Source of the DNA: an uncultured Geobacteraceae bacterium
GTDB taxonomy: Bacteria; Desulfobacterota; Desulfuromonadia; Geobacterales; Pseudopelobacteraceae
Assembly: GCA_903845365.1 (NCBI GenBank)
Contig: CAIMXI010000440.1
Span: 1 to 43,543 of the forward strand
Direction: 5' to 3'
Length of the DNA: 43,543 bases
The notes beneath the pieces were generated by a model, which was not told where the DNA came from, searched no databases, and worked only from the letters and a program-made list of their open reading frames with translations. Below are positions 1 to 43,543 of this stretch, in pieces. Both the position numbers and the translations under genes were made by a program. The stretch's first letter is position 1. Every line of letters starts with the position of its first letter.

Positions 1-2
1 AT

Positions 3-185
3 AAGATTGAAGAAGTTGGACTGTCCGGGTACTTTACGGTCATCGGTACTTATGCCCTCTATGCTTACGAGGCCGCCGCCGGCATCAGAATAACATCAAC
101 CGATGCAATGACTACCATGGACGTTGACTTGCTCTGGGATAACCATCGTCCTGTTTTTCTATCTGTGCCGGATATACCAACATGA
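3..185 (+). CDS. Nucleotidyltransferase-fold protein, C-terminal fragment
   Basis: An open frame enters from the left edge and ends at TGA 183-185, giving about 60 residues. It contains the motifs GTYALYAYEAAAG and TMDVDLLWD. The first resembles the nucleotide-binding 'G(T/G)xAL' part and the second the acidic metal-binding strand of stand-alone nucleotidyltransferases of the kind annotated in Geobacter as GSU2403-type; that family name is from memory and not checked. The fragment ends only about 17 residues after this strand, so the helical remainder of such proteins is either absent or the gene is truncated. It converges on the hicA relic, with 3 bases between the two stop codons. The role is unknown; a toxin-antitoxin-like nucleotidyltransferase or an RNA-modifying enzyme are both possible. 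Confidence 0.5.
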   Translation, partial: KIEEVGLSGYFTVIGTYALYAYEAAAGIRITSTDAMTTMDVDLLWDNHRPVFLSVPDIPT

Positions 186-188
186 TTG

Positions 189-373
189 TTACTCCTTTAT
201 CTCTGCCTGTTTCAGGATAGAGTGGACGAGTCCCTTGGGTAGGTCGGTTGTGCTGTGAATCGGAATTGGTACAGACCGGCTCCCCTCGCGGATCATGATG
301 TGATGGCTACCGGAGATGCGATCAAGCATCCAACCATGTTCTTCCAGAATTTTTTGAGCTGTTTGCCAGTCAT
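189..373 (-). pseudogene. hicA: hicA mRNA-interferase toxin, frameshifted
   Basis: HicA toxins are roughly 60-80-residue double-stranded-RNA-binding-fold RNases that cleave mRNA and use a catalytic histidine in a G-S-H-H motif. From the ATG at 373 the frame reads MTGKQLKK and then fails. The rest of a HicA (ILEEHGW, GSHHIM, PIHSTTDLPKGLV, ILKQAE) continues in another frame down to TAA at 189. The switch falls in a run of six A on the minus strand (positions 350-355). Seven A would restore one continuous 61-residue HicA. The alternative, unshifted frame has no ATG before the upstream stop. No hicB antitoxin is visible on either side. It could be a decayed toxin, a slippage-dependent gene or a sequencing error in a homopolymer. 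Confidence 0.75.
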
Positions 374-379
374 GAAATG

Positions 380-408
380 ATTTATACAGTATATATGATG
401 TGTGTCAA
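380..408 (-). promoter_or_regulatory. Sigma-70-type promoter of hicA relic, near-leaderless
   Basis: On the minus strand TTGACA (408-403) is followed after 16 bases by TATAAA (386-381), a near-consensus pair. The -10 box lies only seven bases before the ATG at 373, so transcription would begin at or next to the start codon and no Shine-Dalgarno site is present. The interrupted palindrome TATACTGTATA overlaps the -10 box and could be an operator, for instance for a HicB-type repressor; that is inference. Confidence 0.55.
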
Positions 409-597
409 GGTAAAACCACCTACCGCTTAGTGGAATTGAAATGAATATGAAATCGAACTTGACTTCGTAACATAAATAGGGCTGCCAAAAACGGAGGTTT
501 TTTTTGTTATATTTATAATATTAAATTTCTTGTACATTAGAGACTAATACTGTACTGATTTTACACAATGTTCGACGACAAGACAAAGGCTCAGGCA

Positions 598-674
598 GGT
601 AGGGTGGGCAAACTTTACCTGCCCACCGTTTGCAGCGTTCCGCGTGGGAGAGATGAAACTTTTCCCACCCTACC
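598..674. repeat. Hairpin-forming intergenic repeat in the leader of the M6 protease gene
   Basis: GGTAGGGTGGG (598-608) is a perfect inverted copy of CCCACCCTACC (664-674). A second, inner pairing exists between GGTGGGC (603-609) and GCCCACC (621-627). The rest of the 336-base stretch 374-709 holds the hicA promoter and an A+T-rich segment (about 490-560), but no gene. The short ORF starting at 568 overlaps the repeat and lacks coding character. Similar gtagggtgggc/gcccaccctac elements are scattered in many bacterial genomes, so this is probably a dispersed palindromic repeat. It ends 35 bases before the protease start codon and would fold in its mRNA leader. Confidence 0.7.
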
Positions 675-709
675 CGGCTTAGAACAAGAGGTAACACGGA
701 GAACTGAAC

Positions 710-3700
710 ATGTGGAACATTTTGCTGGTGTCAATAGTTTTTTTACTTTCAACAACTTCTGTCCTATATGCGGGGCCGGCTTTCGACGGTTATCTTGATG
801 TTCAGCAGCCGGATGGCACCGCCTTCAAAGTACGTAAGCATGGCGATGAATTTCAAAACTGGACAGAAACTGAAAGTGGCCATACCGTTATCAGGAACAA
901 AGACAGTCACGAATGTGAGTACGCAGAACAGAACCCCGATGGAACTCTTCGTGGATCGGGCCAAAAGGTTATCCCTCACCAGAATGCACCGGCCAATATC
1001 CGTAAAAAGCTGAAACCGCCTCGCAACAAAGAAGCCGAAAAATCTCATTCCCAATCGCTGCAGAAAATATACCAGCAACGCACATCAGCCGAATCCTCAA
1101 TATCTACCAATCAATCCTCAGCTACTGCCTCATTTGCCCCCGGTGACTGGACTCCTCTACCCATATCCGGAAGCCGTAAAGTAATTGTGATTCTGGTTAA
1201 TTTTACCGATCGAAGCCTTATTACAAATGCTTCAGGTTGGAGCGACTCCATCTTCAGTACCGCTGCCGGTTTCAAATCAGTCGCCAATTACTACAAGGAC
1301 AATTCGTTCAATACCCTCTCGGTAGTGCCGGTGTCACATACCCAGCCTGGCGGTCCTGCCGGAGTTGTCACCGTTTCGGTTCCATACCTGCATCCTGATA
1401 ACGGCACAGCAGAAAAGACCTGGGTCGCCGCTGCTATTAATGCTGCCGGAAAATATGTGAATTTTGCCTCACTGGATACAAATAACAATGGCTATATTGA
1501 CAGAACCGAAGCGGTCGTATACCTCATTCCGGCCGGTTATGAAGAATCCGGATCTAGCAAAGTTCCAAGTGTCTGGGCGCATTCAACGCCGTATACCAGC
1601 GGTGGCCTTCTTGCCGCCGGAAAGCGCTTTCCGGTATATGCCATGAATGGAGAGTTGAATAACTCAGGCGTACAGCATCCCATGGGTGTCATTGCCCACG
1701 AAATGGGGCACCAGTTCTGCGGCCTGCCCGACCTGTATGACACCTCCGACATTAACCAGGGGATGGGGTATTTTTCAATCATGGCTGGTGGTTCCTGGGG
1801 TTCAGACACTGGAGAGAACAGTGGTACAACCCCTACCAATCTTGATGCCTGGTCCAGGGAGTATCTTGGCTGGACAACACCGGTATCGCCAACATCCTCT
1901 TCCACTCTCACTCTTGCACACCCGCTTTCATCGCAAAATGCTGCTTATAAATTGATTGCTCCCCTTGTCAGCACCTCCGAGTATTTTCTGGTTGAAAACC
2001 GTCAGCCGGTCGGGTGGGATCAGGGAGTCCGGGGAAAAAGCGGTTTTGGTAGCGCCTGGGCCGGCGGACTTCTCATCACGCACATTGACATAACAGCCGG
2101 AACTGATGGCTCCAATGACATCAACGATTACACTGCCAACAGTGGAAGGCAGGGTGTAATACCGGTCCAGGCCAGCACTGTGTCATGCGATATGCTTTCG
2201 TCAGGTGCAACATGCTGGGGGAAGGGAACCACACTCTTCTATCAGGGAAACAACAGCAACTGGGGACCATCAACAGTTCCGAATTCCAACTATTACAGCG
2301 GGGCTGGTACTTCTCAGGAGCTGAAAGGCATTTCCCTCCCCGCAAGCACAATGACCGCAGCATTTGGCATGTCCGCTCCGACTAACGGAGCATGCGGAAG
2401 TTCCAACACTCTGGCGTTCAGTGTTGCTCCATCGACCAACCTCTGCAGTGTGGGAACTCCGTCTGCAGTTTCAGGTAGCGGCACTTGGAGTTGGACCTGC
2501 AGTGGAGTGAACGGCGGCGCATCTGCCAGTTGCACTGCAAATTATGCAATCCAGGCCTGGTCAGTCACCGCCACAACCGACGGCAACGGCACAGTCACTT
2601 GCACATCACCTGTCGATGACGGCGCAACCGCATCATGTGTTGTCACCGCGGCAAGCGGCTATCAGTTGGCTAACTTTACCGACAACAACGTTGACAAACT
2701 GGTTTATGTGACTGGCGGCAGCTACAGCATAGCCAATGTGACCGGCAATCACACCATCGCCGCCACCTTCAGTCAGTTGCCGTACTCCGCAGACAACGGC
2801 TCCTGCGGCAGTAGCAATGGAGGCACGTTTAGTCTTGCCCCCACAACAAACCTATGCGCAACCGGTACGGCATCAACAGTCACAGGAAATGGTTTGTGGA
2901 TATGGAATTGCGTTGGAACCAATAACGGAATAACTGCGAGTTGTTCGGCGTCGATTGCAGCCGCTGATGCCATACCTGTCGCACTGTTACCCCAGACAGG
3001 GCAGACAGTATGCTACGATGCAGCAGGCACAACCGTCACCTGTACCGGAGGGCAGGATGGCGAATTACAAACAGGTCTTGCCTGGCCAACACCCCGTTTT
3101 GTTGATAATGGCGATAAGACGCAGACCGATAAGCTGACAGGTCTGATCTGGAGCAAAGACGCCAATCCTGCAGCCGCCACCAAAACCTGGCAGCAGGCTC
3201 TGGATTACATCAAAACCCTCAACAGCCAAAACTACCTGGGGCATAACGACTGGCGTCTGCCAAACATCAATGAGTTGGCTAGTCTAGTCAACAAAGGACA
3301 GTCCAATACTTCTACCTGGCTGAATGGGCAGGGATTTTTAAATGTCCAGTCCAGTTACTATTGGTCGTCTAGCAGCGGCTCGATCGGTACGAATTACGCC
3401 TGGTACGTGGACGTGAACAGTGGCTTCGTTGGCAATATCAATAGGAGCCTCAACTTCTATGTTTGGCCCGTGCGAACCGGACAGTCTGGGTTATTTGGTA
3501 ATTTGACACTTCCCAGAACAGGTCAAACCACTTGTTATAGTGATAGTGGAGCGACAATCAGTTGCAGTGGAACCGGGCAGGATGGTGAATTGCAAACCGG
3601 TATTGCCTGGTCAACGCCTCGTTTTATTGATAATGGCGATCAGACGCAGACCGATAAGCTGACAGGCCTGATCTGGAGCAAAAACGCCAACCCCGCAGCC

Positions 3701-6700
3701 GGAACCAAAACCTGGCAACAGGCACTGGATTACATCAAGAGTCTGAATAGCCAAAACTATCTGGGTCACAACGACTGGCGTCTGCCAAACATCAACGAGC
3801 TGGAAAGCCTTGGAAACAAAGGGCAGACCAATACCTCTACCTGGCTGAATGGGCTGGGTTTTTTAAACATCCAGTCTAATTTCTATTGGTCGTCTAGCAG
3901 CTACTCCGCCGGTACGAGTTTCGCCTGGCTCGTGAGCATGTTCAATGGCAGCGAGGGCATCTACACTAAGAGCGACTTCAGCTATGTTTGGCCCGTGCGA
4001 GCCGAACAGTATTGGCCCTTTGATTCTTTGCTCATTTCGGTATCCCCAAAATTTGGAATCACCCCGGTTGGTACCTCTACCAACTCTCGCCAGTTATCAA
4101 TCGGCAATCGCGGCAGTAGTACACAGTCTGTCACCTCCATATCCATCACCGGCGCAAACGCCTCTGATTTCACCATTACCACCGGCGGTAGTGCCCCGTG
4201 CGTATCTCTTATTCCCACCCTCGCAGCAGGCGCAAGCTGCACACTCATATTCGACTTTTCACCTGCAAGCAACGGCACAAAGAGCGCTTCACTTGATATC
4301 ACAACCAACGGAACAACCAACAGCATTCCGCTTTCCGGCACTGCCATCTCCACGATATATGGGGTTGTTACTGACCAATCCACCGGCCTACCGGTATCCG
4401 GCGCAACAGTCACCCTTAATACCACTGCTACAGCAACAACAGGCATAGACGGCAGCTATACTTTTGGCGATCTTCCAGCTGCTACCTACAGTATCAGCAT
4501 ATCAAAAACCAGCTACCAGACCATTTCAAAAAGCGGACTTGTAACCACAACAACGTCATCCGCAAATGCTGACATCCTCCTACCGACAATCGGCCCACTT
4601 AATATTACCAGTGCCACGCTCCAATCTGCAACAGTAGGTGAAGATTATTCAAGCAGGGTGATGGTTGTTGGCGGCACTGGTCCTTACACCTTCAACAAAG
4701 TCACCGGATCACTTCCTACCGGCCTTTCACTTGATACATTGAATGGAGCAATTACCGGCACACCAAGCGGCAGCGGCAGCTATACTTTTGCAATCGGGGT
4801 GACAGACGCTGCGGCGGGGTACAGCGAAAAGGAGTATACGATTGACTTGGTGCAAATGTTGCGGATAACTACATCTGTTCTGCCGAGAGGGACAAATAGT
4901 GCAAGTTATATTGCAACGATAAGTGTAATAGGTGGCAAGCCTGGTTACACATACAAGGTAACAAATGGGGAGTACCGTTATTTCATGGGCGCTACTTGGG
5001 AGCCACTTTATTTGAATGAAACATCTGGTGCTATTAGCGGAACCCTAGCAAGTGCGATCGATCGAACTTTCACGGTTACCGTTACTGATGCCACTTCACG
5101 CTCAACCTCGCAGCAGTTGAGCATTGGTGTGGATGAACCACTTTCCATCACAACAACGCAGATTCCTACAGGCACTACAACCAATAGTTACACAGCCACC
5201 CTGACAGCCACCGGAGGTTATGGAGCATACGTCTGGACAATTACAAGCGGCTCACTGCCGACCGGCATTTCCTTGAACCGGTTTACCGGCATTATCAGTG
5301 GACAGACTTCCAGCACAGGCAGCTTTCCGCTCGGCATAACCGTGCAGGATGCAGCCGGGAGAACAGCATCAAAGTCCTTCACCTTAAAAACATCAGCGCC
5401 ACTTGCTATAACCACATCAACATTCTCTGCCGGATATGTCGGTACTTCCTATGCACAAAACATTCTGACCAGCGGCGGCATTGCTCCACTCAGTTTTAGT
5501 TTTGTCGGAGCCCTCCCCACCGGACTAACCCTCGACGCAGCCACCGGTGCCATCAGCGGCATAGCGACTGCCGCCGGCCTTACAAATCTGAGTGTTAGTG
5601 TAACGGACAGCGCATATCCAACACCGGTTACAGTCACCCAATCAATTTCTCTGCGTGTCTGGAATGCACTGAACATCACCACAACCACCATCCCAGGCGG
5701 AACCCAGAAAGCGGCCTACAGTACGACACTTTCCGGCACCGGCGGTGCACAACCTCTTTCGTGGAGTATTGCAACCGGCTCACTGCCTCAAGGAATAACT
5801 ATTGACGGCGCAAGCGGTGTTATAGCTGGAACACCGGCAACCTGCGGTACCTTCCCCATCACCACGCGGCTGACCGATTCAGCAGCAACGCCGAAAAGCG
5901 TGGACAAAGCACTGACGCTAGCCGTCGCCTGTTCAAACGACTATATAATAAGCGGCAACGCCGGTGTCGCCGGTGCAACAGTCACCTATAGTGGCACTAC
6001 CAGCGGAAGCGTAACAGCAGATGGTAGCGGCAGTTACAGCATCGGGCCGCTTATGAACGGAACCTACACCGTGACACCCTCTAAGCCACAATATCTTTTC
6101 ACCCCTGCCTCAAAAACTGTGTCAGTTGATATTGATACTTCTGTTGCGGCATTTACGGCTGTGCAGGATGTAACCGGCCCATTACTGGCTGTTTCGACCT
6201 TGGCCAACAACGCCATAACCAACACCGCTACTCTTAATATCTCCGGAAATGTGACTGATACCAGCGGCGTAGCCAACCTGAAGATCAATGGAACAGATGT
6301 CACTGTCACCAACGGCAGTTTCAGTCATGCACTTACATTGCAAGTTGGCGCTAACACAATTTCCATAATAGCCACCGACACACTTGGCAATAGCACAACC
6401 GAGATCCGCACAATAACATTGGATACAACCGCTCCTGTTTTGACCGTATCCGCACCGGCAGACAACAGCAAAACCGCTCAGCCTCTGGCAACCATTACCG
6501 GGATTATCAGCGAAACATCAACTGTCACAGTCACGCTCAACACCGGCACACCTCAGAATGCTTCAATAACTGGCAACAGCTTTAGTACAGCTATCACCCT
6601 TGCCAGTGGCCTCAACAGCATCACCGTCAAGGCAACCGACCTGGCGGGTAATACTTCAAGCACAGTAAGAACAGTCACCTACGACAACAGCAATCCGTCG

Positions 6701-8092
6701 CTGGCAATCACCAGCCCCATTCAGGATGTCACCATCAACCAGAACAGCATCACCATAAACGGCACCGTCAGCGACACTCAGACTGCGGCAACCGTATCAC
6801 TGAGTTTCAACAACCAGACCTATACACCTACCGTCACCGATGGAACTTTCTCACAGAAACTGACCATTCCCTCTGAAGGAACTTTTGCGATCACGGTGAA
6901 GGCAACTGATGAAGCAGGCAATAGTAGCAGCGTAACAAGGAACGTAATCTACGCCGCACTGGTCAACGGGGCCTGTGGCACAAGTAACGGCATAGCGGTA
7001 AACACCATACCAACTGAAAATCTTTGTACCATCGGGACGGCATCAGCCGTCTCAGGTAGCGGACCTTGGGGATGGACATGTGCAGGAAGCAACAGCGGAA
7101 TTGAAGCAACCTGCTCCTCTGATATCCAGACGTACACCATCACCACCACTGTAACCGGTGGCAACGGCACAGTAAATTGCACAAGCCCTGTGATTTATAA
7201 TACAAACTCAGTTTGCACCATAACTGCGGCCGGCGGTTTCCAACTTGCTACCTTCGCAGACAACACAATTGACAAGGTGTCGTTACTTATCGGCGGCAGC
7301 TATACAATTAACAACGTAACCGCTAATCATATTGTTGTTGCAACCTTTACAGATAGTCAGAAACCTGCCGTATCTGCCTTCATCATTCCTGCTTCAGCGA
7401 CAACGCTTAGCGTAGCCATATCTACCTTCACAGCCACTGACAATGCTGCGGTAACTGGATATCTGTTAACCGAAACCGCAACGGCACCTATTTCAACTGA
7501 TACTGGCTGGAATACAAGCAAGCCCACCAGTTACACATTCAGCAATATCCCTGTTGGTGTAGCTACACAGAAGACTCTTTATGCTTGGGTGAAAGATGCT
7601 GTGGGAAATGTCTCAACGAGTGCGACAGCAAGCACAACAATCACACTGCCAGATGTAACTGCACCAACCATAACCACCTTCACCATCCCGACTAGCGCAC
7701 AGCTAACCGTGCCGGTAACGACCTTCGCTGCGACAGATAACGTTGCCGTCAGCGGTTACTGCATAACCGAGACAAACAGCTCTGCCGGTTGTAGCTGGAG
7801 CGCCACTGCACCAAAGATATACACCTTCACCACAGCAGGAAATAAAACGCTTTACGCATGGGTCAAGGATAGCACTGGAAACATTTCGCTTCCTTTATCT
7901 GCAATCTTGAACGTCAGTTCAAAGGCTGGTGACTGCGACGCAAACGGTTCTGTAACCATCGCCGAAGTACAATCGGCCATCAACATGTTCTTGGGATTGA
8001 AGGCTGTAGAAGTTTGTGTGGACCAAGATTCAAGTAGTGGTGTCTCCATTGCTGAAGTACAGAAGGTGATTAACAGCTTTTTAGGGTTGTAG
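710..8092 (+). CDS. Giant secreted M6-family metalloprotease with DUF1566 and Ig-like modules
   Basis: A 2460-residue exported protein. A signal peptide (about residues 1-21, ending VLYAG) precedes an M6 (immune-inhibitor-A-like) protease domain with zinc motif H330-E331-M-G-H334 and G338..D341. Downstream modules in order: a Cys-rich NGACG repeat with a beta repeat (about 560-690); a second NGACG repeat (about 697-750); two DUF1566/Lcl C-terminal modules (about 757-924 and 928-1099); a choice-of-anchor-D domain; a carboxypeptidase-regulatory-like domain; five putative-Ig (He_PIG) repeats; a second CarboxypepD-like domain; three bacterial Ig-like repeats; a third NGACG and beta repeat; two TDNxAVxGY repeats; and a C-terminal dockerin-like pair of EF-hand loops (D-x-N/D-x-S, each followed by an IAEVQ helix). 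CGGAG at 697-701 fits the ATG at 710. It probably degrades or binds extracellular polymer. The DUF1566 ends carry a striking substitution pattern (see findings). Confidence 0.9.
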   Translation: MWNILLVSIVFLLSTTSVLYAGPAFDGYLDVQQPDGTAFKVRKHGDEFQNWTETESGHTVIRNKDSHECEYAEQNPDGTLRGSGQKVIPHQNAPANIRKKLKPPRNKEAEKSHSQSLQKIYQQRTSAESSISTNQSSATASFAPGDWTPLPISGSRKVIVILVNFTDRSLITNASGWSDSIFSTAAGFKSVANYYKDNSFNTLSVVPVSHTQPGGPAGVVTVSVPYLHPDNGTAEKTWVAAAINAAGKYVNFASLDTNNNGYIDRTEAVVYLIPAGYEESGSSKVPSVWAHSTPYTSGGLLAAGKRFPVYAMNGELNNSGVQHPMGVIAHEMGHQFCGLPDLYDTSDINQGMGYFSIMAGGSWGSDTGENSGTTPTNLDAWSREYLGWTTPVSPTSSSTLTLAHPLSSQNAAYKLIAPLVSTSEYFLVENRQPVGWDQGVRGKSGFGSAWAGGLLITHIDITAGTDGSNDINDYTANSGRQGVIPVQASTVSCDMLSSGATCWGKGTTLFYQGNNSNWGPSTVPNSNYYSGAGTSQELKGISLPASTMTAAFGMSAPTNGACGSSNTLAFSVAPSTNLCSVGTPSAVSGSGTWSWTCSGVNGGASASCTANYAIQAWSVTATTDGNGTVTCTSPVDDGATASCVVTAASGYQLANFTDNNVDKLVYVTGGSYSIANVTGNHTIAATFSQLPYSADNGSCGSSNGGTFSLAPTTNLCATGTASTVTGNGLWIWNCVGTNNGITASCSASIAAADAIPVALLPQTGQTVCYDAAGTTVTCTGGQDGELQTGLAWPTPRFVDNGDKTQTDKLTGLIWSKDANPAAATKTWQQALDYIKTLNSQNYLGHNDWRLPNINELASLVNKGQSNTSTWLNGQGFLNVQSSYYWSSSSGSIGTNYAWYVDVNSGFVGNINRSLNFYVWPVRTGQSGLFGNLTLPRTGQTTCYSDSGATISCSGTGQDGELQTGIAWSTPRFIDNGDQTQTDKLTGLIWSKNANPAAGTKTWQQALDYIKSLNSQNYLGHNDWRLPNINELESLGNKGQTNTSTWLNGLGFLNIQSNFYWSSSSYSAGTSFAWLVSMFNGSEGIYTKSDFSYVWPVRAEQYWPFDSLLISVSPKFGITPVGTSTNSRQLSIGNRGSSTQSVTSISITGANASDFTITTGGSAPCVSLIPTLAAGASCTLIFDFSPASNGTKSASLDITTNGTTNSIPLSGTAISTIYGVVTDQSTGLPVSGATVTLNTTATATTGIDGSYTFGDLPAATYSISISKTSYQTISKSGLVTTTTSSANADILLPTIGPLNITSATLQSATVGEDYSSRVMVVGGTGPYTFNKVTGSLPTGLSLDTLNGAITGTPSGSGSYTFAIGVTDAAAGYSEKEYTIDLVQMLRITTSVLPRGTNSASYIATISVIGGKPGYTYKVTNGEYRYFMGATWEPLYLNETSGAISGTLASAIDRTFTVTVTDATSRSTSQQLSIGVDEPLSITTTQIPTGTTTNSYTATLTATGGYGAYVWTITSGSLPTGISLNRFTGIISGQTSSTGSFPLGITVQDAAGRTASKSFTLKTSAPLAITTSTFSAGYVGTSYAQNILTSGGIAPLSFSFVGALPTGLTLDAATGAISGIATAAGLTNLSVSVTDSAYPTPVTVTQSISLRVWNALNITTTTIPGGTQKAAYSTTLSGTGGAQPLSWSIATGSLPQGITIDGASGVIAGTPATCGTFPITTRLTDSAATPKSVDKALTLAVACSNDYIISGNAGVAGATVTYSGTTSGSVTADGSGSYSIGPLMNGTYTVTPSKPQYLFTPASKTVSVDIDTSVAAFTAVQDVTGPLLAVSTLANNAITNTATLNISGNVTDTSGVANLKINGTDVTVTNGSFSHALTLQVGANTISIIATDTLGNSTTEIRTITLDTTAPVLTVSAPADNSKTAQPLATITGIISETSTVTVTLNTGTPQNASITGNSFSTAITLASGLNSITVKATDLAGNTSSTVRTVTYDNSNPSLAITSPIQDVTINQNSITINGTVSDTQTAATVSLSFNNQTYTPTVTDGTFSQKLTIPSEGTFAITVKATDEAGNSSSVTRNVIYAALVNGACGTSNGIAVNTIPTENLCTIGTASAVSGSGPWGWTCAGSNSGIEATCSSDIQTYTITTTVTGGNGTVNCTSPVIYNTNSVCTITAAGGFQLATFADNTIDKVSLLIGGSYTINNVTANHIVVATFTDSQKPAVSAFIIPASATTLSVAISTFTATDNAAVTGYLLTETATAPISTDTGWNTSKPTSYTFSNIPVGVATQKTLYAWVKDAVGNVSTSATASTTITLPDVTAPTITTFTIPTSAQLTVPVTTFAATDNVAVSGYCITETNSSAGCSWSATAPKIYTFTTAGNKTLYAWVKDSTGNISLPLSAILNVSSKAGDCDANGSVTIAEVQSAINMFLGLKAVEVCVDQDSSSGVSIAEVQKVINSFLGL
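3353..3475 (+). other. Putative DGR variable region 1 (first DUF1566 module)
   Basis: This is codons 882-922 of the M6 protease, the last part of the first DUF1566 module, ending in YVWPVR. Against the equal-length segment 3878-4000 it differs at 21 of 41 codons. Differences are almost confined to codon positions 1 and 2 (30 of 33 bases), and 24 of those 30 involve an adenine. Codons ending in C keep that C while the first two bases change, for example ggc/tac, gac/agc, ctc/gac. The 20 unchanged codons are identical at the DNA level. This matches adenine mutagenesis of AAC-type codons by a diversity-generating retroelement. DUF1566 belongs to the C-type-lectin/FGE-like folds that such elements diversify (family knowledge). 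No template repeat is seen in the window. Confidence 0.65.
3878..4000 (+). other. Putative DGR variable region 2 (second DUF1566 module)
   Basis: Codons 1057-1097 of the M6 protease, at the end of the second DUF1566 module, also ending in YVWPVR. It aligns without gaps to 3353-3475. The codon-position bias described there is shared, and the identical 3' block of 18 bases (tat gtt tgg ccc gtg cga) lies where DGR variable regions carry their homing-initiation sequence. The upstream DUF1566 part (about 3572-3865 against 3047-3340) instead differs mostly by third-position silent changes, so the two modules arose by duplication and only this part evolved by directed amino-acid change. Diversifying selection alone is the main alternative. 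Confidence 0.65.
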
Positions 8093-8097
8093 AGTAT

Positions 8098-9051
8098 ATG
8101 AATGAGAATAAATTACCACCACAGAACACTGGACGTGGCGGCATCTGGTATGTGTTGGCAGCGGCTGTGTTGTGGGGAACCACCGGCACTTCTCAAGGAT
8201 TAGCACCTGCCGGAGTTGAATCTACCACCATTGGAGCCGTACGCCTGGCTGTCGGAGGGTTTGTTCTGCTGACGTTCGCAATGCTCCGGGGCAGCTTTAA
8301 AGGTAGCGGGCGTTGGCCGATATTTGGAACTCTGATGTCGGCCCTTTTTGTCGCTGGTTATCAGCTCTGTTTTTTTGCGGGTGTAGCTCGTACCGGCGTT
8401 GCTGCCGGAACTATGGTAGCAATCGGTACTGCCCCGGTAGCTGCCGGAGTCTTGGGGTATCTGGTCAGACGTGAACATCTTGGCTCTCGCTGGATGGCAG
8501 CCACACTTCTGTCGGTGATCGGCTGTGCCTTTTTGGCAGCCGGTGGTGGAGGGTTTCAGAGTAATAAGACAGGTATCATGCTGGCATTGGGAGCCGGAGT
8601 TTCATACGCTGCCTACACGGTAAGTATTAAAAGTCTGTTAGATCAACATGAACCTGATGCTGTCATGGCTGTTGTGTTCTGTCTGGCAGCACTTTTATTG
8701 TCCCCTCTGTTTTTTACATCGTATCTCGGCTGGTTGGTTGAACCGCGTGGAATGGCTGTGGCACTGCACTTGGGAGTTTTGGCGACGGCGGTTTCTTACG
8801 GACTTTTTGCCCGAGGACTAAAACAGATCAACGTAGGTACAGCCGCCACCCTTTCACTCGCAGAACCATTTACTGCTACAATATTGGGTGTTGTGATTCT
8901 GGGAGAACGTTTGAGCATATCGCAGGTGTCCGGAGTAGTGTTACTATTCTGCGGCCTTGTCTTGTTGACTCTCGGAGAGAATAAACCCAGAAACGGCAGT
9001 TCGAATAACACAGAGCAACGGAGCAACAGAGAAATCAATATCCAACATTAG
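8098..9051 (+). CDS. EamA/DMT-family transporter
   Basis: A 317-residue integral membrane protein with about ten hydrophobic segments in two EamA halves (about residues 12-140 and 155-288). The first half opens with the family-typical VLWGTTGTSQGLAP, and the second ends with AEPFTATILGVVILGE, the 'EP..a.l.g...lgE' signature. Members of the drug/metabolite transporter superfamily export amino acids, metabolites or drugs across the inner membrane; the substrate cannot be read from sequence. The C-terminal tail (after LTLGENKPRN) is polar and cytoplasmic. The start lies 5 bases after the protease stop and has no good ribosome-binding site, so translation may depend on coupling, although a functional link to the protease is unlikely. 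Confidence 0.88.
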   Translation: MNENKLPPQNTGRGGIWYVLAAAVLWGTTGTSQGLAPAGVESTTIGAVRLAVGGFVLLTFAMLRGSFKGSGRWPIFGTLMSALFVAGYQLCFFAGVARTGVAAGTMVAIGTAPVAAGVLGYLVRREHLGSRWMAATLLSVIGCAFLAAGGGGFQSNKTGIMLALGAGVSYAAYTVSIKSLLDQHEPDAVMAVVFCLAALLLSPLFFTSYLGWLVEPRGMAVALHLGVLATAVSYGLFARGLKQINVGTAATLSLAEPFTATILGVVILGERLSISQVSGVVLLFCGLVLLTLGENKPRNGSSNNTEQRSNREINIQH

Positions 9052-9074
9052 AAACTGCATTCACCATAAAAAGG

Positions 9075-9194
9075 TTTCATCCGCCTTTATCTTTCTTTAT
9101 CCTTTAGGCCCGAATTTGGGTCCTGTTAAAAAGCCTTTGAAGTTAAAAGCAAAACCTTTTATTTACAGGGATAAAAGGGATAAAGGCGGATAAA
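9075..9194. repeat. Intergenic inverted-repeat element
   Basis: ATCCGCCTTTATC (9079-9091) is perfectly inverted at 9179-9191 (GATAAAGGCGGAT). Imperfect complementarity extends the arms to about 28 bases (9075-9102 and 9168-9194), enclosing roughly 65 bases with no coding capacity. The following stretch to 9306 is A-rich and contains ggttccggctcgtccggg (9243-9260), also repeat-like. This looks like a small non-autonomous palindromic repeat between the exporter and methyltransferase genes. It could act as a weak bidirectional transcription stop, but no U-tract follows on the plus strand. Confidence 0.65.
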
Positions 9195-9306
9195 AGCAAA
9201 AGCAAAAAGTTTTTTTGTTTAAACCATATTTTTTAACATCTTGGTTCCGGCTCGTCCGGGTTGGGATAAAGCAAAAGAATGAAACTGAATGAAATGAGCA
9301 ATAACG

Positions 9307-10137
9307 ATGTTAGAGAAACATGCCATAAAACCGGGACAGTCAATAGAGTTGCTTAAAGAGCTGCATATCCTTACACAAGATGGCAAGCTGAACCAGGACA
9401 GCAGGCGTAAACTCAAGCAGATTAACCACCTGTTCCAGTTTATCGAGCCGCTTCTGAAAGAGGTTCAAAGCGTTAACAGAGGGGTTACGCTGGTTGATCA
9501 CGGAGCTGGAAAGTCTTACCTCGGCTTCATTCTGTACGACCTGTTTTTTAAATTTCACGATGACAATTCACGGATATTCGGGATTGAAACGCGAGATGAA
9601 CTGGTCGAAAAATCGCGTCTGCTTGCGAAGAGACTTGATTTCCCCCGCATCTCTTTTTTAAACATCTCCGTTGCCGACTCGATATATTCTGACGCCCTGC
9701 CACCAACAGCAGATATTGTTACCGCGTTGCACGCCTGCGATACCGCTACAGATGACGCCATTCATTTTGCCATCGAAAGGAAAGCCCGATTTATCGTGCT
9801 GGTACCCTGTTGTCAGGCTGAAGTGGCTGCCGTGTTGCGGAAAAATAAATCCGCATCATTTTCTGCAAACATCCTGACAGAAATATGGCGGCATCCCCTT
9901 CATACCCGCGAATTCGGCAGTATGATCACAAATGTCCTGCGCAGTCTGCAACTGGAAGCACACGGGTATCAGGTTACCGTAACTGAACTGGTTGGTTGGG
10001 AGCATTCCATGAAGAATGAACTGATTATTGCCCGCTACGAAGATCTGCCACGTCGGCGCCCTGCAGAGCGCCTGAATGAGCTGCTGAATAGTCTGGGGCT
10101 TATGGAAATGAGTCAGCGCTTCTTCACTCCCTTATAG
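9307..10137 (+). CDS. Class I SAM-dependent methyltransferase (GSTCD/TRM13-like group)
   Basis: 276 residues. The SAM-binding motif I is DHGAGKSYLGF (D64-F74), preceded by an N-terminal helical region. ALHACDTATDDAI (about 141-153) and VPCCQAE (about 166-172) follow. The combination of a glycine-rich DxGxGK loop, a 'HxCD.ATD.AI' motif and 'VPCC' is typical of the methyltransferase group containing eukaryotic GSTCD and the tRNA 2'-O-methylase TRM13, so an RNA substrate is plausible but not shown. The ATG at 9307 has only a weak ribosome site (GAGC 11 bases before it). The gene ends 4 bases from the converging carbonic-anhydrase-like gene, leaving no room for a separate terminator. Confidence 0.8.
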   Translation: MLEKHAIKPGQSIELLKELHILTQDGKLNQDSRRKLKQINHLFQFIEPLLKEVQSVNRGVTLVDHGAGKSYLGFILYDLFFKFHDDNSRIFGIETRDELVEKSRLLAKRLDFPRISFLNISVADSIYSDALPPTADIVTALHACDTATDDAIHFAIERKARFIVLVPCCQAEVAAVLRKNKSASFSANILTEIWRHPLHTREFGSMITNVLRSLQLEAHGYQVTVTELVGWEHSMKNELIIARYEDLPRRRPAERLNELLNSLGLMEMSQRFFTPL

Positions 10138-10141
10138 CTTC

Positions 10142-11215
10142 TCACCCTGGTGAACCGCCCAACACCTCGATTCTGCGCGTATTCCAATCGAGTACCGCAG
10201 TGTGGCGGATCATCTTTCCGGCAAGATCCGGAAATTCACTCTCTATCACTTCAGTAGCAAATTTTGACAGGAAATTAGATTTCATCGCAGCGCGGGCGCG
10301 GTCAACGCCGATTTCATCATAAGGCACCGACGCAAGCAGCAGAAATCCGTCGTCCGGAATTCTGCCGTCTGCCATATTACTTTCGATAATTGCCGCAGCT
10401 TTGCGGATCGGATCGGCCAGATTGGGGCTGTACGGCCCGACAATCAGCGCCAGGTTTGGGGTATGGAGAAAATCAAAGCCACGCCCCAGGCAGATCATCC
10501 ATTCCCGGTGTTCCACAACCAGTGTCCGTCGTTCCTGACGCAATCCTTTGATATGGGAAAGGTTACCGGCCAGCAATTGCAGAAGGTCGCTCCGCAAATC
10601 GCCCGGCATGTCATGAAAACGGGTCGCCAACTCCGCCATAAGTTCGTCTACTGAAATGTCCCCTGACAGGTCCAGAATCCGGCCATCGGAGCTGTGCAGC
10701 AGCAGCGCATCCTCATCAGTCTCAAAACCGCAGATGATAGGATAAACGCTTCCGTGAGCCGCGCCAAAGATTGCTTCCATCTGGCTCTGAATCTGGCGGG
10801 TGTGAGCAATTGCCGCTTCGGTATCACAATTAAAGCCGGAACAGCCGCGATGAACATCACCGCGTGAAAAGTGGTAGGTGATCAGGATCAGGATCCGCCT
10901 CCCTTTTTTCACCATGCGTTGGACATACTGCGCCAGCACTTCGCCAAGGTGTGGCCACCCCATATCAAACATCCCCCCAAGGTTGCGGAACGGCTGAATG
11001 ATGCCTGGCGGAGTGTTGGTGGCAACCGGAATGTTGATCCTGCCATCCATGCATTTCATGACGGCAATGGCGGTTGGATGCAGGGCAAGATAGCGCTCCC
11101 GGGCGAGAAAAGCTTCCGGAGTACAGTACTCGGTCGAGTATCTCCGCGCCAGATCAAACACCCAGTTTATGCGATTAATTATCGGCTGCTCGTTAATTGT
11201 AGCGGTCTGGTTCAT
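10142..11215 (-). CDS. Beta-carbonic-anhydrase-like zinc protein
   Basis: 357 residues from the ATG at 11215, chosen because GGGAG lies 8 bases upstream and the longer open frame overlaps the preceding gene. Residues C55-M-D57-G-R59 resemble the zinc Cys and Asp-Arg dyad of beta-carbonic anhydrases. H122-R-G-C125 supplies the matching H-x-x-C, with another His at 115. The rest is longer than classic beta enzymes (about 200 residues) and has no signal peptide, so it is cytoplasmic. Related proteins have been labelled 'carboxysome shell carbonic anhydrase domain' (from memory), yet there are no carboxysome genes here. It follows a HyfB-like membrane subunit by 20 bases, suggesting a coupled CO2/bicarbonate function. 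Catalysis is inferred from motifs only. Confidence 0.7.
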   Translation of the reverse strand: MNQTATINEQPIINRINWVFDLARRYSTEYCTPEAFLARERYLALHPTAIAVMKCMDGRINIPVATNTPPGIIQPFRNLGGMFDMGWPHLGEVLAQYVQRMVKKGRRILILITYHFSRGDVHRGCSGFNCDTEAAIAHTRQIQSQMEAIFGAAHGSVYPIICGFETDEDALLLHSSDGRILDLSGDISVDELMAELATRFHDMPGDLRSDLLQLLAGNLSHIKGLRQERRTLVVEHREWMICLGRGFDFLHTPNLALIVGPYSPNLADPIRKAAAIIESNMADGRIPDDGFLLLASVPYDEIGVDRARAAMKSNFLSKFATEVIESEFPDLAGKMIRHTAVLDWNTRRIEVLGGSPG

Positions 11216-11235
11216 GGCGAGTTCTCCCTGTAATT

Positions 11236-13245
11236 TTAGAAGTAGCTGGCTGCCAACAGCACGATCAAGGTAACCAGAGTATAGAGTACATACTGCTGAA
11301 GAATGCCGCTCTGCAATCTGCGAAAACCTGAAAAACGGCCATAGATGCGGGTCAGAGCCGGTATGTACAGCAACTCCAGCACCGCTTCCGGAATATGACT
11401 GAAAAAATGGGATCTGCGGGGGAAAAGTCCTGTGATTCCTTCCGGTTGATGATTCTGAGGCTTGAGTACAAAAGCAAAAAGAGAGGTCAGCATTTCTGCA
11501 AACGAAGAAGCGCTGTACTGCATTCGGGGTGCCGGACGCTGATAACCGCACCCCCAGGTGACCGTTTCACTGGAGAGACTCCTTGCCAGCCGACGACGAT
11601 ACCAGAGAGCTATGAACGTGATTAGTACGAGCAGCGCCACCCCGGAAAGCGATATCATTGTTGTAGGCACCAGCTCCTGTAGCGGTAGCCCCGCCGTCGT
11701 AACGGTTGCCGGAAGAATCGACAGACTGACAAGCTGGAGCGGCTTGGTTACAGCGCCAGGTGCCAGACCGATAGCGACACAGAGCAGTCCAAGCAGCAGC
11801 ATCGGCATCAGCATCTGCCACCCGGCTTCATGCTTTGCTGTATGAGTCTCTGTCCGGGGAACTCCCAAAAAGACTATACCGTACACCTTGACAAAGCAGG
11901 CTACAGCCAACCCGCCGACAAGAGCCAGTGCCGGTGCCGCAAGCGCTGCAGCAGCAACCGCCCTCCCCTCCCCCTGAATCCCGTGGAAGAGACCGAGATA
12001 AATCAGCAGCTCGCTGATAAATCCGTTGAGCGGCGGCAGACCGCAGATAGCCACCGCACCAACCCCGAACAGTAATGCCGTGTAGGGGAGCTTTCTGGCC
12101 ACCCCCCCCAACAGGTCGATTTCACGACTGCCGGTAGCATGGATGACGGAACCAGCTCCCAGAAACAGCAGCGCTTTAAAGGTGGCATGGTTGAGAACAT
12201 GCAACAGCGCTCCGCTCATACCAAGCAGCATCATCGCCGCAGAGCCGACCTTCTGCCCAACCAGCGCAACCCCTAATCCCATGAAGATTATACCGATGTT
12301 TTCGATGCTGTGATACGCCAGCAGTCGTTTTAAATCATGCTGCCCGATCGCAAAGGCTACACCGACCACTCCGGAAATTACACCAAGGATAAGTACGGTA
12401 CCACCCCACCAGAGCGGTATATCGTGGAAGAATGAGAGAGTCCTTATCAGGGCGTACACCCCGATTTTGAGAATTACTCCTGACATGGCGGCCGAGACGT
12501 GACTGGGGGCATTGGCGTGTGCTGACGGGAGCCAGATATGGAGAGGCATAATGCCCGCTTTCATGCCGAAAGCAAACAGGGCGGCCAGAAAAATTGCGGC
12601 AGATAGACCGGAAGAAGCATTTAGTGAAGCAGTTGACGGGAACAGCCAGGAACCGCTCAGCAGGTTCAAGAGCGGGAAGAGTGCAAAAAGGCCGAGTGTT
12701 CCGGTGTGGGTCGTAATCATATATAGTGTACCCGCTTCGCTAACTTCGGACTTTTCATCTTCTGTCGAGATGAGAAAGTAGGCGGAGAGCGCCATGACTT
12801 CCCATGCGAAGAGGAAACTGATCCCGTCTCTGGCCAGCACGACAGAGCTCATGCTTGCGGTCATCATGCCGAAAAAGAAGGTCATTTTGCGCACATTAGT
12901 GATATTGCGATCAGCATGCCAATAGGAACGCGCATAGAGTGCGGAACAGCCGGAGATAAGGAAAACAGCGAGAATAAACCAGGCGGAGAGAGGATCGACA
13001 CCAAACCGGGCTGTTCCGAACGGAAGTGTCCAGGCCAGCTCGAAAAATGTAGTGCGTCCGGAGAGAAGTACCAGAACCGAGCCGGTTAATCCGGCGCATG
13101 AAGCGGCAAGAAGAATTGCAATTGAAAACAGTTGAGCTCTGGCCGCTGAAAGCAGCCAGGGGAGCAACAACGGGACACCGGAAAGAGCGGCCAGTAGGGT
13201 GGCGATAAGAATCAGGGAACTCGGGGCGAACAACTCCTCTGCCAT
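11236..13245 (-). CDS. HyfB/NuoL-like proton-conducting membrane subunit (orphan)
   Basis: 669 residues from ATG 13245, with GGAGG 10 bases upstream; the longer frame to 13284 would overlap the EIIA gene. Many transmembrane helices. Antiporter-family landmarks are present: the charged Glu helix VMALSAYFLIST, KAGIMPLHIWLPSAH, a lysine-containing LLAYHSIENIGI, and HATFKALLFLGAGSV. The C-terminal TWGCGYQRP and MQYSASSFAE are typical of HyfB (hydrogenase-4 component B) rather than NuoL. No HyfC, HyfE, HyfF or catalytic hydrogenase subunit is next to it. The partners are instead an EIIA-HTH protein (overlapping control region) and a carbonic-anhydrase-like protein. It may be a stand-alone ion-driven component, as DabB is in DAB carbon pumps; this is inference. 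Confidence 0.85.
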   Translation of the reverse strand: MAEELFAPSSLILIATLLAALSGVPLLLPWLLSAARAQLFSIAILLAASCAGLTGSVLVLLSGRTTFFELAWTLPFGTARFGVDPLSAWFILAVFLISGCSALYARSYWHADRNITNVRKMTFFFGMMTASMSSVVLARDGISFLFAWEVMALSAYFLISTEDEKSEVSEAGTLYMITTHTGTLGLFALFPLLNLLSGSWLFPSTASLNASSGLSAAIFLAALFAFGMKAGIMPLHIWLPSAHANAPSHVSAAMSGVILKIGVYALIRTLSFFHDIPLWWGGTVLILGVISGVVGVAFAIGQHDLKRLLAYHSIENIGIIFMGLGVALVGQKVGSAAMMLLGMSGALLHVLNHATFKALLFLGAGSVIHATGSREIDLLGGVARKLPYTALLFGVGAVAICGLPPLNGFISELLIYLGLFHGIQGEGRAVAAAALAAPALALVGGLAVACFVKVYGIVFLGVPRTETHTAKHEAGWQMLMPMLLLGLLCVAIGLAPGAVTKPLQLVSLSILPATVTTAGLPLQELVPTTMISLSGVALLVLITFIALWYRRRLARSLSSETVTWGCGYQRPAPRMQYSASSFAEMLTSLFAFVLKPQNHQPEGITGLFPRRSHFFSHIPEAVLELLYIPALTRIYGRFSGFRRLQSGILQQYVLYTLVTLIVLLAASYF

Positions 13246-13252
13246 TGTGCGG

Positions 13253-13930
13253 CTACCTCCGTATTTTAGTATCCTCCAACGCACGAATCGTCGTCATGAT
13301 TTCATCTTCACTGTTGGCGCGATGGAGCAGTTCCTGAAAGGTGTGATCATGCAGCAGAAAAGCAAGTTTTGCGAGCAGTTGCAGATGCGCCTTGACATTG
13401 GGGGTCACCAGCGTAAAGAGAATCGTCACCGGCAGTCCGTCAACGGCATCAAAGTCTATCGGATTTTTGAGGAAACAGAGACTGATTGCTGACTCACCCG
13501 CCGCACCAACAATCGGGTTGCGCACGTGCGGGATGGCAATACCGTTGCCGAGAGCAGTAGAACCTAACGCTTCCCGCGCCAGAAGGGTTTGTAGCAGAAA
13601 GTCAGGATCAAGGCCGGAGGGGAGATGAAGGCGTAAAACAACCTCTCGAAGCACCGATTCAGGGGTATCACCCGGCAGGCCGTAAAAAATACCGCCCAAC
13701 AGTAGCGCATCCGAAACGGCGCTCGGACGGCTCTGCTCGTTATGGACGGCAAAAATTTCCGGAGGAATAGAAATCCCGGTTGTGGTGGCCCATTCCAGCA
13801 GATCAACCCTGTTGATACGAAAGCGGTCATCCTGCTTGTGTGCAGGAAGCCCCATATCTCTAATCCAGAACAGTACCGTTTTTTCATTTACGCCGGCAGC
13901 ATCAGCAAGCTCGGCTACTTTTAAGAACAT
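13253..13930 (-). CDS. HTH domain fused to PTS EIIA (fructose/nitrogen type)
   Basis: 225 residues. The N-terminal 60 residues are a MerR/excisionase-like helix-turn-helix (VAELADAAGVNEKTVLFWIR). Residues about 75-220 form a type-2 EIIA domain with the phosphorylatable histidine in NGIAIPH135VRNP. EIIA domains of this kind accept phosphate from HPr or NPr and act as regulators; no sugar permease is nearby, so a regulatory role is more likely than transport. The gene leads the operon: its stop at 13253 lies inside the ribosome site of the HyfB-like gene, so translational coupling is probable. The stretch 13931-14003 upstream shows no clear promoter. Confidence 0.85.
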   Translation of the reverse strand: MFLKVAELADAAGVNEKTVLFWIRDMGLPAHKQDDRFRINRVDLLEWATTTGISIPPEIFAVHNEQSRPSAVSDALLLGGIFYGLPGDTPESVLREVVLRLHLPSGLDPDFLLQTLLAREALGSTALGNGIAIPHVRNPIVGAAGESAISLCFLKNPIDFDAVDGLPVTILFTLVTPNVKAHLQLLAKLAFLLHDHTFQELLHRANSEDEIMTTIRALEDTKIRR

Positions 13931-14003
13931 TACAGGAATCTCCAGACTGTTTCAGATATTTATCAGCAACATACGACAATGGATCGTGTTATTCAACAGT
14001 AAT

Positions 14004-15914
14004 TCATTTCCCAATCAGACCCCGCACTCGATACACAAACTCTCCTGCCAGCACATCCTCCCACTGCCACCCCTGAACCGTAGAACGGCTGTCATCAGGC
14101 CCACCTACCCTCTTGCCGGGAGTATAGAACCAGTTCATGATCGCTTCACCTGAATGACGCAGTATCAGCCAGTATTTACCCGGTGCCAGAGTTGTCTTGT
14201 CCGGCAGGATGAAATCAACCCAGTAATATCCGGGCTTACGGGTGATTTTCTCCAGCGAGACCGGCATGGAACGGACACCATCAAGACTCGGCTTGCCCCC
14301 TTCATCGCGGACAAGGTCAATATACACTGTACCGTCACCGCCAAATTTCCTCATGGCCAATCCGGCGTCTTTCAGGGCAAGCGGGGCATCAAGCGTGAAC
14401 GCCTGGGCAAAGAGGTATTTGGATGTTACATATTCGGCAGTCTCCCGGTCATAACTTCTTTGACCCACGTTGCCATCCACCTGGAAAATTTCCACCATCG
14501 TTGGGAAGTCCCGGTTGCCAATCTCAACAGGAGTGCCCGGTTTGGGCTGAGGCGGAACAGGCTTGGGCGTAGCCGGTAGCGGTTTGGGCAGTGGTGGCTG
14601 AGGCTGTGGAACAGGCTGAGGCACGACAGGTTGCGGTTTGGGCTGGGGTGGCAGAGGTGGCGGAACAGGTTGGGGCACAACGGGTTGCGGTTTTGGCTGT
14701 GGTGGCTGAGGCAGTGGAACCGGCTTAGACACAACAGGTTGAGGCTTGGGTTGTGGTGGCAAAGGTGGTGGAACCGGCTGAGGCGCAACAAGTTGTGGTT
14801 TGGGCTGTGGTGGCTGAGGCGGCGGAAGTGGCTTTGGAGTAATCTTAGGCAAATCCTCTGAAGCCATGGCGACACTGATTACCGGACCGGCAAGTAGATA
14901 GCTGGCCGGCTGGGCAAATGATTCACGCAGACGCAAATCCACCGTATCTGTTGAGTATCTTGCTTCAAAGCTCTCGCTCATGCGGGGCATGACCGGTGCG
15001 GCGCTCCAGAACTCCCGAACGTCAGAGGCGTCCATGCCGTGGCCGAATTTAACGTGCCGCGTCGAGGTAAACAGCCGCGACATCTGTGGATCACACGGTA
15101 ACCATCCCAGATCAGGATACCAGACTTCGATCCAGGCATGCAGCCCTTCGCCCAACCCCTGCACCAGTGATGACCCCTTGTTGTCGAGCGGAATCTTCCA
15201 TTTATCTTTGAGCGTCTGGCCGATCGAGACCCGCGCCGGAATACCTGAGGCGCGCATCAGCGCTATGGCCAGATGAGCAAAATTCTGGCAGTTGCCAGTT
15301 CCAGTTGTGAGTCCGAAGAGAGCGTCATACTGTTTTGGGCTGTACTGGTACTTTATGGCATCGGCAACGTGAGTGAGGATCGCGCTGACAGCCTGATGTT
15401 CGGTGGTCGCTCCTACAGTCAGTTCTCGAGCCAGAGTAATAACCTGAGGAGCATCACTCTGTGCCAGCGGGCTTCTTTTCAAAAAGCCCTGCTCTGATTT
15501 AGGAACGGTCAACAACGGGAAGGGGGCGCTGCTGGTGCGAGGAGAGATAGTCGCGGTAATGCCGGTGGTATAGCTTATGGAGATCTGAGCATCAGACCGC
15601 AGTTTATTCCAAACCAGTCTGCGGGAACGATTGCCGTACTGATCGGTACTCTCTTTGGCTTCAGAAGGCTCTGGCTTTGCCGAAACAGTGAAATCGTCGA
15701 GCCGCTGGATGTTGCCCGAGTTGTCATATACGGAGGGGACAGGAAACTGATAGATAAAAGTGCTGAGTGTCTGGTCAGCCGAGAAAGTTATGTTCTTCTT
15801 TACCGAAACCGTGCCGTCTAGCTTCCCCTCAACGACCAGGGTCTTACCCCAGGCGGGAGAAGTTGTCATCGTGAAGAAAGTGAACAGTAGGGTCAAAAAA
15901 AAGGAACGTTTCAT
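14004..15914 (-). CDS. Secreted transglutaminase-like protein with proline-rich repeat
   Basis: 636 residues from ATG 15914, preferred over ATG 15926 because GAGG sits between the two, 7 bases before 15914. A signal peptide ends near PAWGK. An N-terminal beta region is followed by a transglutaminase/protease fold: the active Cys in TGTGNCQNFAHLA, the His in GLHAWIEVW and the Asp in WLPCDPQ form the expected C-H-D triad. Then comes a proline-rich stretch with four complete copies of an 18-residue unit (KPQPVVPQPVPPPLPPQP type) flanked by partial copies, and a C-terminal beta domain of about 150 residues of unknown type. It is probably periplasmic or surface exposed, with the repeat acting as a rigid spacer. 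The substrate is unknown. Confidence 0.85.
   Translation of the reverse strand: MKRSFFLTLLFTFFTMTTSPAWGKTLVVEGKLDGTVSVKKNITFSADQTLSTFIYQFPVPSVYDNSGNIQRLDDFTVSAKPEPSEAKESTDQYGNRSRRLVWNKLRSDAQISISYTTGITATISPRTSSAPFPLLTVPKSEQGFLKRSPLAQSDAPQVITLARELTVGATTEHQAVSAILTHVADAIKYQYSPKQYDALFGLTTGTGNCQNFAHLAIALMRASGIPARVSIGQTLKDKWKIPLDNKGSSLVQGLGEGLHAWIEVWYPDLGWLPCDPQMSRLFTSTRHVKFGHGMDASDVREFWSAAPVMPRMSESFEARYSTDTVDLRLRESFAQPASYLLAGPVISVAMASEDLPKITPKPLPPPQPPQPKPQLVAPQPVPPPLPPQPKPQPVVSKPVPLPQPPQPKPQPVVPQPVPPPLPPQPKPQPVVPQPVPQPQPPLPKPLPATPKPVPPQPKPGTPVEIGNRDFPTMVEIFQVDGNVGQRSYDRETAEYVTSKYLFAQAFTLDAPLALKDAGLAMRKFGGDGTVYIDLVRDEGGKPSLDGVRSMPVSLEKITRKPGYYWVDFILPDKTTLAPGKYWLILRHSGEAIMNWFYTPGKRVGGPDDSRSTVQGWQWEDVLAGEFVYRVRGLIGK
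14550..14840. repeat. 54-bp in-frame tandem repeat encoding the Pro-rich spacer
   Basis: Within the transglutaminase-like gene a 54-base unit (18 codons, G/T-rich on the plus strand) occurs about four times plus partial ends, with scattered point differences. Such arrays change length by slippage or recombination, so spacer length may vary among strains. Confidence 0.8.
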
Positions 15915-16059
15915 AATTGGCCTCATATCATGTAGTATAGATGTACAATTAAAGTAAGTACTTTATTTGTAATTATTATGCAAGCCGTGATTTATAGTGT
16001 CATAAAACAGCATCACAAATTGACGCAATAAAACCTGGTTGATGCCAAATTTTTTTTGT

Positions 16060-16088
16060 TTGACAGCGATAACCTTTGAGCATATTCA
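16060..16088 (+). promoter_or_regulatory. Promoter of the FecR-cyclase operon
   Basis: TTGACA (16060-16065) is followed after 17 bases by TATTCA (16083-16088), a plausible sigma-70 pair. The ribosome site AGAGGAGG (16108-16115) stands 7 bases before the ATG. The 196-base interval 15927-16122 is A+T-rich and divergent; no clear promoter for the transglutaminase gene was found in it. Confidence 0.5.
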
Positions 16089-16122
16089 CTTAATAGAATA
16101 CATCTGAAGAGGAGGTTTTTTT

Positions 16123-17175
16123 ATGCGCCGCACACTACTGATGATAACACTGACTTTATCACTTCTGCCGAATCTATTGTTTGCAGCAACAGTTGGAAAT
16201 GTTACTAAAATGAGTGGCGATGTTTTTTTCAGAACCGGCGACAACCTCAAGTATATCAGCATAAATCAGGGGCAGGCGGTAGCCGAGGGGAACTGGGTTA
16301 AAACCGGCGCAAAAGGATGGCTTGAACTATCGCTTTCTGACGGAAGCAAGTTTACAATTGCCAATAACACGGAGCTTGAAGTGAACAATTTCATGGTAAC
16401 CAAAAAGAAGAAGGAGGGGAGCTTTACTCTCACACAAGGCAAGCTGAGGGCTTCAGTAGTAAAGCTTGGCGGGCAGCAGACCGATATCAAGGTTCGCAGT
16501 CGTACTGCAGTTGCCGGAATAAGGGGAACTGAGTTCTTGATGCTGTCCGAAGGGCCCGCTAACGTCTTTTTCGGTAACGAAGGGGTCGTAAAAGTTTCTG
16601 GTCTGAGTGAAGAGAAGGCTCCGCAGTTATTACCCGGCACAATGACTCAGAATACTCGCGGATTCACCCCGCTTGAACCTGTCAAAGTAGAGCCTGGAAC
16701 CGCCATCGCACAGGCTAAGAACGCTTTCGAAGCTGCAACTTCAACAGTACCCCCTGCAGAGTGGCTTGCCGCAGACAACCTCTCCAGCATCATAGCCAGA
16801 TGGAACATTAATTACGGTCACTATCTTGCCGATTCTGGTAAGCATGAAGCTGCTCTAGTGGTTTTCCAGATTGCGCTGGATCTGACAAAAGATGCCGATA
16901 TACGGGCAGATGCCCGTCTTGAGCGTGGTTCTGTCTATTCACGCTTTCTTTCAAACCGCGAAGCGGCTCTGGCAGAATACCTGCTGGTGCTAGAAGAGTA
17001 TTCAACCCTTAAACAGGCCGAAACAGCACTCTATATAACGGGTCAGACCCTTTACGACCTTGGCTTTAAGAAAGAAGCGGCAGCAAGATTCAATGAATAT
17101 CTGAAGAAGTATCCTGAAGGTAAGCAGATTGGAAACGTTGAAACTATGTTGAATCTTCTTAAAAATGAAAAATAG
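16123..17175 (+). CDS. Secreted FecR-domain protein with TPR repeats
   Basis: 350 residues with a signal peptide (cut near LLFAA). Residues about 25-160 match a FecR-type domain: the pattern VGNVTKMSGDVFFR, then TGAKGWLELSLSDGSKFTIA and RTAVAGIRGTEF, which is the characteristic 'a.v.GvRGTef' ending. The C-terminal half (about 215-350) is helical with tetratricopeptide-like repeats (HYLADSGKHEAALVVFQIAL, AALAEYLLVLEEY, AARFNEYLKKYP). In other bacteria a FecR protein is often paired with a CHASE2-cyclase gene, probably as a periplasmic partner for signal sensing (family knowledge). Nine bases separate it from the cyclase gene, so both are almost certainly one transcript. Confidence 0.88.
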   Translation: MRRTLLMITLTLSLLPNLLFAATVGNVTKMSGDVFFRTGDNLKYISINQGQAVAEGNWVKTGAKGWLELSLSDGSKFTIANNTELEVNNFMVTKKKKEGSFTLTQGKLRASVVKLGGQQTDIKVRSRTAVAGIRGTEFLMLSEGPANVFFGNEGVVKVSGLSEEKAPQLLPGTMTQNTRGFTPLEPVKVEPGTAIAQAKNAFEAATSTVPPAEWLAADNLSSIIARWNINYGHYLADSGKHEAALVVFQIALDLTKDADIRADARLERGSVYSRFLSNREAALAEYLLVLEEYSTLKQAETALYITGQTLYDLGFKKEAAARFNEYLKKYPEGKQIGNVETMLNLLKNEK

Positions 17176-17184
17176 GTTCTGGCA

Positions 17185-19275
17185 ATGAAAAAATTGATCA
17201 TTTTTTTGCTGATTGGTCTGGTTTCAGGCTCGGCTGTTTTTTTCGCTTATCGTCAATCATATCCATTTTTTCAGCATCTTGATAACAAGCTGAAGGATAA
17301 CCGCTTCCTTATCCGCGGCCCAGTACAACCTACCCGGAAAGTTGTCATCATTGCCATTGATGACAAGAGCATACGCGAGCTAGGCCAGTGGCCATGGTCT
17401 CGCGTCATGATTGGTGAATTGGTAAAAAACCTGACAGAGTATGGTGTCAAAGTTTCTGCCCTTGATATCGTATTCTCAGAACCGGAAGCCAGAGGGGGTG
17501 ATCTCCACTTTGCTGAGGGGATAGGTTTAGCCGGTAATGTTGTTATGGGCTATTTTTTCCGTGACGAGGAACAGCTTCTTGACCCTGCGGCTCTTGAGCA
17601 GCTCTCGTCTGCCAAAGTAAAATTGCTCAAAATCGACAGCGATGTCACATCAGTGCCAATCCCAGAATATAAGGACCTGACTCCGAATATTCCTCTACTC
17701 GGCGCCAAGGCGCTTGACTTCGGTTTTTTCAACCAGACCCCGGACAGTGACGGTGTTTTTAGAAAATCTCCATTACTACTGCTGTTCAACGGTGATATCT
17801 ATCCATCACTCGCTCTCAAAGCACTCAGGTACAGCTATGGCAGTGAAATATTTCTGAATGTTGCAGTTTTTGGAGTGAAGTCACTCTCAATAGGCAAACA
17901 ACTGCTACCGGTCAATGAACATGGTGAGCTCTCACTTAACTATTACGGACCCACCGGGAGCTTTCGGACGGTTTCAGCCGCTGATGTCATCAAAAAGAGA
18001 ATTAAACAGGATGATCTGAAAGATTGTATCGCTTTCGTTGGAGCCACAGAGATAGGTATCTATGACATCAGAAACACCCCCTTTGACCCGGCTCTGCCTG
18101 GGGTAGAGATTAATGCCACAGTTGCGGCAAACAGTATTGATAATCGTTTTATTGTCAAAGACGGCAGAACAGCCGCTATAGAAATTGGAACCGTCCTGTT
18201 TCTTCCCGTACTGCTGACTCTTCTTTTGAGTCTTGTTCCAGGCACACTGGCAGGACTCGGAATTTTCACGGTGGTGACTGCTCTGTTCATTTCCGGGAAC
18301 TATCTTCTTTTCAGGCACTATCTCATCGATGTTACAATTTTTTATCCTCTATTTTCCCTTTCTCTCTCGCAAGTAACTGCCGAAGCATATAGAAACCTTA
18401 TTGTAGAGCGGAAAGGGAGAAGCCTTAAAAAAGCCTTCAGCAGTTATGTCTCCCCTGATCTCGTAAAACAGATTGAGAAAGATCCGGACAAGCTTGTACT
18501 TGGTGGTGAACAACGTGAGATTACTATCCTGTTTTCTGATATTCGTGGATTTACCACTATTTCTGAAGGGTTGACACCAGAGGCGCTAGTACGTCTTCTG
18601 AATGAATATCTGACCCCGATGACCCGCATTGTGCTTCAAGAGAAGGGGACACTAGACAAGTTTATCGGCGATGCTGTTATGGCAATATTCAATGCGCCTC
18701 TTGATCTTGCAGACCATCCAGTAGCCGCCTGCAGGGCAGCGCTGAGGATGCTGGAGACGCTAAAAGAACTTAACACCGGTTTTAGTACCAAAGGTATGAA
18801 TATTATCGACATAGGTATTGGTATTAATACCGGATTGGCAGTTGTCGGTAATATGGGGGCGGATATCCGCTTTGACTATACCGCTATTGGCGATTCAGTT
18901 AACCTTGCATCCCGCCTCGAAGGACTGAACAAGTATTACGGCACCCATATTCTGGTCAGTGAGGATACCAGAAAGGCGGTTAACAGCCCGGAATTCAATT
19001 TTCGTGAGATAGATCGCGTAAAGGTAAAGGGGAAGCATCTTCCGGTGGTTATTTACGAATTAATTGCCGGTGATGTTGCTGTTATTGGCAGATTTGAAAG
19101 CGGATTGAACTTATTTAGATCTGCGGAGTTCCAGGGCGCTGCGGAAATATTCTCTAAACTGGCAGACGAACTTGAAGACGTGCCGTCCAAACTTTACCTT
19201 GAAAGATGCAGAGAGTATCTTAAAAATCCCCCGGGTGCAGAGTGGGATGGCGTATATACTGCCAAAACAAAATAG
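17185..19275 (+). CDS. CHASE2-domain adenylate cyclase
   Basis: 696 residues. One N-terminal transmembrane helix (about 4-24), a periplasmic CHASE2 sensor domain (about 30-330, with VVIIAIDDKSIRELGQWPW), three transmembrane helices (about 335-405), then a class III cyclase domain (about 440-630). The metal-binding aspartates are D452 (FSDIRGF) and D496 (FIGDAVMAIF). The Lys before FIGD and the Thr in FDYTAIGD fit adenine rather than guanine specificity, and NLASRLEG carries the conserved Asn and Arg. A short helical tail follows. It should convert ATP to cAMP at the inner membrane in response to a periplasmic signal, probably modulated by the FecR protein encoded just upstream. The nature of the signal is unknown. 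Confidence 0.92.
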   Translation: MKKLIIFLLIGLVSGSAVFFAYRQSYPFFQHLDNKLKDNRFLIRGPVQPTRKVVIIAIDDKSIRELGQWPWSRVMIGELVKNLTEYGVKVSALDIVFSEPEARGGDLHFAEGIGLAGNVVMGYFFRDEEQLLDPAALEQLSSAKVKLLKIDSDVTSVPIPEYKDLTPNIPLLGAKALDFGFFNQTPDSDGVFRKSPLLLLFNGDIYPSLALKALRYSYGSEIFLNVAVFGVKSLSIGKQLLPVNEHGELSLNYYGPTGSFRTVSAADVIKKRIKQDDLKDCIAFVGATEIGIYDIRNTPFDPALPGVEINATVAANSIDNRFIVKDGRTAAIEIGTVLFLPVLLTLLLSLVPGTLAGLGIFTVVTALFISGNYLLFRHYLIDVTIFYPLFSLSLSQVTAEAYRNLIVERKGRSLKKAFSSYVSPDLVKQIEKDPDKLVLGGEQREITILFSDIRGFTTISEGLTPEALVRLLNEYLTPMTRIVLQEKGTLDKFIGDAVMAIFNAPLDLADHPVAACRAALRMLETLKELNTGFSTKGMNIIDIGIGINTGLAVVGNMGADIRFDYTAIGDSVNLASRLEGLNKYYGTHILVSEDTRKAVNSPEFNFREIDRVKVKGKHLPVVIYELIAGDVAVIGRFESGLNLFRSAEFQGAAEIFSKLADELEDVPSKLYLERCREYLKNPPGAEWDGVYTAKTK

Positions 19276-19302
19276 CCCCGATCAGAAGATTGATCGGGGC
19301 TA
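19273..19302. terminator. Terminator between converging genes
   Basis: A perfect 12-bp stem (TAGCCCCGATCA, 19273-19284, with TGATCGGGGCTA, 19291-19302) encloses a 6-base loop. On the minus strand it is followed by TTTTGTTTT, the usual U-tract, so it best stops the envelope operon. It overlaps the cyclase stop codon on the plus strand, where the tail is less U-rich. Confidence 0.88.
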
Positions 19303-19322
19303 TAAATCGTATCTGAACCTGA

Positions 19323-19901
19323 CTACTCGATAATCATATAAACGTCGCTTGCCTCACCAAACTCCCCGTAATCAAGTGCAGTTACTTTGAGTTTAAACGG
19401 TTTCTTCACCGGCAGCGGACCAATATCAACCTGTTTCGGAGTGAATGTCATTGAATTTGGCTGAAGTTGGCTGACGCGCTTTCCATCCTGAAGCAGATTA
19501 TCACCTGAGTCGAATCTGCCGACAACCTTTTTGGTCGTAACGACACCGTTTGTGTCCAGAATCTCTACAAGCAGAAAATTATCAACTTTCCAGCTTTTTT
19601 TCCCCTCAGCATCACCGGCAAGTCTTATCTTTCCAGGCTTATCGAGGAAAAGAATTTCTGTAGTCTCCTCAGTCATGATGGAAGGTTTCTTATCCCACCT
19701 CTTTGTCTGCATTGAGAGATCACTGCGCTGATTAGAGTGGTATGCAGACGTCTTCTGACGTGCAACAGCCGATACGATCTTCATGCTCTTGACTTCGTGC
19801 AGCTTTACCCATGAAGGGTCTACCCACTGTCCGTTTATATATTCGGCTGAAACAGTCGAAGCCGATAAAAATAACAGGCCGGCCATCAACATCTTTTTCA
19901 T
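19323..19901 (-). CDS. Small secreted protein of unknown family
   Basis: 192 residues; signal peptide MKKMLMAGLLFLSASTVSA, then EYINGQWVDPSW. The mature part is predicted mainly beta, with no cysteines and no motif I recognise. A GGGGG ribosome site precedes the ATG. It is the last gene of the five-gene envelope operon, 12 bases after the LPP20-like gene and just before the terminator, so it probably works in the periplasm or at the outer membrane with the other four products. No function can be assigned. Confidence 0.8.
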   Translation of the reverse strand: MKKMLMAGLLFLSASTVSAEYINGQWVDPSWVKLHEVKSMKIVSAVARQKTSAYHSNQRSDLSMQTKRWDKKPSIMTEETTEILFLDKPGKIRLAGDAEGKKSWKVDNFLLVEILDTNGVVTTKKVVGRFDSGDNLLQDGKRVSQLQPNSMTFTPKQVDIGPLPVKKPFKLKVTALDYGEFGEASDVYMIIE

Positions 19902-19913
19902 AATAAATCCCCC

Positions 19914-20870
19914 TTACTTAAGGACAAAAGCGACTTTGGCGCCACTCATGAAATTACCTTTCTGGTTGGCAGAGAATATTTTTACAGCATCTTCGTCAGA
20001 AACCTGTAAGTCAGAAGAACCGACAGCGCCGGCAGCAGTCACCACAAATGGATTTTTTACACCTCTTTTTTCCAGCGCTGCCTTTGCTTTATCAACACTG
20101 TTGGTGTACTCGCCGCAACCTTGCTCAACAAGGATTTTCTGGCTGATTTTTGAAGGATCATAAAGAAGCTCGCCTTTGGCAGTAAAAATTCTGTTTATAA
20201 GAGCCGGCCTGAAATTCTGGCTGCTGGCGTCAATAACAAGACCGTCATAATTATCAGGGAGAGCTTCCGGTTTGTGCTTATATGCAGGCGCAGGTTTACC
20301 ATCGAGCTCAGTCAGAGTTTTCTTGATTTTCGGATCTTTCAACATATTTTCGTACATCGTTGAAGCAAAACCTTTCGGACCATGCATACCAAGCTTGATG
20401 ATGGCAATGGCCATATCCTTGTCCTTACTGTACTCTTGAATAACTACCTGAGAACCTTTTACGAAACCGGCAACTGAAGACCTTACGACGTCATATTGAG
20501 TCATGCCGTCTTTTACCAGGGTGTCACCCACAATGGCAAACCCCTGAAGATATTCAACCAGAGAGCGCTGTGCCGTAACTACTGCAGCACGTTTTGCCAT
20601 CATCTCTCTCTGGGTGGGGTGAGTGTGATTCGGACCGGCCAGACCTTCACCGTAAAAAAGAATAACTTCCTGACTGAAAGCGGCGTTGTCGTCTCTTCCT
20701 GAAGGCCCACCCGTAACGGAGAGATTCTGCTGACTCAGCCAAGTGTTGGCTTTCTGGAAAGTTTCATCAAGCTGGACAGAACTTTCAGGTGCGCCTGCTG
20801 GAGGCTCTTCAGCATATGCCAACAGCGAAAGTGCTAAAAAAAGGGATGCTGCAATTGCGATTTTTTTCAT
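19914..20870 (-). CDS. Secreted LPP20/FlgP-like protein
   Basis: 318 residues with a cleavable signal peptide (ending LLAYAEE) and no lipobox. Residues about 80-190 look like an LPP20-type fold (AKRAAVVTAQRSLVEYLQGF, then VVIQEYSKDKDMAIAIIKLGM), the family of FlgP and Helicobacter Lpp20; this match is by pattern only. The remainder (KAALEKRGVKNPFVVTAAG) is unassigned. ATG 20870 has AAAGGAG 8 bases upstream. It sits 24 bases after the SLH lipoprotein gene. With FlgT-like and CsgG-like neighbours it could form part of an outer-membrane ring or collar, although no flagellar genes are in view. Confidence 0.65.
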   Translation of the reverse strand: MKKIAIAASLFLALSLLAYAEEPPAGAPESSVQLDETFQKANTWLSQQNLSVTGGPSGRDDNAAFSQEVILFYGEGLAGPNHTHPTQREMMAKRAAVVTAQRSLVEYLQGFAIVGDTLVKDGMTQYDVVRSSVAGFVKGSQVVIQEYSKDKDMAIAIIKLGMHGPKGFASTMYENMLKDPKIKKTLTELDGKPAPAYKHKPEALPDNYDGLVIDASSQNFRPALINRIFTAKGELLYDPSKISQKILVEQGCGEYTNSVDKAKAALEKRGVKNPFVVTAAGAVGSSDLQVSDEDAVKIFSANQKGNFMSGAKVAFVLK

Positions 20871-20894
20871 CTCCGGATCTCCTTTATGAATGAT

Positions 20895-22103
20895 TTAATA
20901 GATGTTTAACTTCTGTCTGAGCATACGGATTGCGAGAAGAGCTTCAGAACCTTCAACAGGATCATTAACGCGGAATTCACCGGAAAGTTCACCCTCCATT
21001 ATCCCCCTGCTGGTCATGTTCATGACAGCGTTGTAGATTGGAGAAGTCGGTCTTACGTCAGGGAAGGGAGAACGTTCCTGACCGAAATAGGCCGTGGAGA
21101 TTTTATCATCACCGGTAAGTTTTATAAGCACATCTTCAAGAATCAAAGCCATCTCCCCTCTGGAAACATTTTCGGATGGCTTGAAGAGGTTGGCCATGGT
21201 GGTCTGATCATACTTGGGTTCCAATCCCCGAACCTTCCACTTCATAATGGTCATAATCTCCTGTTTGAAGGGGGAGTTCATGATGTCGGCAGGAGTAAAT
21301 TCCGCTTTCAAAGCGTTAACCTGCGAAGCAACAGGTATTCTGCCAGCGAAAAGTTTTTCGAGATTCATCTCGTCTATCAGCAGGGCAGTAAGGTCAGCAC
21401 GGGTAACAGACTCTTTCACAGCAATTTTCTTCCCGACATCGCCGACTGTAATACCGGCCATGGCGCGAACTATCTTATCTGTTTTCTTCCAACCCTTGTC
21501 AGCCTTCTCATGCCATTTGCCTTCTCGCTTTGCATTGAGAACAGACGAAAAGCTGTCTCTGGCCTTGGCGAACTCGAACCCTTCCAGGTAGGCAAGGCCT
21601 ATGAAGTAATTAAGCGCCTCCTTACCTTGATAGTAAATAAGCAGGCGCTCATCAGGCTTGAGATTGCTACCATCATTATAAGCGGTAGAAGCCTTTTCCA
21701 GCCAATCCTTACTCTTGATCGCGCTCTCTACCCTAATGGCAGCAAGGGCGAAATCGAATTTTTCCTCATCTTTACCAGCATATTTATCGGCCTTCCTCAA
21801 ATTTTCATAAGCTCTGCTGGTATCAACAGCTTTGTAGCCGGAGTCCGCCTGCTGTTTTACTCTTCCAGCGGAGACAATAGAAAGGCCGCTGTAAGCCCTC
21901 GATGATTCGTCTTCGCAGTAGATCATCCGGTCGAATTTTTCCTGGGCATTATCGAGGTTTTTCTTTTCCAGCGCCTCCATACCCATGAGGTAGTGATGCT
22001 GCGGGTTATCTTCCGGAGAGGTACATTTCGCTACATGGCTCGAACATGCCGTGAGCAGCATGACCGGAAGTGCCAGCAGCGGCAACAATAGTCGGTAATT
22101 CAT
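20895..22103 (-). CDS. Lipoprotein with TPR-like region and SLH domains
   Basis: 402 residues. The lipoprotein signal peptide has lipobox LLTAC at Cys20. An N-terminal helical TPR-like region (about 38-200, GMEALEKKNLDNAQEKFDRM) is followed by S-layer-homology-like segments: VTRADLTALLIDEMNL, VSRGEMALILEDVLI with FPDV, and VNDPVEGSEALLAIRM. SLH domains bind cell-wall polymers or peptidoglycan, so the protein could tie the outer membrane to the wall. GGGGG precedes the ATG. It is the third gene in the operon, 15 bases after the CsgG-like gene. Confidence 0.8.
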   Translation of the reverse strand: MNYRLLLPLLALPVMLLTACSSHVAKCTSPEDNPQHHYLMGMEALEKKNLDNAQEKFDRMIYCEDESSRAYSGLSIVSAGRVKQQADSGYKAVDTSRAYENLRKADKYAGKDEEKFDFALAAIRVESAIKSKDWLEKASTAYNDGSNLKPDERLLIYYQGKEALNYFIGLAYLEGFEFAKARDSFSSVLNAKREGKWHEKADKGWKKTDKIVRAMAGITVGDVGKKIAVKESVTRADLTALLIDEMNLEKLFAGRIPVASQVNALKAEFTPADIMNSPFKQEIMTIMKWKVRGLEPKYDQTTMANLFKPSENVSRGEMALILEDVLIKLTGDDKISTAYFGQERSPFPDVRPTSPIYNAVMNMTSRGIMEGELSGEFRVNDPVEGSEALLAIRMLRQKLNIY

Positions 22104-22118
22104 AAATCCCCCTTTTGC

Positions 22119-23153
22119 TCACTTTAGAGCTTTATTGATCGCCCTGAAAACACCAACATTCGCCTTTGTTTTAACAGCCTGACCTACTAAGACACTATTT
22201 AAAGCATCTTCAGGTATAATGACCAAAGCAGAGTCAACAAGAAATTGTGTTTCAGAGACAACGGCTTCACATATTGTCCTCTGAACGGTTCTAGCGCCGC
22301 CTGTCACTCTATCCTTCTCCTTGATAAACTCAAATATATCAACCTTATTGCCGGGAGCAATGCCGTCATTCCTGCCAAGATTGATATACGCTATCCTCTT
22401 CTTTGGATCGTTTACATCCGTCATTGTCTTGAATATGTAGCCAAATGAAGGAAAAGTATTGGCAATATCTTCTTTGGCATCGTCTATAGCTTTATTAATA
22501 GCCTCTGAGAGTAATCCTCCAGGACTTTGAACCTTGCATTCATGTGATGATCTGACTTCGCGGCTGCGGTTGCTTTTGCTTTTAACCTGAAAGGAATTCA
22601 TTATAGTTCCGGCAGGGGAAGCAAGTGCTCTGAAGTTTATTGTAGCGGCGCCTACTTCTGAGCATGAAGGGGGTGAATAGTGGGTTTTACCCTTTTTGTC
22701 GGTGTAAGAACTTGCTTCTGTAAAGGATGCTGTTACTGCAGCTGAAGAGATTGTCCCGACAAAAACGGTATCTACATTTTTTGCAATCTTTGCGAATTGG
22801 TCTGCGTCAATCTCTGTCCCAACGCTGGACTTGAACTTGATCTCCTCCATGAACTGTTTAAGCTGCGACCGCTCAATAACCTCAACGCCACCGCTGGCAA
22901 CGAGTAACTGGGTAAGCGTATCCTGGGCAGTTTCTGCGAGCTTGAGGTTATTGTACTGTGTTGTATCAGTGATGGGGAGAACCGCAACTTTAGGGCGGGT
23001 TTTCTCTTTTATATAACTCGGCAGTTCATATTTAGTGCTTGTTTCGTCTAGTTTTGATTCGCGCATTTTGGCAAGGTCTATAGTCGCTGCGCAACCGGAT
23101 AACAGGAAGAGCATGGATAGAATCGGGACAATAATAGCTAATACTATTTTCAT
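22119..23153 (-). CDS. CsgG-like outer-membrane lipoprotein
   Basis: 344 residues from ATG 23153, chosen over ATG 23165 because GGGG lies 6 bases before the former. Lipobox LLSGC is followed by AATIDLA. KVAVLPITDTTQYNNLKLAE, VEVIERSQLKQFMEEI and DTVFVGTI match the CsgG/HfaB/FlgO-like alpha-beta domain, in which a 'vav.pf.d' strand is followed by 'er..l..il.E'. The C-terminal AYINLGRNDGIAPGNKVDIFE resembles the FlgT C-terminal domain. CsgG itself forms the nonameric curlin secretion pore; curlin genes are absent here, so another cargo or a structural collar is more likely. It follows the FlgT-like gene by 49 bases. Confidence 0.72.
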   Translation of the reverse strand: MKIVLAIIVPILSMLFLLSGCAATIDLAKMRESKLDETSTKYELPSYIKEKTRPKVAVLPITDTTQYNNLKLAETAQDTLTQLLVASGGVEVIERSQLKQFMEEIKFKSSVGTEIDADQFAKIAKNVDTVFVGTISSAAVTASFTEASSYTDKKGKTHYSPPSCSEVGAATINFRALASPAGTIMNSFQVKSKSNRSREVRSSHECKVQSPGGLLSEAINKAIDDAKEDIANTFPSFGYIFKTMTDVNDPKKRIAYINLGRNDGIAPGNKVDIFEFIKEKDRVTGGARTVQRTICEAVVSETQFLVDSALVIIPEDALNSVLVGQAVKTKANVGVFRAINKALK

Positions 23154-23202
23154 AACACACCCCATGCTTAAATATATTGACTACTTGGCGAATAATTGTT
23201 TG

Positions 23203-24345
23203 CTACTGCTGCATATATTTGAATTCGATCTGATACGGAGTAAACTTCTTTACCTTAAAGCCGCCGCGCTGCTCGATACTATTTGCAAGATAGATAGAAT
23301 TTTCAGGATAACTTACAGTAAAGTCGCCTAACCCATTCTCCTCTACAGAAGTGACCCAGGACGTATTTTGCAGAATATCCTTAACTGTAAAGTTAGCTGA
23401 AACATCAGAAATACCATCAACCTTTACATGAATCTTACGTGATATCCCCTTTATATATTTGGATATTTTCTCAAGAACAACCGGAGTGAATTTATCAGCA
23501 ATGTTCTTCAAGCCTTTCGCAGTCGCATCTTCAGCATTGTTTGCCATAGTTCTTGACTCTTCAGTTCCCGCAGCAAGAATAATCATTTTTCCGGAAGGTT
23601 CTTTAGTCACCAGACGATAGGTGAGTCGTACAGTTACGTTTTGGAAAGGCATCTGTACGCCGAAGCCTATGTCAGAGCCCTTTTTTGTTGAAATTGTATA
23701 CTCCGCCTTGCCGATCAAGAGCAGATTGGACATAAATTTATACATCATACTGCGAAGAGTCATGTAGTTGCCACTTTTCATCGCCTTGTCGATGACTGCG
23801 GCATCGGCCGCGCCGGTAGGAGCAACATCAACCACTGTGTAACCCTGCTCAGCAAGTTTACCTATGACGGTCTCAGAAAGCATGTTTGCTTCATCATGAA
23901 CATCTCGCTGTTCAAGATGGGTGATTTCCCGCGGTTTTGACGCAGGCAGAAATACAGCAATTGAATTGTTAAGGGCAAGAGATGAGAGAGCATCGCCTGC
24001 TTTTGACGGCTCGATACACGCATTGATTTTTACCTTAAAAAGACCGTCACTGCTCCCCTCTGAAATAATTTTATGACCGGTGACAACACCCTTTATCTGC
24101 TTGGTAACAGCATCATCAACTAAAGCAAAGTTCTGCACAACACTCTGTGCCTTTACCTCGACTCCTACAGACTGCTCAATCGCCGACCACTTGGCTCTTG
24201 CTATCGCTTCCATTTTTGCAGCTGGCTTATCGTTATTGACAATCAGAGCTTCACCTTCAACATCCAGACAGGCGATTTGCGCCAATGAAGTCATAGGGGC
24301 GAAGAGGGAGATGACAATTGTAAGAATTAATAACCTATATTTCAT
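23203..24345 (-). CDS. Secreted FlgT N-domain-like protein
   Basis: 380 residues from ATG 24345; the longer frame runs into the promoter. A signal peptide ends near SLAQIACLD. CLDVEGEALIVNNDKPAAKMEAIA matches the start of the FlgT N-terminal domain, which binds the sodium-motor outer ring in Vibrio. A middle region (about 150-300) has an alpha-beta character like the CsgG/FlgT middle domain, and the C-terminal part (KIHVKVDGISDVSANFTVKDIL) is unassigned. It is the first gene of the envelope operon, with promoter elements 84-113 bases upstream. It may shape an outer-membrane-associated ring; the partner is unknown. Confidence 0.7.
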   Translation of the reverse strand: MKYRLLILTIVISLFAPMTSLAQIACLDVEGEALIVNNDKPAAKMEAIARAKWSAIEQSVGVEVKAQSVVQNFALVDDAVTKQIKGVVTGHKIISEGSSDGLFKVKINACIEPSKAGDALSSLALNNSIAVFLPASKPREITHLEQRDVHDEANMLSETVIGKLAEQGYTVVDVAPTGAADAAVIDKAMKSGNYMTLRSMMYKFMSNLLLIGKAEYTISTKKGSDIGFGVQMPFQNVTVRLTYRLVTKEPSGKMIILAAGTEESRTMANNAEDATAKGLKNIADKFTPVVLEKISKYIKGISRKIHVKVDGISDVSANFTVKDILQNTSWVTSVEENGLGDFTVSYPENSIYLANSIEQRGGFKVKKFTPYQIEFKYMQQ

Positions 24346-24428
24346 AAATAACGCTCTCTGCAATACTTGAGTATCGATCGTTCTTTTGGCTTTCCACCTT
24401 GATAGGGATTTGTTTTTCCAGAGTGGAA

Positions 24429-24458
24429 ACAATAGCACTCAAAATGAATTACCGTCAA
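24429..24458 (-). promoter_or_regulatory. Promoter of the envelope operon
   Basis: On the minus strand TTGACG (24458-24453) is followed after 18 bases by TATTGT (24434-24429), placing a start about 75-80 bases before the FlgT-like gene. No terminator for bioA was found in the 148-base gap, so read-through from bioA is possible. Confidence 0.4.
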
Positions 24459-24493
24459 TATTATTTTAGAAAGTCTCACGGGTAAAAAGTTAT

Positions 24494-25858
24494 TCATTCA
24501 GTTACAATCCGTATTGACTCCTGTAAAACCGTTAAAAGCAGATCAAGTTCACTGTTTGAGATTACCAGTGGTGGAAATATGACAATGGTGTTACCCAAGG
24601 GGCGGGAGAATACCCCCCGTCTGCGCGCTTCAAGGCAAACTCTGATACCGGTTTTCTCTTCCCAACGATATGGTGATCCGCTCTCCTTATCTGCAACAAG
24701 CTCAATGCCGACAGCCATACCGCACTGCCTGACATCGCCAACATGCGGCATTGCTGAAAAATCCGACAAACCAGCTTTCAACCGGGCTATTTTTGATTGA
24801 ACCCCTGCCAGAAGGTTATCCTGTTCAAAAAGCTGCAGACTTTTGAGAGCGACAGCACAGGCGAGCGGATTACCGGTAAAAGTATGACCATGAAAAAATG
24901 TTTTCAGCTCTGAGTATGCGCCAAGAAACGCCGAGTACACTTTTTCACCGGTTACAGTCGCAGCCAGAGGGAGATATCCGGCCGCTATCCCCTTGGAAAT
25001 AGCCATGATATCAGGTGTTACATCTTCGTGCTGGCAGGCGAACATTGCCCCGGTTCTGCCAAAACCGGTTGCAACCTCATCAGTGATCATCAGTATATCA
25101 TGGCGATCGCATAGTTCTCTCACCCGAGTTAAAAACCCCGCTGGCTGCACAATCATGCCGCCGGCTCCCTGGAGAAGCGGCTCAATTACAACTCCTGCGA
25201 CCGAACCGGCATTCTGCACCATTAACTCTTCAAGTGCATCAATACAGTTCATCGTGCAGGTCTCTTTTCTATAGTCGAGTTCACAGCGATAGCAGTAGGG
25301 TGATGGTGCAAGAATGGTCTCGAACATCAACGGTTTAAAGGTAGAATGGTATATACCTATCCCGCCGATACTCACCGCACCAAGCGTATCACCATGATAC
25401 GCATGCCTGAAAGTTATGAAGCGACTCCGCTTGGGTCGTCCTGAATGAACCTGGTATTGATAGGCCATCTTGACAGCTACTTCCATGGCCGTCGAGCCGT
25501 TATCAGAATAAAAAAAACGATCCAGCCCGTGGGGGGTTATTTCAGCCAGTCGCGCCGCAAGTATAATACTCTGCTCACTCCCCAGACCCAGCAGAGTAGA
25601 GTGTTCAAGGCGATCAACCTGCTCTTTCAGAGCATCGTTCAGCTCCGGTCGACAGTGACCATGAACATTGGTCCACATGGAGGCGACAGCATCAAGGTAA
25701 CGCCCCCCCTCACTGTCAATCAGCCAGCACCCCTCCCCTTTTACGATTATAATCTGCTCGTCACGCTCCCAATCCTGCATCTGGGTAAAAGGATGCCAAA
25801 CGTGGCGTTTGTCCCACAGACACAACTGCTCGGTTGTTATGGAACCGGTTTCCGTCAT
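24494..25858 (-). CDS. bioA: Adenosylmethionine-8-amino-7-oxononanoate aminotransferase
   Basis: 454 residues from ATG 25858 (GAGG 9 bases upstream; the TTG at 25879 is less likely). A fold-type-I PLP aminotransferase of biotin synthesis, making 7,8-diaminopelargonate with SAM as amino donor. Seen: WHPFTQMQDW near the N-terminus, which is typical of BioA rather than other class III enzymes; FYSDNGSTAMEVAVKM; AYHGDTLGAVS; TDEVATGFGRTG; and the PLP lysine in MAISKGIAAGYLPLAA. The insert YRCELDYRKETC carries Cys residues. No other bio gene is in the window. It follows glyA on the same strand after a terminator, so it is probably a separate transcript. Confidence 0.95.
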   Translation of the reverse strand: MTETGSITTEQLCLWDKRHVWHPFTQMQDWERDEQIIIVKGEGCWLIDSEGGRYLDAVASMWTNVHGHCRPELNDALKEQVDRLEHSTLLGLGSEQSIILAARLAEITPHGLDRFFYSDNGSTAMEVAVKMAYQYQVHSGRPKRSRFITFRHAYHGDTLGAVSIGGIGIYHSTFKPLMFETILAPSPYCYRCELDYRKETCTMNCIDALEELMVQNAGSVAGVVIEPLLQGAGGMIVQPAGFLTRVRELCDRHDILMITDEVATGFGRTGAMFACQHEDVTPDIMAISKGIAAGYLPLAATVTGEKVYSAFLGAYSELKTFFHGHTFTGNPLACAVALKSLQLFEQDNLLAGVQSKIARLKAGLSDFSAMPHVGDVRQCGMAVGIELVADKESGSPYRWEEKTGIRVCLEARRRGVFSRPLGNTIVIFPPLVISNSELDLLLTVLQESIRIVTE

Positions 25859-25889
25859 TTGCTGTTTCCTCGCTAACAAAAATATAAAA

Positions 25890-25916
25890 GACCCATTGGA
25901 ACGAAGCCAACGGGTC
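25890..25916 (-). terminator. Terminator after glyA
   Basis: On the minus strand a 10-bp stem (GACCCGTTGG with CCAATGGGTC, one non-Watson-Crick pair) around a 7-base loop, followed by TTTTATATTTTT. This is a good intrinsic terminator closing the rpmF-fab-glyA string 34 bases after glyA. Confidence 0.85.
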
Positions 25917-25949
25917 TCATAACTACTGATCTGTAATCAATTATGCAAG

Positions 25950-27188
25950 TCAATTTGTATACAACGGAAATTTTTTCATCATGCTGTTTACCTGCATTTT
26001 AATAGCAGCCAGCTTCCGGTCATCTCCAATACATGCCACAACGTCAGCAATAAATCCGGCAACCTGATCCATTTCAGCCTCTTTCAGGCCATGAGTCGTA
26101 CAGGCTGGAGTTCCGACTCTGATACCGGACGTAACAAACGGAGAACGTGTTTCAAAAGGCACGGTATTCTTGTTGACGGTGATACCGGCCTTGTCCAGCG
26201 CTTCCTCTACCGCTTTGCCGGTTATCTCCGTCCCGGAGAAGTTTATCAGCATCAGGTGGTTATCGGTACCTCCGCTGGTCAGTTTAAATCCGCGATATAT
26301 CAACGCATCTGCGAGAGCTTTGGCATTCTTGACGATCTGCTGCTGATAGATTTTGAACTCCGGTTGGAGCGCCTCTTTAAAGGCGACGGCCTTTGCGGCG
26401 ATAACATGCATGAGTGGACCACCCTGAATGCCGGGGAAAATCTGCGAATTTATAGTTTTGGCAAACTCCTCGCGGCAGAGAATCATTCCACCACGGGGAC
26501 CACGGAGTGTTTTATGAGTCGTTGTCGTAACAAACTCGGCGTACGGCACCGGACTGGGGTGAACATCAGCAGCCACCAGGCCGGCGATATGAGCCATGTC
26601 AACCATGACTTTTGCACCCACTTTATCAGCTATTGTCCGGAACGCGGGGAAATCAATAATGCGCGGATAGGCGCTTGCACCGACGACAATCAGAGTCGGC
26701 TTATGGGTTACGGCGAGCCGTTCAACCTCTTCATAGTCTATGGTTTCTGCCTCTGGAGAGACGCCGTAGGGAACTACGGTGAAAAGCTTGCCGGAAAAAT
26801 TGACCGGGCTGCCGTGAGTTAGATGCCCGCCATGGGCAAGATTCATCCCGAGAATCGTATCACCCGGTTTGCATGCAGCAAAATATACCGCCATATTTGC
26901 CTGTGATCCCGCGTGTGGTTGGACATTGGCATGCTCGGCACCGAAGAGCTCCTTGGCCCGGTCAATTGCGAGCATTTCAACAACATCAACATGTTCACAG
27001 CCACCATAATAGCGCTTTCCGGGATATCCCTCAGCGTATTTGTTGGTCATGATCGAGCCCTGAGCCTCAAGAACGGCTTTGGATACAAAGTTTTCTGACG
27101 CAATCAGCTCCAGATTATATTCCTGACGTTCCGCTTCATCATTAATGGCATCGGCTACCTGACGATCAAATTGGGAAAGGACGGACAT
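25950..27188 (-). CDS. glyA: Serine hydroxymethyltransferase
   Basis: 412 residues from ATG 27188 (AGGAG 5 bases upstream). A PLP enzyme converting serine and tetrahydrofolate to glycine and methylene-tetrahydrofolate in the cytoplasm. Seen: [47 protein letters not shown], the PLP lysine in [13 protein letters not shown], and [12 protein letters not shown]. Full length and intact. It starts 11 bases after the rpiB stop and ends before a clear terminator. Confidence 0.98.
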
Positions 27189-27199
27189 GCGTTCTCCTA

Positions 27200-27640
27200 T
27201 CAATATTTCTTTTCCAGTGCCGTTATCTTGTCGAGACGGATCTGATGTCGTCCGCCTTCAAATGTGGCATCAAGCCATGCAGCGAGAAGATCGCAGGCAT
27301 TTTGTTCATTAAGAACACGACCGCCAAGTACCAGCACATTGGCATTATTATGTTTTTTAGCCATCTGAGCCATAAACAGATCGGTCACCAGTGCGGCTCG
27401 AATTCCAGAAATTTTGTTTGCAGCTATCGACATGCCGATACCGGTCCCACAGACGAGAACTCCAATTTCGGCATCTCCCGCAATGACATATTCGGCAACT
27501 TTCTGTGCGAAATCAGGGTAATCAACCGAAGTATCGTCATAAGTCCCGGCATCTGTCACTTCAAGCCCGCGTCGTTTCATATAACTGGTCAAAGCGGTTT
27601 TGAGTGTTAATCCTCCATGATCACTTCCGATAACAATCAT
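27200..27640 (-). CDS. rpiB: Ribose-5-phosphate isomerase B
   Basis: 146 residues. Interconverts ribose-5-phosphate and ribulose-5-phosphate. It matches the RpiB/LacAB fold: VIGSDHGG at the start, the active cysteine and oxyanion loop in [16 protein letters not shown], and the phosphate-binding region around [13 protein letters not shown]. Length is normal for the family. It lies 13 bases after fabF and 11 bases before glyA. Confidence 0.96.
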
Positions 27641-27653
27641 CTAAAAAGTCTCA

Positions 27654-28886
27654 CTAAAGCTTCTTGAACAGAAGGGTTGCATTCGTGCCGCCAAAACCAA
27701 AGTTATTACTCATGGCATACTGAATGTTCGCATCACGCGCGCTGTTTGGAACATAATCCAGGTCACATTCTGGATCAGAATCGGAGTAATTAATTGTGGG
27801 AGGAACAACCCCACTGTCCATTGCCATAAGGGTATAAACAGCTTCTATACCGCCTGCAGCTCCGAGTAGATGACCGGTCATTGATTTGGTCGAGGAGACC
27901 ATCATTTTTCTGGCGTGTTCGCCAAAGGTACTCTTGATCGCCATTGTTTCATACATATCACCCAAAGGAGTGGATGTGCCATGCGCATTGATGTACGAAA
28001 CCTTTTCTGGTGTTATTCCGGCATTTTTGAGTGCCATCTTCATACTTCGAGCACCACCTTCACCACCCGGAGCAGGTGCCGTCAGGTGATGAGCGTCTCC
28101 GGTAATACCATACCCAATGACCTCGGCGTAAATCTTCGCACCACGAGCTTTCGCTGATTCGTACTCTTCAAGAATAACTATGCCTGCCCCCTCTCCCATG
28201 ACAAAACCATCACGGTTTATATCAAACGGACGAGACGCAGCGGTTGGATCATCATTTCGATCCGAAAGCGCCTTCATTGCTGCGAAACCACCAATACCAA
28301 GTGGTGTGATGACCGATTCTGTTCCGCCGGCAATCATGGCATCAGCGTCGCCACGTTTAATAATATGATATGCATCGCCAATTGAGTGAGTACTCGTTGC
28401 GCAAGCCGATACCGACGAAATATTTGGTCCCTTTGCCCCGTATTTAATGGAAATGTGGCCAGGGGCAAGGTTAATTATCAGCATCGGGATGAAAAATGGT
28501 GATATTTTTTTTGGGCCGCTTTCCTTGAGAATCGTATGGTACTTTTCAATTGTCGGCAAACCACCTAGGCCGGCGCCGACCAGCACGCCAACTCGTTCGG
28601 CATTTTCTTCATTAATTGCAAACCCGGAGTCCTCCATGGCGTAATGAGCTGCAGCCAGAGCATACTGAATAAAAAGATCCATCTTCTTTATCTCTTTTTT
28701 ATCAATAAACTCTTCCGCATTGAAATCCGGAATCTCACCGGCAATTTTGACCGGCATGTCGCTCGTATCAAAACGGGTGATCAAACCTATACCCGACTTT
28801 CCGGAAGTTAGTGCATCCCAGTTTTTATTATTCCCACAGCCGAGCGGAGAAACAGCCCCGACGCCAGTGACCACAACTCTTCTCAT
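27654..28886 (-). CDS. fabF: Beta-ketoacyl-ACP synthase II
   Basis: 410 residues from ATG 28886 (GGAG 9 bases upstream, [16 protein letters not shown]). It elongates acyl-ACP with malonyl-ACP in fatty acid synthesis. The Cys-His-His triad is visible: [23 protein letters not shown], and [15 protein letters not shown]. The C-terminal [10 protein letters not shown] glycine loop is intact. It follows acpP, but an intrinsic terminator lies between them, so its dose relative to acpP is probably reduced by attenuation. Confidence 0.97.
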
Positions 28887-28937
28887 GATAGTCAACTCCA
28901 TTCAAACAGTATCTAATTTACTCCATAATAATAAAAA

Positions 28938-28959
28938 GAGAGGGGGGTAACCCCCTCTC
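28938..28959 (-). terminator. Intrinsic terminator/attenuator between acpP and fabF
   Basis: On the minus strand, nine bases of stem (GAGAGGGGG with CCCCCTCTC) around a 4-base loop are followed by TTTTTATTATT. It starts about 22 bases after the acpP stop. It would end most acpP transcripts and allow partial read-through into fabF, a sensible way to make abundant ACP. Confidence 0.85.
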
Positions 28960-28981
28960 CAGATACAATGGTGCTGTTATT

Positions 28982-29215
28982 TCAAATATGCTCTGTAATG
29001 TATTCGATGGCATCGTTCACCGTTTGAATTTTTTCCGCATCCTCGTCCGGAATTTCGATATCGAACTCTTCTTCAAGAGCCATTACTAATTCTACTGTGT
29101 CAAGAGAATCCGCACCAAGATCGTCCATAAAAGAGGATTCCGTTAAAACCTGAGCCTCTTCAACACCAAGCTGTTCTGCAACAATCTCTTTCACCCGCTT
29201 TGCAATATCAGACAT
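28982..29215 (-). CDS. acpP: Acyl carrier protein
   Basis: 77 residues, acidic. It carries the growing acyl chain on 4'-phosphopantetheine attached to Ser in the DSL motif ([14 protein letters not shown]), and matches the canonical ACP throughout. The GGAGG ribosome site is strong. It has its own promoter and a downstream terminator within the fab gene string, which fits its high cellular abundance. Confidence 0.98.
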
Positions 29216-29272
29216 TTTTCACCTCCATTTGATTTTAACCCTTTTCAGGTTCTGTATATAATGCTGTGTGCT

Positions 29273-29301
29273 TAATTAAGCATGAAAACCTTAAATGTCA
29301 A
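29273..29301 (-). promoter_or_regulatory. Promoter of acpP
   Basis: On the minus strand TTGACA (29301-29296) is followed after exactly 17 bases by TAATTA (29278-29273), about 58 bases before the acpP start. A second A+T-rich box (TATATA, near 29254-29259) lies downstream. The 134-base gap between fabG and acpP holds nothing else recognised. Confidence 0.65.
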
Positions 29302-29349
29302 TCGATATTTCAATTTCAGGGAGTATCAGGAATACATAAGCTACGTGTA

Positions 29350-30087
29350 CTACATGTACATCCCGCCATTTACGGACAGTACGTGACCGGTGATGTACCC
29401 GGCAGATTCGGAAGCAAGGAAAACAACAGCGTTTGCGATATCGTCAGCACTGCCCAAGCGCTCCAGAGGTATCTGAGCAGTCAGTTCGGCGCGAACCTTA
29501 TCTGAAAGTGCATCGGTCATGGCGGTTGCAATAAAGCCTGGGGCGACAGCGTTAACTGTAATGCTTCGTTTTGCCATCTCACGGGCATTTGACTTTGTAA
29601 GACCTATCAGTCCGGCTTTGCTGGCACAGTAGTTTGCCTGACCGGCATTCCCCATCTGACCGACGACAGAGGCAATATTGATAATACGACCGTAGCGCTG
29701 TTTGCTCATAACTTTGAAGGCGGATCGTGTACAGAGAAAGGCTCCTTTTAGGTTAACGTTTAGAACTGCGTCCCAATCTTCGTCTTTCATACGCATCAAA
29801 AGGCCATCACGAGTAATACCGGCATTGTTCACCAGAATGTCAACACGCCCAAATGCCTCTGTAGCCGATTCAAATATATGCTCTACATCAGCCGCAACAG
29901 TCACATTACCGACAACCGCGAGCGCTCTGGCTCCTGTCGCCTGCAACTCGGCAACAACCGCTTCAGTAGATTCCTGATCCATATCAACCGCTACAATGGT
30001 AGCGCCCTTGGCTGCAAGAGCCAGCGCTATACTTTTACCGATTCCGCGCGACGCTCCGGTGATGACTGCAACTTTCTCTTTAGGCAT
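29350..30087 (-). CDS. fabG: 3-oxoacyl-ACP reductase
   Basis: 245 residues from ATG 30087 (AGGAG 6 bases upstream; the ATG at 30102 is less likely). An NADPH-dependent short-chain dehydrogenase that reduces beta-ketoacyl-ACP. Seen: TGASRGIGKSIAL cofactor loop, NNAGITRD, catalytic Ser-Val in INIASVVGQMG, and YCASKAGLIG with the Tyr-Lys pair. The C-terminal GHVLSVNGGMYM is typical. Full length. Confidence 0.97.
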   Translation of the reverse strand: MPKEKVAVITGASRGIGKSIALALAAKGATIVAVDMDQESTEAVVAELQATGARALAVVGNVTVAADVEHIFESATEAFGRVDILVNNAGITRDGLLMRMKDEDWDAVLNVNLKGAFLCTRSAFKVMSKQRYGRIINIASVVGQMGNAGQANYCASKAGLIGLTKSNAREMAKRSITVNAVAPGFIATAMTDALSDKVRAELTAQIPLERLGSADDIANAVVFLASESAGYITGHVLSVNGGMYM

Positions 30088-30131
30088 GGCAACTCCTCTC
30101 ATAGTAATTTAGTGTTATAATTCAAATTTAT

Positions 30132-31058
30132 TTAAATTGCGGCGGCTTTTATTCCGGCGCAATCTTCAATAGAACCAACTTCAACCTCTTTGGAAATACG
30201 CTTGACTAATCCTGACAGAACCTTGCCGGGTCCTAATTCAATAAACTTAGTTACCCCCAAAGCGGCCATGGCAACCACCGATTGTTCCCACAATACCGGA
30301 GCACACACCTGGGAGACCAGCAGGTCACGGACTCGGCCTTTGTCGCAGTATGCTGTCGCTTCAACATTGCTGACAACAGGGAGAATCATATCAGAGTAGT
30401 AAATTGAATCCAGCACAGTAGCAAGTTTTTCAGCAGCAGGCTTCATCAAAGCACAATGAAAGGGGGCGCTGACCGGCAGCAGCATGGCTTTTCTAAAGCC
30501 GCGGCTCTTGGCTATTTCTATCGCACGGGAAACGGCGCTCACCGAACCGGCAATAACGATCTGTCCGGGAGAATTATAGTTGGCAGATGACACGACATCA
30601 CCTTCGGTAGCCTCGCGACAGATATCCTCAAGCAGATCACGTTCAACTCCAAGTATGGCTGCCATTGTTCCGGTGCCTACTGGAACAGCCTCCTGCATAT
30701 ATGTCCCACGGGCACGCACCGTTCTTACCGCATCCGCGAAAGAAATTGCTCCGGAGCAGACCAGGGCAGAATATTCACCAAGTGAATGACCTGCCAGATA
30801 ATCAGCCTTCAATCCGGTTTCCTGCTGGGCAACCTTCAACACGGCAATGCTGGTCGTCAGAATAGCCGGCTGTGTATTGGCAGTCAGCTTGAGATCATCA
30901 TCACTCCCTGAAAAGCAGAGTGCAGACAACTTGAAGCCAAGAGCATCGTCAGCCTCTTCAAACAGGTGCCGTGCAACGGCGAATGTCTCTGCCAGGTCCT
31001 TTCCCATGCCGGAATACTGAGACCCCTGACCCGGAAAAATGAATGCCGTTTTAAACAT
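30132..31058 (-). CDS. fabD: Malonyl-CoA:ACP transacylase
   Basis: 308 residues (GAGG 9 bases before ATG 31058). Loads malonate onto ACP. Seen: FIFPGQGSQYSGMG near the N-terminus, the nucleophilic serine in AGHSLGEYSALV, and the histidine in VSAPFHCALM. The Gln in GQGSQ builds the oxyanion hole in the family. It lies between fabH and fabG in the string. Confidence 0.97.
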   Translation of the reverse strand: MFKTAFIFPGQGSQYSGMGKDLAETFAVARHLFEEADDALGFKLSALCFSGSDDDLKLTANTQPAILTTSIAVLKVAQQETGLKADYLAGHSLGEYSALVCSGAISFADAVRTVRARGTYMQEAVPVGTGTMAAILGVERDLLEDICREATEGDVVSSANYNSPGQIVIAGSVSAVSRAIEIAKSRGFRKAMLLPVSAPFHCALMKPAAEKLATVLDSIYYSDMILPVVSNVEATAYCDKGRVRDLLVSQVCAPVLWEQSVVAMAALGVTKFIELGPGKVLSGLVKRISKEVEVGSIEDCAGIKAAAI

Positions 31059-31096
31059 AAACTAAATCCTCGACTTAAGTTGAAATAAAATTTTGC

Positions 31097-32077
31097 CTAC
31101 CATTTGACAAGAGCAGACGCATAAGTGAGTCCCCCCCCGAAAGCAACAAGCAGAAGTGTGCTGTCAGACCTGAGAACTCCTTGACGGTTAGCTTCATCAA
31201 GGGCAATAGGAATTGATGCTGATGAGGTATTACCGTAGCGATGCAGATTGGTGAACAATCTCTCTGGACCGAGTCCCAGGCGTTTCGCGGTTGCATCTAT
31301 TATACGGCGATTAGCCTGATGAGGGATCATAAGAGAAATATCCTCAGGAGCAAGTCCATTAGCATCGAGCGCTTTTATGGCAGCCTCCTCCATACCACGG
31401 ACAGCATGTTTAAAGACCTCATTCCCCTCCATCTTCAGATAGAACAGTCGTTCATCAATTGTTCGGCTGTCGTCAGCAGTATTGCGATTGCCGCACGCCG
31501 GTTGATAGAGAAGATTCCAGAAAGAACCATTACTGAATGTGTGAGTTGTGAGAAGGGAGTGGCCACTCTCGGAAGCTTCCAGAACGATCGCACCTGCACC
31601 GTCACCAAAGAGAACGCAGGTATTGCGATCCTGCCAGTCGACAATGCGGGACAGGACTTCAGCTCCGATTACAAGAATCTTTTGAGCAGCACCGGCACGA
31701 AGATATTTTTCAGCGATTGATAAGCCATACAGAAAACCGGAGCAGGCCGCTGAAAGATCAAAAGCGGTTGCATTTGTGGCACCTAAAAGATCCTGAACAA
31801 GGCAAGCCGTTGAGGGAAAGGGAAAGTCTGGAGTAACTGTGCCGATTATTATGAAATCGAGCTCTTCGGGATGAGTACCAGCCATTGTCAAGGCACGACG
31901 CGCAGCTTCAGCGGCAAAAGTTGAAGTATACTCACCGGCAGCGGCAATGCGCCGTTCCTTAATACCTGTTCTCGTAGTTATCCATTCGTCACTGGTATCA
32001 ACTAACCGTTCAATATCGGCATTAGTGAGTATTTTCTCGGGTAACGCAGAGCCAGTTCCAGTAATTCTTACGTTCAC
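31097..32077 (-). CDS. fabH: Beta-ketoacyl-ACP synthase III
   Basis: 326 residues, starting with GTG at 32077, which overlaps the plsX stop by 4 bases (GTGA). Condenses acetyl-CoA (or a branched starter) with malonyl-ACP to begin fatty acid synthesis. The Cys-His-Asn triad is seen in [26 protein letters not shown] and [13 protein letters not shown]. Overlap with plsX indicates translational coupling. Confidence 0.96.
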
Positions 32078-33120
32078 GATTGAAACTCCGCTACAGCAGC
32101 AGGCTGGCTATCGTTTCGGATCGAGACCGAATAGTTTTCTGACAGTTTTTCGGAAACATGTTCTGATACACCGTTTTTAGCGTACTCATGAGCAAACCGA
32201 ATCGCATTCTTGATCGCCTTGGCATTGGAACCGCCATGACATATCATACCTACTCCGTTGATCCCCAAAAGAGGCGCTCCACCATATTCGGCATAATCGA
32301 CAAGCTTTTTAAAACGGTCGAAGGCGCCACGCACAAACAGATAGCCGATTTTGGAAACCCAGCTTTTTACGATCTCCCTTTTCAGCATTTTGCCAGCTGC
32401 ATCCGCCAAACCCTCGGAAAGTTTAAGCACAATATTTCCGACAAAGCCATCACAAACGACGACATCAACTTTGCCAGCAAAAATATCACGCCCCTCGATA
32501 TACCCGCAATAATTAAGCGATGTCTTACGCAGGTATGCATTGGTTTCCCGTGTCAGTTCATTACCCTTAGAATCTTCCTCACCATTGGAAAGCAGACCGA
32601 CTCTCGGCGACGGTATCCCCATAGCATAGCGGGCATACACCTCACCCATAATGGCAAATTGAACAAGATGAAGCGGTTTGCAATCAACATTACCACCTAT
32701 GTCAAGAACCAGTGTCTGCCCTTTGAGAGTTGGAAACAACTGAGCAATTGCAGGACGTTCAATGCCTGCAATCCGTTTCAGAACAAACATGCCGGAGGCC
32801 ATTGTTGCACCGGAATTCCCAGCACTGACGGCAGCGCATGCCTTACCATCCTTGACGAGCTCAAAGGCACGGCGCACGGAAGAATCGCGCTTTTTCCGCA
32901 CCGCATCTGAAGCAGAATCATGCATACCAATAACTTCGCTTGCGTGAAAAATATCGATATCCAGCCCGTTGATAGAATGATTGCTCAGTTCGGCCTCCAA
33001 TCGATCTTTATCACCGACAAGAGTAACCGACAGACCAAATTCCCGGCACGCCTCAACCGCGCCTGTCACTTCAATAGCGGGCGCGTTATCGCCACCCATT
33101 GCGTCAACGGCAACTCTCAT
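32074..33120 (-). CDS. plsX: Phosphate acyltransferase
   Basis: 348 residues if started at ATG 33120 ([14 protein letters not shown], the usual family start). A GTG at 33138 is in frame, 12 bases after the rpmF stop, and is an alternative; neither has a strong ribosome site. PlsX makes acyl-phosphate from acyl-ACP for phospholipid synthesis. Seen: [48 protein letters not shown], and [18 protein letters not shown]. The gene order rpmF-plsX-fabH is widely conserved. Confidence 0.96.
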
Positions 33121-33150
33121 CTGTTCGATAAGTGGCACTGGGTCAAGTCT

Positions 33151-33339
33151 CTAGGCATTTGCGGAAGAGACGTCAATAACCTCTTTGCCCTTGTACTTAC
33201 CACAAGCAAGACAGGCACAATGCGGCAGTTTTGCAGCCTTGCAATGAGGGCAGATAGAGAGTGTAGGGGTCGTTAAAAAGTCATGCGCCCTTCTCATGTT
33301 TTTGCGGGATTTGGATGTTTTTTTCTTGGGTACAGCCAT
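33151..33339 (-). CDS. rpmF: 50S ribosomal protein L32
   Basis: 62 residues, basic N-terminus ([18 protein letters not shown]) and a zinc site of four cysteines: CPHC and, after nine residues, CLAC. This is the zinc-binding C+ form of L32. A GGAG ribosome site precedes it. It sits between yceD and plsX in the classic order. Confidence 0.98.
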
Positions 33340-33384
33340 GGTGTTTCTCCTTTTTGCAGTGATACACGGTATCGTGTCACCGAT

Positions 33385-33930
33385 CTATGTTACAGTTATT
33401 TTAAAATTCTTCAGCGCATTAAATGCGAGTCGCACAGGCTCTTTGCTGCATGAACAACTGGAACTGTTCAAGTCTACGCCACACTCATGGCACAATCCCT
33501 TACATGCCTCGCTGCAGAGCGGTTTTGACGGGATCTCCATGGCGACCTGCTCCTCAATTTCTTTAGTCAGATCAATATGATCTCCAGAGTACGTGGATAA
33601 CATCAAATCCATTTCGCCTAATTCAAGCTCATCTTCAGTTGAAGTAGCAACTACAGCTTCTTTACAAAAAAATAAAGTAAAGTTCGTATCAATAAAAGAG
33701 ATGTAGTCGGTGAGACAACGGGAGCAGCAGAGGAGAAGAGGAGCCGTAATCCTTCCTGTGACCCGAATGTTCTTATATTCACGGACAACAGTTATATCAC
33801 CCTGTATATTTCCGGTAATGCTACAGCCGTCAACGTTCTGTATTGATGAAAGCAGAGGAAACGCTGCAACCGGTTCATCGATATGGAGCAGATGCGGCGT
33901 ATCTTTGATGTGATCTACAACAAGTTTCAC
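33385..33930 (-). CDS. yceD: YceD/DUF177 family protein
   Basis: 181 residues from GTG 33930 (KLVVDHIKD, the usual N-terminus). The longer frame to TTG 33963 is unlikely because it would begin within a few bases of the transcription start. DUF177 proteins are near-universally next to rpmF and in bacteria and plastids have been linked to 23S rRNA accumulation. The CSRC motif with CHECGVDLNSSSCSC forms two Cys-rich clusters likely binding zinc. The first gene of the operon. Confidence 0.87.
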   Translation of the reverse strand: MKLVVDHIKDTPHLLHIDEPVAAFPLLSSIQNVDGCSITGNIQGDITVVREYKNIRVTGRITAPLLLCCSRCLTDYISFIDTNFTLFFCKEAVVATSTEDELELGEMDLMLSTYSGDHIDLTKEIEEQVAMEIPSKPLCSEACKGLCHECGVDLNSSSCSCSKEPVRLAFNALKNFKITVT

Positions 33931-33976
33931 AGGTAGTGTCCGCAGATTAGTGAGAGAGTACAATTTAAAGCAAGCC

Positions 33977-34004
33977 AGTATAAAGAATATGGTTACATTG
34001 TCAA
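33977..34004 (-). promoter_or_regulatory. Promoter of the yceD-rpmF-plsX-fab operon
   Basis: On the minus strand TTGACA (34004-33999) is followed after 16 bases by TATACT (33982-33977), near consensus. The start of transcription would fall near 33970, leaving about a 40-base leader to GTG 33930. It lies in the 60-base gap after malQ. Confidence 0.7.
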
Positions 34005-34023
34005 GAAATTTACTGACAGGCGT

Positions 34024-35520
34024 TCAGTGCAGTTTTGGTTCATACCTGCCGTAACACTCCAACTGATCCCGTACAAGCCTGGCAACATCCACCTGAATCA
34101 TGCTCCAGTCAAATCGCCACCCCCAATTTCCGAACGCCACGCCAGGTACGTTCATACGCGACTCGGCTCCCAATCCGATCAAATCCTGAAGGGGGACAAT
34201 GGCTGTATCGGCGACGGACATAAAAACGGTGCGAAGAGTAGAGGCGAGCGACTCTTTGCCACAGTTACCAACATAAAAATCTACACGTCTGCGTTGACTC
34301 ACTGGTAGAGAATTATACCAGCCGAGAAAGGTATCGTTATCATGGGTTCCGGTATAGACGACACAATTTTTCAGATAGTTATGCGGCAGATAGCCGTTTG
34401 ATGCGCCGGAATCAAACGCAAACTGTACTATTTTCATACCTGGAAAATTGTAACGATCCCGGAGCGCGACAACTTCCGGCGTAATAACACCAAGATCTTC
34501 TGCAATAATCGGCAAATTTCCAAGTGCGGCAAAAACGGCATCAAAGAGAAGTATTCCGGGTGCCGAAACCCATGAGCCATGTACCGCCGTTTTTTCTTTG
34601 GCCGGCACATGCCAGGCCGCTTCAAATCCACGGAAATGATCAACACGAACAACGTCATAAAGTTCGAACATTGAGCGAAATCTATCAATCCACCAGGCAT
34701 ATTTCTGACGCCCGATTTCATCCCAATCATACAATGGATTGCCCCATAATTGCCCGGTTACGCTGAAATAATCGGGAGGAACGCCAGCAACGACAGTCGG
34801 CTTCCCTTTTGAGTCAAGCAGGAATAGTTCGCGATGACTCCAGACATCGGCAGAATCGTAACCGACGAAAATCGGAATGTCGCCGATAATATTAATCTCT
34901 CTGCCAAAAGCGTACGCCCTTAACTGTCGCCACTGCCTGAAAAATTGCCACTGAATATATTTTTGAATGCCAATTTCTGAACCGAGCTCTACGGAAAACT
35001 TTTCATATTTTTCCGTAGTAAGAAGCGCCGCTCCAGCTGGCCATTTATCCCATGACTTACCTTTATATCGCTGCTTCAACGCCATAAAAAGTGAGTAGTT
35101 ATGTAACCATGGAGTCGTATCGCAAAATTTCCAGAACTCATTCTTGTTCGACGAAGATCCACTACCCAAAAATCGGACGGCTGCTTCATGCAGCAACTTC
35201 ATTTTTGTTTTCGAAACCAGATCAAAATCCACAGCGGTATGATTTAGGCTCTCTTTACAAATGATTTCAGGAAGATCACCATCGCTGACAATCTGCTCGA
35301 GATCAATCAGAAGAGGGTTTCCAGCAAACGCCGAAAAGGCTGAGTATGGTGAGTTGCCACACGCTGGCGGTGAAAGCGGCAGTAACTGCCAATACGACAT
35401 ACCCATCTCAGCCAGAAAATCAACAAACCGGCGGGCGTCGCTCCCCATTGAGCCGATACCGCCTGGCCCCGGAAGTGATGTAAGGTGCAACAGTACGCCA
35501 CAGCCCCGCTTGTCTAACAT
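34024..35520 (-). CDS. malQ: 4-alpha-glucanotransferase (amylomaltase, GH77)
   Basis: 498 residues from ATG 35520 (GGGGGG 5 bases upstream). Transfers glucan segments between maltodextrins in the cytoplasm, in glycogen/maltodextrin turnover. GH77 motifs: LTSLPGPGGIGSMG, SPYSAFSAFAGNPLLIDLE, the nucleophile Asp in VVRVDHFRGFEA, the acid/base Glu in IIAEDLGVITPEV, and YTGTHDNDT. Full length. No other glycogen genes are nearby. It follows ppx closely, with upstream sequence overlapping its end. Confidence 0.95.
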   Translation of the reverse strand: MLDKRGCGVLLHLTSLPGPGGIGSMGSDARRFVDFLAEMGMSYWQLLPLSPPACGNSPYSAFSAFAGNPLLIDLEQIVSDGDLPEIICKESLNHTAVDFDLVSKTKMKLLHEAAVRFLGSGSSSNKNEFWKFCDTTPWLHNYSLFMALKQRYKGKSWDKWPAGAALLTTEKYEKFSVELGSEIGIQKYIQWQFFRQWRQLRAYAFGREINIIGDIPIFVGYDSADVWSHRELFLLDSKGKPTVVAGVPPDYFSVTGQLWGNPLYDWDEIGRQKYAWWIDRFRSMFELYDVVRVDHFRGFEAAWHVPAKEKTAVHGSWVSAPGILLFDAVFAALGNLPIIAEDLGVITPEVVALRDRYNFPGMKIVQFAFDSGASNGYLPHNYLKNCVVYTGTHDNDTFLGWYNSLPVSQRRRVDFYVGNCGKESLASTLRTVFMSVADTAIVPLQDLIGLGAESRMNVPGVAFGNWGWRFDWSMIQVDVARLVRDQLECYGRYEPKLH

Positions 35521-35543
35521 GCTGCCCCCCGTTTCTGACAACC

Positions 35544-36452
35544 TCAATATTCTGAAAGCGCCAAACCTTCCAACAAGCCAAAATCACTCACCTTCAAACG
35601 CGTAAAACCAAATTTATCCATAACAGAAGTTATAATTATAAGACCGGCAATAATCAGGTCTTCCCGCCCTTTTTCAAGTCCTTTTATCGACAGCCTATCC
35701 GGTGGACTAAGGAGTGAAAGGCGCTCAAATATTACACCTATATCGACCCGGTTAATCGTAAAATTATTAACCGCACGGTAATCGTACTCAACCATCTCAA
35801 GCTTTATTGCGGCAAGGGTTGTAGCGGTTCCGGCCGTACCGACAAGTTCAGCTTCTTCAGAAAAGGCAATGCCAGCCGTGGCAAGATCATCCCCAAGATG
35901 ATTAAGTACCGAATTTACGCGCTCATACATCTTATCAGCCGTATCAAAACCTTCTGTAAGCCTGACGACTCCAATCGGCATACTTTTTATAAAAGCAGGC
36001 ATTCCTCCTGACGAAACCGAAAATTCACTGCTCCCTCCACCGATATCAAGTACCACAAGCGTTTTTGGTTCTGAATCCAGCGCGGACAACACACCCGTCA
36101 GAGTCAAGCGCGCCTCTTCTTCGCCGTCAATGACAACAAGATGTATGCCGGTTTCCTGAAAAACTTTTTCAACGAACATGCGGCCATTTACTGCATCCCG
36201 CACCGCACTTGTTGCTGATGCCCTAACCTTATTAACTCCGAAGCCCCGCACTGTTTCTGAAAATCTAGCGAGACAGGCAAGAGCACGCAGCTGCGCTTCA
36301 GTTGACAGACCGAATTCTTCATTGAAACCGCCACCAAGTCGTACAATTTCACGTTCAACCAGAACTGGAACAATTCCACCAGGCAAACGTTCAGCAATTA
36401 ATAAACGAGCCGTATTTGTACCTAAATCAATAGCGGCACAATAATTTTCCAT
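35544..36452 (-). CDS. ppx: Ppx/GppA-family phosphatase
   Basis: 302 residues (AGGA 7 bases before ATG 36452). Contains the actin-like ATPase fold of Ppx/GppA: AIDLGTNTARLLIAE at the start and VLDIGGGSSEFSV at mid-protein, with VDGEEEARLTLTG between. At about 300 residues it has only the two N-terminal domains, as in short Ppx forms of delta-proteobacteria, lacking the HD-like C-terminal half of E. coli enzymes. It degrades polyphosphate or pppGpp; which cannot be told from sequence, so the symbol is provisional. Confidence 0.9.
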   Translation of the reverse strand: MENYCAAIDLGTNTARLLIAERLPGGIVPVLVEREIVRLGGGFNEEFGLSTEAQLRALACLARFSETVRGFGVNKVRASATSAVRDAVNGRMFVEKVFQETGIHLVVIDGEEEARLTLTGVLSALDSEPKTLVVLDIGGGSSEFSVSSGGMPAFIKSMPIGVVRLTEGFDTADKMYERVNSVLNHLGDDLATAGIAFSEEAELVGTAGTATTLAAIKLEMVEYDYRAVNNFTINRVDIGVIFERLSLLSPPDRLSIKGLEKGREDLIIAGLIIITSVMDKFGFTRLKVSDFGLLEGLALSEY

Positions 36453-36553
36453 TCAGCTTTCCTTTTTAAACTGCGAAGCACTTCCATCCCTGCATAACGC
36501 AACAGAGAGAGAAGTGCATCAAATTTTGATACGCGACGGAACCCCCAGGCAGA

Positions 36554-36574
36554 GCTTGGATAGCCTATCCAAGC
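36554..36574. other. Perfect hairpin over the ihfB stop codon
   Basis: GCTTGGATAG and CTATCCAAGC form a near-uninterrupted palindrome containing the ihfB TAG. No U-tract follows. The rest of the 112-base gap to ppx also pairs GCACTTC with GAAGTGC (about 36478-36520). It could be an mRNA stability or weak termination element. Confidence 0.4.
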
Positions 36575-36840
36575 ACCATTTCCTTCAACTCCTTGCCGAC
36601 CTTGAAAAAAGGAAGCTTTTTGGGGCTCACCTTGATTGATTCACCGGTTTTAGGATTTCGACCGGAATACGTGTCATACTCTCTGATCACGAAGCTGCCG
36701 AGGCCCCGGATTTCAATGCGATCGCCATTAACCATTGCTTCACTCATCGAAGAGAAAATAATATTTACAAGCTCTTCGGCCCTCTTGACCGGTAAATCTT
36801 TTTTCTGAGCCAACTGTTCAATAAGTTCTGATTTATTCAT
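36565..36840 (-). CDS. ihfB: Integration host factor subunit beta (HU/IHF family)
   Basis: 91 residues; strong GGAGGG ribosome site. A DNA-bending histone-like protein. MNKSELIEQLAQKKDLPVK, and the arm region IEIRGLGSFVIREYDTYSGRNPKTGE with the Pro that kinks DNA. The IHF-beta assignment rests on the RIEIRGLGSF pattern and could be an HU-like paralogue. IHF is needed in site-specific recombination and sigma-54 promoters. Monocistronic-looking, with the unexplained hairpin at its stop. Confidence 0.93.
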   Translation of the reverse strand: MNKSELIEQLAQKKDLPVKRAEELVNIIFSSMSEAMVNGDRIEIRGLGSFVIREYDTYSGRNPKTGESIKVSPKKLPFFKVGKELKEMVLG

Positions 36841-36931
36841 AGAAACCCTCCATATTAGAAGCCGTTACGGCTTATACCAACAAATGAATAAAAGTAAAAT
36901 AGCAAAGTTGGATAATACGACAGTCAGAGCA

Positions 36932-37942
36932 TTAATGACAAGATTTATTCAGATACTTTTTGAAGATCACAGCTGCATCATTCGGGCGGCCAAGCTCCTG
37001 AAGGATGATGTACAGTTTCTCCGCAGCGGGACGGGCAAACGCTGTCTGCAGCAGCTCGACATACTGATTTACGGCACTCTCATGGTCACCGGTCATTTCA
37101 AAAATATCAGCTCGCATAAGCAGCGCCTCGCCCGACATTATCTGCTCGCAAATCATCGTTTCAATTACGGTCATGGCATCCTGCAAGCGGTTACTCTCAC
37201 GTAGCACGAGCGCCAGATTAAGCCAGGCAAGTTCATTGCGGCCATTCAGCTGAATAGCCGCACCAAGCTGCAGTTCCGCCTCACTATCGTTGCCAAGTCG
37301 GTGCAGTAATTTCCCTTTTTCGTAGCAATAAATGTCACGCGGAACCGAATCGATACATCTTTCAAGAGCAGCTAACGCTTCTAGATGTTCATCTTGACTC
37401 GCGGCGATGAATGCAAACGCAAAATCCTCTCCCAGTCCGGCATAGCGCTGACACTGTTCTGTCGGCAATTGCTGGATAAGCAGTTCATAATATTCCAGCA
37501 GCGGCAGGGAGTGATCCAAATTTTCAGCATCAGAAGGGGCGCATCCCGAAGAGCTGCACGAGCTACAGGAAGATGCTGCCGCCTGTGGCTCTTCATGGTG
37601 ACCTTCCTTTTCTCCGTATTTCTGGAGCAGCAGATCCGCCTTATTCCGGATCACCGGGTCAGATGTCAATGTTTTTGCGAGTTCCAGATGGTCTATTGCC
37701 TTAGTAAAATCACCGTGCGAATGGGCGAATTCAGCCTCAAAGAGATTACGTTCAGCAAGCCTGAGATTCGCTGTGGCGATCCGCTCTCTGAAAACAGCCT
37801 CAAGTTCACCACCGGCACTCCTTAGCAAACCATCCTCATAATACGTCCTGGCATCAAAAAAGCTCTCTGACTCCAGACAGTTGTCACCCTTCGTGAGAAG
37901 ATCTGCCGGGGACTTAGAAAACCACTTGCTGATAAAACTCAC
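36932..37942 (-). CDS. TPR-repeat protein with a cysteine cluster
   Basis: 336 residues, starting with GTG 37942 (AAAGG 8 bases upstream). Mostly helical; two TPR-like blocks (about 13-110 and 180-330, such as FFDARTYYEDGLLRSAG, NELAWLNLALVLRESNRLQDAM, ESAVNQYVELLQTAF) flank a low-complexity linker carrying C126xxC129 and C134, followed by GCAPSD. No signal peptide. It may be a scaffold for protein interactions. It begins 12 bases after the rlmD-type gene, so the two are probably cotranscribed. The function is unknown. Confidence 0.82.
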   Translation of the reverse strand: MSFISKWFSKSPADLLTKGDNCLESESFFDARTYYEDGLLRSAGGELEAVFRERIATANLRLAERNLFEAEFAHSHGDFTKAIDHLELAKTLTSDPVIRNKADLLLQKYGEKEGHHEEPQAAASSCSSCSSSGCAPSDAENLDHSLPLLEYYELLIQQLPTEQCQRYAGLGEDFAFAFIAASQDEHLEALAALERCIDSVPRDIYCYEKGKLLHRLGNDSEAELQLGAAIQLNGRNELAWLNLALVLRESNRLQDAMTVIETMICEQIMSGEALLMRADIFEMTGDHESAVNQYVELLQTAFARPAAEKLYIILQELGRPNDAAVIFKKYLNKSCH

Positions 37943-37954
37943 GACAATACCTTT

Positions 37955-39265
37955 CTATCTGGAGAGTAACGTGACGCTTTCAATATGAAACGTCTGTGGA
38001 AACATATCGATCGGAACAGAAGTAACAACCCGGTACCCGCTCACTGTCAGCAAACCGCAATCCCTGGCAAGGGTACTCGGATCACACGAAACATAGATAA
38101 TTTTGTCAGGCTGTAATCGGGCAATACCGGCAACAACGTCGGCTGCGCCTGAACGAGGCGGATCAAGTATCACGGTGTCAAACTTGTAACCTTTGGCAAG
38201 AAGATACTGTAAGCCTGAATTAGCATCATCACAAAAAAACCGGACATTTGCAACCTTGTTTGTGTTCCGATTAAGTTCTGCCGCCAGAACAGAGTCGGCA
38301 TTTCCCTCAATCCCGACCACCGAGGCGACTTCAGCAGCGAGAGGAAGCGAAAAATTGCCGTTACCACAATAAAGATCGAGAAGGTTCTCAGCAGGTGTAA
38401 AATTTCCCAGCTTCCGTATGAGAGCAAGCATGGATACATTTTGACGTTGATGAACCTGGGCAAATCCGCCAGGTGGATACGTTAGTTCCAACGTTTTTTT
38501 AGCAGGGTCGGCCTGATTCATCCGGTAGCTGATTGCTGATTCACCACATATTTTTTCACCGGACTCATGACGCACAGTTTTGATAAAAAGCCCCGTGCAT
38601 GGCCACAAATCACCAGCTTGTGAGCATAAATACTCTCTGCTTTTCTGGGTAATGCTCCCGGCTTGATGTATAAAGACAATTACTCCGCTGTCGCCGGCAT
38701 CTATTGTGAGCTGAGTGACCTCCTCTCTACCGGGATAGAGCTGAAGTACTCCCCTGAAACAGTTCAACGTCTGATTGATTATAGGAGCAGCTATTGAACA
38801 ACCGCCAGCGACGTCCTCCACTTGGTGTGAGCCCTGCCGGTAAAACCCGATGCATGTTTTTCCGTGGTGAATTGCGACCTTGAACTGGAGCCGATTCCGG
38901 TAGCCATACATAAGGGGGGCTGGAACAGCATCTTCAACTAGAACAGCCGGTACGCGCGCTCCTCTCCAAAGTGTTTCTGCCAGAATATTCCGCTTCTGTT
39001 CAAGCTGCGCAGAGTAACGGATATGCTGCCAATGGCACCCTCCGCACCGACCGAAGATTGGACAGAGCGGAGTAGTCCTTGCGGTAGAAGGGGTGATTAT
39101 TTCAGATATTGAAGCTGTACAGTACGATTTTTTTCGGAGTGCGACACGGAGAACTACTTCATCGCCAGGGGAGCTGAACGGAACAAAACAGACTTTGCCA
39201 TCAATCCGGCAGACACCGTTGCCACCAAAGGCAAGCTTATCAATAGTAGCAACCGGCAGCGTCAC
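37955..39265 (-). CDS. rlmD: 23S rRNA (uracil-5-)-methyltransferase, RlmD/RumA type
   Basis: 436 residues from GTG 39265 (VTLPVATIDKLAFGGNG aligns with the usual start; the longer frame would overlap the upstream gene). A TRAM domain (DKLAFGGNGV, VCFVPFSSPGDEV), a [4Fe-4S] cluster signature of four cysteines (CPIFGRCGGCHWQH plus C further on, C-x5-C-x2-C pattern), and a SAM-methyltransferase domain with NLLDLYCGNGNFSLPLA, DPPRSGAAD and the catalytic Cys in IYVSCDPSTLARD. It methylates U in rRNA or tRNA; RlmD versus TrmA-like is inferred from the iron-sulfur motif. Confidence 0.93.
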   Translation of the reverse strand: MTLPVATIDKLAFGGNGVCRIDGKVCFVPFSSPGDEVVLRVALRKKSYCTASISEIITPSTARTTPLCPIFGRCGGCHWQHIRYSAQLEQKRNILAETLWRGARVPAVLVEDAVPAPLMYGYRNRLQFKVAIHHGKTCIGFYRQGSHQVEDVAGGCSIAAPIINQTLNCFRGVLQLYPGREEVTQLTIDAGDSGVIVFIHQAGSITQKSREYLCSQAGDLWPCTGLFIKTVRHESGEKICGESAISYRMNQADPAKKTLELTYPPGGFAQVHQRQNVSMLALIRKLGNFTPAENLLDLYCGNGNFSLPLAAEVASVVGIEGNADSVLAAELNRNTNKVANVRFFCDDANSGLQYLLAKGYKFDTVILDPPRSGAADVVAGIARLQPDKIIYVSCDPSTLARDCGLLTVSGYRVVTSVPIDMFPQTFHIESVTLLSR

Positions 39266-39266
39266 A

Positions 39267-39647
39267 CTACGCTCGGGCTCTCTGGATATGTGGAGCCTTC
39301 TTAATACATTTCTGATACTCACTACGAACAAAGCCGGGAGCAAAATCGGGCGAAGATAAATAGGCTACCGCTGTTTCATGGAAGGCTTTGGTCAGTTGAT
39401 TGCGAATTGATGCTATCTCAGTTTTCGGTACAGCCATCTTCTCCAAAACCTTCTCAAATCTCACAGTAGTTCCCATCTTACCGACCGCAGTAAAAAAATC
39501 TTCGACATTATCAAAATAATTCTTGTCAAGCGGGATATCACAACTGGCGAGCAGTTTCACATGATAGTAGCCCCCGAAATAGTGGCGGGTCTGATCCGTC
39601 AACGTAATGCTGAGCGCCGGGCCAAGAGGTATCTTTTCAAGAATCAC
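39267..39647 (-). CDS. Conserved small protein of unknown function
   Basis: 126 residues (MILEKIPLGPALSITLTDQT...). Starts 4 bases inside queE (ATGA-type overlap) and ends at 39267, immediately before the rlmD-type GTG, so it lies in a tight operon. It has a possible beta-rich N-terminus (HYFGGYYHVKLLASCDIPL), a helical C-terminus (KTEIASIRNQLTKAF) and no membrane segment. I recognise no family. Position between queE and rlmD suggests a link to RNA modification, but this is only contextual. Confidence 0.78.
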   Translation of the reverse strand: MILEKIPLGPALSITLTDQTRHYFGGYYHVKLLASCDIPLDKNYFDNVEDFFTAVGKMGTTVRFEKVLEKMAVPKTEIASIRNQLTKAFHETAVAYLSSPDFAPGFVRSEYQKCIKKAPHIQRARA

Positions 39648-40393
39648 AGCACCCCCAAAAGCTTGTGCATCTGTGGAATAACCCGGACATCCGGAAGTCG
39701 GGAAGATGCCAGTTCTTGTAGATGAAAAATGGTGGCAGCGGCAATACCGGTTCTCCCGCCCGGGAGAGAGAGCGGCTGCAAAAAGAGCGGCAGCGAAGTA
39801 TCAACAGAAGACATTATATCGCACACCGTTGAAATTTCTCCATCAGTAGTGCCATCACCCACCACGACTTTTACCGAGACATCTGTGCCTTGGCAGTCGC
39901 GCAGAAATAGTGCATGAAGATCCCAGAGATGCTCAGTGCAGCCTGCGGTTGAAGGGAGTTTCATATCCATGTTGATATAATCGACGCACTCCTTTACCTT
40001 GTGCATGGCAACCGGCAAGGTTCCGTTAGTTTCAAGATGGATCGGAAGGATTTTTCTGATTTCTGGAAACCATTCCCTGAGAACATCCGCATGGAGGAGC
40101 GGCTCCCCACCAGTGAAGCTGACCGAATGGTGAGCCGACGGCAGTTGCAGTAGCCAATCGTGTAATAGTAATAAAAATGTTTGGAGGGTCAGCGGCTGCG
40201 AGAGGTGATGGAATGTTCCTGATCCGGGCTTTGTTTCTATACGGCAGCTGTCAGTTTTCACGAAAACTGTATCGCAGTAGCGACAGTCAAGATTACACTC
40301 CGTCAGACGCACAAAAATCTGACGGCGACCAGCAAGCATCCCTTCGCCCTGAATGGATGAAAAAATCTCGTTTATATAAAGCGGATCACTCAT
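39644..40393 (-). CDS. queE: 7-carboxy-7-deazaguanine synthase
   Basis: 249 residues from ATG 40393, overlapping the queD stop by 8 bases. A radical-SAM enzyme that rearranges 6-carboxy-tetrahydropterin to the 7-deazaguanine of queuosine. Seen: SIQGEGMLAGRRQIFVRL, the cluster motif CNLDCRYC (CX3CX2C), FTGGEPLLHADVL, HLETNGTLP, and C-terminal QMHKLLGVL. Full length for the family. Queuosine synthesis is further represented by queD. Confidence 0.96.
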   Translation of the reverse strand: MSDPLYINEIFSSIQGEGMLAGRRQIFVRLTECNLDCRYCDTVFVKTDSCRIETKPGSGTFHHLSQPLTLQTFLLLLHDWLLQLPSAHHSVSFTGGEPLLHADVLREWFPEIRKILPIHLETNGTLPVAMHKVKECVDYINMDMKLPSTAGCTEHLWDLHALFLRDCQGTDVSVKVVVGDGTTDGEISTVCDIMSSVDTSLPLFLQPLSLPGGRTGIAAATIFHLQELASSRLPDVRVIPQMHKLLGVL

Positions 40394-40754
40394 AATAGCG
40401 GGCTGAGGCGTTATCAGACTCCCAGACCGTAATCGAATCAATTTTGATGTTGTCGTTATTCATCCGTTCAGAGATGCGCTTATACAGATATTTTGAGATG
40501 TGTTCCGAAGAAGGAGAAATATTTGCGAACGCCGGGTTGTCGTTGAGATATTTGTGATCAAGCTCGTTAATGATTGCCCCGGCTTCGCGCTTGAGAAGTT
40601 TAAAATCGATACCGAGGCCGGCTTTATCCAGTTCACGGGCAGTCACTGCAACCTCTACCTTCCAGTTGTGGCCATGCAGATTTTCACAATCACCATGATA
40701 ATTAACCAGATTATGCGCGGCAGCAAAACTTGTACGAATCGTCAGCATGTACAT
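40386..40754 (-). CDS. queD: 6-carboxy-5,6,7,8-tetrahydropterin synthase
   Basis: 122 residues (AGGGG 9 bases before ATG 40754). Zinc-dependent PTPS-family enzyme of queuosine synthesis. The zinc histidines are His14 (FAAAHNL) and the pair in CENLHGHNWKVEV; the catalytic Cys and the C-terminal Glu (TVWESDNASARYYE) are present. Overlaps queE. Upstream 474 bases are non-coding; no preQ1 riboswitch was recognised there. Confidence 0.95.
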   Translation of the reverse strand: MYMLTIRTSFAAAHNLVNYHGDCENLHGHNWKVEVAVTARELDKAGLGIDFKLLKREAGAIINELDHKYLNDNPAFANISPSSEHISKYLYKRISERMNNDNIKIDSITVWESDNASARYYE

Positions 40755-41228
40755 TTATAGAAACCCCTCTGGTGAAAAATATAAACTTGCTGCGATACTA
40801 CACAAAAAAATGGGCAACCACAAAGGGTTTCTGGGTATTAGGATTTTTGATAAACTCCGCTCAAGGCATAATGGCACTCTGCAAAATGGAAAGTTTTGTC
40901 ATAACCCGGCGATGCGTTGTAAAGATACTTTCAGACTTCTTGGGGAGAATGACGAGCTCATCAAAAATAATTCGAGGAAGTTTCTCGAATTTTAGCTATG
41001 AAAACCTCTGTTGAATTTATAAACAGAATAGGGTATAGATTCTTTTGAATTAAATTGTTCTTTGTGCAACGCAAAACTAGATAAAAACAGCTGAATAATG
41101 GTACACTCATGGTGCATTAGAGTGCATAAACCAGCAACAACGTAATGAAGATGGCAACATATTGCAGCAGGTCTATAGAAAACCAACATACTAGAATAAC
41201 ACAGCTAAATGTAGAGTTTAACCTGCAC
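40755..41228. other. 474-base intergenic region, no gene seen
   Basis: A+T-rich region between queD and the tRNA. Short ORFs (for example 40747-40995) show no coding character. A perfect 8-bp stem, AATTCGAG (40969-40976) with CTCGAATT (40984-40991), followed on the minus strand by ATTTTTG, might be a terminator for leftward transcripts or an RNA hairpin. A TTGAGC...TAATAC pair (roughly 40850 on the minus strand) could drive queD, weakly supported. Confidence 0.5.
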
Positions 41229-41316
41229 GGAGAGGTGTCCGAGTGGTCGATGGTGCCTGACTCGAAATCAGGTGTACGGAAACGTACCTAGGGTTCGAAT
41301 CCCTACCTCTCCGCCA
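41229..41316 (+). tRNA. tRNA-Ser(CGA)
   Basis: 88 nt including an encoded CCA. Acceptor GGAGAGG pairs with CCTCTCC, discriminator G. The anticodon arm CCTGA-CTCGAAA-TCAGG carries anticodon CGA (reads UCG serine codons). The long variable arm (about GTGTACGGAAACGTACC) marks a class II serine tRNA. The TTCGAAT T-loop is present. Confidence 0.97.
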
Positions 41317-41328
41317 GTAAAAACAATG

Positions 41329-41352
41329 GGTTACAGCTTAATTGCTGTAACC
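41329..41352 (+). terminator. Terminator downstream of tRNA-Ser
   Basis: A 9-bp stem GGTTACAGC with GCTGTAACC around a 6-base loop, followed by TTTATTGTTT. It lies 12 bases after the tRNA end and should terminate its transcription. Confidence 0.85.
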
Positions 41353-41374
41353 TTTATTGTTTAAATCTAAAAAG

Positions 41375-41395
41375 CGTGAACGTATACGTGAACGT
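41375..41395. repeat. Short direct repeat CGTGAACGT x2
   Basis: CGTGAACGT occurs at 41375-41383 and 41387-41395, three bases apart, in a non-coding stretch (41353-41478) downstream of the tRNA terminator. Such spaced repeats next to a tRNA could be recombinase or plasmid-type binding sites, but no integrase gene is seen in the window. Confidence 0.45.
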
Positions 41396-41478
41396 TGTAA
41401 TTGTTGCTAGCCTTGAAATAAAGTGAAATTATATGACCTATTTCTTGCTGCTCAAACTTTTTATTCGTTGATTTTGAA

Positions 41479-41760
41479 TCAGTACTCATCCGGAAACAAG
41501 ATTGTAGTGACCGACCGATCACACTCCGTGATTATCCAGATGGGCGGTACGCCAACTTTTGTGTAAGCCGAGAACAATCTATAGCCATCCAGCAAGGCCA
41601 ACTCATTTGTCACCCTGTCCTCATCACAGAGATTACCCCAATCCCCTGCCAGATGCCGTTCAAGCGATAGCCTGACATGCTGTTCAAACGTTACGTCCTT
41701 ATTCATCTCGTCGTTAACTCCACGGGTAACAACTATTTTCCCTGAATTGAACTTTATCAT
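41479..41760 (-). CDS. Small conserved accessory protein
   Basis: 93 residues (MIKFNSGKIVVTRGVN...). Motifs HLAGDWGNLCDEDRVTNE and IWIITECDRSVTTILFPDEY recall a small family often seen in plasmids and integrative elements and annotated hypothetical or 'plasmid-related'; this recognition is from memory. No known function. It is on the same strand as the VWA protein, about 60 bases from its end, and its presence fits an accessory region beginning at the tRNA. Confidence 0.72.
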   Translation of the reverse strand: MIKFNSGKIVVTRGVNDEMNKDVTFEQHVRLSLERHLAGDWGNLCDEDRVTNELALLDGYRLFSAYTKVGVPPIWIITECDRSVTTILFPDEY

Positions 41761-41820
41761 CGTTTACTCCTTCGTCGCGCAGTCTCCTGCGGCTTGAAAT
41801 GTATTTATGTATTATTGTGT

Positions 41821-43543
41821 TCATGCTGTTGCGGTATTGCGCCTCGTCAGCAATCCTTCCATTATCCCGAACATGGCAGACGGAAGTTCCTGAATGGTTT
41901 TGATGACCTTATGATTGTTCCAGTAATTGCGAACGCTACCATCCATAATGCCTATTGCAGCGATTTCTATACCGTCCTTCAGAGCCTTTTGTGTTGCAGA
42001 CCTTGTTGCAGCACCGTTATCAGGACAGCCATCTGTCAGAATTAGCAGAATCTTCCGTGGTTCTGGTCGCTGTAACAGTAGAGCCCGTCCCGCCCAAATT
42101 GCATTATGAGTGGGCGTACCATCGAACGGGTAATGGTTGAAGTTCTCGGATAGTGGCTTCCTGCCGAAGTCCACAAGTATATTGATTTCAGGAGTCACAT
42201 TCTTGCCGCTGAACTCGGCAGAACAAACCGCAACACCTTTCAGACCGAATAGCGTCGTATGAAGTGCAAATGCTGCGGCGTTGGCAACCCTGTACCTGCT
42301 ACACATACTGCCGGATAAATCCAACAGAACCATGACGGCGGTATTAACCTCTACCGCTTCAACCTTCTTTCTGAAAATACGCGGATCACCGGTTGCCATC
42401 CTGACCAGACGTCCTGCAGCCAGCTTCCTACCAGAAAGCCCGTAGGAGGTCGGCTGCATCTTCATGGATTGTAGCATTCCCATCAAGCGAGCCCGCATTC
42501 TGGACGAAGCAGAAATTGCTTCCACCTCGTTCAACTTGCCATGTAATGCTCTGAGTCTCCCGATATCCGGTAACAGGGGAATACCAGCCAATACTTTGTA
42601 GGGCGTATTGTCAGCTATTTCGTCCAGTTCCTTCTGAATCAAGCTTGAGAGATCGCCATAACCGGTATTGTTCTTCAGCATCTTATCAATTTCTTCTACA
42701 GTTGGACGCTTGCCACCACCGCGACTGGCACCGGCACCAGAACCTGATGCCTGCATTCCTCTTTGCCCCTGTTGCGGGTTTTCCTCAGTTCCATCTTCTC
42801 CTTGACGCTGTGTACCGGATAAATCATCATTGCACCATTGACCGCCTCTCTGTGCCTGCCCCTGATTATGCTGTGTTTGCTGAGTTTGCGGATCATTTGG
42901 TTCATGGGATGCGTCTGAGGGTGTGCCTTGTGCTGCGCTTTGCGTTATAGATGACGCTGGAGTTTGAGGTTGAGGTTGATGTGGAGGTGCCTTCTGCTGA
43001 ACCAACAAATCGATTAGCTTCTGCGCCATTACCCGTGAATCCGCTGTACTGCACAGTTTATCCATGTCCTTGATAATTGCATCCACGTCATCAATGAACT
43101 CTGAGCCGAAGGCATCATCCATCATCTCATTGCAGATATCTTCGAGTGCCAGTATTGCTGCCTGTTTCAATATCCTGCCAAAGCCATACGCCATAACCTT
43201 ACCGAGCAACGCATGGGTAAGGTTCTTCGGTTCAAGACTCCCTTTGTTGATATAGTGGGTGGTAACCGCTTCCAGGTTGAAGCAGGTGCCCGGTCGTGAT
43301 TCGATGGTTTTCATGTCAACCCGGATATCTTCGACGACGTTTATCATGTCACCCAGCAACCCATCAGGCCTGCCTCCGCCGGTTGTGAAGTTCTTGTGCC
43401 CGATTTCATGGAATACCAGGCCGGTCATCAACATTCTACCCAGCGATGTTGAAGGCATTCTGGCGATGTTGATATGTGAACCATCGTTCTTGCAGTAGGA
43501 GTTATCACCGCCTACCGTTATCTTTATCTTTGCATCACGTCCC
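41821..43543 (-). CDS. CobT-like VWA protein with HExxH motif (5' truncated by window edge)
   Basis: The frame is open to the right edge, so the true N-terminus is outside the window; 573 codons are visible. An N-terminal part holds HEIGHKNF (HExxH, zinc-protease-like), followed by GGGRPDGLLGD. A long Gln/Pro/Ser-rich linker (about residues 160-260 of the visible part) precedes a helical region and a C-terminal von Willebrand A domain with the MIDAS motif in MVLLDLSGSMCSR and TDGCPD. Cobaltochelatase CobT-like VWA proteins usually work with an AAA+ MoxR-type ATPase, which would lie upstream off the window. In mobile elements such pairs are recurrent; no cobalamin genes are here, so cobalt insertion is unlikely. 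Confidence 0.85.
   Translation of the reverse strand, partial: GRDAKIKITVGGDNSYCKNDGSHINIARMPSTSLGRMLMTGLVFHEIGHKNFTTGGGRPDGLLGDMINVVEDIRVDMKTIESRPGTCFNLEAVTTHYINKGSLEPKNLTHALLGKVMAYGFGRILKQAAILALEDICNEMMDDAFGSEFIDDVDAIIKDMDKLCSTADSRVMAQKLIDLLVQQKAPPHQPQPQTPASSITQSAAQGTPSDASHEPNDPQTQQTQHNQGQAQRGGQWCNDDLSGTQRQGEDGTEENPQQGQRGMQASGSGAGASRGGGKRPTVEEIDKMLKNNTGYGDLSSLIQKELDEIADNTPYKVLAGIPLLPDIGRLRALHGKLNEVEAISASSRMRARLMGMLQSMKMQPTSYGLSGRKLAAGRLVRMATGDPRIFRKKVEAVEVNTAVMVLLDLSGSMCSRYRVANAAAFALHTTLFGLKGVAVCSAEFSGKNVTPEINILVDFGRKPLSENFNHYPFDGTPTHNAIWAGRALLLQRPEPRKILLILTDGCPDNGAATRSATQKALKDGIEIAAIGIMDGSVRNYWNNHKVIKTIQELPSAMFGIMEGLLTRRNTATA

Follow-up and report, generated by a model that had tools for sequence, protein, structure and literature searches.

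Tandem internal variable regions of the diversity-generating retroelement type in a predicted secreted M6 metalloprotease of an uncultured Geobacteraceae bacterium, probably orphaned by loss of their retroelement

DUF1566 has been reported as the commonest Pfam domain among the targets of diversity-generating retroelements (DGRs) (PMC4159848, PMC6642488), and two variable regions (VRs) in one gene are not new, given that 31 DGRs with multiple VRs overlapping a single target open reading frame (ORF) have been described (PMC6642488). Furthermore, VRs have been encountered away from their machinery. Some isolates of Treponema denticola carry targets but have neither the reverse transcriptase (RT) nor the template, with VRs recognised by the templates of other strains, and a loss has been proposed in that case as well (PMC4891356). 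The remote variable proteins described in cyanobacteria have VRs dispersed in the genome, far from the RT (PMC7517822). The locus analyzed here resembles each of these systems in part. As in the described DUF1566 targets, the VRs lie within this domain, but they are located well inside a protease of 2460 aa, and no cassette for them was found in the assembly. Compared with the T. denticola case as reported, the target genes are different, the nearest template comes from another species and the cognate one was not found in the assembly. The VRs are dispersed as in cyanobacteria; however, those of the cyanobacterial account are near the 3' end of the gene with a DGR present, whereas the VRs considered here are internal and no DGR was found for them in the assembly. 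Thus, the kind of system is already known, and what is unusual is the combination of internal tandem VRs in a protease with several missing templates.

The window, i.e., the whole stretch of 43,543 nucleotides that was analyzed, is contig CAIMXI010000440.1 of the genome under study (GCA_903845365.1, hereafter G000). In addition to the domains listed in Table 1, the target protein contains carboxypeptidase-regulatory-like and Ig-like domains, an HEMGH motif that was read in the translation inside the metalloprotease domain, and an N-terminal hydrophobic stretch that, by eye, appears to be a signal peptide. The two modules of the Lcl_C family (PF07603, formerly DUF1566) score 116.9 and 109 bits, respectively, against a curated cut-off of 34.9. 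About 1,360 codons follow VR2 in this gene, so that the VRs are not in the usual position at the 3' end. The invariant block that terminates both VRs has only these two exact copies in the whole assembly, and that of VR1, judging from its position, is a possible homing start site.

Table 1. Features of the target gene (window coordinates)
Feature	Coordinates	Strand	Basis or remark
Target gene	710..8092	+	ORF, 2460 aa
M6 family metalloprotease domain (TIGR03296)	1187..2044	+	residues 160-445, E 3.5e-49
First Lcl_C / DUF1566 module	3119..3475	+	profile E 2.5e-33
Variable region 1 (VR1)	3353..3475	+	module comparison and relatives' templates
Invariant 18-base 3' block of VR1	3458..3475	+	sequence comparison
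Second Lcl_C / DUF1566 module	3644..4000	+	profile E 7.2e-31
Variable region 2 (VR2)	3878..4000	+	module comparison and relatives' templates
Invariant 18-base 3' block of VR2	3983..4000	+	identical to VR1 block
Choice-of-anchor-D domain after VR2	4040..4315	+	residues 1111-1202

VR1 and VR2 align without gaps over 41 codons, in frame with the ORF; 21 codons differ and 20 are identical. The 33 base differences are distributed as 11, 19 and 3 over codon positions 1, 2 and 3, adenine is present in one copy at 24 of them, all at positions 1-2, and in 12 of the differing codon pairs both copies have C as the last base. By comparison, 41 bases differ between the modules in the 303 nt upstream of the VRs, with a distribution of 8/5/28. 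The contrast between positions 1-2 and 3, VR against upstream, is highly significant (p=2.5e-7), with fewer third-position differences in the VRs (3/41 vs 28/101, p=0.007) and many more differences at positions 1-2 (30/82 vs 13/202, p=1.4e-9). An earlier sequence-only reading of this DNA had arrived at the same VR counts (21 codons, 33 bases, 24 with A and 12 C-ending pairs), which our recount reproduced, and its statement that the upstream halves differ mainly at third positions agrees with the distribution given above. Taken by itself, the adenine enrichment is weak (24/33 differences in the VRs vs 20/41 upstream), and it becomes strong only when an external template is applied.

Such templates are available from relatives that carry DUF1566-type DGRs, in which an adenine-rich template adjoins the RT. 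Over 120 nt of the template of G025, which belongs to the same genus, VR1 and VR2 differ at 28/48 A sites and at 4/72 others (p=1.3e-10). The templates of G079 (28/45 vs 4/75) and G069 (28/46 vs 4/74) yield similar contrasts, and even with the most distant one, from G058, the differences are at 22/36 A sites and 10/84 others (p=8e-8). The variation is concentrated at template adenines with the other sites conserved, the pattern of DGR VRs, the template in this case being that of another species. Against the G025 template, the window VRs show 15 and 13 mismatches over the 71 non-A sites, indicating that their own template has never been seen. These comparisons support the assignment of the two segments to authentic DGR-type VRs, as the sequence-only reading had suggested: the RT-linked templates of relatives predict the sites of difference, and the RT-linked cassettes share the VR architecture.

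The predicted model of the second module (pLDDT 90.2) has its best structural match in the C-terminal domain of Legionella Lcl (8q4e; Foldseek E 1.5e-6, Z 12.4, rmsd 3.2 over 117), which is also matched by sequence (E 8.8e-6). The model is further similar to TvpA (2y3c; Z 9.0, rmsd 3.3 over 127) and Mtd (1yu3; Z 7.8, rmsd 3.8 over 124). This prediction supports a C-type-lectin-like scaffold for the module, as in DGR targets, and backs the earlier assignment of DUF1566 to this fold. The finding that a secreted metalloprotease has tandem VRs in its interior suggests that diversification could have been used to vary the binding partners of the protease.

It had been supposed that the VRs are two sites in one protease; both sites stand, but the description was too narrow, given that eight such VRs, belonging to three template groups and including VRs in other genes, are spread over four contigs of G000. 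The VR C406:14003, located in another gene, has the same template as the window VRs. VR2 differs from it at 24/46 A sites, 4/71 others and 1/39 third positions, and VR1 at 26/46 A sites and 6/71 others; silent differences amount to 1/17 in the VR vs 17/30 upstream for VR2 (p=5e-4) and to 3/17 vs 20/34 for VR1 (p=0.007). Since the VRs agree at silent sites and the upstream halves do not, the writing appears to have come after module duplication and drift. In another template group, the differences between the two C138 VRs affect 29/46 A sites and 4/71 others. Over the 71 non-A sites, C339.1, C339.2 and C406.12686 share 66, 67 and 64 bases, respectively, with the G025 template, and a single frame, that of C406, contains VRs from two template groups. 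Across the genome, within-group pairs differ at 4-9 non-A sites, and for the seven such pairs the A-site contrast has one-sided p values from 1.3e-11 to 1.7e-6. Template-like variation and agreement with one template are found across genes. In the C339 group, the silent contrast between VR and upstream sequence is not significant (6/19 v 22/50, p=0.42; 7/20 v 21/34, p=0.09). Silent-site agreement of paralogous modules and the templates of relatives together make it possible to identify DGR VRs whose own template and RT are missing.

The G000 assembly consists of 511 contigs and is rated 99.6% complete, with an estimated contamination of 3.1%. The RVT_1 profile matches four places in it, namely two DGR RTs next to unrelated templates and two pieces that, on inspection, are group II intron-like. 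RT queries from C63 and G079 matched only the RTs of C63 and C378, and no DGR-type RT for the window target was found in the assembly. Neither was a matching adenine-rich template, with VR1, the G025 template, the 18-base block and a template pattern used as queries on the assembly; these searches returned VRs or chance matches, and the short weak matches of VR1 and the G025 template were not read singly. The Avd of G079 yielded only a weak match at C378 in the assembly (E 0.4). The 18-base block has matches with at most three mismatches in 15 places, none of which is a template: 13 are inside profile-found Lcl_C modules, the one on C380 is a truncated module tail by the contig end, and the one on C497 is fortuitous, the frame there resembling, by eye, an ABC transporter ATPase. 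Accordingly, the third, adenine-bearing copy next to a DGR RT and Avd, which had been proposed as a check, was not found in the assembly. A pattern derived from three VRs had no matches in public genome contigs, from which the G000 records may be excluded, and a looser VR/template pattern had none in viral contigs; the template pattern matched four public genome contigs, and a looser one matched two viral contigs.

With no machine or template found in the assembled genome, the VRs most probably survive from a system that has been lost, and we put at roughly 0.6 the probability that they are authentic DGR VRs orphaned after the loss of template and RT from this lineage. We infer that an RT wrote these regions, that the machinery was lost and that the modules bind ligands. 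Under this scenario, an ancestral RT would have copied an adenine-rich DUF1566 template, varying the bases opposite its adenines, and the cDNA would have taken the place of the 3' portion in each Lcl_C module, a single template writing VR1, VR2 and the VR of the C406 gene. The template and RT would have been lost later, such that frozen, slowly drifting binding surfaces would remain on the secreted M6 metalloprotease and other large proteins. If the VRs are such relics, this genus shows the fate of hypervariable binding surfaces after mutator loss.

Alternatively, a surviving DGR that is missing from the assembly or bin, being located on a short contig, plasmid or phage, might diversify these sites in trans; we consider this doubtful, if worth serious attention. 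Absence from the assembly does not equal absence from the cell, given the number of contigs and the fact that the cassette of a relative, G069, sits alone on a 4.6-kb contig. An adenine-rich, DUF1566-like template also occurs on two viral contigs of IMG/VR (a DGR-type RT motif was not found on the stretches examined), and remote DGR targets are known (PMC7517822). However, all three template groups would have to be absent from an almost complete assembly, and the non-A differences within VR pairs of G000 contrast with 0 and 0 in G121 and G069, the two relatives with an intact RT core that offered a VR pair for comparison. The same drift, together with the lack of a DUF1566-type template, RT or Avd in the assembly, speaks against the original suggestion that a DGR is now acting in trans on the two sites. 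Somewhat less likely again is a living dispersed DGR network, with several templates on an unassembled element, that rewrites internal lectin modules of the secreted protease and of very large proteins in trans, a single gene being served by more than one group of templates.

In G121, G069 and G079, all with an intact RT core, 5/5 full-length VRs compared show 0 non-A differences from the template; the comparison covers full-length (39-codon) VRs caught by motif, leaving out one G079 VR with an extra codon. In G058 and in the second cassette of G074, where the RT core is also intact, the one VR compared in each (a further G058 VR being outside the comparison) has 2/81 non-A differences, so that inactivity cannot be concluded from a small number of such differences. 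The G025 cassette is decayed, with a 29-codon avd stump and an RT without a detectable catalytic core, and the VRs of its matching template have only 0 and 1 non-A differences.

Ordinary lectin-like hypervariability, caused by positive selection or recombination of paralogous modules without a retroelement, is improbable. The modules in general vary at the same surface codons, and 14 of the 55 control pairs of C404 and C510 Lcl_C modules mildly favour template-A sites (one-sided p<0.05, uncorrected). None of these pairs is comparable to the within-group VR pairs, the lowest one-sided p being 0.0035 and no pair reaching down to 0.003, and this explanation does not account for the near-avoidance of non-A template sites within the three groups, nor for the silent agreement of VRs across two genes with diverged upstream halves. 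A survey of module pairs included 45/47 Lcl_C modules (two partial ones were omitted), 43 of which were caught by motif, with at least 30 comparable codons in 859/903 pairs. A depression of silent change in the VRs of all module pairs was rejected, as it stands out in the window pair but several other pairs lack it, and in the C339 group it falls short of significance.

Rewriting of the window sites in trans by a resident DGR, that of C63 or C378, is very improbable. The C63 DGR comprises an Avd-like gene (NF033474, E 2.9e-18, under the family cut-off), a template rich in adenine and an RT in which the GNLLSQ motif occurs, and C378 is laid out alike, with an avd recognised by resemblance. However, these Avd-like genes belong to other DGRs, the RT frame of C378 is broken, both templates encode an unrelated C-type-lectin tail, which we take to be FGE-like, rather than DUF1566, and the assembly yielded no DUF1566 template that either RT could copy. 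An assembly or strain-mixing artefact, conceivable for a fragmented assembly with some estimated contamination, is hardly credible because both VRs are in frame inside one long ORF and the pattern is repeated across four contigs.

The intact cassette of G079 (CAIUWK010000026.1, uncultured Geobacter sp. E14_bin-1665) offers a close comparison. Its points of resemblance to the window are a template of the VWPVR type and DUF1566 targets that flank the cassette on both sides, one of which has the window protein's domains after its VR; unlike the window, it possesses RT, avd and template, and its VR departs from the template at A sites alone. The long cassette-adjacent target of G079 also has an internal VR, hence the internal position in the window does not exclude DGR membership. 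This protein is 43% identical to the window protein over 728 aa, a stretch that spans the second Lcl_C module together with the domains following the VR, and contains a single Lcl_C stretch vs the two modules of the window protein.

VR1 and VR2, the variable regions (VRs) of two Lcl_C (DUF1566) modules encoded by the same gene, differ over 41 codons at 33 bases, distributed 11, 19 and 3 over codon positions 1, 2 and 3, with an adenine involved in 24 of these differences and 20 codons identical; on recount, the figures of the sequence-only reading proved exact. The 303 bases upstream of each VR show 41 differences with the distribution 8, 5 and 28 (p=2.5e-7 for the contrast of positions 1-2 against 3). 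Differences at positions 1-2 are denser in the VRs (30/82 vs 13/202 upstream, p=1.4e-9), and those at third positions are sparser (3/41 vs 28/101, p=0.007).

Coordinates of the window gene and of associated features in the source genome (G000) and in the relative G025
Sequence	Positions	Feature
Window	710-8092	single ORF containing VR1 and VR2; 2460-aa protein with M6 metalloprotease domain, two Lcl_C stretches, and choice-of-anchor-D, carboxypeptidase-regulatory-like and Ig-like domains
Window	3353-3475	VR1
Window	3878-4000	VR2
Window	3458-3475; 3983-4000	identical 18-base block, invariant 3' end of each VR
Window	7930-8092	C-terminal tail, dockerin-like by eye
G000, contig C339 (L064)	first 700 bases	broken Lcl_C pieces adjoining unrelated sequence
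G000, contig C380 (L063)	end	broken Lcl_C pieces adjoining unrelated sequence
G025, L148	4675-5363	two small genes adjoining decayed reverse transcriptase, HEPN/nucleotidyltransferase-like pair by eye
G025, L148	7821-10337	838-aa protein; terminal tail very similar to that of the window protein
G025, C6 (L149)	119000-128000	two further VRs

A search of 196 genomes with the reverse transcriptase (RT) of G000 contig C63 gave matches with E ≤1e-10 in 64 of them, and a scan of the fetched RT loci and further stretches revealed DUF1566-type templates adjoining RT sequence in relatives. The template of G025 (Desulfuromonadaceae bacterium STCSWMC_26, same genus) encodes the peptide YWSGSTNANNTNNAWNVNMNNGNVNNNNKTNNNNVWPVR; VWPVR-type templates are present in G079 and G121 (uncultured Geobacter bins) and G074 (Geobacter sp. 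UBA6802), and VRCVR or VRLVR types in the relatives G069 and G058 and again in G074. Two IMG/VR viral contigs (L204, L205) also carry adenine-rich DUF1566-like templates. Four templates were compared with the VR1/VR2 pair. In the 120 nt aligned with the G025 template, the pair has 32 differences, 28 of them at the 48 template adenines and 4 at the 72 remaining bases (p=1.3e-10), and 16/19 AAY codons differ vs 4/21 others (p=9e-5). The G079 and G069 templates give 28/45 A sites vs 4/75 others and 28/46 vs 4/74, respectively, and the more distant G058 template 22/36 vs 10/84. This concentration on adenines supports the proposal that these are VRs of the type produced by diversity-generating retroelements (DGRs).

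At the sequence level, the variation is shown to be template-like, with one template fitting VRs across two genes: between VR2 and the VR at C406:14003, 24/46 A sites, 4/71 others and 1/39 third positions differ, with silent differences in 17/30 comparable upstream codons vs 1/17 in the VR (p=5e-4), and between VR1 and the same C406 VR, 26/46 A sites and 6/71 others (silent 3/17 against 20/34 upstream, p=0.007). For a second group (C339.1, C339.2 and C406.12686), agreement with the G025 template extends to 66, 67 and 64, respectively, of 71 non-A sites (template bases other than adenine), and 18, 23 and 23 of 46 A sites are changed; no significant silent-site contrast between VR and upstream sequence was seen in this group (p=0.42 and 0.09). 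The third, the C138 pair, differs at 29/46 A sites and 4/71 others. Together, the three template groups comprise eight VRs on four contigs. As a control, all pairs among the C404 modules (10 pairs) and among the C510 modules picked up (45 pairs) were compared: 14/55 reached one-sided p <0.05, uncorrected, the lowest being 0.0035, whereas the seven within-group pairs gave p between 1.3e-11 and 1.7e-6. Since the adenines of templates specify exposed residues, unrelated modules should also show mild A-site enrichment; what carries the argument is that non-A changes are nearly absent within template groups. We put the probability of a DGR origin of the window VRs at about 0.9.

For the second module, a structure predicted from a 24-sequence alignment (pLDDT 90.2) agrees with the C-type-lectin-like fold proposed from sequence: its best structural match is the Legionella Lcl C-terminal domain (8q4e, E 1.5e-6, Z 12.4), behind which come further C-type-lectin folds, among them two DGR proteins, TvpA (Z 9.0) and Mtd (Z 7.8; according to the tool, Z <8 may reflect only a common arrangement). 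Of the Pfam domains in DGR targets, DUF1566 is described as the commonest (PMC6642488, PMC4159848). More than one VR within a single ORF is described for 31 DGRs (PMC6642488), and a published list gives Geobacter lovleyi SZ a DGR with two VRs (PMC3521204).

Nearly all VRs are said to be located close to the 3' end of their gene (PMC7517822), and VR2 is followed by ~1,360 codons of the same ORF. This internal place does not exclude DGR action because a 1003-aa target in G079 that directly adjoins the RT has ~800 codons after its VR, which differs from the template at 17 A sites and no non-A site. This target shares 43% identity with the window protein along 728 aa that take in the second Lcl_C module together with the domains that follow.

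G000, in which the window is contig C440, contains 47 Lcl_C matches with E ≤0.001, of which 46 exceed the cut-off; they lie in open frames as long as 6,542 codons. The frames of C406 (L056, 6249 codons) and C510 (L055, 6542) are crowded with modules, and C406 carries VRs from two template groups. RVT_1 matches occur in four places. C63 (L001) and C378 (L003) are DGRs by layout: each has a lectin-like target, an avd-like accessory gene, a template rich in adenine and a GNLLSQ-motif RT, the RT frame of C378 being broken; their templates encode another C-type-lectin tail, unrelated to DUF1566, which we take to be FGE-like. The other two, C446 and C115, resemble fragments of group II introns on inspection. 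Searches of the assembly with VR1 and a relative's template (short weak matches not individually inspected) and with the 18-base block recovered no DUF1566 template, and RT and Avd queries no RT or Avd of a DUF1566-type DGR; a third, adenine-rich copy beside a DGR RT and Avd, sought elsewhere in the genome, did not turn up in the assembly.

The main rival explanation is that the cassette exists but is missing from this 5.51-Mb assembly, which comprises 511 contigs and has an estimated completeness of 99.6% and contamination of 3.1%. Given a DGR origin, we consider loss of RT and template the likelier course: an RT in an ancestor would have written the VRs, and RT and template would have disappeared afterwards. 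In T. denticola, target genes without an RT or a template have been described (PMC4891356); among the literature matches listed, titles and abstract openings contain no description of orphaned DUF1566 VRs in this group.

The relatives provide positive controls. In G121, G069 and G079, with intact RT cores, five full-length VRs have no non-A differences from their own templates (one further G079 VR, with an extra codon, was left out), nor have the VR-VR pairs available in G121 and G069. G058 and the second G074 cassette, also with intact cores, show 2/81 in the single VR compared in each; the first G074 cassette, for which the script detected no RT core, has VRs with 1 and 8, and within-group pairs in G000 have 4 to 9, the spread among relatives making such counts only a rough clock. 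The G025 cassette is decayed, with avd reduced to a 29-codon stump and no GNLTSQ or YxDD core found by the script in the RT; two of its VRs carry 0 and 1 non-A differences. Its two L149 VRs differ from the G025 template at 18 and 19 non-A sites and mutually at 4, suggesting that they belong to another, unseen template that appears to be missing from that genome. Judged by these sequences, G000 looks to be further along the same decay path as G025.
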